DNA of 64,000 nt from positions 75,982-139,981 of the forward strand of contig UQKL01000002.1 of assembly GCA_900541695.1 (NCBI GenBank), written 5' to 3'. Position 1 is the first letter of the stretch; the number at the start of each line of letters is the position of its first letter. Shown piece by piece: positions 1-64,000 of this stretch. The stretch comes from an uncultured Collinsella sp. (GTDB taxonomy: Bacteria; Actinomycetota; Coriobacteriia; Coriobacteriales; Coriobacteriaceae). The position numbers and the translations under genes were made by a program. The notes under the pieces were generated by a model. The model worked only from the letters and a program-made list of their open reading frames with translations, had not been told where the DNA came from and did not search any database.

Positions 1-2
1 CC

Positions 3-293
3 ATCGTCAGCCCCGATTACACGGGCATGGTCTGCGTGCCCATCGCTCCGCATACCATTCAGGCTCGCGCCTTTTTGACTTCGCCGAGCGATGTCGTCGA
101 GATCTTTAGTTCCGATGATCGCCCGAGCGTGCCGGCGATCGCCATCGACGGACAGTTTATTACCTGCGATGGTACGGTTCAGAGCGTGGCTGTGCGTCGC
201 GGTCCCGGTGATGTGCTGCTGCTGGATTACGGCCCCGAGAGCTTCTATAACTCGGTGAGCCGCGTGTTCTACGGAGTGCGTCATGATCGATGA
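3..293 (+). CDS. nadK: NAD kinase, C-terminal part (truncated by window start)
   Basis: The visible 96 residues match the C-terminal beta-sandwich region of bacterial NAD kinase, which phosphorylates NAD to NADP in the cytoplasm. The stretch IVSPDYTG followed by PIAPHTI corresponds to the family segment that reads roughly LSAGGPIV...PICPHTLNARP, and AIDGQ matches the conserved D-G-Q near the C-terminus. The reading frame is open from the left edge, so the start lies outside the window. The stop codon overlaps the beginning of recN by 11 bases, so the two are probably translationally coupled. The nadK-recN order is common in Gram-positive bacteria and supports the call. Confidence 0.85.
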   Translation: MVSPDYTGMVCVPIAPHTIQARAFLTSPSDVVEIFSSDDRPSVPAIAIDGQFITCDGTVQSVAVRRGPGDVLLLDYGPESFYNSVSRVFYGVRHDR

Positions 294-1911
294 GCTGCAG
301 GTTTCAAACATTGCACTCATTCGTGAAGCGACGCTGGTGCCCAGCGCGGGCCTAACTGTCCTGACCGGCGAGACTGGCGCCGGCAAGACCGCGCTGCTCT
401 CGGCGCTTAAGCTCATCTTGGGCGAACGCGCGGATTCGTCGACGGTTCGCGAGGGCGAGGCACTTGCCAGCGTCGAGGCGCGGCTGTTCGACGGTCCGCA
501 CGACACGGAGGGCTTTACCGTGCAGCGTAGCCTTTCTGCCGAGGGTCGCAGCCGCGTCAAGATTGACGGCCGCATCGCCAGCGTGCGCGAGCTTTCCGAG
601 CGCGTCGGCGTGATGATGGATCTGTGCGGTCAGCATGAACATCAGCGCCTGCTCGATCCGGCACATCATGTTGCCATGGTTGATGCCTGGGCTGGTCGCT
701 CTGCGCTCGAGGCGCTCGACCGCTACCGTGCCTGCTTCAAGGCGTCGCGTGCCGCTGCCAAGGAGGTTCGTCGCGTAGAGGAGGCGTCGCGTGCGCAGGG
801 GAGTCGCGTCGAGGAGGCGCGCTTCGCGCTTGAGCGTATCGCCGAGGTCGACCCCAAGCCGGGTGAGTACGAGGAGCTCGAGGAACTTCTGCCGCGCTCG
901 GAGCATGCCGAAGTGCTGGTAGCGACGGCCAACGATGCCCATGCCTCCCTTGCTGCCGAAGGGGGAGCGCTCGATGCCGTGAACAGCGCCGTGGCGGAGC
1001 TGTCGCGCATGGCGACCGTCGACCGCAAGCTGGGCGACATCGCCGATGCCCTTTCGGATGCCTGCATTTCGCTTGAGGATTGCGCCAACGAGCTGCGTTC
1101 TTATCGTGATGGGGTTGCCTTTGACCCTCGCGAGCTCGCTCGCATGCGCGAGCGGTATTCCGACCTTAAGGGCCTGCTGCGTCAGTGGGGTCCCACCATG
1201 GATGACGTGTTCTCCATGCGCGATCGCTCGCAAGAGCTGTTGTCGCTGGTAGACGATGGCGATGAGCAGATCAAGAAGGCGCGCGAAGCGCTTGGCGCGG
1301 CGGAGCGCGAACTGTTCGCCGCCGCCAAGGCGCTTAAGCGAGCGCGCAATACGGCAGCCCCGCGTTTCTGTCACGAGGTTGGCCGCCAAATGGCGCGTCT
1401 GGAAATGGGTGGCGCCGAACTCGTCTGGGAGTCGCGTGATCTTCCGCGTGCCGAGTGGACGTCTGCTGGTCCTTCGAGCTATGAGCTTTTGTACCGCAGC
1501 GGCGCCGGCCTTACGCCGCGCCCTTTGCGCCGCATCGCCTCGGGTGGTGAGCTCAGCCGCGTCATGCTTGCGAGCAAGGTTGTCTTGGGTAATGCGGACG
1601 GCGTCGACACGCTGGTATTTGACGAGGTTGATGCCGGCGTCGGCGGCTCAACGGCTCGTGCTCTTGCTGGCGTGCTGGCCGATCTTGCCGCCACGCATCA
1701 GGTCATCGTCGTAACGCACCTGGCACAGGTAGCGGTCATGGCTGACAAGCATTACGTGGTCAGTAAAGAGCCCGGCGACGTTCCCCAGACGCATTTGGAC
1801 GAAGTGGTTGGCGAGGCTCGCACTGCCGAGATTGCCCGTATGCTCAGCGGCGATCAATCGGAGGCAAGTCTTGCGCATGCTAGGCAGATGCTTGCAGAGG
1901 CGCGTGCTTAG
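283..1911 (+). CDS. recN: DNA repair protein RecN
   Basis: RecN is an SMC-like ATPase that acts early in double-strand break repair. The 542-residue length is normal for the family. A Walker A motif GETGAGKT lies at about residues 29-36. An ABC signature (ASGGELSR) and a Walker B segment (LVFDEVDAGVGG) lie near the C-terminus, separated by a long charged region with predicted coiled-coil character. The ATG sits inside the end of nadK, giving an 11-base overlap. Downstream lies a terminator-like hairpin shared with the convergent RpiR gene. Confidence 0.96.
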   Translation: MIDELQVSNIALIREATLVPSAGLTVLTGETGAGKTALLSALKLILGERADSSTVREGEALASVEARLFDGPHDTEGFTVQRSLSAEGRSRVKIDGRIASVRELSERVGVMMDLCGQHEHQRLLDPAHHVAMVDAWAGRSALEALDRYRACFKASRAAAKEVRRVEEASRAQGSRVEEARFALERIAEVDPKPGEYEELEELLPRSEHAEVLVATANDAHASLAAEGGALDAVNSAVAELSRMATVDRKLGDIADALSDACISLEDCANELRSYRDGVAFDPRELARMRERYSDLKGLLRQWGPTMDDVFSMRDRSQELLSLVDDGDEQIKKAREALGAAERELFAAAKALKRARNTAAPRFCHEVGRQMARLEMGGAELVWESRDLPRAEWTSAGPSSYELLYRSGAGLTPRPLRRIASGGELSRVMLASKVVLGNADGVDTLVFDEVDAGVGGSTARALAGVLADLAATHQVIVVTHLAQVAVMADKHYVVSKEPGDVPQTHLDEVVGEARTAEIARMLSGDQSEASLAHARQMLAEARA

Positions 1912-1943
1912 GCCGAGCCGCCACATGCATGTCCGACCCGGCC

Positions 1944-2103
1944 GCCACGAAACCGCCCCATCTACTACGTTTAACAGGCTATCGGCTACCACGCCAAGAA
2001 TTGCAAAAAGAAAACCGCAGGTAGAACGCCTGCGGTTTTCTCTATTTTCGGTATGTGGTTGCGCCATACGGTTAAAACGTAGTAGATGGGCCGGTTTCGT
2101 GGC
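1944..2103. repeat. Long imperfect inverted repeat enclosing a terminator
   Basis: The arms at about 1944-1973 and 2075-2103 are complementary over nearly 30 bases with a few mismatches; each contains the pentamer CTACT or its complement. They enclose a separate strong hairpin at 2010-2040. The element fills the gap between the convergent recN and RpiR genes. A similar arrangement, with arms carrying TTTACTACGAC and an inner stretch CCGCAGGTAGA, occurs at 35439-35573, so the two may be related dispersed elements. Confidence 0.75.
2010..2040. terminator. Bidirectional rho-independent terminator
   Basis: A 12-bp perfect stem, GAAAACCGCAGG paired with CCTGCGGTTTTC, has a 7-base loop and A/T-rich flanks on both sides. 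It lies between the ends of recN (plus) and the RpiR gene (minus), where a terminator serving both strands is expected. Confidence 0.8.
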
Positions 2104-2132
2104 GAGTGGCGTCTATCGGCTCCCTAAGTCGC

Positions 2133-2990
2133 CTACTCCACGACCTTATCGGGCTGGATGAGCTCCTCGTAGTAGGTGATGTGCTCTCGGGCGTCCTCGA
2201 TTTCGGGCAGCAGGAAGTTGTAGATGACCTCTATGATCATCGTGGCGCTCATCTTGGAGAACGCGAAGTCGCCCGTTGTCAGCAGCGCCTCGTGATTGAC
2301 GGTATTAAAGGTGTAGTCGGCCAGGCGAGCAAGCGGAGACTTGCTATCGCTGCTGATGACGACTACGGTGGCACCGCAGTCGCGAGCCGCTTTTGCCATG
2401 CGATTCAGACGGCGCGATTTGCCGGAGTTCGAGATCAGCACGATAACGTCACCGGGGCGCAGCGTGAGCGCAAAACCAATCGAGGTCTCGCTGATGGTGC
2501 TTGCCATGCAACGAAGGCCCAGCTGCGAGAACTTGAACGTCGCGTCGAGCGCGACGGCGTTGGTGTTGCCTACGGCCGCAAACTCAATAACGCCTGCATT
2601 CTTTAACGCGTGCACAACGGCCGCCAGCGTATCGTGGTCGATCCCGTCGATGGTCGCGTTAAGCTCGCTGACCTTGGCGGCCAGGATATTCTTAAGGCTC
2701 TGCTCCATGCTGTCGAGCGAGACCTCGTCGGTCACGCCCTCGTTGCGTTGGCTTTCCAAATCGCGCGCCAACGAAAACTGAAAGCTGCGGAAGCTGCCAA
2801 AGCCCAGTTTGCGGCAGAAGCGCGAAACGGTTGCCTCGGATGTGGCGGCGGCACGCGAAAGATGGGCGGCCGTCAGACGCGGCGCCTCGGACTGGTGCTC
2901 CAAAATATAGTCAACAATGCGCTGTTCGGACTCGCTGTATCCCTGGTGGGTGCTAATGAGAGAGAGCGCGCTCTTGCTACTATCGGTCAT
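2133..2990 (-). CDS. MurR/RpiR family transcriptional regulator
   Basis: This 285-residue protein has the two-part RpiR layout. An N-terminal helix-turn-helix occupies about residues 1-80, with the recognition-helix segment SEATVSRFCRKLGFGSF. A C-terminal SIS sugar-phosphate-binding domain covers about residues 125-270 and contains a typical P-loop-like stretch, VIVLISNSGKSRR. RpiR proteins usually sense phosphosugars and control nearby sugar genes. It is divergent from fruA across a 273-base gap with several short dyads, so fructose 1-phosphate or a related phosphosugar is a reasonable but unproven effector. The ATG at 2990 is preceded by a plausible AGGAGC ribosome site. Confidence 0.88.
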   Translation of the reverse strand: MTDSSKSALSLISTHQGYSESEQRIVDYILEHQSEAPRLTAAHLSRAAATSEATVSRFCRKLGFGSFRSFQFSLARDLESQRNEGVTDEVSLDSMEQSLKNILAAKVSELNATIDGIDHDTLAAVVHALKNAGVIEFAAVGNTNAVALDATFKFSQLGLRCMASTISETSIGFALTLRPGDVIVLISNSGKSRRLNRMAKAARDCGATVVVISSDSKSPLARLADYTFNTVNHEALLTTGDFAFSKMSATMIIEVIYNFLLPEIEDAREHITYYEELIQPDKVVE

Positions 2991-3090
2991 GGATGGCTCC
3001 TGGTTGGCATGAAAATCGGACTCGTTATGTAATGTCCTAGTATAGGGGCATTTTCAATTACAAGATACTCCTTGCCGTTTCAAGTATTGA

Positions 3091-3117
3091 TGGTAAACTT
3101 TCATCGACCGTTTACGG
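3091..3117. promoter_or_regulatory. Operator-like dyad upstream of fruA
   Basis: TGGTAAAC and CCGTTTAC form an inverted pair (GTAAAC, 11-base spacer, GTTTAC) in the divergent RpiR/fruA gap. A second small dyad, GAAAG-AAC-CTTTC, follows at about 3122-3136. The positions fit a regulator site controlling fruA, either for the adjacent RpiR protein or for a LacI-type protein, because GGTAAA half-sites also occur near the glycogen genes. The assignment to a particular regulator is inference. Confidence 0.45.
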
Positions 3118-3263
3118 GTATGAAAGAACCTTTCACCGGAGAATTGGGACATTTCCCTTTCCGCGAAAGCGCTGGGTTGGTATCTTTCAATTGTGGAAAA
3201 GCGCGCAAGGACGCGCGTGTAGGGGAGCGCCTGCGGGCGCAAAACTTAAAAAAGGAGGGACAC

Positions 3264-5273
3264 ATGGCTAAGTTTGACATCATCGCCGCGACCGGTTGCC
3301 CGACCGGTATTGCGCACACCTTCATGGCGAAGGAGGCGCTGGAGAAGGCAGCTGCCGAGCGAGGTCTGACCATTAAGGTCGAGACTCATGGCCAGGTCGG
3401 TGTCGAGAACGAGCTCACGAAGGGTGAGATCGCCGGTGCCAAGGCCGTCGTCGTCGCAGCCGATAAGGATGTCCAGGCTGAGCGTTTCGCCGGTAAGCCC
3501 ATGGTTTCCGTCGGTGTTTCCAAGGCCCTGTCCGTCGAGGCCGCCGGAAAGCTGATCGACCGCGCGCTCGCCGCTAAGGGCGACGACACGGTTGCCGCTG
3601 CCGCTGATGTCGAGGACGAGGTCGAGGAGAAGGAATCCGTCGGCCACATCATCTATAAGCACCTCATGAACGGCGTCAGCCACATGCTGGTCTTCGTCGT
3701 TGCTGGTGGTGTTCTGACCGCCATTTCGTTCCTGTGGGGCATCACGTCCTTCGATTCGACGGCTTCTGACTACAACAGTTTTGCCGCTATGCTCAAGATC
3801 ATTGGCGGCATCGCCATGAACCTCATGGTTCCGGTGCTCTCCGCCTACATCGCCGAGTCCATCGGCAAGCGCCCGGCGCTCGTCCCCGGCTTTGTCGCCG
3901 GTATGATCGCCATCCAGGGCCTGCCCGTTAACGCCGATACACACATGATCGATGCTGGCGGCACGGGCGTGGGCTTCGGCTTCCTCGGCGGCATCGTCGG
4001 CGGCTTCCTCGCTGGTTATGTCATCTTGCTGCTCGAGAAGGTCTTTGCCGGTCTGCCCAAGAACCTGGACGGCCTCAAGGCCATCTTCCTGTACCCGCTG
4101 TTCTCGACTGCTATCGTCGGTCTCGTGATGCTCGGCATCTCCGGCCCCATGGCTGCCATCAACACCGCCATGATGGACTTCCTCAAGGGTCTGTCTGCCT
4201 CTGGCGCTGTTGTCCTGGGTCTTGCTATTGGTTGCATGTGCGCCTTTGACATGGGCGGCCCGGTCAACAAGGCTGCTTACGTCACCGGTACCGCCATGCT
4301 CACCGAGGCCCTGGCTGCTGGTGTCGGCACCGACACCTACAACTTCGGCACCAACTTCATGGCTGCCGTCTCTGCTGCCTGCATCGTTCCGCCGCTGATC
4401 ACCACCTTTGCCGTCATCGTCGGCAAGAAGTACTTCAGCCAGGAGGATCATGACGCCGGTGTCGTCAACCTCATCCTTGGTTGCACCCACATCACCGAGG
4501 GCGCCATTCCGTTCATGACCAAGAACATCTGGCCCGTCATGCCCATCATGATGCTCGGTTCCTCCATCGCCTCGATCCTGACCATTATGTTCAACGTTCA
4601 CGATCCGGCGCCCCACGGTGGCTTCCTGGTCCTGCCCGTTGTCGAGAACGGTCCGCTGTGGGTCCTCGCGATCCTCATCGGCGCTGTGGTCGGTGGCATC
4701 CTGTTCGTCGCTTTCAAGAAGTATGACTTCGAGAAGAGCCAGAAGGCCGCTCCCGCCGCTCCCGCTAAGCCGGTCGAGGCCCCCAAGGCCGCTGCCGTCG
4801 AGGCTCCCAAGGCCGAGGCTGCCGATTTCGTGAAGGTCGAGAACGTTTTTGTCGCCGAGAACTTCGCTTCTCGTGACGAGGCCCTGAGCTTTGTCTCCAA
4901 CCAGGCTGTCAAGGCCGGTGTCGCTGACGACGCCGATGCCGTGATGAATGCCTTCCTGGCCCGCGAGGCCGAGGGCTCCACGGGCATGATGGAGGGCTTC
5001 GCTATTCCGCATGCCAAGTCCGATGCCATTACCGATGCCGCCGTCATCGTCGTCAAGGACGACTCTGGCGTGACCGGTTGGGACACCATGGATGGCGCTC
5101 CCGTCAACGTGGCTATCGCCCTGCTTATTCCCGGTGCCCAGGCCGGCACCACGCACCTCAAGATCCTGTCCAAGGTCGCCGAGGCGCTTATGGACGAGGG
5201 CTTCCGTGCCACCGTCAAGGGTTCCACCGACGCCGCCGAGATCGCCAAGACGATCAACGCCCGTCTGGTGTAA
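3264..5273 (+). CDS. fruA: PTS fructose transporter, EIIBCA fusion
   Basis: This membrane permease takes up fructose and phosphorylates it at C1. Three domains run in order over 669 residues. EIIB-Fru covers about 1-100, with the phosphocysteine in TGCPTGIAHT (C12). The multi-spanning EIIC covers about 125-485. After an Ala/Pro-rich linker (about 490-525), EIIA-Fru carries the phospho-histidine H583 in FAIPHAKSDA. The ATG at 3264 is chosen because AAAGGAGGG lies just upstream and the product then starts directly with the EIIB fold; an upstream in-frame start at 3072 would add 64 residues unlike the family. Codons are strongly C-ending, suggesting high expression. HPr, EI and two FruK-like genes follow. 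Confidence 0.95.
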   Translation: MAKFDIIAATGCPTGIAHTFMAKEALEKAAAERGLTIKVETHGQVGVENELTKGEIAGAKAVVVAADKDVQAERFAGKPMVSVGVSKALSVEAAGKLIDRALAAKGDDTVAAAADVEDEVEEKESVGHIIYKHLMNGVSHMLVFVVAGGVLTAISFLWGITSFDSTASDYNSFAAMLKIIGGIAMNLMVPVLSAYIAESIGKRPALVPGFVAGMIAIQGLPVNADTHMIDAGGTGVGFGFLGGIVGGFLAGYVILLLEKVFAGLPKNLDGLKAIFLYPLFSTAIVGLVMLGISGPMAAINTAMMDFLKGLSASGAVVLGLAIGCMCAFDMGGPVNKAAYVTGTAMLTEALAAGVGTDTYNFGTNFMAAVSAACIVPPLITTFAVIVGKKYFSQEDHDAGVVNLILGCTHITEGAIPFMTKNIWPVMPIMMLGSSIASILTIMFNVHDPAPHGGFLVLPVVENGPLWVLAILIGAVVGGILFVAFKKYDFEKSQKAAPAAPAKPVEAPKAAAVEAPKAEAADFVKVENVFVAENFASRDEALSFVSNQAVKAGVADDADAVMNAFLAREAEGSTGMMEGFAIPHAKSDAITDAAVIVVKDDSGVTGWDTMDGAPVNVAIALLIPGAQAGTTHLKILSKVAEALMDEGFRATVKGSTDAAEIAKTINARLV

Positions 5274-5307
5274 TCCCGCAACGCGCGAATAATATCGCCT
5301 CTGTAAC

Positions 5308-5345
5308 AAAGGGGGAGACCCTCTCCAGGGCCTCCCCCTTTTTCT
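5308..5345 (+). terminator. Terminator after fruA
   Basis: An AAGGGGGAG stem pairs with CTCCCCCTT and is followed by a run of T, 35 bases after the fruA stop codon. It is a typical rho-independent terminator and separates fruA from ptsH. Confidence 0.85.
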
Positions 5346-5356
5346 ACCCCTCCCAC

Positions 5357-5425
5357 AAGTTGCGGTGAAATAGGGACTGTTTAAACGATTCAACTCCAAA
5401 TGCAGTCCCTATTTCACCGCAACTT
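5357..5425. repeat. REPIN-like inverted repeat, family A, copy 1
   Basis: Two 22-base arms (5357-5378 and 5404-5425) are perfect reverse complements. They begin AAGTTGCGGTGAAAT and carry GGGACT/AGTCCC at the loop side. Near-identical elements occur at 14190-14256 and 30405-30472, each just downstream of a gene, so this is a dispersed family and not a gene-specific terminator. Confidence 0.85.
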
Positions 5426-5531
5426 AGAAGAAGGGGATAGCGCGGCCTGTCTATCGGGTCGTCCGTGCGGATAAATATTCAGCCAGAATTCCGTTCTCAC
5501 GATATTACTCTGGACCGACCAAGTTTCCGCA

Positions 5532-5662
5532 GCTTGCCTGCCGGGCGGCGCGTAATTAAGTTTATCGCGAGTTCCGCACGCAAAGGAAAGCACTTAATGT
5601 GCTTTCCGTCTTGCGCAGGACTGTAGAGCAGCAAACTTAACCGCCCCGCCCGGCAGGCAAGC
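5532..5662 (+). ncRNA. Candidate structured RNA element, copy 1 (upstream of ptsH)
   Basis: A perfect 17-bp outer stem (5532-5548 with 5646-5662) and an inner TTAAGTTT/AAACTTAA pair enclose a core at 5564-5624. The core reads ATCGCGAGTTCCGCACG, then a hairpin with stem GGAAAGCAC/GTGCTTTCC and loop TTAAT, then GCAGGACTGT and GAGCAG. The same core blocks recur upstream of sdaA on the opposite strand, with compensatory changes in the hairpin and an unrelated but still complementary outer stem. Both copies lie upstream of a gene in the same orientation. It may be a leader RNA, a small RNA or a mobile structured element. The rest of the 5274-5799 gap holds only the fruA terminator and a repeat. 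Confidence 0.6.
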
Positions 5663-5799
5663 GGCCAGCAACGACATCCGTCCAATAATTCGTGCGAAAC
5701 ACAATGAAAAACAGTTTGATGTGAGTTAATATAAACAACGTCGTGAATATGGCTCCTGTCGCATGGCTGACAGGGGTTAAACACAAAAAGGAGTCAATT

Positions 5800-6063
5800 A
5801 TGGTTACTGAGAAGGCTACCCTCGTTAATCCTCAGGGTCTTCACATGCGTCCGGCTGGCCTCTTCGCCTCCTCCATGGGCAAGTACGCCTGCGACGTGAC
5901 GGTCGTCACCCCCGAGAAGGAGGTCAACGGCAAGTCCCCGATGGCCCTCATGGCTGCTGGTATCCCCTGCGGCACCGAGGTCGAGGTCAAGTGCGACGGC
6001 GCTGACGAGGCCGAGGCTCTGGCTGCTGCCATCGAGCTCATCAAGAGCGGTCTTGGCGAGTAG
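5800..6063 (+). CDS. ptsH: Phosphocarrier protein HPr
   Basis: HPr passes phosphate from Enzyme I to the EIIA domains of the PTS. The 87-residue length is normal. The catalytic histidine H15 lies in GLHMRPAG, and the regulatory serine S46 lies in GKSPM, the site used by HPr kinase where that enzyme exists. The ATG at 5800 is preceded by AAAAGGAG; an upstream in-frame start at 5743 would add an unrelated 19-residue extension. A terminator-like hairpin lies between this gene and ptsI, so HPr may be made in excess over EI. Confidence 0.97.
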   Translation: MVTEKATLVNPQGLHMRPAGLFASSMGKYACDVTVVTPEKEVNGKSPMALMAAGIPCGTEVEVKCDGADEAEALAAAIELIKSGLGE

Positions 6064-6108
6064 AACTCAAACGGGTCGCATGTTGAACAACTAAGTTCAT
6101 ATTTGGGG

Positions 6109-6144
6109 GCGCAGTGACCTGTTTTAAGGTAACTGCGCTCTTTT
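6109..6144 (+). terminator. Partial terminator between ptsH and ptsI
   Basis: GCGCAGTGACCT pairs with AGGTAACTGCGC (11 of 12 positions) and is followed by TCTTTT. It lies 45 bases after ptsH and 46 before ptsI. As both genes face the same way with no obvious second promoter, it probably acts as an attenuating terminator that lowers ptsI relative to ptsH. Confidence 0.7.
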
Positions 6145-6190
6145 GTCATGGATATGGCAAAACGCTTTATCACATGACACGGAGAGAGGA

Positions 6191-7900
6191 ATGGGAATGT
6201 ATCAGGGAGTCAACGCTTCCGAGGGCATCGGTATCGGCACCGTTATGGTCGCCGTCGATCCCGACTTGACGTTTGAGCCGCACCAGGTTGCTGATTCGGC
6301 AGCAGAGAAGGAGCGCTATCAGTCCGCTCTTTCGGTCTTCTGCGAGAAGACCCAGGCTCAGGCCGACCACATGAAGGAGACGGTGGGCGAGGCCGAGGCC
6401 GAGATCATGAGCGGACACATCGTCCTGGCTCAGGACCCGGGCATGACCGACGCCATCAACGCCGCCATTGACGGCGGCACCTGCGCCGAGCAGGCGCTCA
6501 TGGACACCTCGACCATGTTCGAGAACATGTTCCTGTCCATGGACGACGAGATGTTCCGTCTGCGCGCGGCCGATATCGCTGACATCCGCACCGGTATTCT
6601 GGCCGAGCTGCTGGGCAAGGAGGTCGTCGACCTTTCCGTCCTGCCCGAGAACACCGTCGTTGTCGTGCACGACCTTACGCCGTCCATGACCGCCACGATC
6701 GATAAGGCCCACGTTGCCGGTATCGTCACCGAGACCGGTGGCCGTACGTCGCACTCCGCGATTATCGCGCGCGCCCTCGAGATCCCGGCTGTCCTTTCGG
6801 TTTCCAACAGCTGCACCGCACTGCGCAACGGCATGACCGTTGTCGTCGACGGTGGCAAGGGCATCGTCGAGGCCGATCCCGACGAGGAGACGCTCGCCGC
6901 CTACACCGCCAAGGCCGAGGCCTTCGCTGCCGAGAAGGCAGCCCTCGAGGCCTTCCGCGGCAAGCCTTCTGTGACTGCCGATGGCATCAAGAAGATCATT
7001 GCCTGCAACATCGGTAACCCCGATGACGTGCCTAACGCACTCGATCACGACGCCGAGGCCATTGGCCTGTTCCGCTCCGAGTTCCTATTCATGGACTCCG
7101 CCGAGCTTCCTTCCGAGGAGGAGCAGTTCAACGCCTATCGCAAGGTTGCCAGTGCGCTCAAGGGCGCTCCCGTCATCATCCGCACGCTCGATGTGGGTGG
7201 CGACAAGGAGATTCCGTATCTGCACATGGTCAAGGAAGACAACCCCTTCATGGGCTTCCGCGCCGTGCGTTACTGCCTGGCAAATCCCGATCAGTACAAG
7301 GTCCAGCTCCGCGCCCTGCTGCGCGCCAGCGCCTTCGGTGACGTCAAGATCATGATCCCGCTCGTCACCTGCGTCGAGGAGGTCATGGCTGTCAAGGAGC
7401 TCGTCGAGCAGTGCAAGGCCGAGCTGACCGAAGAGGGTCGCAAGTTCAACGAGAACATCGAGGTCGGCATCATGGTCGAGACGCCCGCCGCTTCGCTGCT
7501 CGCTGACCGTCTTGCCGAGGTCGCCGACTTCTTCTCCATCGGCACCAACGACCTGATCGGCTACACCATGTGCGCCGACCGTGGCAACGACACCATCTCC
7601 AACCTGTACCAGGTGTACTATCCCGCCGTGCTCCGCTCGCTCAAGAACATCATCGAGAGCGGCGTGAAGGCCGGCATCATGGTCGGTATGTGCGGCGAGG
7701 CCGCTGCCGATCCGCTGCTCGAGCCGTTGCTGATCAGCTGGGGCCTGGAGGAGTTCTCGATGAGCGCTCCGTCGATCCTGCGCGCCCGCAAGACCATCAG
7801 CCAGTGGACCAAGGCCGAGTGCGACGAGCTCGCCGAGAAGGCACTCGCCTGCAACACTGCCGCCGAGGTCAAGGCGCTGCTCGAGTCCGCAGCTCGCTAA
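6191..7900 (+). CDS. ptsI: PTS Enzyme I (phosphoenolpyruvate-protein phosphotransferase)
   Basis: Enzyme I takes phosphate from phosphoenolpyruvate and passes it to HPr. The 569-residue product has the expected order: an N-terminal HPr-binding region, the phosphohistidine loop GGRTSHSAIIAR with H188, and a C-terminal PEP-binding TIM barrel with the arginine-rich FRAVRYC segment and catalytic C501 in GMCGEAA. The ATG at 6191 follows GGAGAGAGGA; a second ATG two codons later is possible. It belongs with ptsH and the fructose genes around it. Confidence 0.97.
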   Translation: MGMYQGVNASEGIGIGTVMVAVDPDLTFEPHQVADSAAEKERYQSALSVFCEKTQAQADHMKETVGEAEAEIMSGHIVLAQDPGMTDAINAAIDGGTCAEQALMDTSTMFENMFLSMDDEMFRLRAADIADIRTGILAELLGKEVVDLSVLPENTVVVVHDLTPSMTATIDKAHVAGIVTETGGRTSHSAIIARALEIPAVLSVSNSCTALRNGMTVVVDGGKGIVEADPDEETLAAYTAKAEAFAAEKAALEAFRGKPSVTADGIKKIIACNIGNPDDVPNALDHDAEAIGLFRSEFLFMDSAELPSEEEQFNAYRKVASALKGAPVIIRTLDVGGDKEIPYLHMVKEDNPFMGFRAVRYCLANPDQYKVQLRALLRASAFGDVKIMIPLVTCVEEVMAVKELVEQCKAELTEEGRKFNENIEVGIMVETPAASLLADRLAEVADFFSIGTNDLIGYTMCADRGNDTISNLYQVYYPAVLRSLKNIIESGVKAGIMVGMCGEAAADPLLEPLLISWGLEEFSMSAPSILRARKTISQWTKAECDELAEKALACNTAAEVKALLESAAR

Positions 7901-7974
7901 TTTGGTATCAGAGGTAACCGCGTGGTTGGAATGGGCCGGCCACGCGGCCCTCACATATACAGGGGGTACTGTAA

Positions 7975-8907
7975 ATGTTCTACACGCTAACCGCTAACCC
8001 GGCTGTCGACATGACGGTTTCGAGCTCTCCGCTCGAGCCCGACGAAAACGTCCGCACCGGCTCGGCCAGCTACACGGCCAACGGCAAGGGCCTCGACGTG
8101 TCCTTCGCCTTTAAGAAGATGGGCGTCGACACCGTCGCGCTCGGCTTCTTCGCTGGCTTCACGGGCAAGTTTATCGTCGAGGAGGTCATGAACCTGGGTT
8201 GCCTGTGCCGCCCGGTCTGGACCGACGGCATCACGCGTATCAACACCTACGTCAACGATGGCCAGCACGAGTACGGCATCCTGAACCCCGGCGCCCCGAT
8301 TACGCCGGAGCATCAGAAGGAGCTCTACAACATCCTGGACACCGCGGGCGATCTTGAGTGCCTGATTGTCTCCGGCTCCGTGCCTCCCAAAGCTACGCCC
8401 GACTTCCTGGCCCAGGTTATGGAGCACGCTCAGGCTCGTGGCGCCGACGTCGTCCTGGACCTGTCCTCCGACAAGCTCAAGGAGCTCGCTCACAAGAAGC
8501 CGCTGCTCATTAAGCCGAACCATCACGAGATGAAGGCCATCTTCGGCGTGCCGGTCGACACCGACGACGAGGTCCGCGTTGCCATGAAGCTCGCACACGA
8601 CGCCGGCGTTCAGAACGTGCTGCTCACCCGTGGTAGCCGCGGCGACGCTTACTTCTCCAACGGCGAGGACATCTGGTACGCCAAGCGTGAGTTCAACATC
8701 AAGCTGGTCTCTTCTGTCTGCGCCGGCGACTGCACCCTCGCTGCGTTCCTGCACAAGTGGTACAGGGATCGCGACAACGTCGAGGAGGCCATGAAGCTCG
8801 CTATGGCTACCGGCGCTAACGTTGCCGAGTCCGTCGGCATCGGCGACTTCGGTCACGTCGATGAGTACAGCAAGCGCGTTGCTGTCCGCAAGCTCGATCG
8901 CAAGTAA
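7975..8907 (+). CDS. fruK: 1-phosphofructokinase-like PfkB kinase, first copy
   Basis: PfkB-family sugar kinases of this type phosphorylate fructose 1-phosphate to fructose 1,6-bisphosphate. The 310-residue length fits, the N-terminus YTLTANPAVD is typical of FruK, and the anionic-hole/catalytic motif appears as CAGDC with D252 as the likely base; most relatives have GAGDS. AGGGGGT upstream acts as the ribosome site. It lies 74 bases after ptsI and 216 bases before a second homologous kinase. A tagatose-6-phosphate kinase role cannot be excluded. Confidence 0.87.
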   Translation: MFYTLTANPAVDMTVSSSPLEPDENVRTGSASYTANGKGLDVSFAFKKMGVDTVALGFFAGFTGKFIVEEVMNLGCLCRPVWTDGITRINTYVNDGQHEYGILNPGAPITPEHQKELYNILDTAGDLECLIVSGSVPPKATPDFLAQVMEHAQARGADVVLDLSSDKLKELAHKKPLLIKPNHHEMKAIFGVPVDTDDEVRVAMKLAHDAGVQNVLLTRGSRGDAYFSNGEDIWYAKREFNIKLVSSVCAGDCTLAAFLHKWYRDRDNVEEAMKLAMATGANVAESVGIGDFGHVDEYSKRVAVRKLDRK

Positions 8908-8931
8908 GCGAAACTCATTATTTTCGCGTGT

Positions 8932-8967
8932 ATGGCGTCCCGGTTTAGGCTGGGGCGCCATTTTTGT
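8932..8967 (+). terminator. Terminator after first fruK copy
   Basis: ATGGCGTCCC pairs with GGGGCGCCAT around a short loop and is followed by TTTTT. It separates the two kinase genes, so the second copy probably has its own promoter in the following 150 bases. Confidence 0.8.
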
Positions 8968-9123
8968 ATATTGTGGGCGAGCGACAGGACAAGGATCCTG
9001 TTTCTTTTGCCCGTCATCCCGCCGCCCTGCACGCGTTCTACACCGTTCGCCGAGTTGCTATGGTCTTTTCCCGAAGCGTGGAATATACTTTCATTAACAC
9101 GTTGCCTTGTGAAAGGAACTTAC

Positions 9124-10056
9124 ATGATTTACACGCTCACTGCAAATCCCGCCATTGACTACAACATTGCCTGCGACGGTCTTTCCGCCAACACCGTCAC
9201 CCGCACGCGCAATGCGGTCTATACGCCCAACGGCAAAGGTCTTAACGTCTCGTTCACCCTCGATCACTACGGCGTCGACACCACGATCCTGGGCTTTTTT
9301 GCCGGTTTCTCGGGCGAGTTTATCGTCAAGGGCGCCGAGGCCCTGGGCGTGCCCGTCAAGCCCGTGTGGACTGACGGCATAACGCGCGTCAATGTCTTCC
9401 TCAACGCCGGTCCCGACACCGAGTACAACATGGTCAATGCAGGCGCTGCCATCAATGCTGCCAACGAGCAGGAGATGTTTGAGCTCATTGATTCGCTCGA
9501 GGACATGACCTGCCTGGTCATTAGCGGCTCGCTGCCTCCCAACACCTCCGAGGGTTTCCTGCCCGAGGTACTTCGCCGTGTTAAGGCGAAGGGCGCCGAG
9601 TTCGTGCTCGATATCTCGAGCCATCAGCTGGCTGACCTCATTGCCATGGAGCCGTTGCTCATTAAGCCCAACGATGACGAGCTGCTCGACATCTTTGGCA
9701 TTAAGGTGAGCGGTGGCGACGACGAGTCCGTTAAGGGCGCGATGGCCGAGCTGCACGCCAAAGGCGCTAAGAACGTACTGCTGACCCTTGGCGGCGAGGG
9801 CGCGTACTTCTCCAACGGCGAACACATCTGGTTTGCCAACCGTACCTTTGAGGTCAAGGTGCTGTCGACCGTCTGCGCCGGCGACTCCTCGCTTGCCGCC
9901 TTCCTGTCCGTGTGGCACGACGCTCCCGAGCGCGTCGAGGATGCCCTGCGCCTCTCGATGGCCACCGGCGCCAACGTGGTGGAGTGCCCCGGTTTGGGCG
10001 ATTTTGCCAAGGTGGACGAATATAAGAAGCACATCGAGGTTCGCCAGGTCTGCTAG
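9124..10056 (+). CDS. 1-phosphofructokinase-like PfkB kinase, second copy
   Basis: Like its upstream neighbour, this is a 310-residue PfkB kinase, starting IYTLTANPAIDYNI and sharing NGKGLNVSF, WTDGITRVN and IKPNDDE segments with it. The catalytic motif is CAGDS with D254, closer to the usual family pattern than the first copy. The ATG at 9124 follows GAAAGGAACT. The pair looks like an old tandem duplication. One copy may act on fructose 1-phosphate and the other on a related ketose phosphate such as tagatose 6-phosphate; the sequence alone does not decide which. Confidence 0.87.
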   Translation: MIYTLTANPAIDYNIACDGLSANTVTRTRNAVYTPNGKGLNVSFTLDHYGVDTTILGFFAGFSGEFIVKGAEALGVPVKPVWTDGITRVNVFLNAGPDTEYNMVNAGAAINAANEQEMFELIDSLEDMTCLVISGSLPPNTSEGFLPEVLRRVKAKGAEFVLDISSHQLADLIAMEPLLIKPNDDELLDIFGIKVSGGDDESVKGAMAELHAKGAKNVLLTLGGEGAYFSNGEHIWFANRTFEVKVLSTVCAGDSSLAAFLSVWHDAPERVEDALRLSMATGANVVECPGLGDFAKVDEYKKHIEVRQVC

Positions 10057-10078
10057 CCGCATCGATATGTCGTTGTCG

Positions 10079-10113
10079 AACACCCGCTTTGGATCTCCGA
10101 GGCGGGTGTTTTT
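10079..10113 (+). terminator. Terminator after second kinase
   Basis: ACACCCGC pairs with GCGGGTGT, followed by TTTTTT, 23 bases after the stop codon. Standard rho-independent form. Confidence 0.88.
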
Positions 10114-10251
10114 TGCGCGCTGAACGTATGTGGCGTCTGCCGTCTCGTTTTATCGAATCGACGACGCGATTGCGTGTGCGCGCTTTCCCGTTTCTTGTTA
10201 GACTTCTTGAGAACCATCGATTAATGCTCGCAAGTGCAGGAGGCCATAGGC

Positions 10252-11646
10252 ATGTGCAATGTTTCGCTCAACGGTACGCAGCCGACCGATGCCTCCATCC
10301 GTGTCCTGCGTGCGCTCGAGGCAGCCGGTCTTGAGGCCTGGTTCGTGGGCGGTTGGGTACGTGACGCCCTGATGGGACGCCCCAGCCACGATGTCGACAT
10401 GTGCTGCAGCGGCTTGTGGCAGGAGTCCAAGGCGGCACTCGAGGCCGCTGACATTGCGGTAGTTGAGTCGGGCATTAAATTTGGCGGCATTACCGCCATT
10501 TGTGACGATGAGCGCATTGAGGTTACGACGTATCGTCTGGACGGTTTTTACACCGATGGCCGCCATCCCCAGAGTGTGGAGCGTGCGGCGTCGCTTGAGG
10601 ACGATCTGGCGCGTCGCGACTTTACCGTTAACGCTATGGCTTGGCATCCCGAGCGCGGTCTTATCGACCGCTACGATGGCCAGGGCGACCTTGAGCGTAA
10701 ACTTATCCGCGCCGTCGGAGATCCCAAGCGTCGTTTTAACGAGGATGCGCTTCGCATGCTGCGCGCGGTGCGTTTTGCCTGCCGCTTGGATTTTATGATC
10801 GAGCCTAAGACCAAACAGGCACTTGCCGAATGCTCGCCGCTGCTCGATGCCGTGGCACGCGAGCGCGTGGGCATTGAGCTTGAGGGCATTCTTTCGACCG
10901 GTCACGGGGGAGACGCGATGCTGCGCTACCCCGAGCTCATTTGTGCCGCCGTGCCCGAGCTTGCGCCGGCTCGTGGGTTTGACCAGCGCAGCGTCTACCA
11001 TGCCTTTAATGTCTACGAGCATATCGCTCGCGTGTTGACGGTAGCGGGGGAGTTGGCGCTGTGTGACGGCGTAGCGCCTTCGCCGAGCTTAATGTGGGCG
11101 GCGTTTTTGCACGACGTCTCCAAGCCCGATTGCTTTACGGTCGACCATGCGGGCAGCGGCCATTTCTACGGTCATCCCGAGCTTGGCGCCAAGAAGGCGC
11201 GCGTCATTATGGATCGTCTAGCGCTTTCGCACGATTTGATTCGCGATGTGTGCCTACTCATCAAGTATCACGATAAGCCGCTGCGCCCCGAGCGCTCTTG
11301 CTTACTCAATATGATGCGCTTGCTTTCGGGCGAGGGCATCGACACGCCGCGTCTGATTGACGAGCTCATGGACCTTAAGCGTGCCGATACGCTGGGCAAG
11401 GCGCCGTCGTGCTTCTATTACGTCGAGACGATCGAGGAGATGCGCTCACTCGCCCACGGACTGCTTGAGGCAGGGGAGCCCTATACGCTCAAGATGCTTG
11501 CCATCAACGGCGGCGACCTGATTCGCGCCGGCGTCAAACCGGGGCCGGAGTTGGGGCAGCTTCTCAATGCTGCCCTCGACGCTGTGATCGAGGATGGCGT
11601 CCCCAACGAGCGCGAAGCCCTTCTGGCTCATCTGCACCTGGGATAA
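10252..11646 (+). CDS. cca: CCA tRNA nucleotidyltransferase
   Basis: This enzyme of the class II nucleotidyltransferase family adds or repairs the CCA end of tRNAs. The N-terminal head carries VGGWVRDALMGRPSHDVD with the metal-binding D-x-D, and RRDFTVNAMAW follows, as in bacterial CCA enzymes. A C-terminal HD-type segment (HDVSKP, then KYHDK) suggests additional phosphohydrolase activity. The start is placed at ATG 10252 because AGGAGG lies 8 bases upstream; an in-frame GTG at 10234 would include that ribosome site within the coding region. Length from this start is 464 residues. Two tRNA genes follow. Confidence 0.92.
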   Translation: MCNVSLNGTQPTDASIRVLRALEAAGLEAWFVGGWVRDALMGRPSHDVDMCCSGLWQESKAALEAADIAVVESGIKFGGITAICDDERIEVTTYRLDGFYTDGRHPQSVERAASLEDDLARRDFTVNAMAWHPERGLIDRYDGQGDLERKLIRAVGDPKRRFNEDALRMLRAVRFACRLDFMIEPKTKQALAECSPLLDAVARERVGIELEGILSTGHGGDAMLRYPELICAAVPELAPARGFDQRSVYHAFNVYEHIARVLTVAGELALCDGVAPSPSLMWAAFLHDVSKPDCFTVDHAGSGHFYGHPELGAKKARVIMDRLALSHDLIRDVCLLIKYHDKPLRPERSCLLNMMRLLSGEGIDTPRLIDELMDLKRADTLGKAPSCFYYVETIEEMRSLAHGLLEAGEPYTLKMLAINGGDLIRAGVKPGPELGQLLNAALDAVIEDGVPNEREALLAHLHLG

Positions 11647-11799
11647 TCATCCTTCGGTCCATCCCAAATGAGCCGACCAGTTGACCTGCGTGTTCCATAA
11701 CCTCCCGACAAAATTCGGGCAATTTGGAATTTCTTCTTGCGCTCGCGTTTTTTGTCCCGTAATATAAGTCCTTGCAGCACGGCAGTGCAGATGTCATGT

Positions 11800-11876
11800 G
11801 GCCCGTTCGTCTAGCGGTTTAGGACGCCGCCCTCTCAAGGCGGAGATCACCAGTTCGAATCTGGTACGGGCTACCA
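11800..11876 (+). tRNA. tRNA-Glu (CTC), copy 1
   Basis: A complete cloverleaf with 7-bp acceptor stem (one G-U pair), anticodon stem CCGCC/GGCGG and loop CTCTCAA giving anticodon CTC, T-stem ACCAG/CTGGT, and a genomically encoded CCA end. Confidence 0.97.
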
Positions 11877-11898
11877 CTTCTTTTCTGCTGAGGCTTAT

Positions 11899-11975
11899 GG
11901 CCCGTTCGTCTAGCGGTTTAGGACGCCGCCCTCTCAAGGCGGAGATCACCAGTTCGAATCTGGTACGGGCTACCA
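11899..11975 (+). tRNA. tRNA-Glu (CTC), copy 2
   Basis: Identical over its full 77 bases to the copy upstream and separated from it by 22 bases. The tandem identical pair is probably co-transcribed and ends at the terminator that follows. Confidence 0.97.
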
Positions 11976-11984
11976 TGTTTTAGA

Positions 11985-12019
11985 TACCCGGTCTTTCGTA
12001 AGAAGGCCGGGTTTTTTGT
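11985..12019 (+). terminator. Terminator after tRNA-Glu pair
   Basis: ACCCGGTCTT pairs imperfectly with AAGAAGGCCGGGT and is followed by TTTTTT, ten bases beyond the second tRNA. Confidence 0.82.
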
Positions 12020-12126
12020 TGCGTGTGGGCTGGTCTGTTAATCCCATTTGCCTCATAGCTTTACGTTTTGCTCATCTCCCATACGGGTACAATAGGCCAG
12101 ATACTTTGACGGTCAGAAGGAGCCTC

Positions 12127-13419
12127 ATGACGGAGTCCTCTCAGCATAGCCCAAAGCCCCAGGTCGAGGTTTCTGGCGGCGATGACAACAAGAGCGCGCG
12201 TCGCGGCGCCATCTTCATCGGCGTTGTGCTGATCGGGTATATCGTCTATCTGGTCGTGACCGGGCAGATGGGTCAGTTTTGGGCCGCTATGTCCAGCGTT
12301 CAGATGCCCTGGCTCTTCGCCGCATGCTTTTGTATGTTTCTGTATCTCGTTTTTGGCATCGTGGCGTACGCGATCGCCGTTTGGCTCGACCCCGATTCGC
12401 CCGTCGGCATCCGCGACCTCATTTCGGTCGAGGCGAGCGGCATCTTCTTTGGCAACCTGACACCCATGATGATGGGCTCTACGCCTGCTCAAATTTACCG
12501 CCTTACCAAAGCCGGCCAAAACGTGGGCGAAGCGGGTGCCACGCAGTTCACCCGCTTTATCGTGTACCAGTTTGGCCTGGTGGCATGGGGTGCCATTCTG
12601 CTGCTCGCCCGCATGCCGTTTTTCGCCGAGCGTTATGGCGACATGACGCTGCTGTGCGTCTTTAGCTTTGGCGGTCACTGCTGCATCCTACTCGGCATCT
12701 TTGCCGTGGCGTTGATGCCCAAGACCGTCACGCGCGTCGCTCATTGCATCATCAATTGGCTCGAGCGCGTGGGCGTCTCGGCCACAAAGATCGAGGGCTG
12801 GCGCACCTTTGTCGATGGCGAGATCTACTCGTTTTCCGAGAAATTCAAACTCTCTGCCGGCCATTTTTCTTCCATGCTGCTCACAGTTGTCATCACCATG
12901 CTGCAGCTGGCGTTTTTCTACCTGGTTCCGTACTTTTTGATGCTCTCCTTTGGCCACCACGAAGTCGACTTTTTCTCGGTCATGGCCGCGAGCGCCTTTG
13001 TCCAGCTGCTGAGCTCCGCCGTTCCGCTGCCCGGCGGCACTGGTGGCGCCGAGGGTGGCTTCGCACTTTTCTTGGGTCACTTTTTTGGCACGGCATCGAC
13101 TGCCGGCTATCTGCTGTGGCGCCTGATCACCTTTATCGCGCCGACCATTTTGGCCGCCCCGCTGCTGGGCCTTAAGAGTGCCCATAACGAGAGCATTCAT
13201 GCGCGCTGGGACCGTGTGATGCGAAAGTTCGGACGCACGCCTCAGGCGCCCTCTGCGCCCGTTAAGGCACATCCTGCGTCCCAGGTTACCGTGGACCCCA
13301 ATCAGCGTGCTCAAAAGGCTGCTGAGGCCTCTAAGCCGGCTCGCAAGACCTACGTTCGTCAGACTGGCGACGGCATTCGCGTTTCCCCGGCGGCGCTCAA
13401 TAAAAAGAAGCGATCTTAG
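12127..13419 (+). CDS. Flippase-like / lysylphosphatidylglycerol synthase TM-region protein
   Basis: This 430-residue integral membrane protein resembles the UPF0104/AglD2-type family that shares its fold with the membrane half of lysylphosphatidylglycerol synthase. At least six to eight hydrophobic segments lie between residues 30 and 360. Family-like stretches include GNLTPMMMGSTPAQIYRL and the glycine-rich PLPGGTGGAEGGFALF. The soluble aminoacyltransferase half of MprF is absent, so lipid or glycolipid translocation is a better guess than lysine transfer. The C-terminal 70 residues are basic and low-complexity. ATG 12127 follows AGAAGGAG; an upstream in-frame start at 12016 has no such support. 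Confidence 0.78.
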   Translation: MTESSQHSPKPQVEVSGGDDNKSARRGAIFIGVVLIGYIVYLVVTGQMGQFWAAMSSVQMPWLFAACFCMFLYLVFGIVAYAIAVWLDPDSPVGIRDLISVEASGIFFGNLTPMMMGSTPAQIYRLTKAGQNVGEAGATQFTRFIVYQFGLVAWGAILLLARMPFFAERYGDMTLLCVFSFGGHCCILLGIFAVALMPKTVTRVAHCIINWLERVGVSATKIEGWRTFVDGEIYSFSEKFKLSAGHFSSMLLTVVITMLQLAFFYLVPYFLMLSFGHHEVDFFSVMAASAFVQLLSSAVPLPGGTGGAEGGFALFLGHFFGTASTAGYLLWRLITFIAPTILAAPLLGLKSAHNESIHARWDRVMRKFGRTPQAPSAPVKAHPASQVTVDPNQRAQKAAEASKPARKTYVRQTGDGIRVSPAALNKKKRS

Positions 13420-13478
13420 GGCCCGGTCGGCGAGTCGTGCGTTCTTGATGACGCTCGTCATTGCGATGTGAGTTGTAG

Positions 13479-13502
13479 GATAATCCTCTTACGTTGATTA
13501 TC
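13479..13502. promoter_or_regulatory. Possible TetR operator
   Basis: GATAATC and GATTATC form a perfect 7-base inverted pair with a 10-base spacer, 54 bases before the TetR gene. The position fits autoregulation, but no binding evidence is available. Confidence 0.35.
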
Positions 13503-13555
13503 TCCCACATGTAGAGGACTTACAGGTGGGCTGTTGACATGAAGGGGACACGTCT

Positions 13556-14167
13556 ATGGCTACCACCAAACCGCGCCTTGACCGTCGTATCGTCCGTAGT
13601 CGCAATGCCATTCTTTCGGCGTTTGAGCGACTGCTTATGGAAAAGCCCTTGGCCGATATTACGGTGAGCGCTATCGCGCGCGAGGCAAATGTCGACCGTA
13701 AGACCTTCTACGTGCACTTTGGCACGGTCGACGGCTTGCTCGACGCCATTGCCGTCGATGTGGTAGAGATGATTGTGGATTCGGTCGAGAAGACGCTTTC
13801 CTCCATGGGTGGCGACACCAACGAGCGCGCACTTGGCGCTGCGGCGTCCTTTTTCAAGACCGTTAACGAGGCACTGTGCAACAACCTGGTGCTCAATCGC
13901 CAGTTGATTGAAAACATTCCGCTCGACGACTTTATGGCTCGTCTGCGTGTGCCGCTCGAGCACGAGATCGCTGAGCGCGATCTGCTGCCCGAGGGTCTAA
14001 AGGATGAGATGTTCGATTACTACCTGGCGTTTTTGCTGTCCGGCATTATCGGCATCTATCGCACGTGGGCGTTGTCGGACGGCTCGGTTCCCATCGAGCG
14101 CGTCTCGGCGGTCGCCAACGACCTAACTCTCAACGGCCTATCCAGCCTGGAATCTCGTTTCGAATAG
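13556..14167 (+). CDS. TetR/AcrR family transcriptional regulator
   Basis: A 203-residue protein with an N-terminal helix-turn-helix at about residues 12-58, including the typical TetR segments AIAREANVDRKTFYVHF. The C-terminal half is helical with little recognisable sequence, as usual for ligand-binding halves of this family. ATG 13556 follows GAAGGGGACA. It lies tail to tail with the MacAB-like efflux operon, so control of that operon is possible but unproven; the next gene upstream is the flippase-like protein. Confidence 0.88.
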   Translation: MATTKPRLDRRIVRSRNAILSAFERLLMEKPLADITVSAIAREANVDRKTFYVHFGTVDGLLDAIAVDVVEMIVDSVEKTLSSMGGDTNERALGAAASFFKTVNEALCNNLVLNRQLIENIPLDDFMARLRVPLEHEIAERDLLPEGLKDEMFDYYLAFLLSGIIGIYRTWALSDGSVPIERVSAVANDLTLNGLSSLESRFE

Positions 14168-14189
14168 CACTAGCGCCTTATCCTCCCTG

Positions 14190-14256
14190 AGTTGCGGTGA
14201 AATAAGGACTGAATTGGTCTTCTAGCGGCCTAAACAGTCCCTATTTCACCGCAACT
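14190..14256. repeat. REPIN-like inverted repeat, family A, copy 2
   Basis: The arms at 14190-14210 and 14236-14256 match the family at 5357-5425, with one mismatch in the left arm (AAGGACT instead of AGGGACT). It lies between the TetR gene and the convergent ABC permease gene and may serve both as a terminator. Confidence 0.85.
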
Positions 14257-14269
14257 TAGGGTTGAGGTT

Positions 14270-15484
14270 CTACTGGTAGCGCAGGCACTCCACGGGGTCG
14301 AGTTTCGCGGCGCGGCGGGCGGGGTAGAAGCCAAAGATCACGCCGATGCCGACCGATACGGCAAACGCGATCAGCACGGTCGTAATGGAGAAGCTCGGCG
14401 TAATCGTCCCAGTGGCCCCTAACTCGTTCATAATGCCCGAGCTCGCTGCAAAGAACGTGAGCCCCCAGGCCAGCAGATAGCCAATCACGACACCTAAAAT
14501 GCCGCCGGTGATGCACAGCGCCGAGGATTCGGCCAAAAACTGGGCCGTGATATCGCGTCGGCTTGCGCCCAGAGCGCGGCGAATGCCAATTTCGCGGATG
14601 CGCTCGGTCACGTTGGTGAGCATCATGTTCATAATGCCGATTCCGCCCACAAGCAGCGATATGCCGGCAACCGCGCCCATGATGAGCGAGAAGGCGCCCA
14701 TAAAGGAGTTGAGGGCATCGATAGCGCTCTTCATGGAGCTTGCCGACACGCTGTCGTACTCGTCGTCCTCCGAGATGCCCTTCATGCTGCGCACCTTGGA
14801 CTCGATCGTCTTGCAGAGCTCGTCCATATCGGTGCCCTCGGCGGCGAGTGCCATCACACTGGGAAACGACGGATTGTCATCGCCGTAGAGCTCGGCGATC
14901 GTTGCTCGGGGCATGTACAGGCTCAGCGAGCCCATGGAGTCGTTGCCGCCGTCGATAACGCCAATGATCTGCACGTCTCCGCTCGAGACCTTGATGGTCT
15001 TGCCGATCGCGTCCTGCTCGTTGCCGTACAGCTGCTCGGCGCCGCCGCGGCCGATGAGCGCCACCCGAGCGCCGGATTTGGACTCGATGTCGCTATAGGT
15101 GCGACCGGCAACGATCTTGCTGGCGCCCACGGCATCGAGCATGTCACTATCGACGCCCTGTGCCATGACGGTATAGCTTTTATCTCCAACTTTGTACTCG
15201 GAATAGGCGCTGTCGACGATGCCGATCTGCTCAATTTGCGGCACCATCTTGCGCAGCTTCTCGACGTCCGAATCGGTGAGCTCTTGGGACGAGTAGATCT
15301 GCACCATGCGGGCCGCGTTGAGGCCCAAGCTGTTGACCAGGCTGTTTTGGATGCCGCTGATGAGCGAGGTCATGGCTATGACCGAGGCGATGCCAATGAC
15401 GATGCCTAGGATGGTGAGCAGGCTGCGACCCTTGTTGGCCTCGAGCGAGTGCAGGGCTTCTTGGATAAGATCTCGGGTGCTCAT
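14270..15484 (-). CDS. ABC transporter permease, MacB/FtsX type
   Basis: This 404-residue permease has the MacB layout: an N-terminal membrane helix (about residues 20-42, [15 protein letters not shown]), a large extracytoplasmic MacB-core region, and three C-terminal FtsX helices (about 275-400) containing the family stretch [17 protein letters not shown]. It probably forms an efflux or lipid/peptide export system with the ATPase and membrane fusion protein encoded upstream. The ATG at 15484 overlaps the ATPase stop by 4 bases (ATGA), which is typical coupling; the longer in-frame start at 15520 lies inside the ATPase gene and has no support. Confidence 0.9.
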
Positions 15485-16254
15485 GCCTTCGCTCCTTTCG
15501 GCCACGTGGAAGATGTACAAGTCGCGGGTAGGTTGCTGATGGCGCCGCGTAGCGTATTCGGCGCATGCGCGATATATGCGCCGTCATGGATTCGCCCGTC
15601 GCGAATGGTCACGGCACGGTCGGCCTCGGCGGCAATGCCCGGGTCGTGCGTGATGAGTACGATGGTCTTGCCGCGCTCCTGGAGCTTGTGGAAGGTTTCC
15701 ATGACGAGCGCCCCGGTTGCCGAGTCCAGGTTTCCCGTGGGCTCGTCGGCCAGGATGATGGGCGGATCGTTGACGAGGGCGCGCGCGATGGCGACGCGCT
15801 GCATCTGTCCACCCGAGAGTTCCGATATGCGGTGGTCCCAATGGTCGACCGGTAGCGTGACGGCTTGCAGTGCGTGCACGGCGCGCATCTCGCGCTGGTT
15901 GCGCGGCACATTGGTGTAGGACAGCGGCAGCATGACGTTTTCGATAACCGACAGACGCGGCAGCAGGTTGAAACTCTGAAAGACAAAGCCGATGCTCAGC
16001 GCACGCACCTCGGTGAGCTCATCATCGTCGAGTTCGGCGACATTGAGGCCCTGCAGGTAATAGTCGCCCGCCGTCGGTTTGTCCAAGCAACCCAGGATGT
16101 TCATGAGCGTCGACTTGCCCGAGCCCGAGGGGCCGGTGATGGCGACGAACTCACCGGGGTCCACCGCCAGGCTCACATTGTGCAGGATGTGAGCGCAACC
16201 GGCCTCGCTCTCAAAGATGCGGTGCACGTTGCGGATGTCGATGACGGGGCGCAT
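15481..16254 (-). CDS. ABC transporter ATP-binding protein, MacB/LolD type
   Basis: The 257-residue protein carries Walker [10 protein letters not shown], the signature [15 protein letters not shown] and Walker [14 protein letters not shown]. These, and the length, are typical of the MacB/LolD/FtsE group. It sits between the fusion-protein gene (start codon sharing one base with the upstream stop, TAATG) and the permease gene (4-base overlap), so the three are one tightly coupled operon. The N-terminal 20 residues and the C-terminal 30 are slightly longer than the core domain. Confidence 0.94.
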
Positions 16255-17666
16255 TACATGCCCTCGTCGGCAGGCATACTGTCGCCGCCGTCTGCCGTCA
16301 TGCCCGCGCCGGTATCCACCACGATGGTGTCTCCATCGCGCAGCTTGGTAACCGGCACGTCGGGGTTGATCTCGTTGCCTTGCTCGTCGCGCTTGACCTG
16401 CGTCTTGCCGACCACAGCTTCGTTGTCGTTTTGCGTCACGACAGTTACCTTCACGCGGCGCGTTTCCTTGCCTTCGTCATCGGTGGCCAGATTGACGTAA
16501 TAGTGCTCGCCATCCTCGGTCATGAGCGCCATGGTGGGCACCATGACTACGTCGTCAAGCTGCTCGGTCACCACCGAGACCTCGGCAGTCATACCGGGCT
16601 TAAGGCGGCTGTCGGGTGCTTCGATGAGGATGTCGACGTTAAAGGTTACGCTTCCGCCACCACCGTTGGCTGCGTCGGAGTTTGCAACCGATGCGATAGC
16701 CGTGACGGTGCCCTGGCTCACGATATCGGGAAACGCGGGATAGGTAACGTTGGCGCTCTGGCCCACGGCGATCTTGGCGATGTCCTTTTCGCCCACCTGA
16801 ACCGTCACCTTCATCTTAGAGAGGTCGGCGATTTGCATGCACTGCTTGCCGCCGCTCGTGTCGCCTTCGCCCATGACCATGCCTCCGGTCACCGTGGCGC
16901 CCACTTTGGCGTTGAGTTCGACGATGCTACCCGAGCTGGGGGCCTTTACGGTGCGTTCGGTCGCCTTGGCGTTTGCCTGGTCCAGGGTTGCCTGGGCCGA
17001 GGCGAGATTGCGCTGAGCGCTCGAGACGGCGCTGGCGTTGGCGGTTGCATCCGTCGGGGTGGTCGCTCCGTCGGCATCCAGCGTCGGTGCTGCCTGTGCG
17101 GCAGCAAGTGTCGCCTGTGCGTTTTTCAGGTCTTCCTGGGCGGCCGCGACCGCGCGCTGCGCCTCGGCAACGGCATTATCGAGCTCATCGTTTTTAATGG
17201 TCATGAGCACGTCGCCCTCGTTGACGCTCTGACCGGCTTGCACGTTGATCGAAGCCACCGTGCCATCGACAGAAGGGGAGACCACTGAGGCAGAAATTGG
17301 CTTGAGCTGTCCTTTTGCCTCGACAGTCGTGGTAAAGGTGCCTTCCATGACCATGTTGGTAACAGGTTCACCTGCAGATTGCGGCTGCGAATTGAGGACA
17401 ACGCTCACAATAATGGCTATTAGGATAATGCCGCCCACGATGCCGGCAGCGATGCCGCGGCGGACGAGCTTTTTGCGGCGCCGCTCCGCGCGCTTGGCCT
17501 TGAGCTTTGCGTAAGCCTCATCGTCGGATATTCCGGCGTTACCTTGCTCGTCGTCGTTTTGCTGTGCCGTGGGGGCGCTTGTGATGAGCGGTAGAGTTTC
17601 AGTTGCGCCTTCCGGCACGCGCCCGGTATCGTCGGGACCCGGGGTGATGGTGGGGACATTCGACAT
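16254..17666 (-). CDS. MacA/HlyD-type periplasmic adaptor (membrane fusion) protein
   Basis: After a basic cytoplasmic N-terminus of about 90 residues, one membrane segment (GIAAGIVGGIILIAIIVSVV) anchors a secreted adaptor with split lipoyl/barrel-sandwich parts, an Ala/Gln-rich coiled-coil (about residues 170-230), and a beta-barrel region. It would connect with the MacB-like permease for efflux across the envelope. The ATG at 17666 is preceded by AAAGGAGAC; a longer in-frame start at 17816 has no ribosome site and adds non-family sequence. Length is 470 residues. In a one-membrane bacterium such adaptors are common partners of MacB-like pumps. The gene leads the operon. Confidence 0.88.
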   Translation of the reverse strand: MSNVPTITPGPDDTGRVPEGATETLPLITSAPTAQQNDDEQGNAGISDDEAYAKLKAKRAERRRKKLVRRGIAAGIVGGIILIAIIVSVVLNSQPQSAGEPVTNMVMEGTFTTTVEAKGQLKPISASVVSPSVDGTVASINVQAGQSVNEGDVLMTIKNDELDNAVAEAQRAVAAAQEDLKNAQATLAAAQAAPTLDADGATTPTDATANASAVSSAQRNLASAQATLDQANAKATERTVKAPSSGSIVELNAKVGATVTGGMVMGEGDTSGGKQCMQIADLSKMKVTVQVGEKDIAKIAVGQSANVTYPAFPDIVSQGTVTAIASVANSDAANGGGGSVTFNVDILIEAPDSRLKPGMTAEVSVVTEQLDDVVMVPTMALMTEDGEHYYVNLATDDEGKETRRVKVTVVTQNDNEAVVGKTQVKRDEQGNEINPDVPVTKLRDGDTIVVDTGAGMTADGGDSMPADEGM

Positions 17667-17702
17667 AGCGTCTCCTTTATAGAACTTACCGCGATAAGTA
17701 TA

Positions 17703-17728
17703 TGCGCCCACCGGTTGGGGCGGGCGCA
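17703..17728. terminator. Weak hairpin between efflux operon and L,D-transpeptidase
   Basis: TGCGCCC pairs with GGGCGCA around a 12-base loop. It lies downstream of the L,D-transpeptidase gene and upstream of the adaptor gene, both minus strand. No clear T run follows, so termination is only likely. Confidence 0.4.
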
Positions 17729-17794
17729 CAGGCGCGATTCTTTCAGCATCGAAAGGTAGGTGACGCTGAGCTTTGTTGTGACACGCGTGATGTG

Positions 17795-19531
17795 CTAGGA
17801 ATGCACGACCACGCACAGACCGACTTTGATGCAGTCGTGGAGCGCCTTGGCATCGGCCAGGCGCAGATTGATGCAGCCGTGGCTACCGCACCATTTGTAC
17901 GATTCGGCACTATCGAAACTCGAATCGTTTTGCCAGGTAGCGTCGTGGAAGCCAACCATGTTGCCCTCAAACGGCATCCAGTAGCTCACCGGGCTCTCGT
18001 ATTTGGGCTTACCGGTCTTGGGGTCCTTGGCGCCGATAAGCTTGGTGGCGCCGTCGTTGCTGTTGATCTGCCACACGCCCTCGGGGGTGGCGTCTTCGCC
18101 CGGTTTGCCGGAAATAAAGTTGGCCTCCCAAACGATATTGCCGCTCTCGTCGTAGTAGCGCGCGTGCTGCTCGGACAGGTCGACGTCGATATACGCCTTC
18201 CAATCGGGCTCGCCCTTGGCGGTAAAGGTGTCGGCCTTCTGGGAGTAATTGATCTCAATCTCGCCGGTCTGCTTGTTGTTTATAGCATCCTCGACCTGCT
18301 TGGCAAGCGTGCTGCTATCGATAGACCAACCAAAGTCACCGCCTTCGACGGCACATTGCTTGCCATCGGCGCGCGTCCACCAACGAGTGGAGCCCACGGT
18401 GTTAAAGCCATTGGCGAGGTCTGCTGCCCAGTTGCTGATCTGGGAGGTGTCAAGTGTGGGGTTCGCGGGGTCGGCAAAACTGATCCACTGCAGCACCGAG
18501 CTGCCGTCGACCTTGCCGGCATCGTTGCCGTTGAGCTTAAGGGTCACGTTAACGCCCAGGAAGTTGTTGGCGGCATCGCATGCGGCCTGGATCTGGTCGT
18601 TGGTGAGTGTGCCGTTGAGCGGCTCGTAGGCATCGTTTCCGAGCTTCGTAAGATCGACGGTCTCGGACAGCGACGCGAGCTCGATCTCCGCATACTTAAT
18701 GACATGCTCGCGGTTGAGCTTTTCGTTGGAGCGGGCCTTCTCGATCGTGAACTTGCCCGCCTTCTCGTCGTAGGAGCTCGATGCCTCAAAGGTACCCGTG
18801 CGGCCCTCGTTGAATGCGTCGATGGCGGCACCCAGATCCTCCTCGAACTGCTTTTGGTCAAAGGCGTCCGAGAGCATGGACAGGTCGACGTCCTGTTCCA
18901 GGTCGATGGTACCGTTTTTGGTCGCGCTAACGTTCTTGCCGCCGAGCGAGGCAATCAGGCGCGAAGGCCACAGCAGCGGCTCGTTGCTGCCGATAATCTC
19001 GTGGGCAGCTGCCTCGCCGTCGACGATGGGCTCGTCGGATTCGGGCTGATAGGTCCAGCTAAAGTCTTCACCCGAAACGGTGAGCTTGTAGTGCTTCCAC
19101 GCTGAGTTGACCTTGGTAGCGGCGGATGAGGCGTTGGAAAACGAGATATCGACGCCGGCGATGGTGGTGTTGGGGTAGGCAATCTGCGAAAACGCCACGA
19201 CGCCCACGATATAGACGATAGCGACAAGGCCGAGGACGACGAAGAACGCCGTCTTGCCGCCCGTCTTATTGCCCTTTGCGGATCGGTTGTCGGCGGGGCC
19301 GCGGTTGTTAGAAACTCGAGTGTGCGAAGGGCCCTGGTTGTGACCGGCGCCATGTGCGGAACGCTGCTGACGCTGCTGATGCTGGCCCTGATTGGGGCGC
19401 GGGGAGGTATTTGCCGCGCCGTGCTGTTGACCATGGGCTGGCGCAATGGGACGGGGCGATTGGATGCCTCCGGGCTGCCTGCTGGGCTGTTGCGGATCGG
19501 GGATCAGTTGGCTGCGGTCGAGTTGCGACAT
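17795..19531 (-). CDS. L,D-transpeptidase (YkuD) with membrane anchor
   Basis: This 578-residue enzyme is predicted to cross-link or anchor peptidoglycan. A Gln/Pro/Ser-rich cytoplasmic N-terminus (about 1-90) is followed by one membrane helix (AFFVVLGLVAIVYIVGVVAF), repeated PG_binding_4-like regions (about 120-430), and a C-terminal YkuD catalytic domain with the family signature SHGCINLRL, in which the cysteine is the nucleophile and the histidine two residues before it is part of the active site. The ATG at 19531 is placed on a weakly supported ribosome site. It is transcribed toward the efflux operon and lies after the serine dehydratase gene. Confidence 0.92.
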   Translation of the reverse strand: MSQLDRSQLIPDPQQPSRQPGGIQSPRPIAPAHGQQHGAANTSPRPNQGQHQQRQQRSAHGAGHNQGPSHTRVSNNRGPADNRSAKGNKTGGKTAFFVVLGLVAIVYIVGVVAFSQIAYPNTTIAGVDISFSNASSAATKVNSAWKHYKLTVSGEDFSWTYQPESDEPIVDGEAAAHEIIGSNEPLLWPSRLIASLGGKNVSATKNGTIDLEQDVDLSMLSDAFDQKQFEEDLGAAIDAFNEGRTGTFEASSSYDEKAGKFTIEKARSNEKLNREHVIKYAEIELASLSETVDLTKLGNDAYEPLNGTLTNDQIQAACDAANNFLGVNVTLKLNGNDAGKVDGSSVLQWISFADPANPTLDTSQISNWAADLANGFNTVGSTRWWTRADGKQCAVEGGDFGWSIDSSTLAKQVEDAINNKQTGEIEINYSQKADTFTAKGEPDWKAYIDVDLSEQHARYYDESGNIVWEANFISGKPGEDATPEGVWQINSNDGATKLIGAKDPKTGKPKYESPVSYWMPFEGNMVGFHDATWQNDSSFDSAESYKWCGSHGCINLRLADAKALHDCIKVGLCVVVHS

Positions 19532-19638
19532 CGTGTATATTTCCTTCGAGTTTCGCTTTACGGCTCATCGTGTTTTAACTGGGCTTGAATTATAGCGATT
19601 ACGCAATTGCTTGTGTTACGAAAACAGTGGCGATAAAG

Positions 19639-19666
19639 GATAGGTGGGACATATGTCCCACCTATC
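19639..19666. repeat. Perfect 28-bp palindrome
   Basis: GATAGGTGGGAC is followed by ATAT and its full complement, making a perfect palindrome over 28 bases. It lies 16 bases beyond the serine dehydratase stop and upstream of the L,D-transpeptidase gene. It carries the GGGAC/GTCCC signature seen in other inverted repeats of this window, and could be a terminator, a cruciform or a REP-like element. Confidence 0.8.
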
Positions 19667-19681
19667 GTTCGCTTTTGCTCA

Positions 19682-21289
19682 CTATCCGCATATTCCGCAT
19701 TTTGCGCACGCCGAGAGTGCTGCCGGAGCCTGCGCGATGCCGCCCTTGGCCGTCTCGCGCAACGTGGCGGGCAGGGCGTGGCCCACCGAGAGCATCACGT
19801 GCGCCATCTGGTCAAACGGCACCAGGCTCTTGATGCCGGCGAGGGCGAGCTGCGCCGAGCTGAAGGCCGCGGCCACGCCGATGGCGTTGCGGTTTTGGCA
19901 GGGCACCTCGACAAGGCCGCCGACGGGGTCGCAAACGAGGCCCAACAGGTTGCTCAGTGCAATGGAGCTGGCGTCGAGCGCTTGCTCGGGCGTGCCGCCC
20001 ATCATCTGGACCAGCGCGGCGGCGGCCATGGCGGCAGCGCTTCCAACCTCGGCCTGACATCCGCCCTCGGCGCCGGCGACGCAGGCGCTCGTGGTGAGGT
20101 TGAGGCCGATGGCGGCGGCGCAGTAGAGGGCATTCATGACCTGTTCCTCGTCGAGCTGGAGGTGATCGGCGAGCGCCAGCACGCAGCCGGGGACGACGCC
20201 CGCGGAGCCGGCCGTGGGGGCGGCAACGATCACGCCCATGGTGGCGGAGCGCTCAAGCACGGCCATCGCGCGGGCCACGGCATCGGTCTGAACGGGGCCC
20301 ATCAGGCTTGCGCTCAAATCGTTGCGGCAGGTGGCATCGACGAGCTTGGCCTCTCCGCCGATAAGCCCGCCGAGCGATCGCTGCGGATTGGCGATGGGGG
20401 CCGTGGTCTCCTCGCGCATGACGTCGAGCACGCGGCGCATGGCTGCGATAGCATGGGCCTCGCCGGTCAGACGCGCCTCGCGCACGGCCATGACGGCGCC
20501 GATATTCAAACCGAGTTCGGCGCACGCATCGAGCATCTGCTCGCCGTCGTCGAAGATTTCCTTGGCCGAGACGCCGGGGGAGAGCGACGAGGCCGAGCCC
20601 GGGAGCTCGATAAACGTGGCGTAATCGACATTGTCGAGCTTGCGCAGCATGGGGACGACGGTGTCGTCGGGAGCGCCGTCGGTCTCAAAGACGGAATAGG
20701 CCTGGCCGCCCACCTCGGTGCGATAGGTGCGGCAGAAGGCGATGTTCACGTGTGCGTAGGCGAGCAGGTTCGTGAGCGCTGCGAGCACGCCGGGAACGTC
20801 CTGGTGCGCCACGAAGAGCGTGGAATACATGCCCGAGATGTCGACGCCGACGCCGTTGATGCGGCTGATGCGCATCTTGCCGCCGCCGAGGCTCTCGCCG
20901 CGGACCTGTGCCGTGGCGCCCGTGTCGTCGACCATCTCGATGTCGACGGTGTTGGGGTGGATGGAGGCGTCGTCGCCCTTGATGTCAAAGTGATAGTCGA
21001 GACCCTGCTCGCGTGCGAGGTTAAAGGCCTGCTTGATGTTCTCGTCGTCGGTATCGAGGCCCAAGATACCCGCGACGAGCGCGCGGTCGGTGCCGTGGCC
21101 GCGGTAGGTATGGGCAAAGGAGTTCCACAGGCCAAATGTGACCTTGGTGATGCGGCCTTCCAGCAGGCTGGCGGCAACCTGGGCGCAGCGCAGGGCGCCG
21201 GCGGTGTGCGACGAGCTGGGGCCGACCATGATGGGGCCCAAGATCTCGAATGCCGAGGTCGTAGCTAGTGTTTGCGGCTTGCCTGCCAT
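19682..21289 (-). CDS. sdaA: L-serine ammonia-lyase (iron-sulfur, one-chain)
   Basis: This 535-residue enzyme should deaminate L-serine to pyruvate using a [4Fe-4S] cluster. The beta part comes first, with GPSSSHTAGALR at the N-terminus and an ACT-like region at about 150-225, followed by the alpha part with cluster cysteines in CVAGAEGGCQAE and CDPVGGLVEVPC. Many Gram-positive anaerobes split these into two genes; here they are one chain. The ATG at 21289 follows AAGGAGCAG; the in-frame start at 21406 lies in the inverted-repeat region and is rejected. A candidate structured RNA lies upstream. Confidence 0.93.
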   Translation of the reverse strand: MAGKPQTLATTSAFEILGPIMVGPSSSHTAGALRCAQVAASLLEGRITKVTFGLWNSFAHTYRGHGTDRALVAGILGLDTDDENIKQAFNLAREQGLDYHFDIKGDDASIHPNTVDIEMVDDTGATAQVRGESLGGGKMRISRINGVGVDISGMYSTLFVAHQDVPGVLAALTNLLAYAHVNIAFCRTYRTEVGGQAYSVFETDGAPDDTVVPMLRKLDNVDYATFIELPGSASSLSPGVSAKEIFDDGEQMLDACAELGLNIGAVMAVREARLTGEAHAIAAMRRVLDVMREETTAPIANPQRSLGGLIGGEAKLVDATCRNDLSASLMGPVQTDAVARAMAVLERSATMGVIVAAPTAGSAGVVPGCVLALADHLQLDEEQVMNALYCAAAIGLNLTTSACVAGAEGGCQAEVGSAAAMAAAALVQMMGGTPEQALDASSIALSNLLGLVCDPVGGLVEVPCQNRNAIGVAAAFSSAQLALAGIKSLVPFDQMAHVMLSVGHALPATLRETAKGGIAQAPAALSACAKCGICG

Positions 21290-21344
21290 GGCTGCTCCTT
21301 CTTTATCTCGTCGTCCCGAGGGGCGGGGCATACTCTGTCCCGCC

Positions 21345-21465
21345 GTTCCGAGGGCTTTGGTATTTGGTCGCCTGCTCGGACAGTCCTGCTCGCACGGAGG
21401 CCACATTAAGTGGCCTCCGGCTCGTGCGGAACTCGCGATCGACCAAATACCAAAGCCCTCGGAAC
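21345..21465 (-). ncRNA. Candidate structured RNA element, copy 2 (upstream of sdaA)
   Basis: A perfect 26-bp outer stem (21345-21370 with 21440-21465) encloses, on the minus strand, ATCGCGAGTTCCGCACG, a hairpin with stem GGAGGCCAC/GTGGCCTCC and loop TTAAT (21396-21418), then GCAGGACTGT and GAGCAG. The same blocks occur upstream of ptsH. The hairpin stems differ by paired changes (AAG/CTT there, GGC/GCC here) and the outer stems are unrelated but complementary. The core ends about 91 bases before the sdaA start. A small separate hairpin, GGCGGG/CCCGCC, lies at about 21322-21344. The rest of the 21290-21633 gap holds the metK terminator. Confidence 0.6.
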
Positions 21466-21560
21466 TTAGGATACATGGTTGGAGTCGCTCTGCTGCAAAA
21501 TTTATCGGTCTGTGACCTATTCCATGTCCCAGGTCGGCTCATCTTCACCACCGTTTAAAT

Positions 21561-21596
21561 AAAAAAGAAGTACCGGTTGGAGCCGGTACTTCTTTT
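21561..21596 (-). terminator. Terminator after metK
   Basis: On the minus strand AAGAAGTACCGGCT pairs with AACCGGTACTTCTT and is followed by a run of T. It lies 38 bases beyond the metK stop and is a strong rho-independent terminator. Confidence 0.9.
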
Positions 21597-21633
21597 GGTG
21601 CGTATTTATTTGGCTGTGGCTTTTATTGTTAGC

Positions 21634-22914
21634 TTACAGACCGCAGGTTGCTTTGAGTTCTTCGACTCGGTCGGTTTTCTCCCAGGTGAAGTCGGGGTCT
21701 TCGCGGCCAAAGTGACCGTAGGCTGCCGTCTTCTCGTAGATCGGTCGACGCAGGTCCAGGTCGCGGATGATGGCGCCCGGGCGCAGGTCGAAGGTCTTCT
21801 CGACGGCCTCGACGATCTTGTCTTCGGCAACATGTGCGGTGCCAAAGGTGTCGACCATGATCGACAGCGGCTTGGACACGCCGATGGCGTAGGCCAGCTC
21901 GACTTCGCAGCGGTCGGCAAGGCCGGCGGCGACGACGTTCTTGGCGACCCAGCGAGCGGCGTATGCGGCGGAGCGGTCGACCTTGGTGCAGTCCTTGCCG
22001 CTAAAGGCACCGCCGCCGTGACGGCCGTAGCCGCCGTAGGTGTCGACGATGATCTTACGGCCGGTTAGGCCCGTGTCGCCCATGGGTCCGCCCACGACAA
22101 AGCGTCCGGTGGGGTTCACATAGATGTCGGCGCCATCCCACGGCATGTTCTCGGCAGCCATGACGGGCGCGATGACATGCTCGATGAGATCGGCCTTGAT
22201 CTTGCCCATGTCCTCGATCTCGGCCGCGTGCTGCGTGGAGATGACGATGGTCGTGACCTCGACTGGCTTGCCGTCCTCGTAGCGCACCGTGACCTGGGTC
22301 TTGCCGTCGGGGCGCAGATAGGGCAGGGTACCGTCGTGGCGCACGGCGGACAGGCGCTCGGCCAGGCGGCTTGCCAGGTAGTGCGGCATGGGCATGAGGG
22401 TCTTGGTTTCGTTGGAGGCGTAGCCGAACATCATGCCCTGGTCGCCGGCTCCGATCAGGTCGATCGGGTCGGTGGTGGCGCCGGTCTGGGTCTCAAACGA
22501 CTCGTCGACGCCCTGGGCGATATCGGGGGACTGCTCGTGGATGAGGCTCATGACGCCGCAGGTTTCGCAGTCAAAGCCGAACTTTGCACGGTTGTAACCA
22601 ATGCGGCGGATAACGCCACGGGCAATTTCCTGCACGTCGACGTAGGCCTGGGTGCGGATCTCGCCGGCAACGATGACGGTGCCGGTGGTCACGAGGGTCT
22701 CGCAGGCGCAGCGGACGTTTTCCACGTTGGCGGGCACGCCGTTGGGCGCAATATAGCCCTGCTCCTGCAGCTCTATTTCTTTGGCAAGGATTGCGTCGAG
22801 GACGGCATCGCTGATCTGGTCGGCGATCTTATCGGGATGACCTTCGGTCACCGACTCCGACGTAAACACAAAGGATCCGTGTTGGGGTGGGATGGAACGA
22901 AGCTCTTCTGACAT
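21634..22914 (-). CDS. metK: S-adenosylmethionine synthetase
   Basis: MetK makes S-adenosylmethionine from methionine and ATP in the cytoplasm. The 426-residue protein carries the N-terminal ATP-binding segment [18 protein letters not shown], the hexapeptide GAGDQG, and the lysine-rich stretch [19 protein letters not shown]. These motifs are complete. The ATG at 22914 follows GAAAGGAC. No SAM-responsive riboswitch could be recognised in the 100 bases upstream; instead a REPIN-like palindrome lies between metK and the divergent gltX. Confidence 0.97.
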
Positions 22915-23025
22915 GATTGTCCTTTCAAAAACGCGTCCCGGCGACCGTTACCATTCCGCCGGGCTCTGTATGCAAGGGGACATCATAGCGCGTAAATCCA
23001 ACATTCACACCCTTTCCGCACCTAC

Positions 23026-23094
23026 TCATTGGGGACAGACTTAAATGAGTAGGTCGGTGCTCATTGGGTGGTCATTTAAGTCTGTCCCCAATGA
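23026..23094. repeat. REPIN-like inverted repeat in metK/gltX divergent gap
   Basis: The 23-base arms at 23026-23048 and 23072-23094 are perfect reverse complements and contain GGGGACAGACTTAAATGA. The signature GGGGACAGAC is known from REP-type repeats linked to RAYT transposases in other bacteria; no such transposase lies in this window. A GTCGGTGC direct repeat flanks the right side. It sits in the shared upstream region of two housekeeping genes. Confidence 0.8.
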
Positions 23095-23180
23095 CTGGGT
23101 CGGTGCCCTTTGTGCGGAGGTTGCTTTGTTGCTTTATACTGGTGCGGTTAGACATCCATCCTGCAATCGAGGAGATTTCC

Positions 23181-24656
23181 ATGGCATCAGACGTTCGCGT
23201 CCGCTTTGCACCCTCACCGACGGGCAAGCTGCACATCGGCGGCGCCCGCACCGCTATCTATAACTGGGCTTTTGCCCGCGCAAACGGCGGCACGTTCATC
23301 CTGCGCATCGACGACACCGACCCCACCCGTTCCACCGACGAGAACACGCAGATCATTCTGCGCGCCATGCGTTGGCTGGGTCTTGACTGGGACGAGGGTC
23401 CCGAGGTGGGCGGCGACTTTGGTCCCTATGCCCAGACCGAGCGCCTGGACCTGTACAAGCAGGCCGCCCAGCAGCTCTGGGACGAGGGCAAGGCCTATCC
23501 CTGCTTCTGCACCAAGGAGCAGCTCGAGGCCGATCGCAAGGCCGCTCAGGAGCGCAAGGACCCCTTCCAGGGCTATCAGCGCCGCTGCCGCGATCTTGAT
23601 CCCGAGGAGGCCCGCCGCCGCATCGAGGCCGGCGAGTCCTACGTCCTGCGCATCAAGGTGCCCGAGGACCGCGGCGACGTCGTCATCCACGACGCCGTCC
23701 ACGGTGAGGTGACCTTCGACGCCAAGGAGCTCGACGACTTTGTCATCTTCCGCTCCGATGGCACGCCCACGTATAACTTCGCGACCGTCGTCGACGACGC
23801 CATGATGAAGATCACCCATGTCATCCGCGGCGACGACCACCTGTCCAACACCCCGCGTCAGGTCATGGTCTATGAGGCCCTCGGCGCGCCCGTGCCTACG
23901 TTCGCCCACATCTCTATGATCTTGGGTGCCGACGGCAAGAAGCTCTCCAAGCGCCACGGCGCCACCTCGGTGGAGGAGTACCGCGATGCCGGCTACCTGC
24001 CCGACGCGTTCGTCAACTACCTGGCGCTGCTCGGCTGGTCGCTCGACGGCGAGACCACGATCATCCCGCGCGAGGTTCTGGCCAGCAAGTTCTCGCTCGA
24101 CCGCATTTCCAAGAACCCGGCGACCTTCGACCCTAAGAAGCTCGACTGGGTCAATGCCGAGTACATCAACGGCATGTCTGACGCCCAGTTTGCCGACGAG
24201 ATCATGGTCCCCGAGCTGCACGAGGCGGGTCTCATCGAGGGTAACGTCGAGTACGGCGAGGACTGGATCGACGCGCTTGCCGCCATCGTTAAGCCGCGCA
24301 CCAAGATGCCGGCCGACGCCGTGACCGTTGCCGCTCCCATCTTTGCCACGGCCGAGACGCTCGAGTATGACGAGAAGTCTGTCAACAAGGGCCTGGCCAA
24401 GGAGGGCATGGGTGCCATTCTGGATGCCGCCAAGGCCGCGCTTGAGGGTGTTACCGAGTGGACGGCCGAGGCCATCGATGCCGCGCTTGAGCCGCTGCCC
24501 GAGCAGATGGACCTCAAGAAGCGCGTGGTGTTCCAGGCCGTGCGCGTCGCCGTCTGCGGCAACATGGTGAGCCCTCCGCTGGGCGAGACCATGGCGCTCG
24601 TCGGCCGCGACGACTGCCTGGCGCGCATCGACCGCGCCCGCACGATGGCGCTGTAA
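23181..24656 (+). CDS. gltX: Glutamyl-tRNA synthetase
   Basis: This class I aminoacyl-tRNA synthetase charges tRNA-Glu in the cytoplasm. The HIGH-type motif is PSPTGKLHIGGART near the N-terminus and the KMSKS-type motif is KKLSKRHG at about residue 250. Length is 491 residues, normal for the bacterial enzyme. ATG 23181 follows CGAGGAGA; an in-frame upstream start at 23064 would run through the inverted repeat. The enzyme may also serve tRNA-Gln mischarging if GatCAB is present elsewhere, which the window cannot show. Confidence 0.96.
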   Translation: MASDVRVRFAPSPTGKLHIGGARTAIYNWAFARANGGTFILRIDDTDPTRSTDENTQIILRAMRWLGLDWDEGPEVGGDFGPYAQTERLDLYKQAAQQLWDEGKAYPCFCTKEQLEADRKAAQERKDPFQGYQRRCRDLDPEEARRRIEAGESYVLRIKVPEDRGDVVIHDAVHGEVTFDAKELDDFVIFRSDGTPTYNFATVVDDAMMKITHVIRGDDHLSNTPRQVMVYEALGAPVPTFAHISMILGADGKKLSKRHGATSVEEYRDAGYLPDAFVNYLALLGWSLDGETTIIPREVLASKFSLDRISKNPATFDPKKLDWVNAEYINGMSDAQFADEIMVPELHEAGLIEGNVEYGEDWIDALAAIVKPRTKMPADAVTVAAPIFATAETLEYDEKSVNKGLAKEGMGAILDAAKAALEGVTEWTAEAIDAALEPLPEQMDLKKRVVFQAVRVAVCGNMVSPPLGETMALVGRDDCLARIDRARTMAL

Positions 24657-24745
24657 TCGCTGCGCAAACGTATGTATCCGAGCCCCGCTCACCGCGAGTG
24701 GGGCTCTTGTTTCTGTAGACGTATGGGATAGGAGGTGCTGGCGCC

Positions 24746-27199
24746 ATGGCCGAGCAACTGTCGCTGTTTGGTTCGCCCGAACCGGAGCAAGCTCCCATGA
24801 AGCATGCCCTCACGGCCGAGCAGGCCAAACCTGAGCCTGCGCCAGAGCCCATTGCCGCCTACGCGAGCGTGGTCCTGGACATTCCCACCCGTGCGCTGTC
24901 CGAGCCTTTTGCCTACGGCATTCCGCAGTCCCTTGCCAATGAGGCCCAGATCGGCTCCACCGTCCTAGTTCATTTTGGAAACCGTGCGGCCGCTGGCTAT
25001 ATCGTCGACATTGCGTCTGGGCTGGGCGAGCTGCAAGGAAACACCGTCCTTGATCCAGTGCGCATTAAGCCCGTCGAGGCCATCCTCAGCAAACCGCTCT
25101 TTGGCGCCGAGGCCGCCCGCATTGCGCGTTGGATGAGCCGCGAGTATGTCGCGACGCTTTCCGAATGCCTGCGTCTGTTTTTGCCTCCGGGCGGCAGCCC
25201 GCGTGTCGTGAAGGGCGATGACGGGGCGTGGACGGTTGAGCGCCCAGCCGTCAAGCCTATTCAAAACCGCTGGGTCATGCTCACGCCTGAGGGTTTCGAC
25301 TATACGCCGCCCAAGACCGCCGTTCGTCAGCGTCAGCTCATCGAGGCGCTCCAGTGCGGCCCGGTCACGACGCGCGATCTCAACCTGCTCTACAACAGTA
25401 TGTCGGCGACCATCAAGGCGCTCGAAAAACGCGGCGTCGTGGTGGTGGAGGAGCGCCGCGCCTGGCGTGGCTGCAGCGAGCAGACCACGTTGTCCTCGGC
25501 AAGCGGCAAGGCGCCGGTCGCGCTCACGGACGGCCAGCAGCAGGCGCTCGCGCAGATTGAACGCGCGCGCCTTGACGCCCACGGCGACGTGGTCCTTGTC
25601 GATGGCGTCACCGGATCCGGTAAAACCGAGGTCTACCTCTCCGCTATCGAGCGTGTGCTCGCGGCCGGTCGCTCGGCCTGCGTGCTCGTGCCCGAGATCT
25701 CGCTGACGGCCCAGACCGTCGGCCGCTTCCGCTCGCGCTTCGGTGAGACGGTCGCGGTCTTCCACTCGCGCCTTTCGGCCGGCGAGCGTCTGGACCAGTG
25801 GGATATGGTCGCCAGTGGTGCCGCGCGCGTTGTCGTCGGCGCGCGTTCGGCACTCTTTTGCCCGCTCAGCGATTTGGGCCTCATCATCATCGACGAGGAG
25901 CACGAGACCAGCTACAAACAGGGCTCCAGTCCGCGCTACCATGCGCGCGAGGTGGCGGCCGAGATGGCGCGCCGCTATCGCTGCCCGCTCGTGCTGGGCT
26001 CGGCCACGCCTTCTGCCGAGGCCCTCGATCGCTGCCGCCGCGGCACGTACAACGGTGTCACCTGGACGCGCGTCGAGATGCCCGAGCGCCCGGGACACGC
26101 CGTGCTACCCACGGTCCGCATTGCCGACCTGCGCCGCGAGTTTTCGCACGGCAGCCGCTCCATGTTCTCTAAACCGCTGATGGAAGGTTTGGAGCGCGTT
26201 GTAGAGCGCCGCGAGAAGGCTGTGCTGCTGCATAACCGTCGCGGTTTTGCGCCGTTTTTGATGTGCCGCGAGTGCGGTTGCGTCCCCACCTGCAACCACT
26301 GCTCCACCGCGCTCACGTATCACGAGCGCACGCATTCGTTGCAGTGCCATACCTGCGGTTCGTCCTGGCGCGTGCAGCCCTATCCGGCGCCCACGAGCCG
26401 TTGCCCCAAATGCGGCAGCCGCTACCTGGCAAAAATGGGTCTAGGCACGCAGCAGATCGAGGACGCCTTGCGCCAGATGCTGCCCGAGGATGTCGCCATC
26501 ATTCGCATGGACGCCGATTCCACGCGTGGCAAGGACGCGCACAAGAAGTTGCTTGAACAGTTCGATGCCGCCGATTGCGCGGTGCTGCTGGGCACCCAGA
26601 TGATCGCCAAGGGCCTCGATTTTCCCGAGGTCACGCTTGTGGGTGTAGTTAATGCCGACTTTGCGCTCAAGCTGCCCGATTTTAGAGCGGGGGAGCGCGC
26701 CTACGATCTGCTGGAGCAGGTTGCGGGCCGCGCCGGTCGCGGCGATCGTCCCGGCGAGGTCATCATCCAGACCTACCTGCCCGATGACCCGGTCATTCGC
26801 GCCGTCGCCGAGCACGACCGCTCGATCTTTACCGACTACGACCTGGACCAGCGCCGCGACGCCCTGTATCCGCCCTTCGTGCGCCTGGCCAACATCTTGG
26901 TATGGTCGACGAACGCGGACGACGCGCGGGACTACATCGGTCGCATCGCGAAGCTCCTCAAGCGTCGCTGGCATGCCGCCGCGCCCGACTTTTTGCGGGC
27001 GGGGAGCGCCGTGCCCCAGGTGCTTGGTCCGGCTTCGTGTGTAATCGAGAGAGCCAAGGACCGTTACCGCTTCCATCTGCTTGTTAAGTCGCCGGTAGGG
27101 TACCATGTCTCTGATGATATCGACGCCTGCCTCAAAGAGGTGGGCTCCGTGCGCGGCGTGAGCGTGAGCGTTGACGTCGACGCCTATGATTTGATGTAA
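24746..27199 (+). CDS. priA: Primosomal replication restart helicase PriA
   Basis: PriA reloads the replisome at stalled forks. The 817-residue protein has an N-terminal DNA-binding region, Walker A GVTGSGKTEVYL, the DEEH box in IIDEEHETSYKQG, and a zinc-binding insert with paired cysteines CRECG, CNHC, CHTCG and CPKCG. C-terminal helicase motifs such as GRAGRGDRPGEV are present. ATG 24746 follows GGAGGTGCTG. It begins a common order, priA-def-fmt-rsmB. Confidence 0.96.
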   Translation: MAEQLSLFGSPEPEQAPMKHALTAEQAKPEPAPEPIAAYASVVLDIPTRALSEPFAYGIPQSLANEAQIGSTVLVHFGNRAAAGYIVDIASGLGELQGNTVLDPVRIKPVEAILSKPLFGAEAARIARWMSREYVATLSECLRLFLPPGGSPRVVKGDDGAWTVERPAVKPIQNRWVMLTPEGFDYTPPKTAVRQRQLIEALQCGPVTTRDLNLLYNSMSATIKALEKRGVVVVEERRAWRGCSEQTTLSSASGKAPVALTDGQQQALAQIERARLDAHGDVVLVDGVTGSGKTEVYLSAIERVLAAGRSACVLVPEISLTAQTVGRFRSRFGETVAVFHSRLSAGERLDQWDMVASGAARVVVGARSALFCPLSDLGLIIIDEEHETSYKQGSSPRYHAREVAAEMARRYRCPLVLGSATPSAEALDRCRRGTYNGVTWTRVEMPERPGHAVLPTVRIADLRREFSHGSRSMFSKPLMEGLERVVERREKAVLLHNRRGFAPFLMCRECGCVPTCNHCSTALTYHERTHSLQCHTCGSSWRVQPYPAPTSRCPKCGSRYLAKMGLGTQQIEDALRQMLPEDVAIIRMDADSTRGKDAHKKLLEQFDAADCAVLLGTQMIAKGLDFPEVTLVGVVNADFALKLPDFRAGERAYDLLEQVAGRAGRGDRPGEVIIQTYLPDDPVIRAVAEHDRSIFTDYDLDQRRDALYPPFVRLANILVWSTNADDARDYIGRIAKLLKRRWHAAAPDFLRAGSAVPQVLGPASCVIERAKDRYRFHLLVKSPVGYHVSDDIDACLKEVGSVRGVSVSVDVDAYDLM

Positions 27200-27217
27200 C
27201 AACCCGAAAGGATGGCC

Positions 27218-27754
27218 ATGGAAGCCAACGGAATCGTACTGTCGCCCGACCCTCGTCTGCGCCAGGAGTGCGCCGTCATCGAGGAGATCACCCCGGCGAT
27301 CGAGGCGCTTGCCGAGAAGATGAAGAAGATGATGTTCGACAACGGCGGTTGCGGCCTGGCCGCCCCGCAGATCGGTGAGCTCATTCAACTCGTCACCATT
27401 GACTGCGATTACAGCGACAAGAACGACTATGACCCGTATGTGCTCATCAACCCTGTCATTGTTGAGCAGAGCGACCATCTGGTGCCGTTTAGCGAGGGCT
27501 GCCTTTCCATCCCTGGCATTAGCTGCGAGATCGAGCGTCCCGACCATGTCGTCGTCGAGGCATATGATTTGGACGCCAACCTGATTCGCTACGAGGCCTC
27601 GGGCGATCTGTTCTGCGTGTGCCTGCAGCACGAGATCGACCACCTGCACGGCAACACCATGCTCGAGCGACTCAAGCCGATGCAGAGGATCAAGGCCGTC
27701 AAGGAGTACCAGGACGCCCTGGCCCGCGGCGCTCGACCGGGCGAGACTGAATAG
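27218..27754 (+). CDS. def: Peptide deformylase
   Basis: Peptide deformylase removes the N-formyl group from new proteins. All three family boxes are present: GCGLAAPQIGE, EGCLSIPG and the metal-binding QHEIDHLHG. Length from the chosen start is 178 residues. The start at 27218 is preferred because GAAAGG lies 6-7 bases upstream; an ATG two codons earlier at 27212 lies almost on top of that site. It follows priA by 18 bases and is probably co-transcribed. Confidence 0.96.
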   Translation: MEANGIVLSPDPRLRQECAVIEEITPAIEALAEKMKKMMFDNGGCGLAAPQIGELIQLVTIDCDYSDKNDYDPYVLINPVIVEQSDHLVPFSEGCLSIPGISCEIERPDHVVVEAYDLDANLIRYEASGDLFCVCLQHEIDHLHGNTMLERLKPMQRIKAVKEYQDALARGARPGETE

Positions 27755-27765
27755 GTTAATTGTCC

Positions 27766-27865
27766 GTCCCTGGGATGGGCCCACACATATCATCCCGTGC
27801 TCAAACATTCTCGCTTTGCTGCGAAACTGCGCGCGGGACGATATGTGTGGGCCCATCCCAGGGAC
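27766..27865. repeat. Long inverted repeat between def and fmt
   Basis: The 32-base arms (27766-27797 and 27834-27865) are complementary with one mismatch and carry GTCCC/GGGAC at both ends. The 36-base interior can form a smaller hairpin. It lies 11 bases after def, so it may double as a terminator. Confidence 0.85.
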
Positions 27866-27954
27866 TACGTTGACGCTGCTTGTCTCGCCCGGGTGCCGTC
27901 GGGCCAGGGAGGGGCGTCTTCGCTGATAGGTGCTTTATTGGGAGGGCTGCTTTT

Positions 27955-28023
27955 ATGCGGCTCTTTCTTTGTTTTTGGGTATATTTGTTCTTGTTGAATT
28001 GTTATTGCGGATGGGCTTGGTAA
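27955..28023 (+). CDS. Possible 22-residue leader peptide before fmt
   Basis: An ATG about ten bases after GGGAGGG opens a 22-codon reading frame rich in Phe, Trp, Leu, Tyr and Cys and ending in TAA, 58 bases before fmt. The strong ribosome site is the only direct support. Surrounding DNA is unusually T-rich. It may be a leader peptide or chance. Confidence 0.22.
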   Translation: MRLFLCFWVYLFLLNCYCGWAW

Positions 28024-28081
28024 TTGGCTTTCCGCTGTTATTTGTAGCCGTCTCGGCTTTGGTTGAGGGGAGACGTCCTTT

Positions 28082-29002
28082 ATGCGTATTGTGTTTATGG
28101 GTACGCCTGATTTTGCTGTGCCTTCGCTGACTTCGCTTGTTGAGGCTGGGAATGAGATTGCGCTTGCCATTACTCGTCCTGATGCTGTTCGTGGGCGTGG
28201 TAAGAAGCTTGAGCCGTCTCCTGTTAAGGCCAAGGCGCTCGAGCTTGGCCTGCCGGTTGTTGAGGCTAATCGTATGACGCCTGAGGTAGTTGATACTCTC
28301 CAGGCTGCGCGGGCTGATATTTTCTGTGTGGCCGCGTACGGTTGCATTTTGCCTGATGAAGTGCTGCATATGGCGCCGCTTGGTATTGTGAATGTTCATG
28401 CGTCCTTGTTGCCTCGTTGGCGTGGGGCTGCTCCCATTCAGCGTGCCATTCTTGCTGGTGATGAGGTTGCTGGCGTTTCCATTATGCGCATTGGGCATGG
28501 CGTGGATACTGGTGCTTATTGTGCTCAGGCTTCCACGTCGGTTGCCGGCAAGCATGCCGAGGCACTGACGATGGAGCTTGGCGAGCTGGGCGGTAAGCTG
28601 CTGGCCGATACGCTGCCCTCGCTTGCCGATGATACAGCGGTGTGGACCGAGCAGGATGAGTCGCTCGTCACGCATGCTGCCAAGATTTCCAAGCAGGAGA
28701 TGCGTCTGGATCCGCAGATGGCGGCGCTCGATTGCGTGCGTCACGTGTTGGCTTCGTCCGACACTGCACCCGCTCGCTGCGTGATTGCCGGTAAGTCGGT
28801 TCGCGTGCTCGATGCTGCGCTGGCGGATGTGTCGCTTGGCGAGGGCGCTGTTGCCGTTAAGAGCAAGCGTGTCTACCTGGGACTTTCCGATGGTGCGGTC
28901 GAGCTGCTTGAGGTTAAGCCCGATGGCAAGCGCGCTATGGCTGCTTCTGCCTGGGCTGCCGGCCTGCAGGGCGCCGATCTGACGTGGGGTGCTTTGTCAT
29001 GA
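28082..29002 (+). CDS. fmt: Methionyl-tRNA formyltransferase
   Basis: This enzyme formylates initiator Met-tRNA. The 306-residue protein begins RIVFMGTPDFAVPSL and contains the catalytic segment NVHASLLPRWRGAAPIQ followed by GVDTGAY. Length and motifs are complete. The first 450 or so bases use many T-ending codons, unlike priA, def and the rest of this gene, so composition shifts inside the gene. The stop overlaps the rsmB start (ATGA). Confidence 0.95.
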   Translation: MRIVFMGTPDFAVPSLTSLVEAGNEIALAITRPDAVRGRGKKLEPSPVKAKALELGLPVVEANRMTPEVVDTLQAARADIFCVAAYGCILPDEVLHMAPLGIVNVHASLLPRWRGAAPIQRAILAGDEVAGVSIMRIGHGVDTGAYCAQASTSVAGKHAEALTMELGELGGKLLADTLPSLADDTAVWTEQDESLVTHAAKISKQEMRLDPQMAALDCVRHVLASSDTAPARCVIAGKSVRVLDAALADVSLGEGAVAVKSKRVYLGLSDGAVELLEVKPDGKRAMAASAWAAGLQGADLTWGALS

Positions 29003-30399
29003 GCAAGCTTTCCCCCGCGCGTAAGCTCGCGCTCGATGTGCTGATGGAGGCCGACCGTCGCGGTATATACGCACGCGACGTGTTGTCTTCCCGTGCTTCC
29101 GCCAAGGCCATTGACCAGCGCGATTCCGCTTTTGCCGCGCGTTTGGCGCTCGGTGTTGCCGCCACGCAGGGAATTTTGGATGAGCTGCTCGATCAGTTTC
29201 TCGATAAGCCCAAAAAGGTCGCGCCGCGCGTTCGCATGGCGCTTCGAATCTCGGCCTTCGAGATGCTCTACCTGCATACCCCAGGTCGCGTTGCCGTGAG
29301 TCAGGGTGTTGAGCTGGTTCGTAGCGGCGCTAAGTCGGCCGCCGGTCTGGCGAACGCCGTGCTGCATAAGGTCGCGGACAACGTTGAGGACTTTGCCGCC
29401 GCCGCGGGTGCCGATGAGTCCGAGCGCCGTTTGGTTCGCCTGTCTCGTCTGATGGGTATGCCGCGCTGGCTGTGTGCTCGCATTATGGCCTCGTTTGATA
29501 CGCCCGAGGGCGCGCTCAACTTTGCCGGAAATCTGGCGCCCGCGCCGCTCGCTTTGCACGAGAATGCCTTTGCAACTAAGCCTGATCCGTACCTATCGCA
29601 GCTTGTGGCGCCGGTATTCCCGGGCTGCCATGCGCCGGTCGATGCGCAGGCCACCGTTGCGTCGGGTGTGTTTGAACGCGCGGCGGCCGTGACCTCGGAC
29701 CTTAACGCCCAGCTTATCGCTACTGCCGCGACACGTCCCGGTCGCTGCCTGGAGATTGGCGCCGGTCGCGGCACCAAGACCTATGTGATGATGTGCCAGG
29801 CCAAGCGTGCCGGCTACGAGCGTCAGCATACCGCGCTCGATTTGCACGATCGCAAGTGCGATCAGAATCTCGCGCGCCTGCACAAGGCGGGTATCTCGGG
29901 TGTTCGTACGGTGTCGGGCGATGCCTGCGAGCTCAATGAGGTGCTCACGACCTTTGATGCCATGCTCGGCGAGCCTGCCCTGTTCGACACGGTGTTTATC
30001 GATGCGCCGTGCTCTGGCACCGGCACTATGCGCCGTCATCCTGAGATTCCGTGGCGTCTGACCGAGAACGACGTTACGACTGAGCTGCCCCGCCTGCAGC
30101 TGACGATGCTCAAGGAAGCAGCCGCGCGCGTGGCTGCCGGCGGCGAGCTTATCTATGCCACCTGCTCGGTCTTCGACGAGGAGAACACGCAGGTCGTGGA
30201 CGCTTTCCTTGCTTCTCCCGAGGGTGCCGGCTTTACCGTGGCACCCCTCTCCGAAGCCCAGATTCTGCAGTTACCCGAGTTCGAACAAGCCAAGAAGCTC
30301 GTCTCCGTACGCCAAAACGACCGTGGACTTTTCCAAAGCGTCCCCGTAAACGCCGACTCCTACGACGGTCACTTCTGCGCTCGTCTGGTCCACAAGTAA
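28999..30399 (+). CDS. rsmB: 16S rRNA m5C967 methyltransferase RsmB
   Basis: RsmB methylates cytosine 967 of 16S rRNA. It has an N-terminal NusB-like RNA-binding domain (about residues 1-140) and a C-terminal SAM-dependent domain with the two catalytic cysteines in DAPCSGTGTMRRHPEIPW and YATCSV. Length is 466 residues. The ATG at 28999 shares four bases with the end of fmt; the in-frame upstream start at 28984 is less likely. Confidence 0.93.
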   Translation: MSKLSPARKLALDVLMEADRRGIYARDVLSSRASAKAIDQRDSAFAARLALGVAATQGILDELLDQFLDKPKKVAPRVRMALRISAFEMLYLHTPGRVAVSQGVELVRSGAKSAAGLANAVLHKVADNVEDFAAAAGADESERRLVRLSRLMGMPRWLCARIMASFDTPEGALNFAGNLAPAPLALHENAFATKPDPYLSQLVAPVFPGCHAPVDAQATVASGVFERAAAVTSDLNAQLIATAATRPGRCLEIGAGRGTKTYVMMCQAKRAGYERQHTALDLHDRKCDQNLARLHKAGISGVRTVSGDACELNEVLTTFDAMLGEPALFDTVFIDAPCSGTGTMRRHPEIPWRLTENDVTTELPRLQLTMLKEAAARVAAGGELIYATCSVFDEENTQVVDAFLASPEGAGFTVAPLSEAQILQLPEFEQAKKLVSVRQNDRGLFQSVPVNADSYDGHFCARLVHK

Positions 30400-30404
30400 C
30401 TACT

Positions 30405-30472
30405 AAGTTGCGGTGAAATAGGGATTGAATAGCGGCTTCTGCCCGCCAAACAGTCCTTATTTCACCGCAACT
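30405..30472. repeat. REPIN-like inverted repeat, family A, copy 3
   Basis: Arms matching AGTTGCGGTGAAAT lie at 30406-30426 and 30452-30472, with paired changes relative to copy 1 (GGGATT on one side, AGTCCTT on the other). It begins six bases after the rsmB stop. Confidence 0.85.
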
Positions 30473-30589
30473 CATAAGGAAGATTTTTCTGGAACTGGGA
30501 TTAATAAATCGGGTATGAAAGTAAGCGGTTGGGTTTGGTAAGTTTCTGGATGCATGAACCGCTCGCAGATTTAATATTGAGGGGTTAAA

Positions 30590-31525
30590 ATGAACGAACT
30601 TAATAGTGACAAGATTGACAATCATGAAGATAGTACTCAGGAAAATGAAGAGGTTGAGAATTCTTCGATTAAAAAGCGGGTAATTATTGGTGCCGGTATT
30701 GTTGCTTTGCTCATTGCTGGTTGTGTCGGTGGTTATGCTGGTTACAATTACAAACAAGCATGTAGTGAACATAATCAGCAGGTTGAAGTTTTGTATTCAA
30801 AGGCTAGCGATAGTGTTGCTGCCTTTAAGGTTGATCCTGGGCTACTAACTTTTGAGCAACGTCTTGATACCATTAAAAATGCTCAAAATAATAAAGAGAT
30901 TTTGAATAAAGAAATCTCTAATGACAGTTTTAAGTATGCGGATGGCACTTCCCCTGATTGGACGAAGTTGCTCAATAAATACGATTCCATTATTAAAGGC
31001 TGCCGTAAGGCTCAAAATAATGAGTGGAATACTTCTGTAACTGACCATGTTAATTTTGATGTAAATTCTACTGAAGATACTGACTCTCTCCAACAGCATA
31101 TTAATAGCCTCAATGGTCTTCTTAATGATATTTCTAATAAAGATAATCAGAAGCTTATTTTTGAAGATGCCAAAAAGGATTCTAATCTGTTCATTGATCA
31201 AATCAATGAACAGATTAGTCGTTATCAAACTCGTATTGATGATGTAAATAAGGCAAAAGCAGAGGCTGAGGCGAAGACTCAAGAGGAAGTGGCGCAGACT
31301 CAGCAGCAGGCTTCTCAGCAAAATAATTATTCCAACAATTCTTATAGCGGTAATAATTATTCTGGTGGAAGCGGCTATTCGGGAGGCTCCTCTAACGGCG
31401 GCGGTAAAGTAGTCATTAAAACTCTGGATGTTTATGACGAAAATGGCAATTATGTGGGGTCTACTCATTGGTATAGCGATGGTACCTGTGACGATCCCTA
31501 TTCTGCTGGTATGGGCGGATTTTAA
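30590..31525 (+). CDS. Membrane-anchored low-complexity protein, unknown
   Basis: I do not recognise this 311-residue protein. A charged N-terminus of 30 residues precedes one hydrophobic segment (about 31-52) that contains IAGC, which could be a lipobox although the leader is long. A predicted helical, coiled-coil-like region (about 60-240) and a Ser/Gly/Asn/Tyr-rich stretch (about 245-280) follow, ending in a short C-terminal segment with a Tyr-Val-Gly-Ser-Thr motif. Base composition is far more AT-rich than the neighbours and codons are A/T-ending, which suggests recent acquisition. ATG 30590 follows GAGGGG. Confidence 0.75.
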   Translation: MNELNSDKIDNHEDSTQENEEVENSSIKKRVIIGAGIVALLIAGCVGGYAGYNYKQACSEHNQQVEVLYSKASDSVAAFKVDPGLLTFEQRLDTIKNAQNNKEILNKEISNDSFKYADGTSPDWTKLLNKYDSIIKGCRKAQNNEWNTSVTDHVNFDVNSTEDTDSLQQHINSLNGLLNDISNKDNQKLIFEDAKKDSNLFIDQINEQISRYQTRIDDVNKAKAEAEAKTQEEVAQTQQQASQQNNYSNNSYSGNNYSGGSGYSGGSSNGGGKVVIKTLDVYDENGNYVGSTHWYSDGTCDDPYSAGMGGF

Positions 31526-31570
31526 AATATACTAATTTTTAAAAATAATTATCGACCCATAGCGCAAAGA

Positions 31571-31608
31571 AGCGGCCCCGCGATCGGAGTTGATCGCGGG
31601 GCCGCTTG
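31571..31608. terminator. Bidirectional terminator hairpin
   Basis: AAGCGGCCCCGCGATC pairs with GATCGCGGGGCCGCTT in a very strong stem between the convergent orphan gene and the zinc ribbon gene. T-rich flanks are modest, better on the minus-strand side. Confidence 0.75.
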
Positions 31609-31611
31609 TCA

Positions 31612-31848
31612 CTAGTGGTTATGCGGGCAGTTGGCGCAACAGCCACTGGTGGCGCTGGTGCTGGAGCCACCACTGCGCTGGTCGGTGTTGTAGAAACCGC
31701 TGCCGTCGAACTTAATGCCGCTGGCCGAGAACGTCTTGGATGCCGGGGCACCGCAGCTGGGGCATACGACCTCGGGCGTCTCGGTCATGGGATGCTCAAC
31801 CTCAAACACGTTGCCGCAGCTCGTGCACTTGTAATCGTAGCGCGCCAT
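31612..31848 (-). CDS. FmdB-family zinc ribbon protein
   Basis: A 78-residue protein with an N-terminal zinc ribbon (C8-x2-C11 and C29-x2-C32) and the family stretch KFDGSGFYNTD, both typical of the FmdB/CxxC_CxxC_SSSS family. The C-terminus is Ser/Gly/Thr-rich and ends with CCANCPHNH, perhaps a second metal site. Function of the family is poorly known; regulation of amide genes was proposed for one member only. ATG 31848 follows AAAAGGAAGT. Confidence 0.85.
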   Translation of the reverse strand: MARYDYKCTSCGNVFEVEHPMTETPEVVCPSCGAPASKTFSASGIKFDGSGFYNTDQRSGGSSTSATSGCCANCPHNH

Positions 31849-31936
31849 AATACTTCCTTTTCAGCACAAAGCGGGCAGATCGCTCTGCCCGCAAAAATTC
31901 AAACAGCTGTAACTGTACCCTATATCCGGGGTTTTA

Positions 31937-34900
31937 TCACGCTTCGCCCCAGAATCTATGGGTGCTGCGCAGGAGCTCCGCAGTTTTCTCCTCAGCCGCA
32001 GCAATGTCGGCCTCCTGCGCCTGCCAGGTCCAGTTGCCCGTGGCCACGCCCGGCACGTTCATACGTGCATCGTCGCCCAGCCCCAGCACGTCCTGCAGCG
32101 GCATCATCACGAGCGGAGCATCGCTTGCCAGGGCATCGCCCATGAGCTCGCTTGCCAATGCAATGCCGCTCGGGTCGTCGCCGCCCGCAAAGGAATGCGT
32201 GCACCATCCGGCAAGCGTTGAGGTGTCGTGCGTCGAGGTGTACAGGATCTTGCCAGGCGTGGGATGAATTCCGCAGCGAACGTCGTAGTTGCTAAACTCC
32301 AGCACGTCCATGCCGGGGAAACCGCAGGTCGAAGCCATGGCGCGAACGCCAGGCGTCAGATAGCCTAGATCCTCGGCGATAAAGTTGAGCGGACCCAGCT
32401 CGTCGTAGGCGGTCTGGAACAGGTCTTTGCCTGGTCCCGCAAGCCAGCGGCCGTCGGCACAGGCCTCGCCGGCGGGGATGCTAAAGTAGCTGTGGAAACC
32501 CAGGAAGTGGTCCAGGCGCACACGGTCGTAGAGCGCGAACGCACGACGCAGGCGATCCATCCACCAGCGATAGCCGTTCTTCTTCATGTGATCCCAGCGG
32601 AAGGTGGGGTTTCCCCACACCTGGCCCTCGGGCGCAAAGTTGTCGGGCGGCGCGCCCGAAATTTCAATCGCCTTGCCGGTGTCGGATAGCCAGAAGTTTT
32701 CGGGCTCGCTCCACGCGTCGGCCGAATCGTCCGAGACATACATCGGGATATCGCCGATGACCTCGATGCCCTTCTTGTGTGCATAGTTCATAAGCTCGCA
32801 CCAGGCAAGGTCAAAGCGATACTGCATGTACGCCTGCAGCTCGGCCTCGTCGTGGAATCGCTTGTCATCGATCAGGTACTCGTTGTAGCGCGCGACATCC
32901 GCCGGCCAATCGTGGCGCGACAGTCCCTCAAAGTGCTTCTTTACCGCCATGTAGACGCAGTACTTCTCGAGCCAGTCGGCGTTGCGATGTTTAAACGCCG
33001 TGTACAGCGGGTCGGCATCCTCGCCGCCGCGGGTCTTCCAGGTGACGAAGTCGGCGGCCAGCTCCTCGTGGCTCTCGGGCAGCAGGTCGATATTGCCTGC
33101 AAAGGCCGAAGGACCGGCGTAGGGGGAGCGGAAGAAGTCCGTCGGGTTGACGGGAAGGACCTGCCAGTAGCGCATGCCCATGGCGGCCAGGTGGTCGATA
33201 AAACGACGCGTGGGCGCACCGATTGTGCCGGGCTTGCCGTCATCGGTCGGCACCGAGGTGATGTGGCATACGACGCCCGCGCCGTGGTCGAGCGGCTCCT
33301 GCAGGCGCTTCTCGGCATGGTGATAGATGATCGAAGAGCCCAGCGGGTACAGGTCGAGCGTGACGGTACCGTTGTGGATTTCGCACTCGTGGCCGCTGAT
33401 CACGTCGCTTGCGCATTCGCCGAGCGCCGGAATCGTCACGCAGTGCGAATTGCGCAGGCTGCGGTTGATGATAACCGTCGCGGCCTCGCCGTCTTTGCCC
33501 GTGCGGGTGTAGGCCAAGACGTCGTCGTTGAGCGCAAAGGCCTTGATCTCGCCATCGACCATAAACGGTAACGCGCGGCGAATGGCAGATGCGTTCTTAA
33601 CGATGGCTAGCGTATCGAAGTCGTGGAGTTGGTCCTTGGTCGGCAGGGTGCGGCGGTTGCCCGGATCGGTGAGGCCCTCCAAGCCGTACTCGTCGCCATA
33701 ATAGATCGAGGGCACTCCTGGGAAGGTCATCTGCATGAGCGTTGCCAACCAAAAACGGCTCTTGGCCAGGCCCATCGAGTTCTCGTCCAGGCGCCATTTG
33801 CTGCGCTCGCTCTCGGGCAGCTGCGACTCGTCGGGGCCACCACCGAGCACCGAGATAATGCGCGGGCGGTCGTGGCTCGAAAGCAGATTGAGCGCGCAGG
33901 CCAGTGCCTCGCGCGGGTAGTTCTCGCGCAGGGTCTCGATGTCCTCAGCAGCTTGATAGGCATTCTTGTAGCCCATCAAAAAGCCGATGACCATGTCGCG
34001 GAAGGGGTAGTCCATGGCAGAGTCGAGCTCAGAGCCCTGCAGATAGCGGCGCAGGTGGCCATAGCTGATCTTGTTGGAGGCGTCCTCCCAGACTTCGCCG
34101 AGCAGCAGCGCATCGGGTTTCTCGGCGAGCACGGCCTTTTTGATCTCGGCCAGGAAGTCATCGGAAAGCTCATCGGCCACGTCCAGACGCCAGCCATGGG
34201 CGCCGGCGCGCAGCCATTTTCGGATCACGCCGTCCTTGCCCAGGAGCCGCTCGCGCACCAGTTTGGAGCTCTCATTGATGGCGGGCATGTTGCCCACGCC
34301 CCACCAGCAGTCATACGAGCCGTCCTCATGGAAGTAAAACGCATCGCGCCACGGTGAATCCTCGCTCTGCCAGGCGCCCACGCCGGGATAGTTGCCGTAG
34401 CGGTTGAAATAGATCGAATCGTCGCCCGTGTGGTTGAAGACGCCGTCCAGGATGATGGAGATGCCCAGCTTCTCGGCTGCCTGGCACAGCTCGGTAAAGT
34501 CCTGCTCGGTGCCCAGGATCGGGTCGATCTTGGTGTAGTCGGCCGTGTCGTAGCGGTGGTTGCTCGCGGCCTCAAAGATGGGGTTGAGGTAGATGGCCGT
34601 AAAGCCTAGCTCGGCAATGCGGGGCAGGTCATTTTGGATACCCTTGAGCGAGCCGCCGTAAAAATCCCAGGTCTTGATGGAGCCGTCTTCGGCACGCTCG
34701 TACTCGGGCGGTTCGTTCCAGTCCTCGACCATGCGGCGCTGGATTCCTTTGCGCGGTTTTTCAACTTCGGCAAGCGTGCGTTCGCGCCAGTTTTCGTCGC
34801 GTGCATAGCGGTCGGGGAAGATCTGGTAGACCATACCGCGCTCGTACCAAGTGGGACGGTTCTCTCGGTGCTTGTAGACGGTAATCTGGAAGGACGGAAC

Positions 34901-35233
34901 CTCGGCGTAGTTGTAGGTCACACCCTCGCCACCGGTGCGACCCTGCGGTGCACCCAGGCGTACCTCGGGCTGGCCCTCGATGTTGCAGATAAAGCTGTAC
35001 CAGATAAGACAGGGCTCAGTGCACTCAAGCCCTACGGTAAATATGCCGTCGCCCTCGTGCGTCATGGGATACAGAGACTCACCGATTTCATCGACCCAGG
35101 TGCGCAGGGTGAGCGTTGCCTGGTTGGGGTCGGCATCCTCCAAAATCACCGATAGCGAAACGGAAGTTCCAGTGGTCACAGCGCCAAACGGAGTACGAAA
35201 CTGCGGCAGACGGCTGTTGTGAATCAATCTCAT
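31937..35233 (-). CDS. Fused alpha-amylase-type glycosidase (GH13) and 4-alpha-glucanotransferase (GH77)
   Basis: One 1098-residue chain carries two complete enzymes. An N-terminal beta-sandwich (about 1-120) leads to a GH13 domain (about 125-630) with nucleophile D351 in GWRLDVADEL, acid/base E380 in GEVWED and D455 in SHDRP. A GH77/MalQ domain (about 640-1098) follows, with nucleophile D908 in RLDHFLGF, then FIAEDLG and THDTSTLAGW. No frameshift separates them. Together they could trim alpha-glucans and rearrange maltodextrins released from glycogen. The gene ends the minus-strand glycogen locus; its upstream region has GGTAAA-type operator-like sites. The ATG at 35233 is only weakly supported. 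Confidence 0.93.
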   Translation of the reverse strand: MRLIHNSRLPQFRTPFGAVTTGTSVSLSVILEDADPNQATLTLRTWVDEIGESLYPMTHEGDGIFTVGLECTEPCLIWYSFICNIEGQPEVRLGAPQGRTGGEGVTYNYAEVPSFQITVYKHRENRPTWYERGMVYQIFPDRYARDENWRERTLAEVEKPRKGIQRRMVEDWNEPPEYERAEDGSIKTWDFYGGSLKGIQNDLPRIAELGFTAIYLNPIFEAASNHRYDTADYTKIDPILGTEQDFTELCQAAEKLGISIILDGVFNHTGDDSIYFNRYGNYPGVGAWQSEDSPWRDAFYFHEDGSYDCWWGVGNMPAINESSKLVRERLLGKDGVIRKWLRAGAHGWRLDVADELSDDFLAEIKKAVLAEKPDALLLGEVWEDASNKISYGHLRRYLQGSELDSAMDYPFRDMVIGFLMGYKNAYQAAEDIETLRENYPREALACALNLLSSHDRPRIISVLGGGPDESQLPESERSKWRLDENSMGLAKSRFWLATLMQMTFPGVPSIYYGDEYGLEGLTDPGNRRTLPTKDQLHDFDTLAIVKNASAIRRALPFMVDGEIKAFALNDDVLAYTRTGKDGEAATVIINRSLRNSHCVTIPALGECASDVISGHECEIHNGTVTLDLYPLGSSIIYHHAEKRLQEPLDHGAGVVCHITSVPTDDGKPGTIGAPTRRFIDHLAAMGMRYWQVLPVNPTDFFRSPYAGPSAFAGNIDLLPESHEELAADFVTWKTRGGEDADPLYTAFKHRNADWLEKYCVYMAVKKHFEGLSRHDWPADVARYNEYLIDDKRFHDEAELQAYMQYRFDLAWCELMNYAHKKGIEVIGDIPMYVSDDSADAWSEPENFWLSDTGKAIEISGAPPDNFAPEGQVWGNPTFRWDHMKKNGYRWWMDRLRRAFALYDRVRLDHFLGFHSYFSIPAGEACADGRWLAGPGKDLFQTAYDELGPLNFIAEDLGYLTPGVRAMASTCGFPGMDVLEFSNYDVRCGIHPTPGKILYTSTHDTSTLAGWCTHSFAGGDDPSGIALASELMGDALASDAPLVMMPLQDVLGLGDDARMNVPGVATGNWTWQAQEADIAAAEEKTAELLRSTHRFWGEA

Positions 35234-35330
35234 AATTCGGTCCAGTTCAATAGAATCACGGCCTGCGGGCCATGGGCTTTACGCACTGGATGTAAGTATA
35301 TCTTTTGTACACAGGCTGTATAAACAACAT

Positions 35331-35374
35331 CCGTTTACCATCGGCGAACGGTTGTCCTAGAAAATCGTTTTACC
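35331..35374 (-). promoter_or_regulatory. Operator-like sites upstream of the amylase-glucanotransferase gene
   Basis: On the minus strand GGTAAAACGATTTT (35361-35374) and TGGTAAACGG (35331-35340) lie 98-141 bases before the gene. The first closely resembles GGTAAAACGTTTTT in the glgB/HAD intergenic region. The form fits a LacI/MalR-type operator; the regulator is not in this window. Confidence 0.45.
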
Positions 35375-35438
35375 ACCCAAATTATCGCGATATTCAAATG
35401 TGCCTATACCGATACTATTTGTAGCCAAACAAAAGTAA

Positions 35439-35573
35439 CCCGGTTTACTACGACGAATTGAATGATCTCAACCAGGGTCATTTTGGTGATATTAAAACCG
35501 CAGGTAGAGGCGTTGCCAATTTCGTAGATTACCCGCCGTGGTCGGCCGGAGCCATTTTGTCGTAGTAAACCGG
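35439..35573. repeat. MITE-like inverted repeat element
   Basis: Perfect 15-base arms, CCGGTTTACTACGAC at the left and its complement at the right, enclose about 105 bases without a reading frame. The inner CCGCAGGTAGA is shared with the element at 1944-2103. With the operator-like sites and the glgA terminator this accounts for most of the 35234-35664 gap. Confidence 0.7.
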
Positions 35574-35596
35574 CCCTCTTTTTAATGGAGAAGTTC

Positions 35597-35637
35597 AACG
35601 CAAAAGAGGGCGCCTGGTTGGGACGCCCTCTTTTGCT
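35597..35637 (-). terminator. Terminator after glgA
   Basis: On the minus strand CAAAAGAGGGCG pairs with CGCCCTCTTTTG; the T run of the stem itself provides the tail. It lies about 28 bases beyond the glgA stop. Confidence 0.85.
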
Positions 35638-35664
35638 TTGAGGATTAAGTTTTAATCGTCCGGA

Positions 35665-37932
35665 TTAGTGGCGCTTGCGGGTGGCCGTTGCCTTACGGAC
35701 GGAGGTCTTCTTGGTCGGAGCCTTTTCCTCGGCCGGAACAGCGGGGGAGATCGGGGCCTCCTTGGCGGGCTCGGCCTTAGCCTCTGCCTTGGGAGCTGCA
35801 GCCTTGGTCGTGGTCTTCTTGGCCGTCGTCGTAGAGCGCTTGCGCGTGGTGGTCTTGGCAGCCGGCTTTGCCTCGACAGTTGCCTTGGCCTTGGGCTCGG
35901 AGGGCGCCTCCTCGACCTTGTCGGCGGGCTTTGCAGCAGCCTTCGGGGTCGTCTTCGCGGCGGCCTTCGTCGTAGCGGCCTTGGTCGTCGTCGACTTCGT
36001 AGCCGTGACCTTCTTGGCAGTCGTGGTCTTGGTCGCAGCCGTCTTCTTGGCAGCGGTCTTGGCCGGAGCCTTTGCCGCGGGCTCGGCCTTTGCCTCGGGA
36101 GCGGCCTCGGCCTCGGCGGCCTTCTTGGCAGCGGCGGTCGTACGCTTGCGCGTAGTCGATGCCTTGGCAGTAGTTCCCTTAGCGGCGCTAGTCTTGCTAG
36201 CAGCGGCCTTCGTGGTCGTGGCCTTCTTGGCCGTTGTCTTGCGAGTCGTCGTCTTCTTGGCGGCAGGCTTCGCAGCGGGCTTAACTTCGGCCTCGGCCGC
36301 CGGCTTCTCCTCGGCCTTGGGCTCCTCAACAGCAGCGGGCTCCTTAACGGTCGCCGCAGGTTCGGCCTCAGCGGCAGCGGGCTCCTTAACGGTCGCCGCA
36401 GGTTCGGCCTCAGCGGCAGCGGGCTCATCGACAGCTGCAACTTCAGCCACAGCCGCCGGCCTTTCAATCTCAGGGTGCATAAAGAAGTACAGGTCCAGAT
36501 ACTTATCGGCCGAGCGCGTCCAGCTAAAGTCCTGGCTCATGGCCTGCGTGACCAGCTTGTTCCATGCCTCACGGTTATCCCAGAACAGGCGCGCCGCGCG
36601 GAAGACCGCGTCGCCCATCTCGTCGCCATTAAAGTTGCTAAACGAGAAGCCCGTGCCCTCGCCGGTGAACTCGTTATACGGGATCACGGTGTCCTTCAAG
36701 CCACCGGTCTCGCGCACGATGGGTAGGGTGCCGTAGCGCATGGCGATGATCTGCGACAGACCGCAAGGCTCAAACTTCGAAGGCATCAGGAACATATCGG
36801 CGGCGGCGTACATGCGCTGCGACAGCGCCGGGTCAAATTCGATGCGTGCGGCCATGGTGCCGGGGTACTTGTCCTGGAAGTAGCGCAGGCCGTCCTCGTA
36901 GTCGCGGTCGCCGGTGCCCAGCACCGCCACCTGCACGCCGCCGGACAGGATGCGGTCGAGCGCGTACATGACCAGGTCCATGCCCTTCTGGCGCGTCAGG
37001 CGCGTGACCATCACCATAAGCGGGCGGTCGTCGCGAACCTCGAGGCCCAGCTCCTCCTGCAGCTTGGCCTTGCACACGGCCTTGCCGGAACGGTCGTCAA
37101 CCGTGTAGTTGGCGGCAATGCGCTTGTCGGTTGCCGGGTCAAAGGCCGCCACGTCAATGCCGTTGAGGATGCCCTGCAGCGCATAGGAGCGCTCGCGCAG
37201 CACGCCGTCCAGGCCCTCGCCAAACTCGGGCGTCTGGATCTCGCCCGCATAGGTGGGGCTCACCGTGGTGATGGCATCGGCATAGTGCAGCGCGCCCAGC
37301 ATGTAGTTGATACTGCAGGCGTCGCAACGCAACTGCGTAGCTGCCGCCGGAATATGCGCCACACCTAGGATGTCCTCCATCACGGTGTCGCTAAACTGGC
37401 CCTGGAACGCTACGTTGTGGATCGAGAACACGGTCTTGACGCGGTCGTACAGCGGCAGGCCCTGGTAGAACTCGCGCAAGAACACGGGCGCCAGCGCCGT
37501 CTGCCAGTCGTTGCAGTGCAGGATGTCGCACTCAAAACCGGCCGGCAGGTGCTGCAGGCTTTCGGTGATGGCCTTGGAGAAGAACGCAAAGCGTTCGCCG
37601 TCGTCAAAGAAGCCGTACGGATAGTCGCGCGCAAAGTAGCGCTCGTTGTCCACGAACATATAGGTGACGCCGTCGCGCTCGAGCTTCTCCAGCCCGCAGT
37701 ACTCATTGCGCCAGCCCAGGCTCACGTAAAAGTCGGCAAAGTGCTCCATTTGCGCCTTGTATTCGTCCTTGATGGTGGCGTACTTGGGCACCATCACGAT
37801 GACCTCGGCGCCGGCGCGCACGAGTGCCGCAGGCAGCGAGCCCGCTACGTCGCCCAGGCCACCGGTCTTAACAAACGGTGCGCACTCGGCCGAGGCAAAC
37901 ACGATCTGCATCTTTTTGCTGGAATCTGCCAT
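35665..37932 (-). CDS. glgA: Glycogen synthase with long H1-like tail
   Basis: GlgA transfers glucose from ADP-glucose to growing glycogen. Residues 1 to about 485 form a complete GT5 enzyme, with KTGGLGDV at 22-29 near the N-terminus and the C-terminal segment FEPCGLSQ. From about residue 490 to 755 follows a 265-residue low-complexity tail, acidic Ala/Glu/Pro-rich at first and then made of Lys/Thr/Ala runs such as KTTTRKTTAKKATTTKAAA, resembling eukaryotic histone H1 or bacterial HU-tail sequences. Normal GlgA ends near residue 480. ATG 37932 is preferred because GGGAG lies just upstream; an ATG at 37944 is the alternative. The tail contains a 42-base tandem repeat. Confidence 0.93.
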   Translation of the reverse strand: MADSSKKMQIVFASAECAPFVKTGGLGDVAGSLPAALVRAGAEVIVMVPKYATIKDEYKAQMEHFADFYVSLGWRNEYCGLEKLERDGVTYMFVDNERYFARDYPYGFFDDGERFAFFSKAITESLQHLPAGFECDILHCNDWQTALAPVFLREFYQGLPLYDRVKTVFSIHNVAFQGQFSDTVMEDILGVAHIPAAATQLRCDACSINYMLGALHYADAITTVSPTYAGEIQTPEFGEGLDGVLRERSYALQGILNGIDVAAFDPATDKRIAANYTVDDRSGKAVCKAKLQEELGLEVRDDRPLMVMVTRLTRQKGMDLVMYALDRILSGGVQVAVLGTGDRDYEDGLRYFQDKYPGTMAARIEFDPALSQRMYAAADMFLMPSKFEPCGLSQIIAMRYGTLPIVRETGGLKDTVIPYNEFTGEGTGFSFSNFNGDEMGDAVFRAARLFWDNREAWNKLVTQAMSQDFSWTRSADKYLDLYFFMHPEIERPAAVAEVAAVDEPAAAEAEPAATVKEPAAAEAEPAATVKEPAAVEEPKAEEKPAAEAEVKPAAKPAAKKTTTRKTTAKKATTTKAAASKTSAAKGTTAKASTTRKRTTAAAKKAAEAEAAPEAKAEPAAKAPAKTAAKKTAATKTTTAKKVTATKSTTTKAATTKAAAKTTPKAAAKPADKVEEAPSEPKAKATVEAKPAAKTTTRKRSTTTAKKTTTKAAAPKAEAKAEPAKEAPISPAVPAEEKAPTKKTSVRKATATRKRH
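36332..36415. repeat. Two 42-bp tandem repeats inside the glgA tail
   Basis: Two adjacent identical 42-base units encode the 14-residue repeat EPAATVKEPAAAEA. Being a multiple of three, copy change would keep the frame. Confidence 0.85.
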
Positions 37933-37955
37933 ATTGTCTCCCATATTCCAATTCG

Positions 37956-37991
37956 AGAATAGCCGCCTGGCGCTAACCGGGCGGCTATTCT
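37956..37991. other. Intercistronic hairpin between glgD and glgA
   Basis: GAATAGCCGCC pairs with GGCGGCTATTC around a 12-base loop. No T run follows on the minus strand, so it may protect or process the mRNA, or attenuate glgA. Confidence 0.6.
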
Positions 37992-38022
37992 ACATGTTAC
38001 GAGCGATGTTGCGGTGTCAACG

Positions 38023-39150
38023 TTAACGTACGATGGTGGTGTCGGAAGTTAACGGAGCCTTTCCCAGCACCAGGATGTTCTCGGGCGTGCCGCGAAGCTC
38101 GGTGTTGGTGGGAACCACGTTGTTCTTGTCCAGGATGGCGTTCTCAACGCGGGCGCCGCTCTTGATGATGCAGCTCTGGTTGATGATCGAGTTGGTCACC
38201 GAAGCGCCTTCCTCGACCACGACGCCGCGCGACAGGATCGAGTTGCGCACGGTGCCTTTGATGATGCAGCCGGCCGAGATGATCGAGTTGCACGCGTGGC
38301 TGCCGGTCGCATAGCGCGAAGGCGGCACGTCGTGAGCCTTGGTCAGGATCGGGCGCTCGGGGTCAAAGAGCTGATCGGCCACGGTCTGGTCGAGCAGGTC
38401 CATGCTGCGGCGGTACAGCGACTTCTCGCTAAACACGCCCACGACCTCGCCCTTGTACTCGTAGCTGCACACGTCGATGTTGCCAAAGTCGCCCTGGAGT
38501 GCCTCGAGCAGGTCCAGATAGTCGGCGGCCTGGTAGTGGTCGATAATCTCGAGCAGCGTCTCGCGGTTGACGATGCAGCAGTCCATAGAGGCGTTGTCGC
38601 CGTACACGACGCCGGCGCTCACGCCCGTCAGGCGGCCGTTCTCGTTAATCTCGAGTTTGGTCTCGTCATCGACGTTGCGCGTGGCCTTGCAGTACACCAC
38701 GGTCATCTGAGCGCCGGAGTTCTCGTGCGCGTCGATGATGGTGTTGAGGTCCATGTTAAAGATGATGTTGGTGCCCATCATCACAACATAGGGCTTGTCC
38801 GAGCGCTGGAACAGCGTCTTGTTGGAGATGATGTCGCGCAGCAGGAAGCGCATGCCGCCCTTGGTGGTGCCATACGCGTTGCCGGGCACCATGAACAGGC
38901 CGCCCTTCTTGCGGTCCAGGCCCCAGTCCTTACCCGAGCCCACGTGGTCGATCAGCGAGCGGTAGTTTCCCGGCATGACGACGCCGACGGTCTTGATGCC
39001 GGCATTCATCATGTTGGACAGCGGGAAGTCGATCAGGCGGTAGCGGCCCAAAAAGGGAACGGACGCGATGGGACGGTCCTTGAGCAGCACGCTGCCGTAA
39101 GTCGAAGAGTAGTTAGCGGTGATATAACCGATGGCCTTGCGATTGATCAT
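38023..39150 (-). CDS. glgD: ADP-glucose pyrophosphorylase subunit GlgD
   Basis: GlgD-type subunits pair with GlgC in Firmicutes and related bacteria to make ADP-glucose. This 375-residue protein keeps the nucleotidyl-transferase fold and the C-terminal left-handed beta-helix, but the N-terminal pyrophosphorylase loop GGxGxRL is replaced by TANYSSTYGSVL, as is usual for GlgD, so it is probably regulatory or weakly catalytic. ATG 39150 lies four bases beyond the glgC stop. The longer in-frame start at 39189 lies within glgC. Confidence 0.9.
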   Translation of the reverse strand: MINRKAIGYITANYSSTYGSVLLKDRPIASVPFLGRYRLIDFPLSNMMNAGIKTVGVVMPGNYRSLIDHVGSGKDWGLDRKKGGLFMVPGNAYGTTKGGMRFLLRDIISNKTLFQRSDKPYVVMMGTNIIFNMDLNTIIDAHENSGAQMTVVYCKATRNVDDETKLEINENGRLTGVSAGVVYGDNASMDCCIVNRETLLEIIDHYQAADYLDLLEALQGDFGNIDVCSYEYKGEVVGVFSEKSLYRRSMDLLDQTVADQLFDPERPILTKAHDVPPSRYATGSHACNSIISAGCIIKGTVRNSILSRGVVVEEGASVTNSIINQSCIIKSGARVENAILDKNNVVPTNTELRGTPENILVLGKAPLTSDTTIVR

Positions 39151-39154
39151 CGGA

Positions 39155-40303
39155 TCATTCCCCCTTCCCGATAACGACGTCATTTCCAACGACGGCCGTA
39201 TCCTTGGTGGTATCGACAGAGCCGAGCTTCACGCCCTCTTCGACCGTGGAGTTCTCGCCCAAAATAGCGCGGCAGATGTGCGCACCGCTCTTGACGTGCG
39301 CGCCCGGCAGCAGCACGGAGTCCTCGACCACGGCGCGCTCCTCGATGATGACATCGGTCGAAAGGATCGAGTGGCGAGCGGTGCCGTAGATCTTGCAGCC
39401 GTTGGAGACCAGGCAATCGTCCAGGCGGCCGTCCGGGCCAATGTAGTGCGGCGGACGCGTGGTGATGTTGGACATGATGGGGAAGTGCTTGTCGAACAGA
39501 TCGAACTCGGGGTTGTTGCCCAGCAGGTCCATCGAGGTCTCGTGGAAGCTGGCGATGGTGCCGACGTCCTTCCAAAAGCCGTGGAACTCGTAGCTGTACA
39601 GGCGCTTGCCCTCGCCGAGCAGCTTGGGGATGATGTCCTTGCCAAAGTCGTGGCTCGAGCGCTGGTCCAGAGCGTCCTCTTCGAGCGCCTCGATCAGCAC
39701 GTCGGCCGAGAAGATGTAGATGCCCATGGACGCGAGGTTCGAATCGGGCTTATCGGGCTTCTCGGTGAACTTGGTGATGCGGCCGTCCTCGGGGTCGGTG
39801 GTCAGGATGCCAAAGCGGCTGGCCTCCTCCCACGGCACGGGCATAACGCTCACCGTGAGGTCGGCGTTATTCTCAATGTGCGTCTTGAGCATCTTGCGGT
39901 AGTCCATGCGATACAGGTGATCGCCCGAAAGAATCAGGACGTACTTGGGGTCGTTGGCCTTGATGTAGTCGAGGTTCTGCGTAATGGCGTCGGCCGTGCC
40001 CGCATACCAGGCGCCGCCGGTCTGCGTCTCGTACGGCGGCAGGATCGACACACCGCCGTCGCGGCTGTCCAGATCCCATGCCTCGCCGGAGCCCACGTAG
40101 GCATGCAGCAGGTAGGGGCGATACTGCGTCAGAACGCCCACCGTGTCGATGCCCGAGTTGGAGCAGTTGGAGAGCGAAAAGTCGATAATGCGGAACTTGC
40201 CACCAAAGCTAACCGCCGGCTTAGCGATCTTTTGGGTGAGTGCCCCCAATCGGCTGCCCTGTCCTCCTGCGAGGAGCATCGCGATGCATTCTTTCTTACT
40301 CAT
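39155..40303 (-). CDS. glgC: Glucose-1-phosphate adenylyltransferase
   Basis: GlgC makes ADP-glucose from glucose 1-phosphate and ATP, the committed step of glycogen synthesis. The N-terminal loop [11 protein letters not shown], the segment [15 protein letters not shown] and the glucose-1-phosphate region FTEKPDKP are all present in 382 residues. ATG 40303 follows GAAGGAGAA. The gene is followed by glgD after four bases and preceded by glgP, a usual order in the glycogen locus. Confidence 0.95.
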
Positions 40304-40343
40304 CGATTTCTCCTTCTGTCATCGATGTTCCTAAACCCATTAG

Positions 40344-40372
40344 CGACGGGCGCGGCGCAACGTCACGCCCGT
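40344..40372. other. Hairpin between glgP and glgC
   Basis: GACGGGCG pairs with CGCCCGTC around a 13-base loop in the 108-base gap between two minus-strand genes. No T run follows. It may be an attenuator or an mRNA processing site. Confidence 0.45.
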
Positions 40373-40411
40373 CGAGTAATGCCGTGCTGGCATAGGGGAG
40401 CTCGCGCGCCT

Positions 40412-42838
40412 TTAAGCGTGCCAGATCTCGTCGCGGTACTCGCGAATGGTGCGGTCGCTCGAGAACCAGCCGCTCGAGGCGGTGTTGAGCAGCGCCTTGC
40501 GGTTCCAGGTCTCCTGGTCGCCATAGCTGCCGGTGAGCTTCTCCCACGCATCCACGTAGCTGCGGAAGTCTGCCATGACCAGGTCGGGGTCGTTGTTGTT
40601 CATGAGCTCGTTGTAGATGCTCTCAAAGTTGCCCGAAAGGCCGGCAAACGTGTTGTCCTTGAGCTCGTCCATCACGCGGCCCAGGCGCTCGCGATCGTTG
40701 TTGAGCGTATCCCAAGCAAAGTAGTTGTTCGACGCCCAGAGCTGCTCGACCTCGGGGGCGGTTAGGCCAAAGATGGCCTCGTTCTCGCGACCGGCCAGGT
40801 CGGCGATCTCGATGTTGGCGCCGTCGAGGGTACCCAGCGTAATGGCGCCGTTCATCATGAGCTTCATGTTGGACGTGCCCGAAGCCTCCTTGCCGGCCGT
40901 GGAAATCTGTTCCGAGATCTCGGCGGCGGGGTAGATGAGCTGGGCGTTGCTCACGCGGAAGTTGGGGATAAAGCAGACCTTCATGACCTCGTTGACGCGC
41001 GGGTCGTTGTTGATGACGTCGGCCACGGAGTTAATGAGGCGGATAGTCTCCTTGGCAAAGGTGTAGCTCGAGGCAGCCTTGCCGCTAAAGATGAAGGTCG
41101 TCGGCGTCACGTGGAAGTTGGGATTCGCGATGCGACGGTTGTAGATGTCCATCACCTTCATGATGTTCATGAGCTGGCGCTTGTAGGCATGGAAGCGCTT
41201 AACCTGAACATCGAAGACGGTGTTGGGGTCGATGACCAGACCGGTCTCGGCCTTGACGTAGGCGGCCAGGCGCTCCTTGTTGGCGCGCTTGGAGGCACCC
41301 ACGGCCTTCAGGAACTCGGTGTCGTTCTGGAACTCCTTGAGCTTCTCCAGCTCAAAGGCGTCCTTGAGCCAGCCGTCGCCAATTGCCTCGGTCACGAGTT
41401 TGGCGTAGGTGGGGTTGGCCTCGGCAAAGAAGCGACGGTGCGAGATGCCGTTGGTTTTGTTGTTGAACTTCTCGGGCGTCAGGGCATAGAAATCCTTGAG
41501 CACGATGTTCTTGATGATGTCGGAGTGGATCTTGGCCACGCCGTTGACGCTGTGGCTGCAGATCACGGACAGGTTGGCCATGCGAATCTCGCCGTCCCAC
41601 AGGATGGCGGTCTGGCGCAGACGCTCCTGCCAGCCTTCCTGCGTGGTGTCGAACGACTCGTGCCAACGACGGCTGATCTCGTCGATGATCTGATACACGC
41701 GGGGGAGGAGCTTGGAGAACGTGCCGATGGGCCACTTCTCCAGAGCCTCGGGCAGGATAGTGTGGTTGGTGTAGCTCACGACCTGCGTCACGATGTTCCA
41801 GGCGTCATCCCACTCGAGCTTCTTCTCGTCGATGAGGATACGCATGAGCTCGGGGCCGCACATGGCGGGGTGGGTGTCGTTGGTATGGATGGCAACAAAC
41901 TGCGGCAGCAGCTCCCAGTTCTCTCCATGCTCCTTCTCAAAGGTGTCGAGCAGGCTGTAGATGCCGGCCGAGACAAACAGGTACTCCTGCTTCAGGCGCA
42001 GCAGACGGCCGTGCTCGCCGGCGTCGTTGGGGTAGAGGATGGCGCTGATGGCCTCGGCCTCGGCACGCTCGGCGTCGGCCAGGGCGTAGTCGCCGCGGTT
42101 GAAGGCCTCCAGGTCAAAGTGCTCCTCGACCGGCTCGGCGGCCCATACGCGCAGCTTGTTGACGGTCTCGCCGGCATAGCCCACCACGGGGATGTCATAA
42201 GGAACGGCCAGGATATCCTGCGTGTCCACCGTGCGGTAGAACGTGCGGCCGTTCTCCTCAAAGCCCTCAACATGGCCACCAAACTTAATGGTCACGGCCT
42301 TGTCCTGACGACGGACCTCCCAGGGATAGCCGTGGGTGAGCCACTCGTCGGTGGCCTCGACCTGGCTGCCGTTGACGATCTCCTGCTTAAACAGGCCGTA
42401 GCGGTAGCGCATGCCGTTGCCGTAGCCGGCAATGCCCTCGGCTGCCATGGAATCCAGGAAGCATGCGGCCAGACGGCCCAGGCCACCGTTGCCCAGGGCC
42501 GGATCGGGCTCCTGGTTCTCGATGACGGACAGGTCAAAGCCCATGTCGTCGAGCGCCTCGGCGACCATGTCGCGCACGCCAAAGTTGAGCAGGTAGTTGT
42601 CAAGCAGGCGGCCGATCAAAAACTCGATCGAGAAGTAGTACACGCGCTTCTTGCCCTCGGCGGTGACGCGGGCGTCGCTCTTGGTGGCAACGGTGCGTGC
42701 CTTCTCGGCCACGAGCTTGGCCAGGGCGTTAAAGCGGTCCAGGTCGCTGGCGGCCTCGACGCTCTTGCCGCTGATGCTCATGACGGCATCGCGATAGAGC
42801 TCGGTAAACTCCTGCTTGTTGTCGAAGATCTTATTCAT
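40412..42838 (-). CDS. glgP: Glycogen phosphorylase
   Basis: GlgP releases glucose 1-phosphate from glycogen using pyridoxal phosphate. The 808-residue protein is full length for the GT35 family. The cofactor lysine is K659 in GKEASGTSNMKLMMNGA, and the N-terminal LGNGGLGRLAACFLDS matches the family. ATG 42838 follows GGAAAGGAACG. It lies between glgB and glgC. Confidence 0.96.
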   Translation of the reverse strand: MNKIFDNKQEFTELYRDAVMSISGKSVEAASDLDRFNALAKLVAEKARTVATKSDARVTAEGKKRVYYFSIEFLIGRLLDNYLLNFGVRDMVAEALDDMGFDLSVIENQEPDPALGNGGLGRLAACFLDSMAAEGIAGYGNGMRYRYGLFKQEIVNGSQVEATDEWLTHGYPWEVRRQDKAVTIKFGGHVEGFEENGRTFYRTVDTQDILAVPYDIPVVGYAGETVNKLRVWAAEPVEEHFDLEAFNRGDYALADAERAEAEAISAILYPNDAGEHGRLLRLKQEYLFVSAGIYSLLDTFEKEHGENWELLPQFVAIHTNDTHPAMCGPELMRILIDEKKLEWDDAWNIVTQVVSYTNHTILPEALEKWPIGTFSKLLPRVYQIIDEISRRWHESFDTTQEGWQERLRQTAILWDGEIRMANLSVICSHSVNGVAKIHSDIIKNIVLKDFYALTPEKFNNKTNGISHRRFFAEANPTYAKLVTEAIGDGWLKDAFELEKLKEFQNDTEFLKAVGASKRANKERLAAYVKAETGLVIDPNTVFDVQVKRFHAYKRQLMNIMKVMDIYNRRIANPNFHVTPTTFIFSGKAASSYTFAKETIRLINSVADVINNDPRVNEVMKVCFIPNFRVSNAQLIYPAAEISEQISTAGKEASGTSNMKLMMNGAITLGTLDGANIEIADLAGRENEAIFGLTAPEVEQLWASNNYFAWDTLNNDRERLGRVMDELKDNTFAGLSGNFESIYNELMNNNDPDLVMADFRSYVDAWEKLTGSYGDQETWNRKALLNTASSGWFSSDRTIREYRDEIWHA

Positions 42839-42912
42839 ACGTTCCTTTCCCCCGGGGATGTTTCTCCCGGAACGGTTATGACTTGTATCCTACGCCTCGG
42901 CGAGGCGGGTAA

Positions 42913-42924
42913 TTACAGCTGTAA
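42913..42924. promoter_or_regulatory. Short palindrome before glgP
   Basis: TTACAGCTGTAA is a perfect 12-base palindrome between glgB and glgP. It could be a regulator site but may be chance. Confidence 0.2.
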
Positions 42925-42932
42925 CGGCTTTG

Positions 42933-45218
42933 TTACGCATCCTTGGCGGACGACTTAACAGAAGCAGCCTTGGCCTTGGTGGCGGCCTTTTTGGCAGCCG
43001 GCTTCTTGGTCGCGGTAGCCTTAGCAGCGGGCTTTGCGGCGGTCTTGGCCTTGGCTTTGGCTTTGGTCGTCGTAGCCTTCGTCTTAGCCGGAGCCTTCTT
43101 AGCAGCCGCAGGCTTGGGCTTCACCGAAGACGCACGTTTGCGCATCGTCTTCTTGGGCTCCTCAACCACGGGCGGCTTATAGCTGCTGGGACCGCGGCGC
43201 TTAAGCACCACGCCTGCCAGGCCGGGCACCTTGATCTCAATAGAGTCCATCTGCCCGTTCCAGGGATAGGGCTCGCTCGAGCAGGTGTAGGGCTCCTCAC
43301 CGGCGTATCCGCTGCCGCCAAACTCGGGACGGTCAGAATCGAAGATGACCTCCCAGTCGCCCTCGCGCGGCACGCCCACGCGGAAGCTCTCGTAGCTCGC
43401 CGGGTCAAAGTTGATCAGGATCACCAGGTCGTCGTCGATGTCCTCGCCCTGGCGCACAAAGCTCACGATGGACTGCTTGGAGTTGTCCGCATCGATCCAG
43501 GTAAATCCGTCGTCGGTATAGCCGCGCTCGTACAGAGCGGGCTCGGCGGTGTACAGGTGGTTGAGCGCCTTGATAAACGCCTGATGATGCTTGTGGGTCT
43601 CGTACTCCTCGGTCAGGAACCACTGGATGGACTCGTAATAGCGCCACTCAATAAACTGGCCGATCTCGTTGCCCATAAAGTTGAGCTTGGCGCCGGGGTG
43701 CGTCATCTGGTAGAAGGCCAGCGTGCGCAGGCCGGCAAACTGGCGCCACCAGTCGCCCGGCATGCGGCCGATGAGCGAGCACTTGCCGTGCACGACCTCG
43801 TCGTGGCTGAGTGGACAAATAAAGTTCTCGGTAAAGGCATACATAATGGAGAACGTGAGCAGCCCGTGGTTGCCGGGGCGCCACGGAAAATCGGTCTGCA
43901 TGTAGTGCAGGGTGTCATTCATCCAGCCCATGTCCCACTTGTAGTGGAAGCCCAAGCCGCCATCCTGCGGCGGATAGGTCACGAGCGGCCACGCAGTGGA
44001 CTCCTCGGCCATCATCATCACGTCGGGGTAGTGCGCCTCCACGGCGCAGTTGACCTGGCGAATAAACGCGCTGGCGTCCAGATCCTCCTCGGTACCGTAC
44101 TTGTTGAACTTCTTTTGGCCGGGATCATCAATGCCAAAGTTGAGGTACAGCATGCTGGATACGCCGTCCATGCGAATACCGTCCACGTGGAAGTTCTCGA
44201 GCCAGTACAGCACGTTTGAGACCAGGAAGGAGCGGACCTCGCCGCGAGCGAAGTCAAACTTGTGCGTGCCCCAGTTGGGGTGAATCTCGTGCTCAAACAG
44301 CATGTGGCCGTTAAAGGTAGCAAGGCCGTGGGAGTCGGCGCAAAAACCGCCGGGCACCCAGTCCATGATCACGCCAATGCCTGCCTCGTGGCATGCATCG
44401 ATAAAGTGCATGAGCTGCTGCGGGGTGCCGTAGCGTGACGTGGCGGCGTAGTAGCCGGTCGTCTGGTAGCCCCAGGAGCCATCGAAGGGATGCTCCATAA
44501 GCGGCATGACCTCGATATGCGTGTAGCCCATGTCGCGGACGTAGTCCACGAGCTCCACCGACAGGTCGTCATAGGTGTAAAACTCACCGCGCTGCGCGGG
44601 GAAGGGATCCATGGGGCCGGGGTAATTGCCGTACTCGTCGGGTTCGCCCTGCGGCGCGTCGCCGTGGCGCTTCCACGATCCAATATGCACCTCGTAGATG
44701 TTAAGGGGCTGCGACATGTGATTGTGGCCGGCGCGGCGCTTGAGCCACGCGGCGTCGTTCCACTGGTAGCCATCGAGGGTCCACAGCGCGCTCGCCGTCC
44801 CCGGAGGGCACTCGGCCTTAAAGGCGTACGGATCGGCCTTGTAGAGCTTTTCGCCCTCGTTGGTCTCGATGAGATATTTATAGAGCTGACCCTGCTCGGC
44901 GCCAGGAATAAAGCCTTCCCAAATAGAGCTCGTATGCACGGGCACCAGCGGGTTGGCCTGCTCATCCCAGTCGTTAAATTCACCAATGACATGAACGCTC
45001 TTTACGTCGGGAGCCCAAACGCAAAAACGCCAGCCGCGCGTACGGTTCTGCGTGTCGGGGTGCGCGCCCATCTTTTCCCAGCTGCGCTCCCACGTACCGA
45101 TGCCAAACAGATAGACATCGTCTTTGGTGAGCTCCGGCGCGTGCGGGGCGGCTTTACGGGTAGCAGGCTTTTTGGTTGCTGGCTTTAGCTTTGTATCGCT
45201 CACGTTTGATCCCATCAT
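42933..45218 (-). CDS. glgB: 1,4-alpha-glucan branching enzyme with H1-like tail
   Basis: GlgB introduces alpha-1,6 branches into glycogen. The protein has a CBM48-like N-terminal domain (about 40-140), a GH13 catalytic barrel with HIEVMPLMEHPFDGSWGYQ, GIRMDGVSSMLY and MMMAEESTAWP, and a C-terminal beta-sandwich. A Lys/Ala/Thr-rich tail of about 70 residues follows (from about 690 to 761), of the same kind as in GlgA, and a shorter Lys/Pro/Ala stretch precedes the first domain. The start is uncertain: ATG 45218 or 45215 lack a clear ribosome site, and a GTG at 45203 is possible. It is the first gene of the minus-strand glycogen run. Confidence 0.92.
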   Translation of the reverse strand: MMGSNVSDTKLKPATKKPATRKAAPHAPELTKDDVYLFGIGTWERSWEKMGAHPDTQNRTRGWRFCVWAPDVKSVHVIGEFNDWDEQANPLVPVHTSSIWEGFIPGAEQGQLYKYLIETNEGEKLYKADPYAFKAECPPGTASALWTLDGYQWNDAAWLKRRAGHNHMSQPLNIYEVHIGSWKRHGDAPQGEPDEYGNYPGPMDPFPAQRGEFYTYDDLSVELVDYVRDMGYTHIEVMPLMEHPFDGSWGYQTTGYYAATSRYGTPQQLMHFIDACHEAGIGVIMDWVPGGFCADSHGLATFNGHMLFEHEIHPNWGTHKFDFARGEVRSFLVSNVLYWLENFHVDGIRMDGVSSMLYLNFGIDDPGQKKFNKYGTEEDLDASAFIRQVNCAVEAHYPDVMMMAEESTAWPLVTYPPQDGGLGFHYKWDMGWMNDTLHYMQTDFPWRPGNHGLLTFSIMYAFTENFICPLSHDEVVHGKCSLIGRMPGDWWRQFAGLRTLAFYQMTHPGAKLNFMGNEIGQFIEWRYYESIQWFLTEEYETHKHHQAFIKALNHLYTAEPALYERGYTDDGFTWIDADNSKQSIVSFVRQGEDIDDDLVILINFDPASYESFRVGVPREGDWEVIFDSDRPEFGGSGYAGEEPYTCSSEPYPWNGQMDSIEIKVPGLAGVVLKRRGPSSYKPPVVEEPKKTMRKRASSVKPKPAAAKKAPAKTKATTTKAKAKAKTAAKPAAKATATKKPAAKKAATKAKAASVKSSAKDA

Positions 45219-45440
45219 GACGCGGCAGCGTGTTGCCTTGGTGACTAGATGCGAAAGGTCCAAGGCTGCACGAATCGAAGGGACGGCGATAGTTCTATGA
45301 TTCGTTCCACCTCGCGTGCTCGGTGGAACTTTCGGCAAAAACTACGATAACACCTGTACGTTAGTTTTATGAACGAAAGTGGATTTGCGATGGCGTTTAA
45401 TCGGTAAGCGCCATGTTTATACCACTGGCAGAATTGCGAT

Positions 45441-45526
45441 GGTAAAACTCTTGACAGCTTTACCAATTAGGGTTTCTAGATTGTTAGGTTTACGTTTGGT
45501 AAAACGTTTTTAGCAGGTTGTTTACC
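45441..45526. promoter_or_regulatory. Cluster of GGTAAA/TTTACC operator-like sites
   Basis: GGTAAA at 45441-45446 faces TTTACC at 45459-45464; between them lies TTGACA, a possible -35 box of the downstream gene. GGTAAAACGTTTTT at 45498-45511 contains the perfect palindrome AAAACGTTTT and faces another TTTACC at 45521-45526. The cluster occupies the divergent glgB/HAD region (45219-45549) and probably controls one or both genes through a LacI-type regulator; that regulator is inferred. Nothing else was recognised in this gap. Confidence 0.5.
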
Positions 45527-45549
45527 ATTTGACATCGAAAGGCTCGTTT

Positions 45550-46239
45550 ATGGACCGCATCGCTGCCCCAAGTGTTGCTTTTATTTTCGATTGCGACGGC
45601 ACGCTGGTTAATAGCACCCCCGTTTGGGCCTATGCCCAGCCCGAGTTATTGCACCGCCACGGGGTTGACGTGACGGTCGACGATTTTGCCCAGTTTGAGC
45701 ATTTGTCGCTGGAGGACGAGTGCCAGGCCTACCACGACACGTGGGGCATTGGCGCGAATGGTGAGGAGCTGTATCGTGAGCTTGGCGAGATTTTGATCGA
45801 TGGGTACTCCAAGGTGCCGCCGCGTGAGGGGCTCCTGGCATTTTTGAAGCAGGCGCAGGAGGCCGGTGTTGCCATGTGCGTTGCCACGTCCACGCCGGCC
45901 GAGCTGGTTACGTCTGCGCTTGCGGGCGCCGGGCTAAATACCTACATGGAGTTTATGACCACCACGGGCGAGGCCGGGCGCTCTAAGCAGTTCCCCGATG
46001 TGTACGAGCTGGCGCTGCACCGTCTGGAGGAGCGCCATGGGCACAAGTTTGAGCGCGCGTGGGTGTTTGAGGACGCCGTCTTTGGCCTAAAGAGCTCTGG
46101 CACCGCCGGCTTTAAGCGCGTGGGTATTTATGACCCGCACGGCCGTATGGAGCGTGATGAGGTTCGCGACAACTGCGAGATCTTTATCGATAGTTATGAG
46201 GACCTGGACCTGGCCCGCGTGCTTTCGTTTGAGGGATAG
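45550..46239 (+). CDS. HAD-family phosphatase / beta-phosphoglucomutase-like
   Basis: A 229-residue haloacid-dehalogenase-type protein with motif I DCDGTLVNS, motif II ATSTPAE and motif IV VFEDAVFG, and the helical cap of the phosphoglycolate phosphatase/beta-phosphoglucomutase subgroup. Substrate cannot be read from the sequence; the nearby glycogen genes make a sugar phosphate plausible. ATG 45550 follows GAAAGGCTCG. The alternative TTG at 45529 is unlikely. Confidence 0.88.
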   Translation: MDRIAAPSVAFIFDCDGTLVNSTPVWAYAQPELLHRHGVDVTVDDFAQFEHLSLEDECQAYHDTWGIGANGEELYRELGEILIDGYSKVPPREGLLAFLKQAQEAGVAMCVATSTPAELVTSALAGAGLNTYMEFMTTTGEAGRSKQFPDVYELALHRLEERHGHKFERAWVFEDAVFGLKSSGTAGFKRVGIYDPHGRMERDEVRDNCEIFIDSYEDLDLARVLSFEG

Positions 46240-46248
46240 GCGAGAGCT

Positions 46249-46890
46249 GTGGCTTGCAAGGTATTAGTGGTGTGTGGCTCGCCCGTGGTGGCGAGCGCGG
46301 ATCTGCTACGTCAGCTGGCGGGGGAGTGCGGCCACGTTGTCGCCGTGGACCGCGGGCTCGACGCGCTTTTGGGCGCCGGCCTGGGCTGCGATGTGTATGT
46401 GGGGGATGCCGACACGGTGAGCGACGCGGGTCGCGCGCTGGTCGATGCCGCTACCGACTTTGAAGTTGAACGCCATGACCCGTACAAGGACTATACCGAT
46501 CTGGCGCTGGCGCTCGATTCCGTCCGTCGTCGCTGGCCGGGTGCCGAGGTGGTTGCGACCTGCGCCACCGGCGGCCGTCCTGACATGGCCCTTTCCGTAC
46601 TGGGGCTGCTCGCGGGCTACGAGGACGCCCCCGTCTGGATTGCCGAGGACAAGGTAGTCGCCCGCATCCTTCACGCAGGCAAATCGTGGACCATCGAGGG
46701 CGCCGAAGGCAAAACCTTCTCCATCATCGCCATAGCCCCCAACACCAAGGTGAGCGAACACGGCCTAGAGTGGGAACTAGACCACGCCCCGCTAGGTTTG
46801 TTAGCCGACACGGGCATCTCTAATGTCGTCAGGAAAACGGCCAAAATCCAAGTCCACCAAGGCATCGCGATCGCCTACCTCTACAAGTAA
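46249..46890 (+). CDS. Thiamine pyrophosphokinase-like protein
   Basis: Thiamine pyrophosphokinase makes thiamine diphosphate from thiamine and ATP. This 213-residue protein has the family pattern VGDADTVSD, DPYKDYTDLALAL and ATGGRPDMALS; in most relatives the last motif reads GGRxDH, so the histidine is replaced by methionine here. The fold is probable, the activity less so. The start is GTG 46249, nine bases after the HAD gene stop, so the two are probably co-transcribed. No TPP riboswitch was seen. Confidence 0.8.
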   Translation: MACKVLVVCGSPVVASADLLRQLAGECGHVVAVDRGLDALLGAGLGCDVYVGDADTVSDAGRALVDAATDFEVERHDPYKDYTDLALALDSVRRRWPGAEVVATCATGGRPDMALSVLGLLAGYEDAPVWIAEDKVVARILHAGKSWTIEGAEGKTFSIIAIAPNTKVSEHGLEWELDHAPLGLLADTGISNVVRKTAKIQVHQGIAIAYLYK

Positions 46891-46905
46891 GGCATCGCCG
46901 CGTGA

Positions 46906-47036
46906 GGGTTTTATCGGGACGGGGCAGAAATAATCGCCTAGCAAGTGTTTAACCGTCCCATCAGGGTTTTATCGGGACGGTGGATAGAAATAATCGCTCG
47001 AAGAGTGATTATTTCTGCCCCGTCCCAGGAAAACCC
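46906..47036. repeat. Compound inverted/direct repeat after the thiamine kinase gene
   Basis: GGGTTTTATCGGGACGG occurs twice in direct orientation (46906 and 46964), each followed by AGAAATAATCG within about ten bases, and once more in inverted, slightly diverged form at 47007-47036. The outer copies can pair over about 30 bases. It carries the GGGAC/GTCCC signature. Confidence 0.8.
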
Positions 47037-47109
47037 GTAAGGCAGGGCAACAACCCAAAAAAAGTCCTTGCATCCCCGCAAACATTCCCCTATAGTACTA
47101 CCTCGTCAC

Positions 47110-47185
47110 GGGGGCGTAGCTCAGCTGGGAGAGCGCTTGACTGGCAGTCAAGAGGTCAGGGGTTCGATTCCCCTCGTCTCCACCA
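47110..47185 (+). tRNA. tRNA-Ala (GGC)
   Basis: A complete cloverleaf: acceptor stem GGGGGCG/CGTCTCC containing the alanine identity pair G3-U70, anticodon stem CTTGA/TCAAG with loop CTGGCAG giving anticodon GGC, and an encoded CCA end. Confidence 0.96.
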
Positions 47186-47195
47186 CCGTGAATGC

Positions 47196-47224
47196 AGAGC
47201 CTCTGGGAATCCGGAGGCTTTTTT
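47196..47224 (+). terminator. Terminator after tRNA-Ala
   Basis: AGCCTC pairs with GGAGGCT around a short loop, followed by TTTTTT. Confidence 0.85.
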
Positions 47225-47721
47225 CATATGAAGCCACCGCGCAAACCAAAGTGACGCCACACCAGCACCCACACCCAAAAAAGTTGCGCAATTTATTTCC
47301 CACTTCTGTACATAGTTTGTTAACCCAGCATAATTCCTTTTTGCATTTCCCGCCGTCAGCGTTGTAGCTCGGGCGGTGCGTGCCAACAACTACACCCGCA
47401 TAAACCTGCGTCAATGTGAACAAGTTTGCAAAATAACTCCCTTAAGCACTGCAAATGAACGATATGTTGCCGCGCGCGGTCTAAATCGGTTTCGAGCCGC
47501 CTTGTGCTAGGATATCTATCGTTACATGGGTTCAACTGCGCTCACGGCTTAACCGGTCGCGAAGCACAGGGCAGATCAGCATCCGGTCGTAACGGCGGTG
47601 CCAGAAAAACCACGAGCTCCAATAGCTTCGTCATGCGTATCTCGTCGAATGACTTTGTTTTTGTCTATGTGCAAGCTGTTCATTCGATTCGACATTTCAT
47701 GACAAATCGCAGCAGTCCTAC

Positions 47722-47781
47722 AGCTGCCTGCGTGCGCTCCAGTTTTGTTCCCGCTTGACTGGATCGCACGCAGCCAGCTGG
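47722..47781 (+). other. Leader hairpin 1 of the polysaccharide operon
   Basis: CAGCTG-C-CTGCGTGCG-C-TCCAGT pairs with its complement downstream, with two single mismatches and a loop of about 16 bases. A T-rich stretch (CATTTTTG) follows about ten bases later, so it may act as a conditional terminator. Confidence 0.65.
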
Positions 47782-47864
47782 AGCCGCGGTCATTTTTGCG
47801 ATACACGTCCGCGTCTCTAGCCACTGCGCCTATACATACCGTTCACGGTGGGGCAGAGCCACGT

Positions 47865-47964
47865 GCTTGTCTGACTGGGCTCAGGGTTTGAATATGGAGC
47901 GCCTTCGCGCACAAGCGCCCTGGCGAAGCCATACCCAAACCCCGTGAGCCACACGTAAGACAGC
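47865..47964 (+). other. Leader hairpin 2, next to the loaP-like start
   Basis: Nested pairs build one long hairpin: TGTCT/AGACA, GGCTCA/TGAGCC, GGGTTTG/CAAACCC, then TATGG/CCATA, CGCC/GGCG and GCGC/GCGC with an ACAA loop. The asymmetric internal loops GACTG and ACACGTA are typical of a protein- or ligand-binding RNA. It ends directly at the ribosome site AAGGGGG of the loaP-like gene. Confidence 0.65.
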
Positions 47965-47979
47965 AAGGGGGTGGTGCTC

Positions 47980-48525
47980 GTGTGGTATGTGATCCAAGTC
48001 ATTAACGGTCGCGAAGACGTAATGCGCGAGCGCATCGAGCGCATGGTGCCGGCTGGTGCCATGCAGGAGCTCTTCTATCCCCAATTTCAAACCGAGATCA
48101 AAGTACACGGCGAATGGGTCAATACGACCAAGCCGCTCTTTCCCGGTTATCTTATCTGCGATACGGCAGATCCCCGTACCGTGCAACAGTATCTGCTGCG
48201 TATGGACGACTTTGCCAGGGTGTTATCCCAGGACGGTCAGTTTGTTCCGCTGGCAAAAGAAGAGGTCCAGCTTATTGGCGGCTTTACGCATAGGGGAGAC
48301 CGCGTAGTGCCCATGAGCGAGGCCCTAAAAGACGGTGACCAGGTCGTTGTGACGGCAGGTCCGTTGTTGGGCCACGAAGGCCTTATCAAAACCATTAACA
48401 GACGCAAGAGCACTGCTTATTTGGAGCTCGACCTGTGCGGCCGACGCGTAACCACTCGCGTTGGCCTTGCCGTGCTTTCAAAAGAGCAGCGCGTCATGCG
48501 CAATCACAGAAGAGCGATCGCCTAG
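47980..48525 (+). CDS. NusG-like antiterminator (LoaP type)
   Basis: Specialised NusG paralogues of the LoaP/RfaH kind help RNA polymerase read through long polysaccharide operons. The 181-residue protein starts WYVIQVINGRE, has an N-terminal NGN domain (about 1-105) and a C-terminal KOW-like domain in GDQVVVTAGPLLGHEGLI. It is the first gene of the polysaccharide operon, as for LoaP. The start is placed at GTG 47980 because AAGGGGG lies eight bases upstream and the product then begins with the NusG tryptophan; GTGs at 47971 and 47974 are alternatives. The structured leader just upstream is a candidate binding site. Confidence 0.85.
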   Translation: MWYVIQVINGREDVMRERIERMVPAGAMQELFYPQFQTEIKVHGEWVNTTKPLFPGYLICDTADPRTVQQYLLRMDDFARVLSQDGQFVPLAKEEVQLIGGFTHRGDRVVPMSEALKDGDQVVVTAGPLLGHEGLIKTINRRKSTAYLELDLCGRRVTTRVGLAVLSKEQRVMRNHRRAIA

Positions 48526-48590
48526 CTGCAAGCTCGCAAGCGGACGACCGAAGGCAAAAAGTATTGGGGGAGGGGCTCTTGGAGACTACG

Positions 48591-49373
48591 ATGATGACCA
48601 TGGCACAGGGCGCGCGGGAGACGCGCACGGCCGCCACGGCGAATTCCGTCACTGCCGCAGCCGGTGCTGCGGGGGATTACCTTACAAACGAAGAAGCGTA
48701 CAAGATGCTGCGCGGTGCCAACTCCGGCGTGAAGCCCGAGCTTGGGCACAGGCTCTACCGCGTTGTTAAGCGTACGGTGGACATTGTCGTCGCCGGCGGA
48801 GCCCTGGTGTTGCTCTTTATTCCCGGGGTAATTCTGAGCGTGGTCATTTGCATAAAGAGCCCGGGCGCCAGCCCCCTATATTCACAGTGGCGCGTGGGCC
48901 GCGTGCGCAAAGACGGCACGTTCTACCTGTTTAAGATCTACAAGTTCCGCAGCATGGTTCCCAACGCAGACCAAATGCTCAAGGACTTGCAGGCCCAAAA
49001 CGAGGCCACTGGCCCCATGTTTAAAATGAAGCACGACCCGCGCATTATTCCCGGTGTGGGTAACTTCATTCGCAAGCACAGCATCGACGAGCTGCCCCAG
49101 CTCATCAACGTGTTCTTGGGCCAAATGAACCTCATTGGCCCGCGCCCCGGCCTGCCGCGCGAGGTTGCCCTGTACAGCGAGCACGACATGAAGCGCCTGG
49201 CGGTAAAACCCGGCTGCAGCGGTCCTTGGCAGGTAATGGGCCGCAGCTACCTGGGCTTCAACGAAATGGTTGAGCTGGATCTTCACTATATAGAGAATCG
49301 CAGCCTGCGCCAGGATCTGCGGTTGATATTCGGCACGCTGAAGACGATGTTCTCTGGGGAAGGTGCCGTGTAG
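48591..49373 (+). CDS. Undecaprenyl-phosphate sugar phosphotransferase (initiating glycosyltransferase)
   Basis: This bacterial sugar transferase (PF02397 type) should start the repeat unit by moving a sugar phosphate to undecaprenyl phosphate at the inner membrane. A 50-residue N-terminus leads to one membrane helix (IVVAGGALVLLFIPGVIL) and the catalytic domain with KIYKFRSMVPNA, KHSIDELPQLINVF and NLIGPRPGLP. Length is 260 residues from ATG 48591, which follows GGAGACTACG. The donor sugar cannot be read from the sequence. It is the second gene of the operon. Confidence 0.92.
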   Translation: MMTMAQGARETRTAATANSVTAAAGAAGDYLTNEEAYKMLRGANSGVKPELGHRLYRVVKRTVDIVVAGGALVLLFIPGVILSVVICIKSPGASPLYSQWRVGRVRKDGTFYLFKIYKFRSMVPNADQMLKDLQAQNEATGPMFKMKHDPRIIPGVGNFIRKHSIDELPQLINVFLGQMNLIGPRPGLPREVALYSEHDMKRLAVKPGCSGPWQVMGRSYLGFNEMVELDLHYIENRSLRQDLRLIFGTLKTMFSGEGAV

Positions 49374-49374
49374 C

Positions 49375-50478
49375 ATGCGCATCGCCATGATAGGCCAAAA
49401 GAGAACGGGTTCGCGCGAGGGCGGCGTAGAAGTGGTGGTAGGCGAGCTTGCTCGCCGTATGGCAGACCTTGGTCACCAAGTAACCTGCTACGACCGTATG
49501 GGCGAAGGAGCTCCTTCCGAGCCCTACGAGAAGGATGGCTACCGCATCGTTCCCGTAAAGGCTCTGGACATCAAGGGGCTCTCTGCGCTCACGAGCAGCT
49601 TTGCCGCAACAAGGGCCGCCATCAAAGACGGGGCAGACGTAATTCACTATCACGCAGAGGGGCCGTGCGTCCCCCTTCGTTTTGCGCGTTCCACGGACAT
49701 CAGGACCGTGGCAACGATCCACGGCCTGGACTGGCAGCGTGCAAAATGGGGCGGCTTGGCTTCCAAGTACATCAAGTTCGGCGAGGCGACGGCGGCCAAG
49801 TGCGCGGATGCGCTCATCGTGCTTTCCCGGGGCAATCAGGAGTACTTCAAGGAGGCTTACGGCCGCGAGGCTACGCTCATTCCCAACGGCATCACTCCCG
49901 AGGCGGATCTTCCCGCGAAGGAGATCTCCGAGCGCTGGGGGCTCACCCAGGGCTCCTATGTCCTCTACCTCGGTCGCATTGTGCCCGAGAAGCGACCGGA
50001 ACTGTTGTTGGAGGCGTACAAGCAGGTAAAGACGGATAAGCGCCTGGTTATCGCGGGCGACTCCTCCGATACGGACGACTACGCCGTGGCGCTCAAAGAG
50101 GCTGCCGCGTCCGACCCCCGCGCGCTCTTTACCGGCCACGTTGAGGGCAACCTGCTCTCCGAGCTGTACTCCAACGCGTATTGCTACGCGCTCCCCTCCG
50201 ACGTTGAGGGCCTGCCCATGAGCTTGCTGGAGGCCATGTCTCACGGTGCGGCATGCGTTACCTCGGATATTCCCGAGTGCGCGGATGTTCTGCAGGGTTG
50301 CGGGCTCACGTTCCCACACGGAGACGCGGGGGCGCTGCGCGACGTGCTTGAAGGCCTGATAGCGGATTCTGCCCAAGCGGAGAGGCTGGGCGCCATGGCA
50401 CGTGACCGCGCGATTAATGGCTATGACTGGAACAGCGTCGTCCAAAGGACGCTTGCTTTGTATGAGGGTGTTGCGTAA
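49375..50478 (+). CDS. Glycosyltransferase, GT4 family
   Basis: A 367-residue GT-B glycosyltransferase. The N-terminus RIAMIGQKRTGSREGGVEVV and HYHAEGP segment resemble rhamnosyl- or DUF1972-type GT4 enzymes, and the nucleotide-sugar region is LYLGRIVPEKRPELLLEA with the E-x7-E-type stretch SDVEGLPMSLLEAMSHG. It presumably adds the second or later sugar of the repeat unit. ATG 49375 lies one base after the previous stop. Confidence 0.9.
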   Translation: MRIAMIGQKRTGSREGGVEVVVGELARRMADLGHQVTCYDRMGEGAPSEPYEKDGYRIVPVKALDIKGLSALTSSFAATRAAIKDGADVIHYHAEGPCVPLRFARSTDIRTVATIHGLDWQRAKWGGLASKYIKFGEATAAKCADALIVLSRGNQEYFKEAYGREATLIPNGITPEADLPAKEISERWGLTQGSYVLYLGRIVPEKRPELLLEAYKQVKTDKRLVIAGDSSDTDDYAVALKEAAASDPRALFTGHVEGNLLSELYSNAYCYALPSDVEGLPMSLLEAMSHGAACVTSDIPECADVLQGCGLTFPHGDAGALRDVLEGLIADSAQAERLGAMARDRAINGYDWNSVVQRTLALYEGVA

Positions 50479-51761
50479 TGAAGATCCTTCTTGTAAATAA
50501 GTTTCATTGGCGCAAGGGTGGAAGCGAGACGTACTACTTTGCTCTTGCCGATGGTCTTCGCGCTCTTGGGCATGAAGTTGCCTTCTTCAGCATGGAGGAT
50601 GAGCGTAATGAGCCGACTGAGTGGTCGCGTTACTTTGTAACGAATCGCGACTATAACGGACCGAGCTCTATTGTCGATAAGGCGAAGGCCGCGCAGGCAC
50701 TTGTGTATTCCAAAGAGGCGCGCGAGAAGTTCGATGCGCTGTGCCGTGAATTCCAGCCCGATGTAATCCATCTCAATCTCACTCATAGGCAGATTACGTT
50801 TTCCATCTTGGACGCTCCTTGGCTAAAGCAGCATCCAACGCCGGTTGTGTATACCTCGCACGACTTGATTCTTGCTTGCCCGAGCTATCTTATGCTTGAT
50901 TCCGAGGGCAACGTTTGCGATTCGTGTCTCGGGGGTCATTTTGGCAATTGCCTTAAGAAGAAGTGCGTAAAGGGTTCGATCGCAAAAAGCGCGTTAGCGG
51001 TGGCTGAGGCGGAGTGGCTTAAACGGCACAAAACCTATTCACGTCTCGATCGCATCATCTGCCCGAGTGAGTTCATGCGGAACAAGTTTATTGAAGCGGG
51101 GCTTCCCGAGCGTCAGCTTGTCCTCATGCGGAATTTCCTGAATCCCGATTCGATGTCACGGGAAGTTGCCAACCAAAATAATGAAGATCCCTACATGCTG
51201 TATCTGGGACGCCTTTCTCGCGAGAAAGGCGTGTTAACGCTCGTGCATGCTTTTGAGAAGGCGGCACCGGTGATCACTGATTGGCGTCTTGTTATTGCAG
51301 GCGATGGCCCTGAATGTGATGCTGTGAAGGTCAAAGTTTCCGCAATGCCAAACGAAATAAGCTCGAGGATTGAGCTGGTTGGATATAAAACCGGTGACGC
51401 CCTGCGCGGACTTGTGAATCGAGCCACTCTGGCGGCTGCGCCGTCAGAGTGCCTCGAGAACGCGCCATATGCGGTTCTCGAGGCACTCGCCGCGGGCAAG
51501 CCCGTTATCGGTACGAACATGGGCGGAATACCCGAGCTGGTACGTGAGGGTGAAACGGGCTTCCTGGCTGAAGCCCACGATGAGGCAGGACTCGCAGATG
51601 CAATCCGTAGGGGTGCGGCGGTGGCCGTCGATCCTGCGGCTTACGCCGCGATGAGCGCGCATTGCCGTTCATTCGTGGCAGAGAACTGTAATCAAGAGAA
51701 GTACATCCGGAATCTCGTCTCCCTGTATCAAGAACTAATTGACCGGAAGGTGGTGGCCTAA
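50478..51761 (+). CDS. Glycosyltransferase, GT4 family
   Basis: A 427-residue GT-B enzyme starting ILLVNKFHWRKGGSETY, with LYLGRLSREKGVLTLVHAF and SECLENAPYAVLEALAAG in the donor-binding half. A cysteine-containing insert (ACPSYLM, then CDSCLGGHFGNCLKKKC at about residues 130-170) is seen in a subgroup of GT4 enzymes and may bind metal. ATG 50478 shares a base with the preceding stop. Confidence 0.9.
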   Translation: MKILLVNKFHWRKGGSETYYFALADGLRALGHEVAFFSMEDERNEPTEWSRYFVTNRDYNGPSSIVDKAKAAQALVYSKEAREKFDALCREFQPDVIHLNLTHRQITFSILDAPWLKQHPTPVVYTSHDLILACPSYLMLDSEGNVCDSCLGGHFGNCLKKKCVKGSIAKSALAVAEAEWLKRHKTYSRLDRIICPSEFMRNKFIEAGLPERQLVLMRNFLNPDSMSREVANQNNEDPYMLYLGRLSREKGVLTLVHAFEKAAPVITDWRLVIAGDGPECDAVKVKVSAMPNEISSRIELVGYKTGDALRGLVNRATLAAAPSECLENAPYAVLEALAAGKPVIGTNMGGIPELVREGETGFLAEAHDEAGLADAIRRGAAVAVDPAAYAAMSAHCRSFVAENCNQEKYIRNLVSLYQELIDRKVVA

Positions 51762-51764
51762 CCC

Positions 51765-52901
51765 ATGGCCGAGAAGAAACTCAACGGAACCGTAATCGTA
51801 ACGTACCGCTGCAACGCGCGCTGCACCATGTGCAACCGCTACAAGGCTCCCAGCCGTCCGGAGGAGGAGCTCTCCCTCGACGTGATCAAGAAGCTCCCGC
51901 GCATGTACTTCACCAACATCACCGGTGGCGAGCCCTTCATCAGGACCGACCTTGCGGATATCGTGCGCGAGCTGTACAAGAAGTCCGACCGCATCGTCAT
52001 CTCCACCAACGGCTTCTTCACCGACCGCATCATCGCCCTTGCCGAGGAATTCCCCCAGGTGGGAATCCGCATCTCCATCGAGGGCCTGCAGCAGACCAAC
52101 GATGAGATCCGCGGTCTCCAGAACGGCTTCAACCGCGGCTATGAGACGCTCAAGAAGCTCGTGGAAATGAAGCACCCGGACGTGGGCTTTGGCATGACTG
52201 TGCAGGATCGCAACGCTGCGGACTTGGTGCCGCTGTACAAGCTTTCCGACGAGCTCGGCATGGAGTTCGCCACCGCCAGCCTGCACAACAGCTTCTACTT
52301 TGTCGAGGCGAAGAACATCATTAAGGACCGTCCCATGGTGGCCCAGAACTTCGAGGACCTGGTAAACGAGCTCCTCAAGTCCAACGAGCCCAAGAAGTGG
52401 TTCCGCGCGTACTTCAACATGGGCCTCATCAACTACATCTATGGGCAGAAGCGCCTGCTCCCGTGCGATATGGCGTTCGACACGTTCTTCATCGACCCCT
52501 ACGGCGACGTCATGCCCTGCAACGGCACCAAGGAGAAGCTCGTTATGGGCAACCTTAACGACGAGTCTTGGGATGAGCTGTGGGAGAGCGCCCAGGCCGA
52601 GAAAGTGCGCGGCTGCGTGCGCCACTGCGACCGCAACTGCTGGATGATCGGCTCCGTGTCTCCGGCCATGCACAAGTACATCTGGAAACCCGCGTCGTGG
52701 GTGCTGGCGCACAAGCTCAAGCCCGGCAAGAAGTTCGACATGCACGAGCTCCCCATCGTGCGCGACTACGAGTCGGGCAAGGTGACGAAGGAGGAGCTGG
52801 ACGCTCTTTCCACCTGCGACATGCACGCCGCGATCAACGACGGCCTTTCCGACGCAAGCCGAGCCGACGCGCACGTGTACGAGACTGAGGAGGCACTGTA
52901 G
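51765..52901 (+). CDS. Radical SAM/SPASM domain protein in capsule operon
   Basis: A 378-residue protein with the radical SAM motif C16-x3-C20-x2-C23 (CNARCTMC), the GGEP segment TGGEPFIR, and a C-terminal SPASM-type cysteine set (CDMAFDTF, DVMPCNG, CVRHCDRNCW). Such enzymes use SAM cleavage to modify peptides, sugars or cofactors. Its place among glycosyltransferases suggests a sugar or lipid-linked glycan substrate; that is inference. Codons are strongly C-ending and composition is higher in GC than the flanking transferase genes. ATG 51765 lies three bases after the previous stop. Confidence 0.88.
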   Translation: MAEKKLNGTVIVTYRCNARCTMCNRYKAPSRPEEELSLDVIKKLPRMYFTNITGGEPFIRTDLADIVRELYKKSDRIVISTNGFFTDRIIALAEEFPQVGIRISIEGLQQTNDEIRGLQNGFNRGYETLKKLVEMKHPDVGFGMTVQDRNAADLVPLYKLSDELGMEFATASLHNSFYFVEAKNIIKDRPMVAQNFEDLVNELLKSNEPKKWFRAYFNMGLINYIYGQKRLLPCDMAFDTFFIDPYGDVMPCNGTKEKLVMGNLNDESWDELWESAQAEKVRGCVRHCDRNCWMIGSVSPAMHKYIWKPASWVLAHKLKPGKKFDMHELPIVRDYESGKVTKEELDALSTCDMHAAINDGLSDASRADAHVYETEEAL

Positions 52902-52973
52902 TGCAGCCGGGTGGAAAAATCGAATGCAAAAATTCAGAAATAGCGGTTGCTCGATATCAATCGGAGGAAACAC

Positions 52974-54077
52974 GTGAAAGTATCCTGCATAACCAGGCAC
53001 GCAATCTCTAATTATGGCTCCCTGCTCCAGGCATATGCGACACAACGAGCGGTAGAGAGCTTGGGGCATGAGTTCGAGATTATGGACTATGTACCTGCTT
53101 GTGAGGACGTATCCCAGCAGGTGAGGACGCTTCTTTCGACAAAGCCGTCCTGGAACGGGAACCCGTTGAAGAAGTCTGTCTACAGACTTCTGATGGAGCC
53201 TGAGACAAGGGTGGCGGGCAAGCGGTTTGCGCGTGAGCGTTCCCAGCTGCTTAAGATGAGCCCTCACTATGCATCCCTGGAGGAGCTGAAGGCTAATCCG
53301 CCCAAGGCCGATGTCTATATGACTGGAAGCGATCAGGTGTGGGGTCCCATCAGCTCGGGCGCATACGACCTGTCATACGCGCTTGAGTTTGCTCCCGAGG
53401 GCGCAAGGCGCATCTCATATGCGGCAAGCTTTGGTAAGAAGAATATGCCGGATAGCGTGCGCCCCAGGTTTCTCGAGGACCTTCGAGCATATGAGGCCGT
53501 GTTCGTACGCGAGGATGCCGCGCGCGAGCAGCTTGCCTCGTGGGGCATAGAGGCCGGACAGGTTGTCGATCCCACGCTGCTGCTTGATGGCGAGGCGTGG
53601 AGAAGGATGGCGGCACCTGCCCCGAAGGGCGAATACATCCTCGTCTACCAGATTCACAGCGACCCGACGGTGGGGCAGTACGCCGTGAAGGTTGCCAAAA
53701 AGCTTGGCTTGCCCCTGATACGGATCTCCGCAAGCCTGCACCAGGCCTCACGCGAGGGCAAGTTCAAGTGGCTGCCGACGCTTGCTGAGTTTCTCTCGTA
53801 TGTCGACAACGCAGCATGCCTAGTCACGGACTCGTTCCACGGTACGGCTTTTGCCATAAATCTCAATACGCCGCTGGTAGAAGTGCTGCCCAAGAACGGA
53901 ACCTCGAGCAGGAACGTGAGTATTCTGCGACTCACGGACCTCACGGACAGAGTGCTTCAGAATCTAGATGATGTCGAGTTAGCATCCAAGCAGATTGACT
54001 TTGGTCGGGTCAACGACGTGATGGGTGCGGAGAGGGAGAAGTCCCTAGCGCAGCTCAAGAGCATGATTGAGGAGTAG
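52974..54077 (+). CDS. Polysaccharide pyruvyl transferase family protein, first copy
   Basis: A 367-residue protein of the PS_pyruv_trans (CsaB/WcaK) family, with an N-terminal NYGSLLQAYATQ segment, TGSDQVWGP, and the C-terminal VTDSFHGTAFAI. Members usually put pyruvyl ketals on glycans, though some do other transfer steps. The start is GTG 52974 after TCGGAGGAAA; an upstream TTG at 52947 is less likely. It is followed at once by an FrhB-like gene, an association that recurs later in the same operon. Confidence 0.87.
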   Translation: MKVSCITRHAISNYGSLLQAYATQRAVESLGHEFEIMDYVPACEDVSQQVRTLLSTKPSWNGNPLKKSVYRLLMEPETRVAGKRFARERSQLLKMSPHYASLEELKANPPKADVYMTGSDQVWGPISSGAYDLSYALEFAPEGARRISYAASFGKKNMPDSVRPRFLEDLRAYEAVFVREDAAREQLASWGIEAGQVVDPTLLLDGEAWRRMAAPAPKGEYILVYQIHSDPTVGQYAVKVAKKLGLPLIRISASLHQASREGKFKWLPTLAEFLSYVDNAACLVTDSFHGTAFAINLNTPLVEVLPKNGTSSRNVSILRLTDLTDRVLQNLDDVELASKQIDFGRVNDVMGAEREKSLAQLKSMIEE

Positions 54078-54081
54078 GGCA

Positions 54082-55157
54082 TTGTCAAACGTTGGCACTA
54101 GGACGGTATGCAAGAAGGATATGTGCGCTGGCTGTATGGCCTGCGTCGATTCATGCCGACATGGAGCGATTGCCATTGAGGATACGATTGAGGCGTATAA
54201 CGCCCGTATTGATCCTACAAGGTGCGTGGGATGTGGACTGTGCGAGAAAACGTGTCCCCAGATGGTATCCCCATCTTCGTTGCGTCCTCTCGAGTGGCTA
54301 CAGGGGCGGGCGAAAGATACATCGCTCAGGATGTCATCTTCGTCCGGGGGTCTGGCTACGGCCATCTCGGAGGCGTTTGTGGCGTCAAATGGATTAGTGT
54401 GTTCATGTGCACAGGAGGGCGGTGAGTTCCGGTTCCACCTCACTTCTGATGCGGATTATTTGAGGAGGGCCCAAGGCTCCAAATACGTCAAAAGCAATCC
54501 GCTTGGTGCGTACCGCGAGGTTAGGGAGGCCCTGCAAGGTGGTCAAAGGGTTCTCTTTATCGGTCTTCCTTGTCAGGTTGCTGCGATGCGTAACTTCGTT
54601 GGAAGCCGTTTAGCCGATTCCCTTTACACCATCGACCTTATCTGTCATGGTTCACCGTCCCCCAAGGTCCTGAGCCGATTCTTGGAAGAGACAGGTAACA
54701 ACCTGTCTAATGAGCTGATACTGTGGGTAGGACGGGTGTCCGCGATCGCTACTCGATTGCTTTCCTCTCGGGTTTACCGTATACGGAAGGCTGCTACTCC
54801 TGCCGCTACGCCAAGGGTGATCGTGTCTCCGATATTACGCTTGGCGATTCATGGGGTAGCGAGCTTTCTGATGAGGTCGCGAACGGGATATCCCTCGCAC
54901 TTGTGCAGACAGACAAGGGTCGAGAACTGTTAGAAATGACGGACCTTGAGCTTTTGCCGGTTGATCCTGGTCTAGCTGTGGCCAACAATGAACAGCTTCA
55001 ACGTCCTTCGACGAAGCCTATAGAAAGAAATACCTTTATGGACGGCTTTCGTAACGGGGTACGGGTTAACCGACTCGTTCTCAGGGCGAGGCCAAAAGAC
55101 TGCGCCAAGTACTTGGTCAAGGATATACTGCTTGCACTGGGTTTGCTCAGGGGTTAA
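54082..55157 (+). pseudogene. FrhB/FdhB-like iron-sulfur protein, frameshifted
   Basis: The first frame encodes two ferredoxin-type clusters (CAGCMACVDSC and CVGCGLCEKTC) and the FrhB_FdhB region SSSGGLATAI, GLPCQVAAMR, ICHGSPSPKVL. At about 54711-54740 homology moves to another frame, which continues with GCYSCRYAKGDRVSDITLGDSWG to a stop at 55157. An intact relative with the same order lies at 61372-62589 (CLTCPAKRSSGADITLGDFWG). A one-base indel is the simplest cause; true decay or a sequencing error cannot be separated. The start is probably TTG 54082 after GAGGAG. The role in polysaccharide synthesis is unknown. Confidence 0.82.
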
Positions 55158-55203
55158 CACATCGAGAGCGTTTGCTTTAGGCATTAATGATAAGGTAATC
55201 CAT

Positions 55204-56142
55204 ATGTTGAGTAATTCCAAGGTGCCAAAGTGCGTCGTATTAATGGCGTCATACAACGGCATCCCATTTATTTCAGAACAAATTGACAGCATTCTCTCGC
55301 AGGCTGAAGTTGACGTACGTCTTTTTGTCCGTGATGACGGGTCATCTGATGGTACTCGTGATCTTCTGCAGCGCTATGCAGATGAGGGCAGTCTGACTTT
55401 GTTAACAGGAGAAAACCTAGGACCTGCTTTAGGGTTTTTGACGTTGTTGCGGAATGCTCCCGAAGCTGATTACTATGCGTTTTCCGACCAAGATGATATT
55501 TGGGATAGCGATAAACTGATAACTGCGATTAAACAGCTTAAGAAGCAGGAGAATTCGGCTCTTTATCATTGCAATTCAAGACTTGTAGATTCAGCTGGTA
55601 ATGAGATGGGCCGGTTAACCTATGGGCAACAAAGGTGCATATCTTATCGAGATAACGACCCTCTCAACCAGCTTTGCATTGGGTCACCTATGGGATGTAC
55701 GCAAGTATTTGATAGGCGTATTTGGGAAGTTGTTTGCTTGCATGAGCTGCCCCATCCCGTCATCATGCATGATAAGCTGATAGCTAATCTATGCGTGCTG
55801 CTGGGTTATCGGATTGTTTTCGATGCTTCTCCTCATATGGGATATCGCCAGCATGGTCGTAATGTGGTCGGTGTGAGTACTGATTTACCATCTAAAGTGA
55901 TTGAGAAAATCAATAGTTTTTGTCATCCGCGAGAGATTACTCTTGCAAAGCAAGTTACTGGACTTCTTTCAACTTATTCCGACTGCATTCTTCCTCCAGA
56001 GCGTGCTCTTGGAGAGTTGGTATCGAAAATGGACGCTTCTTTCATGGCTAGGTGCAGGGTTTCTTTCTCTTCGAGGCTGAATTTCGGCAGTCTACAAGAG
56101 GGCCTTTTCAATAGATCTCTCCTCTTGTTTGGGAAGCGATGA
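55204..56142 (+). CDS. Glycosyltransferase, GT2 family
   Basis: A 312-residue GT-A enzyme with VVLMASYNG at the N-terminus, the nucleotide-binding VRDDGSSDGT and the metal-binding SDQDDIW. These fit GT2 rhamnosyl- or similar transferases. DNA here is clearly more AT-rich than the genes before it. ATG 55204 has only a weak ribosome site; the in-frame start at 55132 lies inside the frameshifted gene. Confidence 0.9.
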   Translation: MLSNSKVPKCVVLMASYNGIPFISEQIDSILSQAEVDVRLFVRDDGSSDGTRDLLQRYADEGSLTLLTGENLGPALGFLTLLRNAPEADYYAFSDQDDIWDSDKLITAIKQLKKQENSALYHCNSRLVDSAGNEMGRLTYGQQRCISYRDNDPLNQLCIGSPMGCTQVFDRRIWEVVCLHELPHPVIMHDKLIANLCVLLGYRIVFDASPHMGYRQHGRNVVGVSTDLPSKVIEKINSFCHPREITLAKQVTGLLSTYSDCILPPERALGELVSKMDASFMARCRVSFSSRLNFGSLQEGLFNRSLLLFGKR

Positions 56143-56143
56143 T

Positions 56144-57421
56144 ATGAGTAAAAGCATCCCCAAACCGCACAATAGTGGGTACGTCCTAGCGCTTGCCTTT
56201 TGCGACTATCTCAAGGACAAGACCGGCACCCCAAAGGCTATTATGGCGAGTCAGCAGGCCATGGCGTCGCACGGCATAAGTTACGTCTATCTCCACTCGG
56301 TTAAGAAGACCCTGTTCAGGGACGACCAGATGCTATTTTGCGAATTCGGGGTTACGGTCGACGGGGTGGAGGCTGGTGTTTTCAGTATTGCCCAGGTGTG
56401 CGAGGCCCTTTGCAGCTGGCAAAAAAGCGGCTTCAGCCTTCTTGAGCTTCATATCCACCACCTTCTGTACGTGAGCCTTGAGAAAGTCTCCGAACTGTTA
56501 AAAGTTACAGGCAAAACACCGGTCAGGGCCTTTCTCCACGACTATTACCTGTGTTGTACAAGCTATAACCTCCAAAATAGGAGCGGCTTTTGTGACAGCT
56601 CAAGGCTCGGCGACGCTCCCTGCGAGAAATGCCCCCACTTCAGTAACAGCCTTCGTGTGGAGTCGAAGATCCAAGGGCTGTTTGACTCCATCAAAAATCT
56701 CCGTTTTGTTGCACCTTCGACCTATACGAAGAATCGGTTTCTCTCATTCAGGCCCCAATACGAGGGCCTTGTTGATGTAATACCGCACCAAAAGCTGCTT
56801 GGAGAGTATCTGGGCAACAGACGTCCTCTGAACGCAGGGGAGCGCATCAGGGTTGCCTTTCTGGGGATGCCGAGGAAGACAAAGGGCTGGGAGACCTGGC
56901 TTCGCCTCGTATCTGCGGTCGATGAACAAGAGTACGAGTTCTTCGTCTTCAACAGCTCGAACGATATGTATCCAGGGATGAACAAGCGGTTTGTCGAATT
57001 TGATGAGAAGCACCCAAATGCCATGACCGACTCTCTCAGGGAGTGCGAGATTGCCATCGTTGTCATGTGGCCATCTTGTCCAGAGACCTATAGCTACACC
57101 TGTATGGAATCTTACTCCGCAAACGCTTATACGATTTCGAGTGCATGTGCAGGCAATGTCGCCGACTTTGTCGTTGAGCATGGGTCCGGTTTGGTGCTGA
57201 ATAACGAGGAGGAGCTAATCGGGCTGTTTAGGGATAAGAGCCGGCTTATCAGGGAGGTCAATCGTTTCAGGAGCGGAAAGCCTGGTCCGCTCGATCTTGT
57301 CGATTCAGATGAGATCGTAGACCTGCTTCCATGCTCCTCGGTAGGTCTCAACACGGGAGTTCACATGCACACGAGGCTGATTGAACGTGTGCTGCTGGAG
57401 GTACTCAATGCAAGATCATAG
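56144..57421 (+). CDS. Glycosyltransferase-like protein (GT4/GT-B type)
   Basis: A 425-residue protein with a recognisable GT-B C-terminal half (VAFLGMPRKTKGWETWLRL, then PETYSYTCMESYSA) and a cysteine-bearing insert (CCTSYNLQNRSGFC, CEKCPHF at about residues 140-175), as in the GT4 protein encoded at 50478-51761. The donor motif is weaker than in the other transferases, so the exact family is less sure. ATG 56144 lies one base after the previous stop. Confidence 0.75.
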   Translation: MSKSIPKPHNSGYVLALAFCDYLKDKTGTPKAIMASQQAMASHGISYVYLHSVKKTLFRDDQMLFCEFGVTVDGVEAGVFSIAQVCEALCSWQKSGFSLLELHIHHLLYVSLEKVSELLKVTGKTPVRAFLHDYYLCCTSYNLQNRSGFCDSSRLGDAPCEKCPHFSNSLRVESKIQGLFDSIKNLRFVAPSTYTKNRFLSFRPQYEGLVDVIPHQKLLGEYLGNRRPLNAGERIRVAFLGMPRKTKGWETWLRLVSAVDEQEYEFFVFNSSNDMYPGMNKRFVEFDEKHPNAMTDSLRECEIAIVVMWPSCPETYSYTCMESYSANAYTISSACAGNVADFVVEHGSGLVLNNEEELIGLFRDKSRLIREVNRFRSGKPGPLDLVDSDEIVDLLPCSSVGLNTGVHMHTRLIERVLLEVLNARS

Positions 57422-58789
57422 GCATGCGAGGCTCGTTATAAATAAAGCGGAGGAGCGGGCTGGTCGAAGAGGTCGTTGGTATCTCCCTAATAAGCAAGGC
57501 GTTCTAACCGTTTGCATGGGTGACCTGGCGGATGCGACGATCGTTATAGGTATCTTGGCGCAGGTTTTCTTCCTTGAGTACTATGGTCTGGGGCGATACC
57601 TCAACTGGGTAATTACCGGCATGATTTGCGTGAGGGCGCTCTTCTCCGGATGGAAATATAGCGGTAGAGCGCTACTACTTGGGCTGATTACCGTTGCAGG
57701 GTGGCTGTCTGGTGCCCTCTTGGGTGGCAATATGGAAACGTTTAGGGCGAATATTTTGCTGCTCCTCTACCCGTTTGTCTATACGCTTTACTTCTTTCTT
57801 TTGGTCACTAACAAGAGGGATTTTCTTCTTGGACTCTTTGATGCAGGTTTTCCGGTCTTCAACGCCATATTGCTTCTCAATATGGCGATCATGTTTATCC
57901 AGTACTCTACCCATGGGATGATCGCTGCGACAACGAACGACATCAGTTACTTCGAGGACAATATCTCCGGCCTGTTCTCTTATGCGTCCGTCCATGCGGT
58001 GGCCCTTTACACTTCATTCGTCGTGCTCTACAACTTCGTCTGGATTAGGAGGCTTCGGGGTCCTCTCTGGCCAACCCTTGCCATCGCTTACAACGTCTGC
58101 CTTATCGTCCTGTCCTTCTATCTTGCGACACTCAACGATAATAAGGCGCTCTTCATAATCCTTCCTCTCGTTTTAGTGATGTTCTGGCTTATTTCAGTCA
58201 TGAGAGGAGAAGCGGATGTTTCGGGTCCCTTCTTTTGGCTTGTCGCCTTGTATTTTATCCTGACAATTGCATACGCCTTGGTGCCTGCGTTCCAGATCCT
58301 CGTGGATACGCAAGTGTTTGGTCTGTTCGATATGGTTGGCAGTTCAGCTTCCGTCGGTACTGCTGCCGACGGCAGTAACGAGAGGATTGCTATCATCGGC
58401 TTCGCTCTCTTGAGACCGGCTACATGGAGTCTCGGAGAGGGTCTTGGAGCCTCAAGCTTCTACGCGTCCGGGTTCATGTCGTTTAACCACTTTGGTCAAG
58501 CGGATATGGGGTCTTTCTTGATTCTCATGGGGGTTTGGGAGACGGCAGCGTATGTAGCGTTTTCCACTCCGTGGTTAGTGAGTTTATAGAGCAGGAAAAA
58601 GGATCTAATGGCCGGATTGTTCGTTTGCTCCTTTTGCTAACAATTCTTATTACCTTTCTGTATACGCAGTGCTTTACAAGGGTGAACTGCTGCTTGTGCC
58701 TACTGCTGCTCTGTGGAGCGCTGGCTTGGTCGTGGAATTCCTCGGCTGCAGACTATTTGATTATTGATAGAGACGAAGAACAGGTTTGA
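57408..58789 (+). pseudogene. Wzy-like polysaccharide polymerase, frameshifted near C-terminus
   Basis: The first frame (57408 to 58589) encodes about ten hydrophobic segments and the loop pattern of O-antigen/capsule polymerases, including a large extracytoplasmic region around LGEGLGASSFYASG. After 58560 the frame runs into a short unrelated end, whereas the -1 frame continues with FHSVVSEFIEQEKG and further hydrophobic segments to a stop at 58789, three bases before the next start. One missing T in the TTTT at 58560-58563 would join them. The start overlaps the previous gene by 14 bases after GGAGG. A full-length gene would be about 460 residues. Confidence 0.75.
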
Positions 58790-58791
58790 AC

Positions 58792-59865
58792 ATGAAAATA
58801 GGCATTTCCACATTTACGCATGGGGACAACTATGGGCAGAGGCTCCAGAACCTTGCTGTCCAAGAAACTCTCAAACTCTCGGGTGCAGATGTCCTTACGT
58901 TCAGACAGAAGGACTCGAGATCTGCCAAATACAAGCTCAAGTCTTTGGCTTCGCTCATTCCAAAGGGGCTTGCCGTTGCCCACATCCAGAGGCATCGTTC
59001 GTTTGAGGATTTCAATTCCCGTAACATTTCCTTTAGCCGGGAGGTTATATCTGATTCCAACCCTCCACGTGACATTAAATCCTATGACTTTTTCGTTGCT
59101 GGGAGCGACCAAGTTTGGTCTCCGTATTCCCCTGACGCTAACTCCACTATGTTTCTCACGTTTTCGCCAAGAGAAAAGCGCATTGCTTTTTCGCCAAGCT
59201 TGGCAGCTCCGACGATTCCCGAGGAGAAGCGTGAGCTGTTCCACGGCTATTTCGACGGGTTTGATAGGCTGTCCGTTCGTGAGCAGAAGAGCGCCGAGCT
59301 TATAAACAGTCTGTACGGCTTAAAGGCCGAGGTGTTGATTGACCCAACACTGATGTTTGACGGCTCCTGGTGGGAAAGGTATGAAAAAGAGCCGCACTGC
59401 GGGCTTCCAAATGATTATGTATTGACGTACTTCCTCGGGAGTGCAGCTTACGAAGAGAGGGTTGCCGAAATCTGTGATTCACTTAGCTGCAAGAGGGTCG
59501 ATTTACTAGGGGATGCGCGCTACTACGCCCTCGGGCCTTCAGAGTTCCTCTATGCCGTCCGTCACGCAAAGCTTGTAGCGACAGATTCATATCACGGATC
59601 AATTTTCTCGATCTTGTTCGGGAAGCCGCTGATTTATTGCCCTCGTGAGTCCACTGGTCCAGACATGAGCAGCCGATTCGACACGCTAGCCAGCGAGCTG
59701 GGTGTTTCTTTCGTTGAGCGGTCAATTCTTTCCGTATGTAATTCGGAACTGCTCGAGAGTGACTATTCAAAGGCGTATGACAGGTTGGCAGCTCAGAGGA
59801 AGATCGTTGTTGAATTCCTCGATAGATGTGGATTGAGCATTCCCTCGGAGGCCGCCCGTGGCTAG
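58792..59865 (+). CDS. Polysaccharide pyruvyl transferase family protein, second copy
   Basis: A 357-residue relative of the protein encoded at 52974-54077, with DNYGQRLQNLAVQETL at the N-terminus, VAGSDQVWSPY, the helix VREQKSAELI, VLIDPTLMFD and VATDSYHGSIFSI. The family usually transfers pyruvate to glycans, and the serine/histidine pattern is the same in both copies. ATG 58792 is close to the stop of the polymerase gene. It overlaps the flippase start by eight bases. Confidence 0.87.
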   Translation: MKIGISTFTHGDNYGQRLQNLAVQETLKLSGADVLTFRQKDSRSAKYKLKSLASLIPKGLAVAHIQRHRSFEDFNSRNISFSREVISDSNPPRDIKSYDFFVAGSDQVWSPYSPDANSTMFLTFSPREKRIAFSPSLAAPTIPEEKRELFHGYFDGFDRLSVREQKSAELINSLYGLKAEVLIDPTLMFDGSWWERYEKEPHCGLPNDYVLTYFLGSAAYEERVAEICDSLSCKRVDLLGDARYYALGPSEFLYAVRHAKLVATDSYHGSIFSILFGKPLIYCPRESTGPDMSSRFDTLASELGVSFVERSILSVCNSELLESDYSKAYDRLAAQRKIVVEFLDRCGLSIPSEAARG

Positions 59866-61363
59866 CCAGCGTAAGGCGGGCGCCCTCCTCGGCTACGCCA
59901 ACATCCTCGCAAAGAACCTCGTCAACCTCGTCTACACGCCGATGCTACTGTCCTACGTGGGGCAGGCGGACTACGGCGTCTTCCAGAGCTCGAACTCCTT
60001 TGTCTTCTCGCTGACGCTCCTGTCCTTCGGCTTCTCCGAGGCCTACGTGCGCTTCTACACGCAGACGGTGGCGCACGGCGGCGAGCGCGACATCCGGCAC
60101 CTGAACGGCATGTACCTCACGCTTTACGTCGCCGTCACAGCCGCGGCGGTCGCCCTCGGCATGGGCTTCTCCGCAAACGCCGGCGCGGTGTTCTCGGCCG
60201 GGTTCACCGAGGCGCAGGTCTCGCTCGCCCGGGAGCTGCTCGCCATCATGACGCTCAACGTCGCCTCGACGTTGTTCACCGTCGTGTTCAATTCCTACAT
60301 CACGGCGCACGAGCGCTTCGTCTACCAGCAGACCAGGCAGCTCGTCACCACGCTTGCGACGCCGCTGTGCGCCTGGGCCCTGCTGGCCGCCGGTATGGGG
60401 CCCGTGGGCGTTGCCCTAGCACAGCTCGCGGTGAACCTCGTCCTGCTCGCCCTCAACGCGCGCTACGCCATCGTCGTGCTGGGCATGCGCTTCGAGCTCA
60501 GGGGCGCCGACTGGGGCGTCATGCGCGGCATCGCCGCCTTCAGTGCCTGGATCTTCGGTAACCAGGTCTGCGAGATGGTCAATCAGAGCGTGCCCAACAT
60601 CATGCTGGGGGCCATCTCGGGCGCGACTGCGGTATCGCTGTTCGCGGTGGCCGTGAACATCCGCCAGGTCTTCTACTCGCTCTCCACCACGATGTCGAAC
60701 GTCTTCATTCCGAAGGTCAACCGCATCGTCGCCACCTCGGACGACAACGCCGAGCTCACTCGCCTTATGACGCGCGTGGGCCGCTACCAGATGGTACTGT
60801 TTTGCTGGGTGTACGGAGGTTTCGCTATTCTTGGGAAGTTTTTCGTGACGAGGTGGGCGGGCCCGGGCTTCGCCGAGGCCTACTGGCTCGTGCTCGCCAT
60901 GACGCTACCCGTCATGGTGCCCCTCTGTCAGAACGTCGGCATCGAGATCCAGAGGGCCAAGAACATGCACCACGCCAGGAGTCTCGTCTACCTTGCGATG
61001 GCGGTCGGGAACGTTGCCTTCACCGCCGCGGCCGCCCCGGCGCTGGGGCCGTGGGCCCCCGCGATCGCCTATGTCGTCAGCATAGTGCTCGGCAACGGAC
61101 TGTGGATGAACTGGTACTACCAGAAGCGGGTCGGTCTCGACATGCTCTTTTTCTGGAAGCGGAACCTGCCGGTGCTGCTCGCCTGGGCTGCCGTCACCGT
61201 CGCCTGCCTCGCTGGCACGGCGGTCCTGCCCGTCAACGGATGGCCCGCGTTCCTCGAGTGGGGCGCCGTTTACAGCGCGCTTTTCGCCGTCGCCCTTTGG
61301 CTCGCCGTCCTAACGAAGTACGAACGTATCGCGGTCGTCTCTCGTCTCCCGTTCCTTAGATAG
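59858..61363 (+). CDS. Polysaccharide flippase (Wzx-like)
   Basis: A 501-residue protein with 12-14 hydrophobic segments of the MOP/PST superfamily, expected to flip the lipid-linked repeat unit across the membrane. The N-terminus GYANILAKNLVNLVYTPMLL is typical. The GTG at 59858 overlaps the preceding gene. Composition is markedly more GC-rich than the genes before it, so the operon looks like a mosaic. It pairs with the Wzy-like gene upstream as a Wzx/Wzy system. Confidence 0.9.
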   Translation: MASQRKAGALLGYANILAKNLVNLVYTPMLLSYVGQADYGVFQSSNSFVFSLTLLSFGFSEAYVRFYTQTVAHGGERDIRHLNGMYLTLYVAVTAAAVALGMGFSANAGAVFSAGFTEAQVSLARELLAIMTLNVASTLFTVVFNSYITAHERFVYQQTRQLVTTLATPLCAWALLAAGMGPVGVALAQLAVNLVLLALNARYAIVVLGMRFELRGADWGVMRGIAAFSAWIFGNQVCEMVNQSVPNIMLGAISGATAVSLFAVAVNIRQVFYSLSTTMSNVFIPKVNRIVATSDDNAELTRLMTRVGRYQMVLFCWVYGGFAILGKFFVTRWAGPGFAEAYWLVLAMTLPVMVPLCQNVGIEIQRAKNMHHARSLVYLAMAVGNVAFTAAAAPALGPWAPAIAYVVSIVLGNGLWMNWYYQKRVGLDMLFFWKRNLPVLLAWAAVTVACLAGTAVLPVNGWPAFLEWGAVYSALFAVALWLAVLTKYERIAVVSRLPFLR

Positions 61364-61371
61364 GGTCCATC

Positions 61372-62589
61372 ATGAATGATTCCGAGAAATCCCCGAGGGT
61401 CGTCTCGCTTGGCGACCGTTGCTGCGGCTGCGGCGCGTGCGCTGCCCGCTGCCCCAAGTCATGCATCTCCATGGAACCCGATGATTGTGGCTTCCTACAC
61501 CCCACCGTCGACGCCTCCGGGTGCGTAGGCTGCGGGGCGTGCGACGCCGTATGCCCGGCGCTCAACGCCCCTGGGGAGGACGGGTGCGAGTTCGCCCTCT
61601 GGGCGAAGGCTCATGACGTCGGCTTGCTCGATAGATCGTCGTCGGGCGGCGTGTTCGGTCTACTCGCCGGTGACGCTCTCTCGCGCGGCGGTGTTGTGGC
61701 GGGCGCCGCGTGGACGGACGGTTGCCGCGAGCTTCGTCACGTGCTCGTGGAGGACAGGCCGGCGCTCGGCGCCGTTATGCGCTCGAAATACGTTCAGAGC
61801 GCGGTTGGCCGCGGCGTCTTCGAGGGCGTCCGCGCTGCCCTGCGTGAAGGCAGGCCGGCGCTCTTTGCCGGTACTGCATGTCAGGTGGCTGGCATGCGCT
61901 CATACCTGGGGAAACTCGCCGACTCTGACCTCTTCCTCGGCGTCGACGTCATCTGCCACGGTGTTCCGTCTCCAGAGCTCTGGTCGCGCTGGGTCGACTA
62001 CCGTGGTGAGGCCTTCGGGTCGGACGTCTGCGACGTCAATATGCGGAGTAAGACAACCGGATGGTTGTCTTTCTCCGCTATGTACAAGCACATAGCGGAG
62101 AAAGACAACACCGGGGACACCGAGTCCCAGATATTCGGCAAAGACTGGTACATGAAAGCGTTTCTGGCCAATGCGAGCCTTCGTTCGTCCTGTCTGACAT
62201 GTCCAGCAAAGCGCTCCAGCGGCGCCGATATCACGCTCGGTGATTTCTGGGGGTTCCAGAATACCCATCCCGAGGTCGACAACTCCAAGGGCGTATCTGC
62301 CGTCCTATGCAATACCGAGAAGGGCGTGCGGGCATTCGAGGCTATTTCTGGGCTTACTGCAAACGGTCCGGCGACGCTTGATGGGGTAATCGCGGGCAAC
62401 CCTAGCCTCGTCCATTCTGTCACGCCTTATCCAAAGCGCGACGAGTTCTTGAACGACGTGTCTGCCGGGCTTTCCATCCCAGATCTCATGGACAAGTGGG
62501 ATTTCCGTCCCACTCTCTGGCAGCGTGTCCGCCGCAAGCTTGGTGGTATTAAACGACGACTAAAGAGACTCGTTGGAAGGAGAGCCTAG
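61372..62589 (+). CDS. FrhB/FdhB-like iron-sulfur protein, intact copy
   Basis: A 405-residue protein with two ferredoxin-type clusters (CCGCGACAARC and CVGCGACDAVC), then the FrhB_FdhB N and C regions: SSSGGVFGLLAG, GTACQVAGMRS, VICHGVPSPELW, CLTCPAKRSSGADITLGDFWG. Relatives reduce coenzyme F420 or act in electron transfer, but homologues without known partners are found in many surface-polysaccharide loci. It is probably a cytoplasmic redox enzyme acting on a precursor; the electron donor is unknown. A perfect 20-bp inverted repeat lies inside the gene at 62064-62109. ATG 61372 follows the flippase by eight bases. Confidence 0.87.
   Translation: MNDSEKSPRVVSLGDRCCGCGACAARCPKSCISMEPDDCGFLHPTVDASGCVGCGACDAVCPALNAPGEDGCEFALWAKAHDVGLLDRSSSGGVFGLLAGDALSRGGVVAGAAWTDGCRELRHVLVEDRPALGAVMRSKYVQSAVGRGVFEGVRAALREGRPALFAGTACQVAGMRSYLGKLADSDLFLGVDVICHGVPSPELWSRWVDYRGEAFGSDVCDVNMRSKTTGWLSFSAMYKHIAEKDNTGDTESQIFGKDWYMKAFLANASLRSSCLTCPAKRSSGADITLGDFWGFQNTHPEVDNSKGVSAVLCNTEKGVRAFEAISGLTANGPATLDGVIAGNPSLVHSVTPYPKRDEFLNDVSAGLSIPDLMDKWDFRPTLWQRVRRKLGGIKRRLKRLVGRRA
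62050..62109. repeat. Perfect 20-bp inverted repeat inside a coding region, with alternative pairing
   Basis: GTTGTCTTTCTCCGCTATGT at 62064-62083 is fully complementary to 62090-62109 across a six-base loop. Just upstream AAGACAACC (62050-62058) can pair instead with GGTTGTCTT (62063-62071), so two exclusive hairpins are possible. This is unusual inside a gene. Confidence 0.85.
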
Positions 62590-63546
62590 ATGGCCAAGGA
62601 TCGCTACCTTCAAGCTCTTCGTGGGCTTGCGATTTCCGCAGTGGTGCTTATCCACTGTCTTCCTCAATGTGCCGCGTCGGTCGCCATTCGCCCATTCCTC
62701 AACTTTTCTGTTGCGTTGTTCTTGTTTTTATCCGGTGTTCTTACCGACGAGCGCAAATTTAATGCGGGGGGGGGTCTTCGACGCCGCATTAGCAAGGTTG
62801 CCGGACCTTATGCGTTCTGGAGCGTTATCTATCTTGCGGCGTTTCCCCGCCCTTCATGGGCGTCTGGGTTTCTGGCGTTCGCCGTGGGCTCCGTATCGGC
62901 TCAGATGTACTATCTATTGGTCTATTCACAGCTTGTGCTGCTTACTCCGGTACTGTTCAGGCTCCTTTCACGGTATAGGTTCTTTGTCTATTGTGTGACA
63001 CCGGCTTGCTTGCTTCTAAGGGAGCTCGCTGCCGTTGCCGGTATCGCATTGCCTCTAATACAGGTTTTCTGCCCCATGTGGCTCATCTTTTATGTTTTCG
63101 GTCTCGACTGGAGGCGTTGGGCTGCGCTCATTGAAGGACGAACCACTCAGCTTGTTGCAGTGCTCTTTATATTTTTAATAATTCAGGAGGTCGCAGGCTT
63201 CTGGTGGTATTTGACTGGCGATTTCAATATGGCCACAACTCAGCTTAAGCTCGGTTCTGCCGCGACCTCTTTAGCTGTGATCGCGCTTCTTATGGCGGTT
63301 CCGGGATCATTCAAGTCGCGATTATCTTCTACTTTGCTTGTTGACCTTGGGAACGCCTCTTTTGGAATCTACCTTTGCCATATACTTGTTCTCAAGGCCG
63401 TTTGGAAACTGCTTGGATTATTCGTCATTCCACTTGGTGTTTCGACATTTGCTGTTTGGGCGCTAACTCTTGCCGGATCTTATTCGCTTGTATCACTTTG
63501 CGGTCGTTATTTGCCCGAACGAATTCACATCATTGTGGGATTATAA
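62590..63546 (+). CDS. Acyltransferase 3 family membrane protein (possibly phase variable)
   Basis: A 318-residue integral membrane protein of the Acyl_transf_3/OatA kind, with RYLQALRGLAISAVVLIHC at the N-terminus and about nine to ten hydrophobic segments. It likely adds acetyl or a similar group to the repeat unit. A run of nine G at 62766-62774 lies after about 59 codons; in this state the frame is open for full length, but a one-base change would truncate it. ATG 62590 directly follows the previous stop after GGAAGGAGAG. Confidence 0.88.
   Translation: MAKDRYLQALRGLAISAVVLIHCLPQCAASVAIRPFLNFSVALFLFLSGVLTDERKFNAGGGLRRRISKVAGPYAFWSVIYLAAFPRPSWASGFLAFAVGSVSAQMYYLLVYSQLVLLTPVLFRLLSRYRFFVYCVTPACLLLRELAAVAGIALPLIQVFCPMWLIFYVFGLDWRRWAALIEGRTTQLVAVLFIFLIIQEVAGFWWYLTGDFNMATTQLKLGSAATSLAVIALLMAVPGSFKSRLSSTLLVDLGNASFGIYLCHILVLKAVWKLLGLFVIPLGVSTFAVWALTLAGSYSLVSLCGRYLPERIHIIVGL
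62766..62774 (+). repeat. Poly-G tract (G9) in the acyltransferase gene
   Basis: Nine consecutive G inside the coding region, the kind of tract at which slipped-strand mispairing switches genes on and off. It is the longest G run noticed in the window. Confidence 0.9.
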
Positions 63547-63764
63547 ATTGGTTTTCGATACTGGCGCTTTTCATAGCGTTGAAGCAAAGTGAGTCCATTA
63601 CCAACATTTGGCACGCGATCATCGGTGAAGATACCGGACTTCCTGTTTTCGAACGAGAAGATGACTTTTTACTCAAAATGGCTGATTGGATTAACCAACC
63701 TGAAATAACCGGAATCAATCTCCCTTGGTCGAGCATTGAAAAATGGAAGGGGCAATTCAGGTAG
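63547..63764 (+). pseudogene. Possible gene remnant after the acyltransferase
   Basis: The stretch after the acyltransferase stop has an open frame ending at 63764 whose sequence (for example HAIIGEDTGLPVFERED and EITGINLPWSSIEKW) looks protein-like but has no start codon or ribosome site of its own. I do not recognise it. It may be the end of a lost gene. The remaining 63765-63887 holds only the upstream region of rmlA. Confidence 0.3.
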
Positions 63765-63887
63765 CCATATTCCGCAGTCATTACCTTGCCTATTTCGTTA
63801 AGAATGAGGGGGTTTAGCAAAATAGGATACCCAAGTCTTATTTATCACTCGATCTAAAGCGCATTTCGATTGTAGAGGACAGATTAA

Positions 63888-64000
63888 ATGAAAGGCATCA
63901 TTCTCGCGGGCGGGTCCGGAACACGCCTGTACCCGCTCACGCTCGTGACCTCCAAGCAGCTGCTGCCGGTCTACGACAAGCCCATGATCTACTACCCGCT
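63888..64000 (+). CDS. rmlA: Glucose-1-phosphate thymidylyltransferase, N-terminal part (truncated by window end)
   Basis: RmlA makes dTDP-glucose, the first step of dTDP-rhamnose synthesis. The visible 37 residues begin [17 protein letters not shown] and continue [16 protein letters not shown], the classic nucleotide-binding start of RmlA. ATG 63888 follows GAGGAC at the usual distance. The rest lies beyond the window; rhamnose or a related 6-deoxy sugar in the polysaccharide is therefore likely. Confidence 0.95.

Follow-up and report, generated by a model that had tools for sequence, protein, structure and literature searches.

The palindromic element that precedes ptsH in this DNA, together with its relatives, is best explained as part of a dispersed family of palindromic repeats of the Coriobacteriia, a family of the REP, RPE or MITE kind that is mobile or was formerly so, and that is conserved as a folded single strand. 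We put the probability of this reading at about 0.6. It is supported by a structure with compensatory changes, by an orientation that is not fixed, by copies lying in frame within ORFs, by cores that occur both ways round, and by presence or absence of the element among close relatives. That it serves ptsH or sdaA as a cis-acting RNA is improbable.

Copies of the element in the window

A first-pass annotation of the window (the whole stretch of 64,000 nucleotides analysed here) had described a two-copy element. Copies 1 and 2 were both located where they had been reported and each folds in the manner described; inspection of the letters confirmed their hairpin stems and the shared order of their core. 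The count of two was too low, since a third, divergent copy was matched by the covariance model of the family.

5532..5662, plus strand: copy 1 (covariance model 67.4 bits, E 1.4e-20)
5532..5548, plus strand: left outer arm of copy 1, 17 bp, partner 5646-5662
5567..5624, plus strand: conserved core and apical hairpin of copy 1 (hairpin 5585-5607, loop TTAAT; CAAA subtype)
5646..5662, plus strand: right outer arm of copy 1
21345..21465, minus strand: copy 2 (covariance model 97.3 bits, E 5.1e-31)
21380..21436, minus strand: conserved core and apical hairpin of copy 2 (AGCC subtype)
27766..27865, minus strand: copy 3, divergent, 'type B' with a short apical hairpin (family covariance model 25.5 bits, E 5.8e-6)

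Copies 1 and 2 have in common, and in this order, ATCGCGAGTTCCGCACG, the hairpin with the TTAAT loop, GCAGGACTGT and GAGCAG. The stem of the apical hairpin is GGAAAGCAC/GTGCTTTCC in one copy as against GGAGGCCAC/GTGGCCTCC in the other. The outer stems had been said to be perfectly paired in both, which holds for the 26 bp of copy 2 (arms 21440-21465 and 21345-21370) but not for copy 1, whose stem as a whole is imperfect, an unpaired stretch separating a perfect outer part of 17 bp from a perfect inner part of 8 bp (5556-5563 with 5633-5640). By eye, the left inner arm of copy 1 is the same as that of another locus (L054), a likeness of letters which suggests recombination among copies. The arms of copy 3 are 38 nt long and complementary at 92%.

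Copy 1 is flanked by a gene for PTS EIIA/B/C, which ends at 5273, and by ptsH, encoding HPr (PF00381). Copy 2 lies between metK and sdaA (serine dehydratase, PF03313/PF03315), the start of sdaA being 55 nt beyond the end of the right arm; HPr and serine dehydratase had therefore been named correctly as the neighbours. Copy 3 lies 11 nt past the stop of def, which encodes peptide deformylase, and precedes fmt.

Folding of copies 1 and 2 was compared with that of shuffled sequences, giving z values of -8.7 and -11.2 respectively, and none of 200 shuffles equalled either copy. A block of 13 bases, CGAGTTCCGCACG, searched with up to 2 mismatches, was matched 7 times in the window against 3.86 expected, which is no excess over chance. 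Scanning the whole window with Rfam 15 at gathering scores returned three tRNA matches and nothing else, so that none fell on a copy of the element, and the region of copy 1 gave zero matches at E values up to 10. The Collinsella-1 RNA, which had been raised as a possible identity, appears as RF01700 in a table of 2010, where it is a candidate structured RNA of Actinobacteria and the human gut, as far as the consulted part of that paper goes (PMC2864571). The Rfam 15 scans, which bear on Collinsella-1 provided that the release holds RF01700, yielded no match.

Conserved structure and covariation

The element is made up of two short conserved strands (approximately GCGAGTTCCGCA and AGGACTGTNNGAGC) which form a helix together; above this helix is an apical hairpin and below it an outer stem, both of them variable. 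The outer stem comprised 16-51 pairs in 129 of the 161 copies measured, the measurement leaving out copies near contig ends or with fewer than 14 pairs. Changes on both sides were seen in 27 of the 37 predicted pairs among 83 aligned members. The covariance model was built on 46 varied members, and in the alignment of these, 91.9% of the cells were paired; shuffling lowered this to 70.7%, and sliding of the partners to 46.3% or less. Cells with a double change numbered 300 against 99.7 in shuffles. Two further shuffle measures were weak, namely the number of pairs having a double change in the 46-member alignment (18 against 17.3) and the number of further pair types (63 against 56.8, with 10 of 500 shuffles as high). 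Covariation was located in the outer stem, in the short helix beneath the apical hairpin and in the apical hairpin itself; the inner helix AGTTC/GGACT is invariant in the 46-member alignment and is thus uninformative in this respect.

Arms were strongly matched to their own partners. When 18 positions were compared, 107 of 120 elements had 15-18 of them paired between their own two arms; among controls with swapped arms, the same was true of 35 of 2385. At the thrC-thrB site (genes identified by PF00291/PF24857 and as a GHMP kinase), stem sequences are quite different among species and yet pairing is mostly near-perfect. Alleles that could be aligned there showed 91 double changes from one Watson-Crick pair to another as against 33 single changes, counts which were taken pairwise over 13 distinct arm pairs, so that one event is counted many times and the counts are not independent. 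Two stem alleles were distinguished by eye at the metK-sdaA site. The inner arms of Collinsella copies share, again by eye, a loose consensus resembling CATATAAGG, and given these shared letters they seem to belong to the element. Outside the arms, 97 elements had no conserved motif, the highest information being 0.28 bit; an apparent look-alike of a REP tag failed on counting. No run of T or A was found beyond the outer stem.

Many homologues thus bear out the earlier description of fixed blocks with covarying helices. The covariance-model search of Coriobacteriia that had been suggested in the first-pass annotation found homologues which covary, but whose positions and orientations also vary.

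Distribution in the Coriobacteriia

The two-part pattern GCGAGTTCCGCACG-N18-48-GCAGGACTGT was present in 34 of 65 genomes from the family surrounding the nearest genome, with up to 17 occurrences per genome, and the reversed pattern was present in none of the same 65. The joint pattern exceeds chance, unlike the 13-base block alone. An exact-pattern scan of genome contigs returned at least 120 stretches. Judging by their titles, we take all of these to be from Coriobacteriia, among them Collinsella, Adlercreutzia, Parvibacter and Slackia. The exact core pattern was absent from viral contigs, and carriage of the element by phages was dropped as an explanation on this ground. With the covariance model, matches at E values up to 1e-4 were obtained in at least 159 of 296 Coriobacteriia genomes and at least 57 of 125 genera, figures which are lower bounds, as 14 candidates were scored per genome under strict filters.

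Sets collected with the exact pattern favour intact cores, and conservation of the core is therefore overstated in them; mutated cores also occur at orthologous loci (L151, L157, L195 and L305). A divergent set of 30 copies was taken from 28 genomes chosen for weak model matches. In these copies GCGAGTTCCGCAG and GAGGACTGTCTGAGC, or sequences close to them, are retained as the conserved strands, and the apical hairpins are quite different. Eleven pairs of outward-facing elements were seen, 10 of them spaced by approximately 200-226 nt, and these come from few loci that were repeatedly sampled, so that the spacing is given no weight. Some draft contigs start or end at elements (L004, L084, L144 and L198), which would fit with an interruption of short-read assembly by long palindromes, and the element may be the cause of some draft Collinsella contigs ending in this way.

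No earlier description of the element was found in the literature searched, but it may be among the 3161 candidates tabulated in one study (PMC8040213). The main text of that study, in the part consulted, has a single mention of Collinsella, in connection with a 51-bp candidate that precedes L7/L12 (PMC8040213).

Position relative to genes

Gene contexts, as given by a custom hexamer-based ORF caller, were varied. When the strands of the upstream and downstream genes are written relative to the element, the 145 distinct contexts were ++ in 45 cases, -- in 40, +- in 32 and -+ in 10, and the other 18 were without one neighbour. Grouping by place gave 58 contexts in 47 clusters (-- 26, ++ 14, +- 14, -+ 4), flipped copies being counted apart. 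Some positions are conserved. The element was kept across species between thrC and thrB at 27 of the 30 loci fetched, and between genera at pheS-pheT and at one other locus.

The main rival to a repeat family, which we judge unlikely, is that the element serves the 3' end of transcripts on the complementary strand, as a terminator or a stabiliser of mRNA 3' ends after stop codons, the core being a site for protein binding or processing. The commonest arrangement agrees with this: the right-hand gene was on the complementary strand, which then reads into the element just past the end of that gene, in 40 of the 58 cluster-contexts, and in 22 of these 40 the arm was -9 to 36 nt from the gene end. 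Read on the complementary strand, 20 copies of the divergent set of 30 come after a stop codon (19 of them at -5 to 27 nt and one at 53 nt), and several apical hairpins of divergent copies look, by eye, like intrinsic terminators on that strand. Just 10 of the 145 contexts are between divergent genes, a number for which there is no background rate. This bias towards the 3' side of stop codons hints at a function for the host, which counts against a repeat family. On the other hand, the right-hand gene was on the opposite strand in 18 of the 58 cluster-contexts, ptsH, sdaA and thrB among them, the outer stem is without the U-tract of an intrinsic terminator, there being no T-run past it, and cores flip at fixed loci (see below). 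The remaining divergent copies were inside a predicted ORF (6 of 30) or otherwise placed (4 of 30); one of the six (L409) is also 21 nt past purA, and the ORF that covers it is probably spurious. A 3'-end role is weakened further by the in-frame copies described below, because these cannot be 3' ends.

Inversion of cores, exchange of arms, and presence or absence

The core was found inverted between the same arms at several sites. At ptsH this was so in 1 of 17 readable copies, the other 16, including the window copy, sharing one orientation; further ptsH copies were garbled, truncated where a contig ends, or lost by deletion, and in one of them (L184, genome G038) the element is mostly deleted and part of the right outer arm is left. 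Inverted cores were likewise found in 1 of 4 copies at the L017 site and, at thrB, in 1 of 27 readable copies (L319), 26 being forward, one of which is cut. By the strand of the model hit, the core was inverted in 1 of 12 copies in hypF (L417) and in 8 of 22 at a helicase locus. Other sites showed no flip in the sample, with all readable copies forward at sdaA (22 of 22) and in cluster 12 (17 of 17), and these uniform orientations count against a repeat family. Arms from different alleles or loci were combined in L026, L079, L136 and L306 and in copy 1 of the window. Some flips and chimeras could be errors of assembly at inverted repeats, yet the ptsH flip is in a genome assembled as a single contig (G007).

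Among near loci, no core was found at 14 of 20 for the L111 site and at 8 of 12 for the L017 site. Presence and absence were thus seen at these two sites and in hypF and may stem from gain or from loss; no movement was observed. The coreless L111 sites retain a short hairpin that by eye resembles the base of the filled stem, and this may either predate the core or be what a deletion has left of the filled allele. A hairpin without a core was also seen by eye at thrB in genome G019 (L311).

Copies inside protein genes

Copies of the element lie in frame inside genes for HypF, for a DEAD/DEAH-type helicase and for the fusion protein TrpGD, in the last case within the linker. The hypF linker was recovered in 24 of 29 loci and not in the other 5; as one locus (L437) repeats the gene of another (L423), 23 distinct recovered loci were compared. 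The element was carried in frame by 12 of these, with a linker piece of 67-86 aa, and the 11 without it had a linker piece of 38-49 aa. Pfam domains support the identity of a carrier as HypF, and residues 311-358 of one carrier have no partner in the solved HypF structure 3vth. The right outer arm in hypF reaches up to or into the conserved codons for LAPSLAPGL, and by eye the left arm is an inverted copy of it, a geometry which suggests a host origin for one of the arms. Two coreless hypF sites (L426 and L435) have letters that by eye resemble the right end of the element, and may be losses rather than virgin sites. Further model matches in or near hypF, at 1384-1495 of L419 (minus strand) and 3469-3513 of L420 (plus strand), suggest a second insertion in the hypF of some genera.

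For the helicase gene, 30 loci of one genus were searched with the model, which found the element in 22 (forward in 14, inverted in 8), and inspection of peptides by eye found it in 28 of the 29 loci shown, in either orientation. The same site is occupied by different core types. Peptides have thereby been added to HypF, TrpGD and the helicase.

The hypF arms also bear on a reading in which the core alone was repeatedly dropped into hairpins that already existed, such as terminators, the outer arms being purely host sequence. An element inserted into palindromes had been the main alternative in the first-pass annotation; the tie to palindromes has turned out nearer to the evidence, but insertion of the core into ready-made hairpins is itself a rival, and an improbable one. 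It would account for the hypF arm that extends to the LAPSLAPGL codons, for the hairpin without a core at thrB in G019 and for the short hairpin kept by coreless relatives of L111. This last hairpin is equally explained as a deletion product, however, and the loose consensus of the Collinsella inner arms argues against arms of host origin throughout.

The functional RNA read along with the downstream gene, as first proposed, would be a cis-regulatory RNA in the 5' UTR (a riboswitch or a protein-binding leader). We consider this very improbable, and reject it on orientation, flips and ORF copies: in spite of the strongly covarying structure, the distance from copy 2 to sdaA and a right arm that adjoins the ribosome-binding site of thrB in the copies read, orientation to genes is not fixed, the neighbouring genes are varied, the L319 core is inverted at thrB itself, Rfam gave no match, and the sense strand is poor in promoter-like sequence. 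Scored against the sigma-70 consensus only, the 110 nt that precede the left arm had a median of 2.2 on the sense strand over 47 clusters, below the other strand (4.4) and the shuffled mean (3.6), and no consensus promoter was found within 5270-5810 of the window. A small RNA driven by a promoter of the element's own was discarded on the same scores.

Proposed mechanism

On the preferred reading of a dispersed repeat family, the element would be, or would have been, mobile, and an enzyme acting in trans would recognise its folded single strand. Template switching between the inverted arms during replication would maintain their complementarity and occasionally invert the core, and recombination between copies would exchange arms and cores. 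In the part of PMC8604942 consulted, template switching between inverted repeats is described as homogenising arms and inverting spacers, and as having lengthened one short inverted repeat. Near-perfect, place-specific arms and flips could accordingly be had without selection on pairing, because template switching yields both. It would, taken alone, leave the wide spread and retention of the core unexplained, and we therefore infer an enzyme that acts in trans on the folded single strand, along with recombination between copies. A further proposal, which we regard as unlikely, is a class-wide, structure-directed mobile element of the Coriobacteriia, in which the core would be recognised as folded single-stranded DNA by a candidate enzyme and insertion would copy the adjoining host DNA into an inverted repeat, each copy thus building its own perfect and flippable stem, even in frame in proteins.

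No mobilising enzyme was found, and 30 Y1-transposase loci had no core in the DNA examined. Genes for Y1 transposases are nevertheless present in 37 of 43 Collinsella genomes, which leaves room for a Y1 transposase acting in trans. Target-site duplications were not evident, repeats of at least 5 nt being seen at 2 of 47 loci against 1.5% in the control. The long-kept positions (thrC-thrB, pheS-pheT and the helicase) count against a repeat family, since the cores of neutral relics should not persist for so long.

Comparison with known systems

The element is placed near RPE, REP and MITEs, as a variant that is a member of none of them, because neither end tags nor target-site duplications were found, nor was a Y1 transposase linked to it. 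The RPE of Rickettsia are dispersed palindromes that occur in frame within ORFs of unrelated proteins, according to the parts consulted of PMC10969869 and PMC3733652. The element is likewise palindromic, dispersed and in frame within ORFs, but it lacks a GTAG or CGTC tag at its outer ends and has a large invariant internal core and arms specific to each locus, RPE having been compared by description only. REP and BIME sequences, which are associated with RAYT transposases, have REPs of 20-40 bp (PMC3733652, in part). They resemble the element in their many intergenic hairpin copies, few of them between divergent genes and some of them paired. The element differs in its span of 99-167 bp and in its lack of a tetranucleotide tag, neither GTAG nor CGTC being present at the outer ends of 97 elements with the flanks outside the arms covered. 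Linkage to a RAYT was rejected, as no core lies near the 30 Y1 loci. Bacterial MITEs are shorter than 500 bp, with inverted ends, no coding capacity of their own and a dispersed distribution (PMC10969869, in part). The element is also short, non-coding and dispersed with inverted ends; it differs in having no target-site duplication, no parent IS at the Y1 loci inspected, and outer arms that are unrelated between loci.

Recognition of the element as a folded single strand would follow a logic similar to that of integrons. The attC site, whose helices are freely variable, is recognised in its folded single-stranded form and carries boxes of the form RYYYAAC/GTTRRRY. These R and L boxes were absent from both strands of the one core tested.

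A family of this kind would satisfy covariation tests for structured RNA and yet act as DNA, through flips, recombination and insertion into proteins, and this calls for caution in RNA discovery based on covariation. Its stem alleles, flips and chimeras are legible in genomes, and it thus offers a natural system in which template switching at inverted repeats could be measured. If the enzyme is found, it would define a new system of structure-directed mobilisation.

Other palindromes in the window

A palindromic repeat of the form AGTTGCGGTGAAATAGGGACTG..CAGTCCCTATTTCACCGCAACT, or near variants of it, is found in the window at 5357-5425, 14185-14261 and 30406-30472, and also beside one Y1 transposase locus (L261). 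Two long inverted repeats, at 1943-2104 and 35431-35582, have 30-nt arms approximately 100 nt apart and the interior AAAACCGCAGGTAGA in common; in the former, AAAACCGCAGGTAGA is part of a terminator-like hairpin, making a hairpin within a hairpin. The palindromes at 23020-23100 and 46906-47036 contain GGGGACAGACTTAAATGA and a repeated GGGACGG..AGAAATAATC, and GGGAC palindromes were also seen near Y1 transposase genes (L269, L271, L275 and L278).
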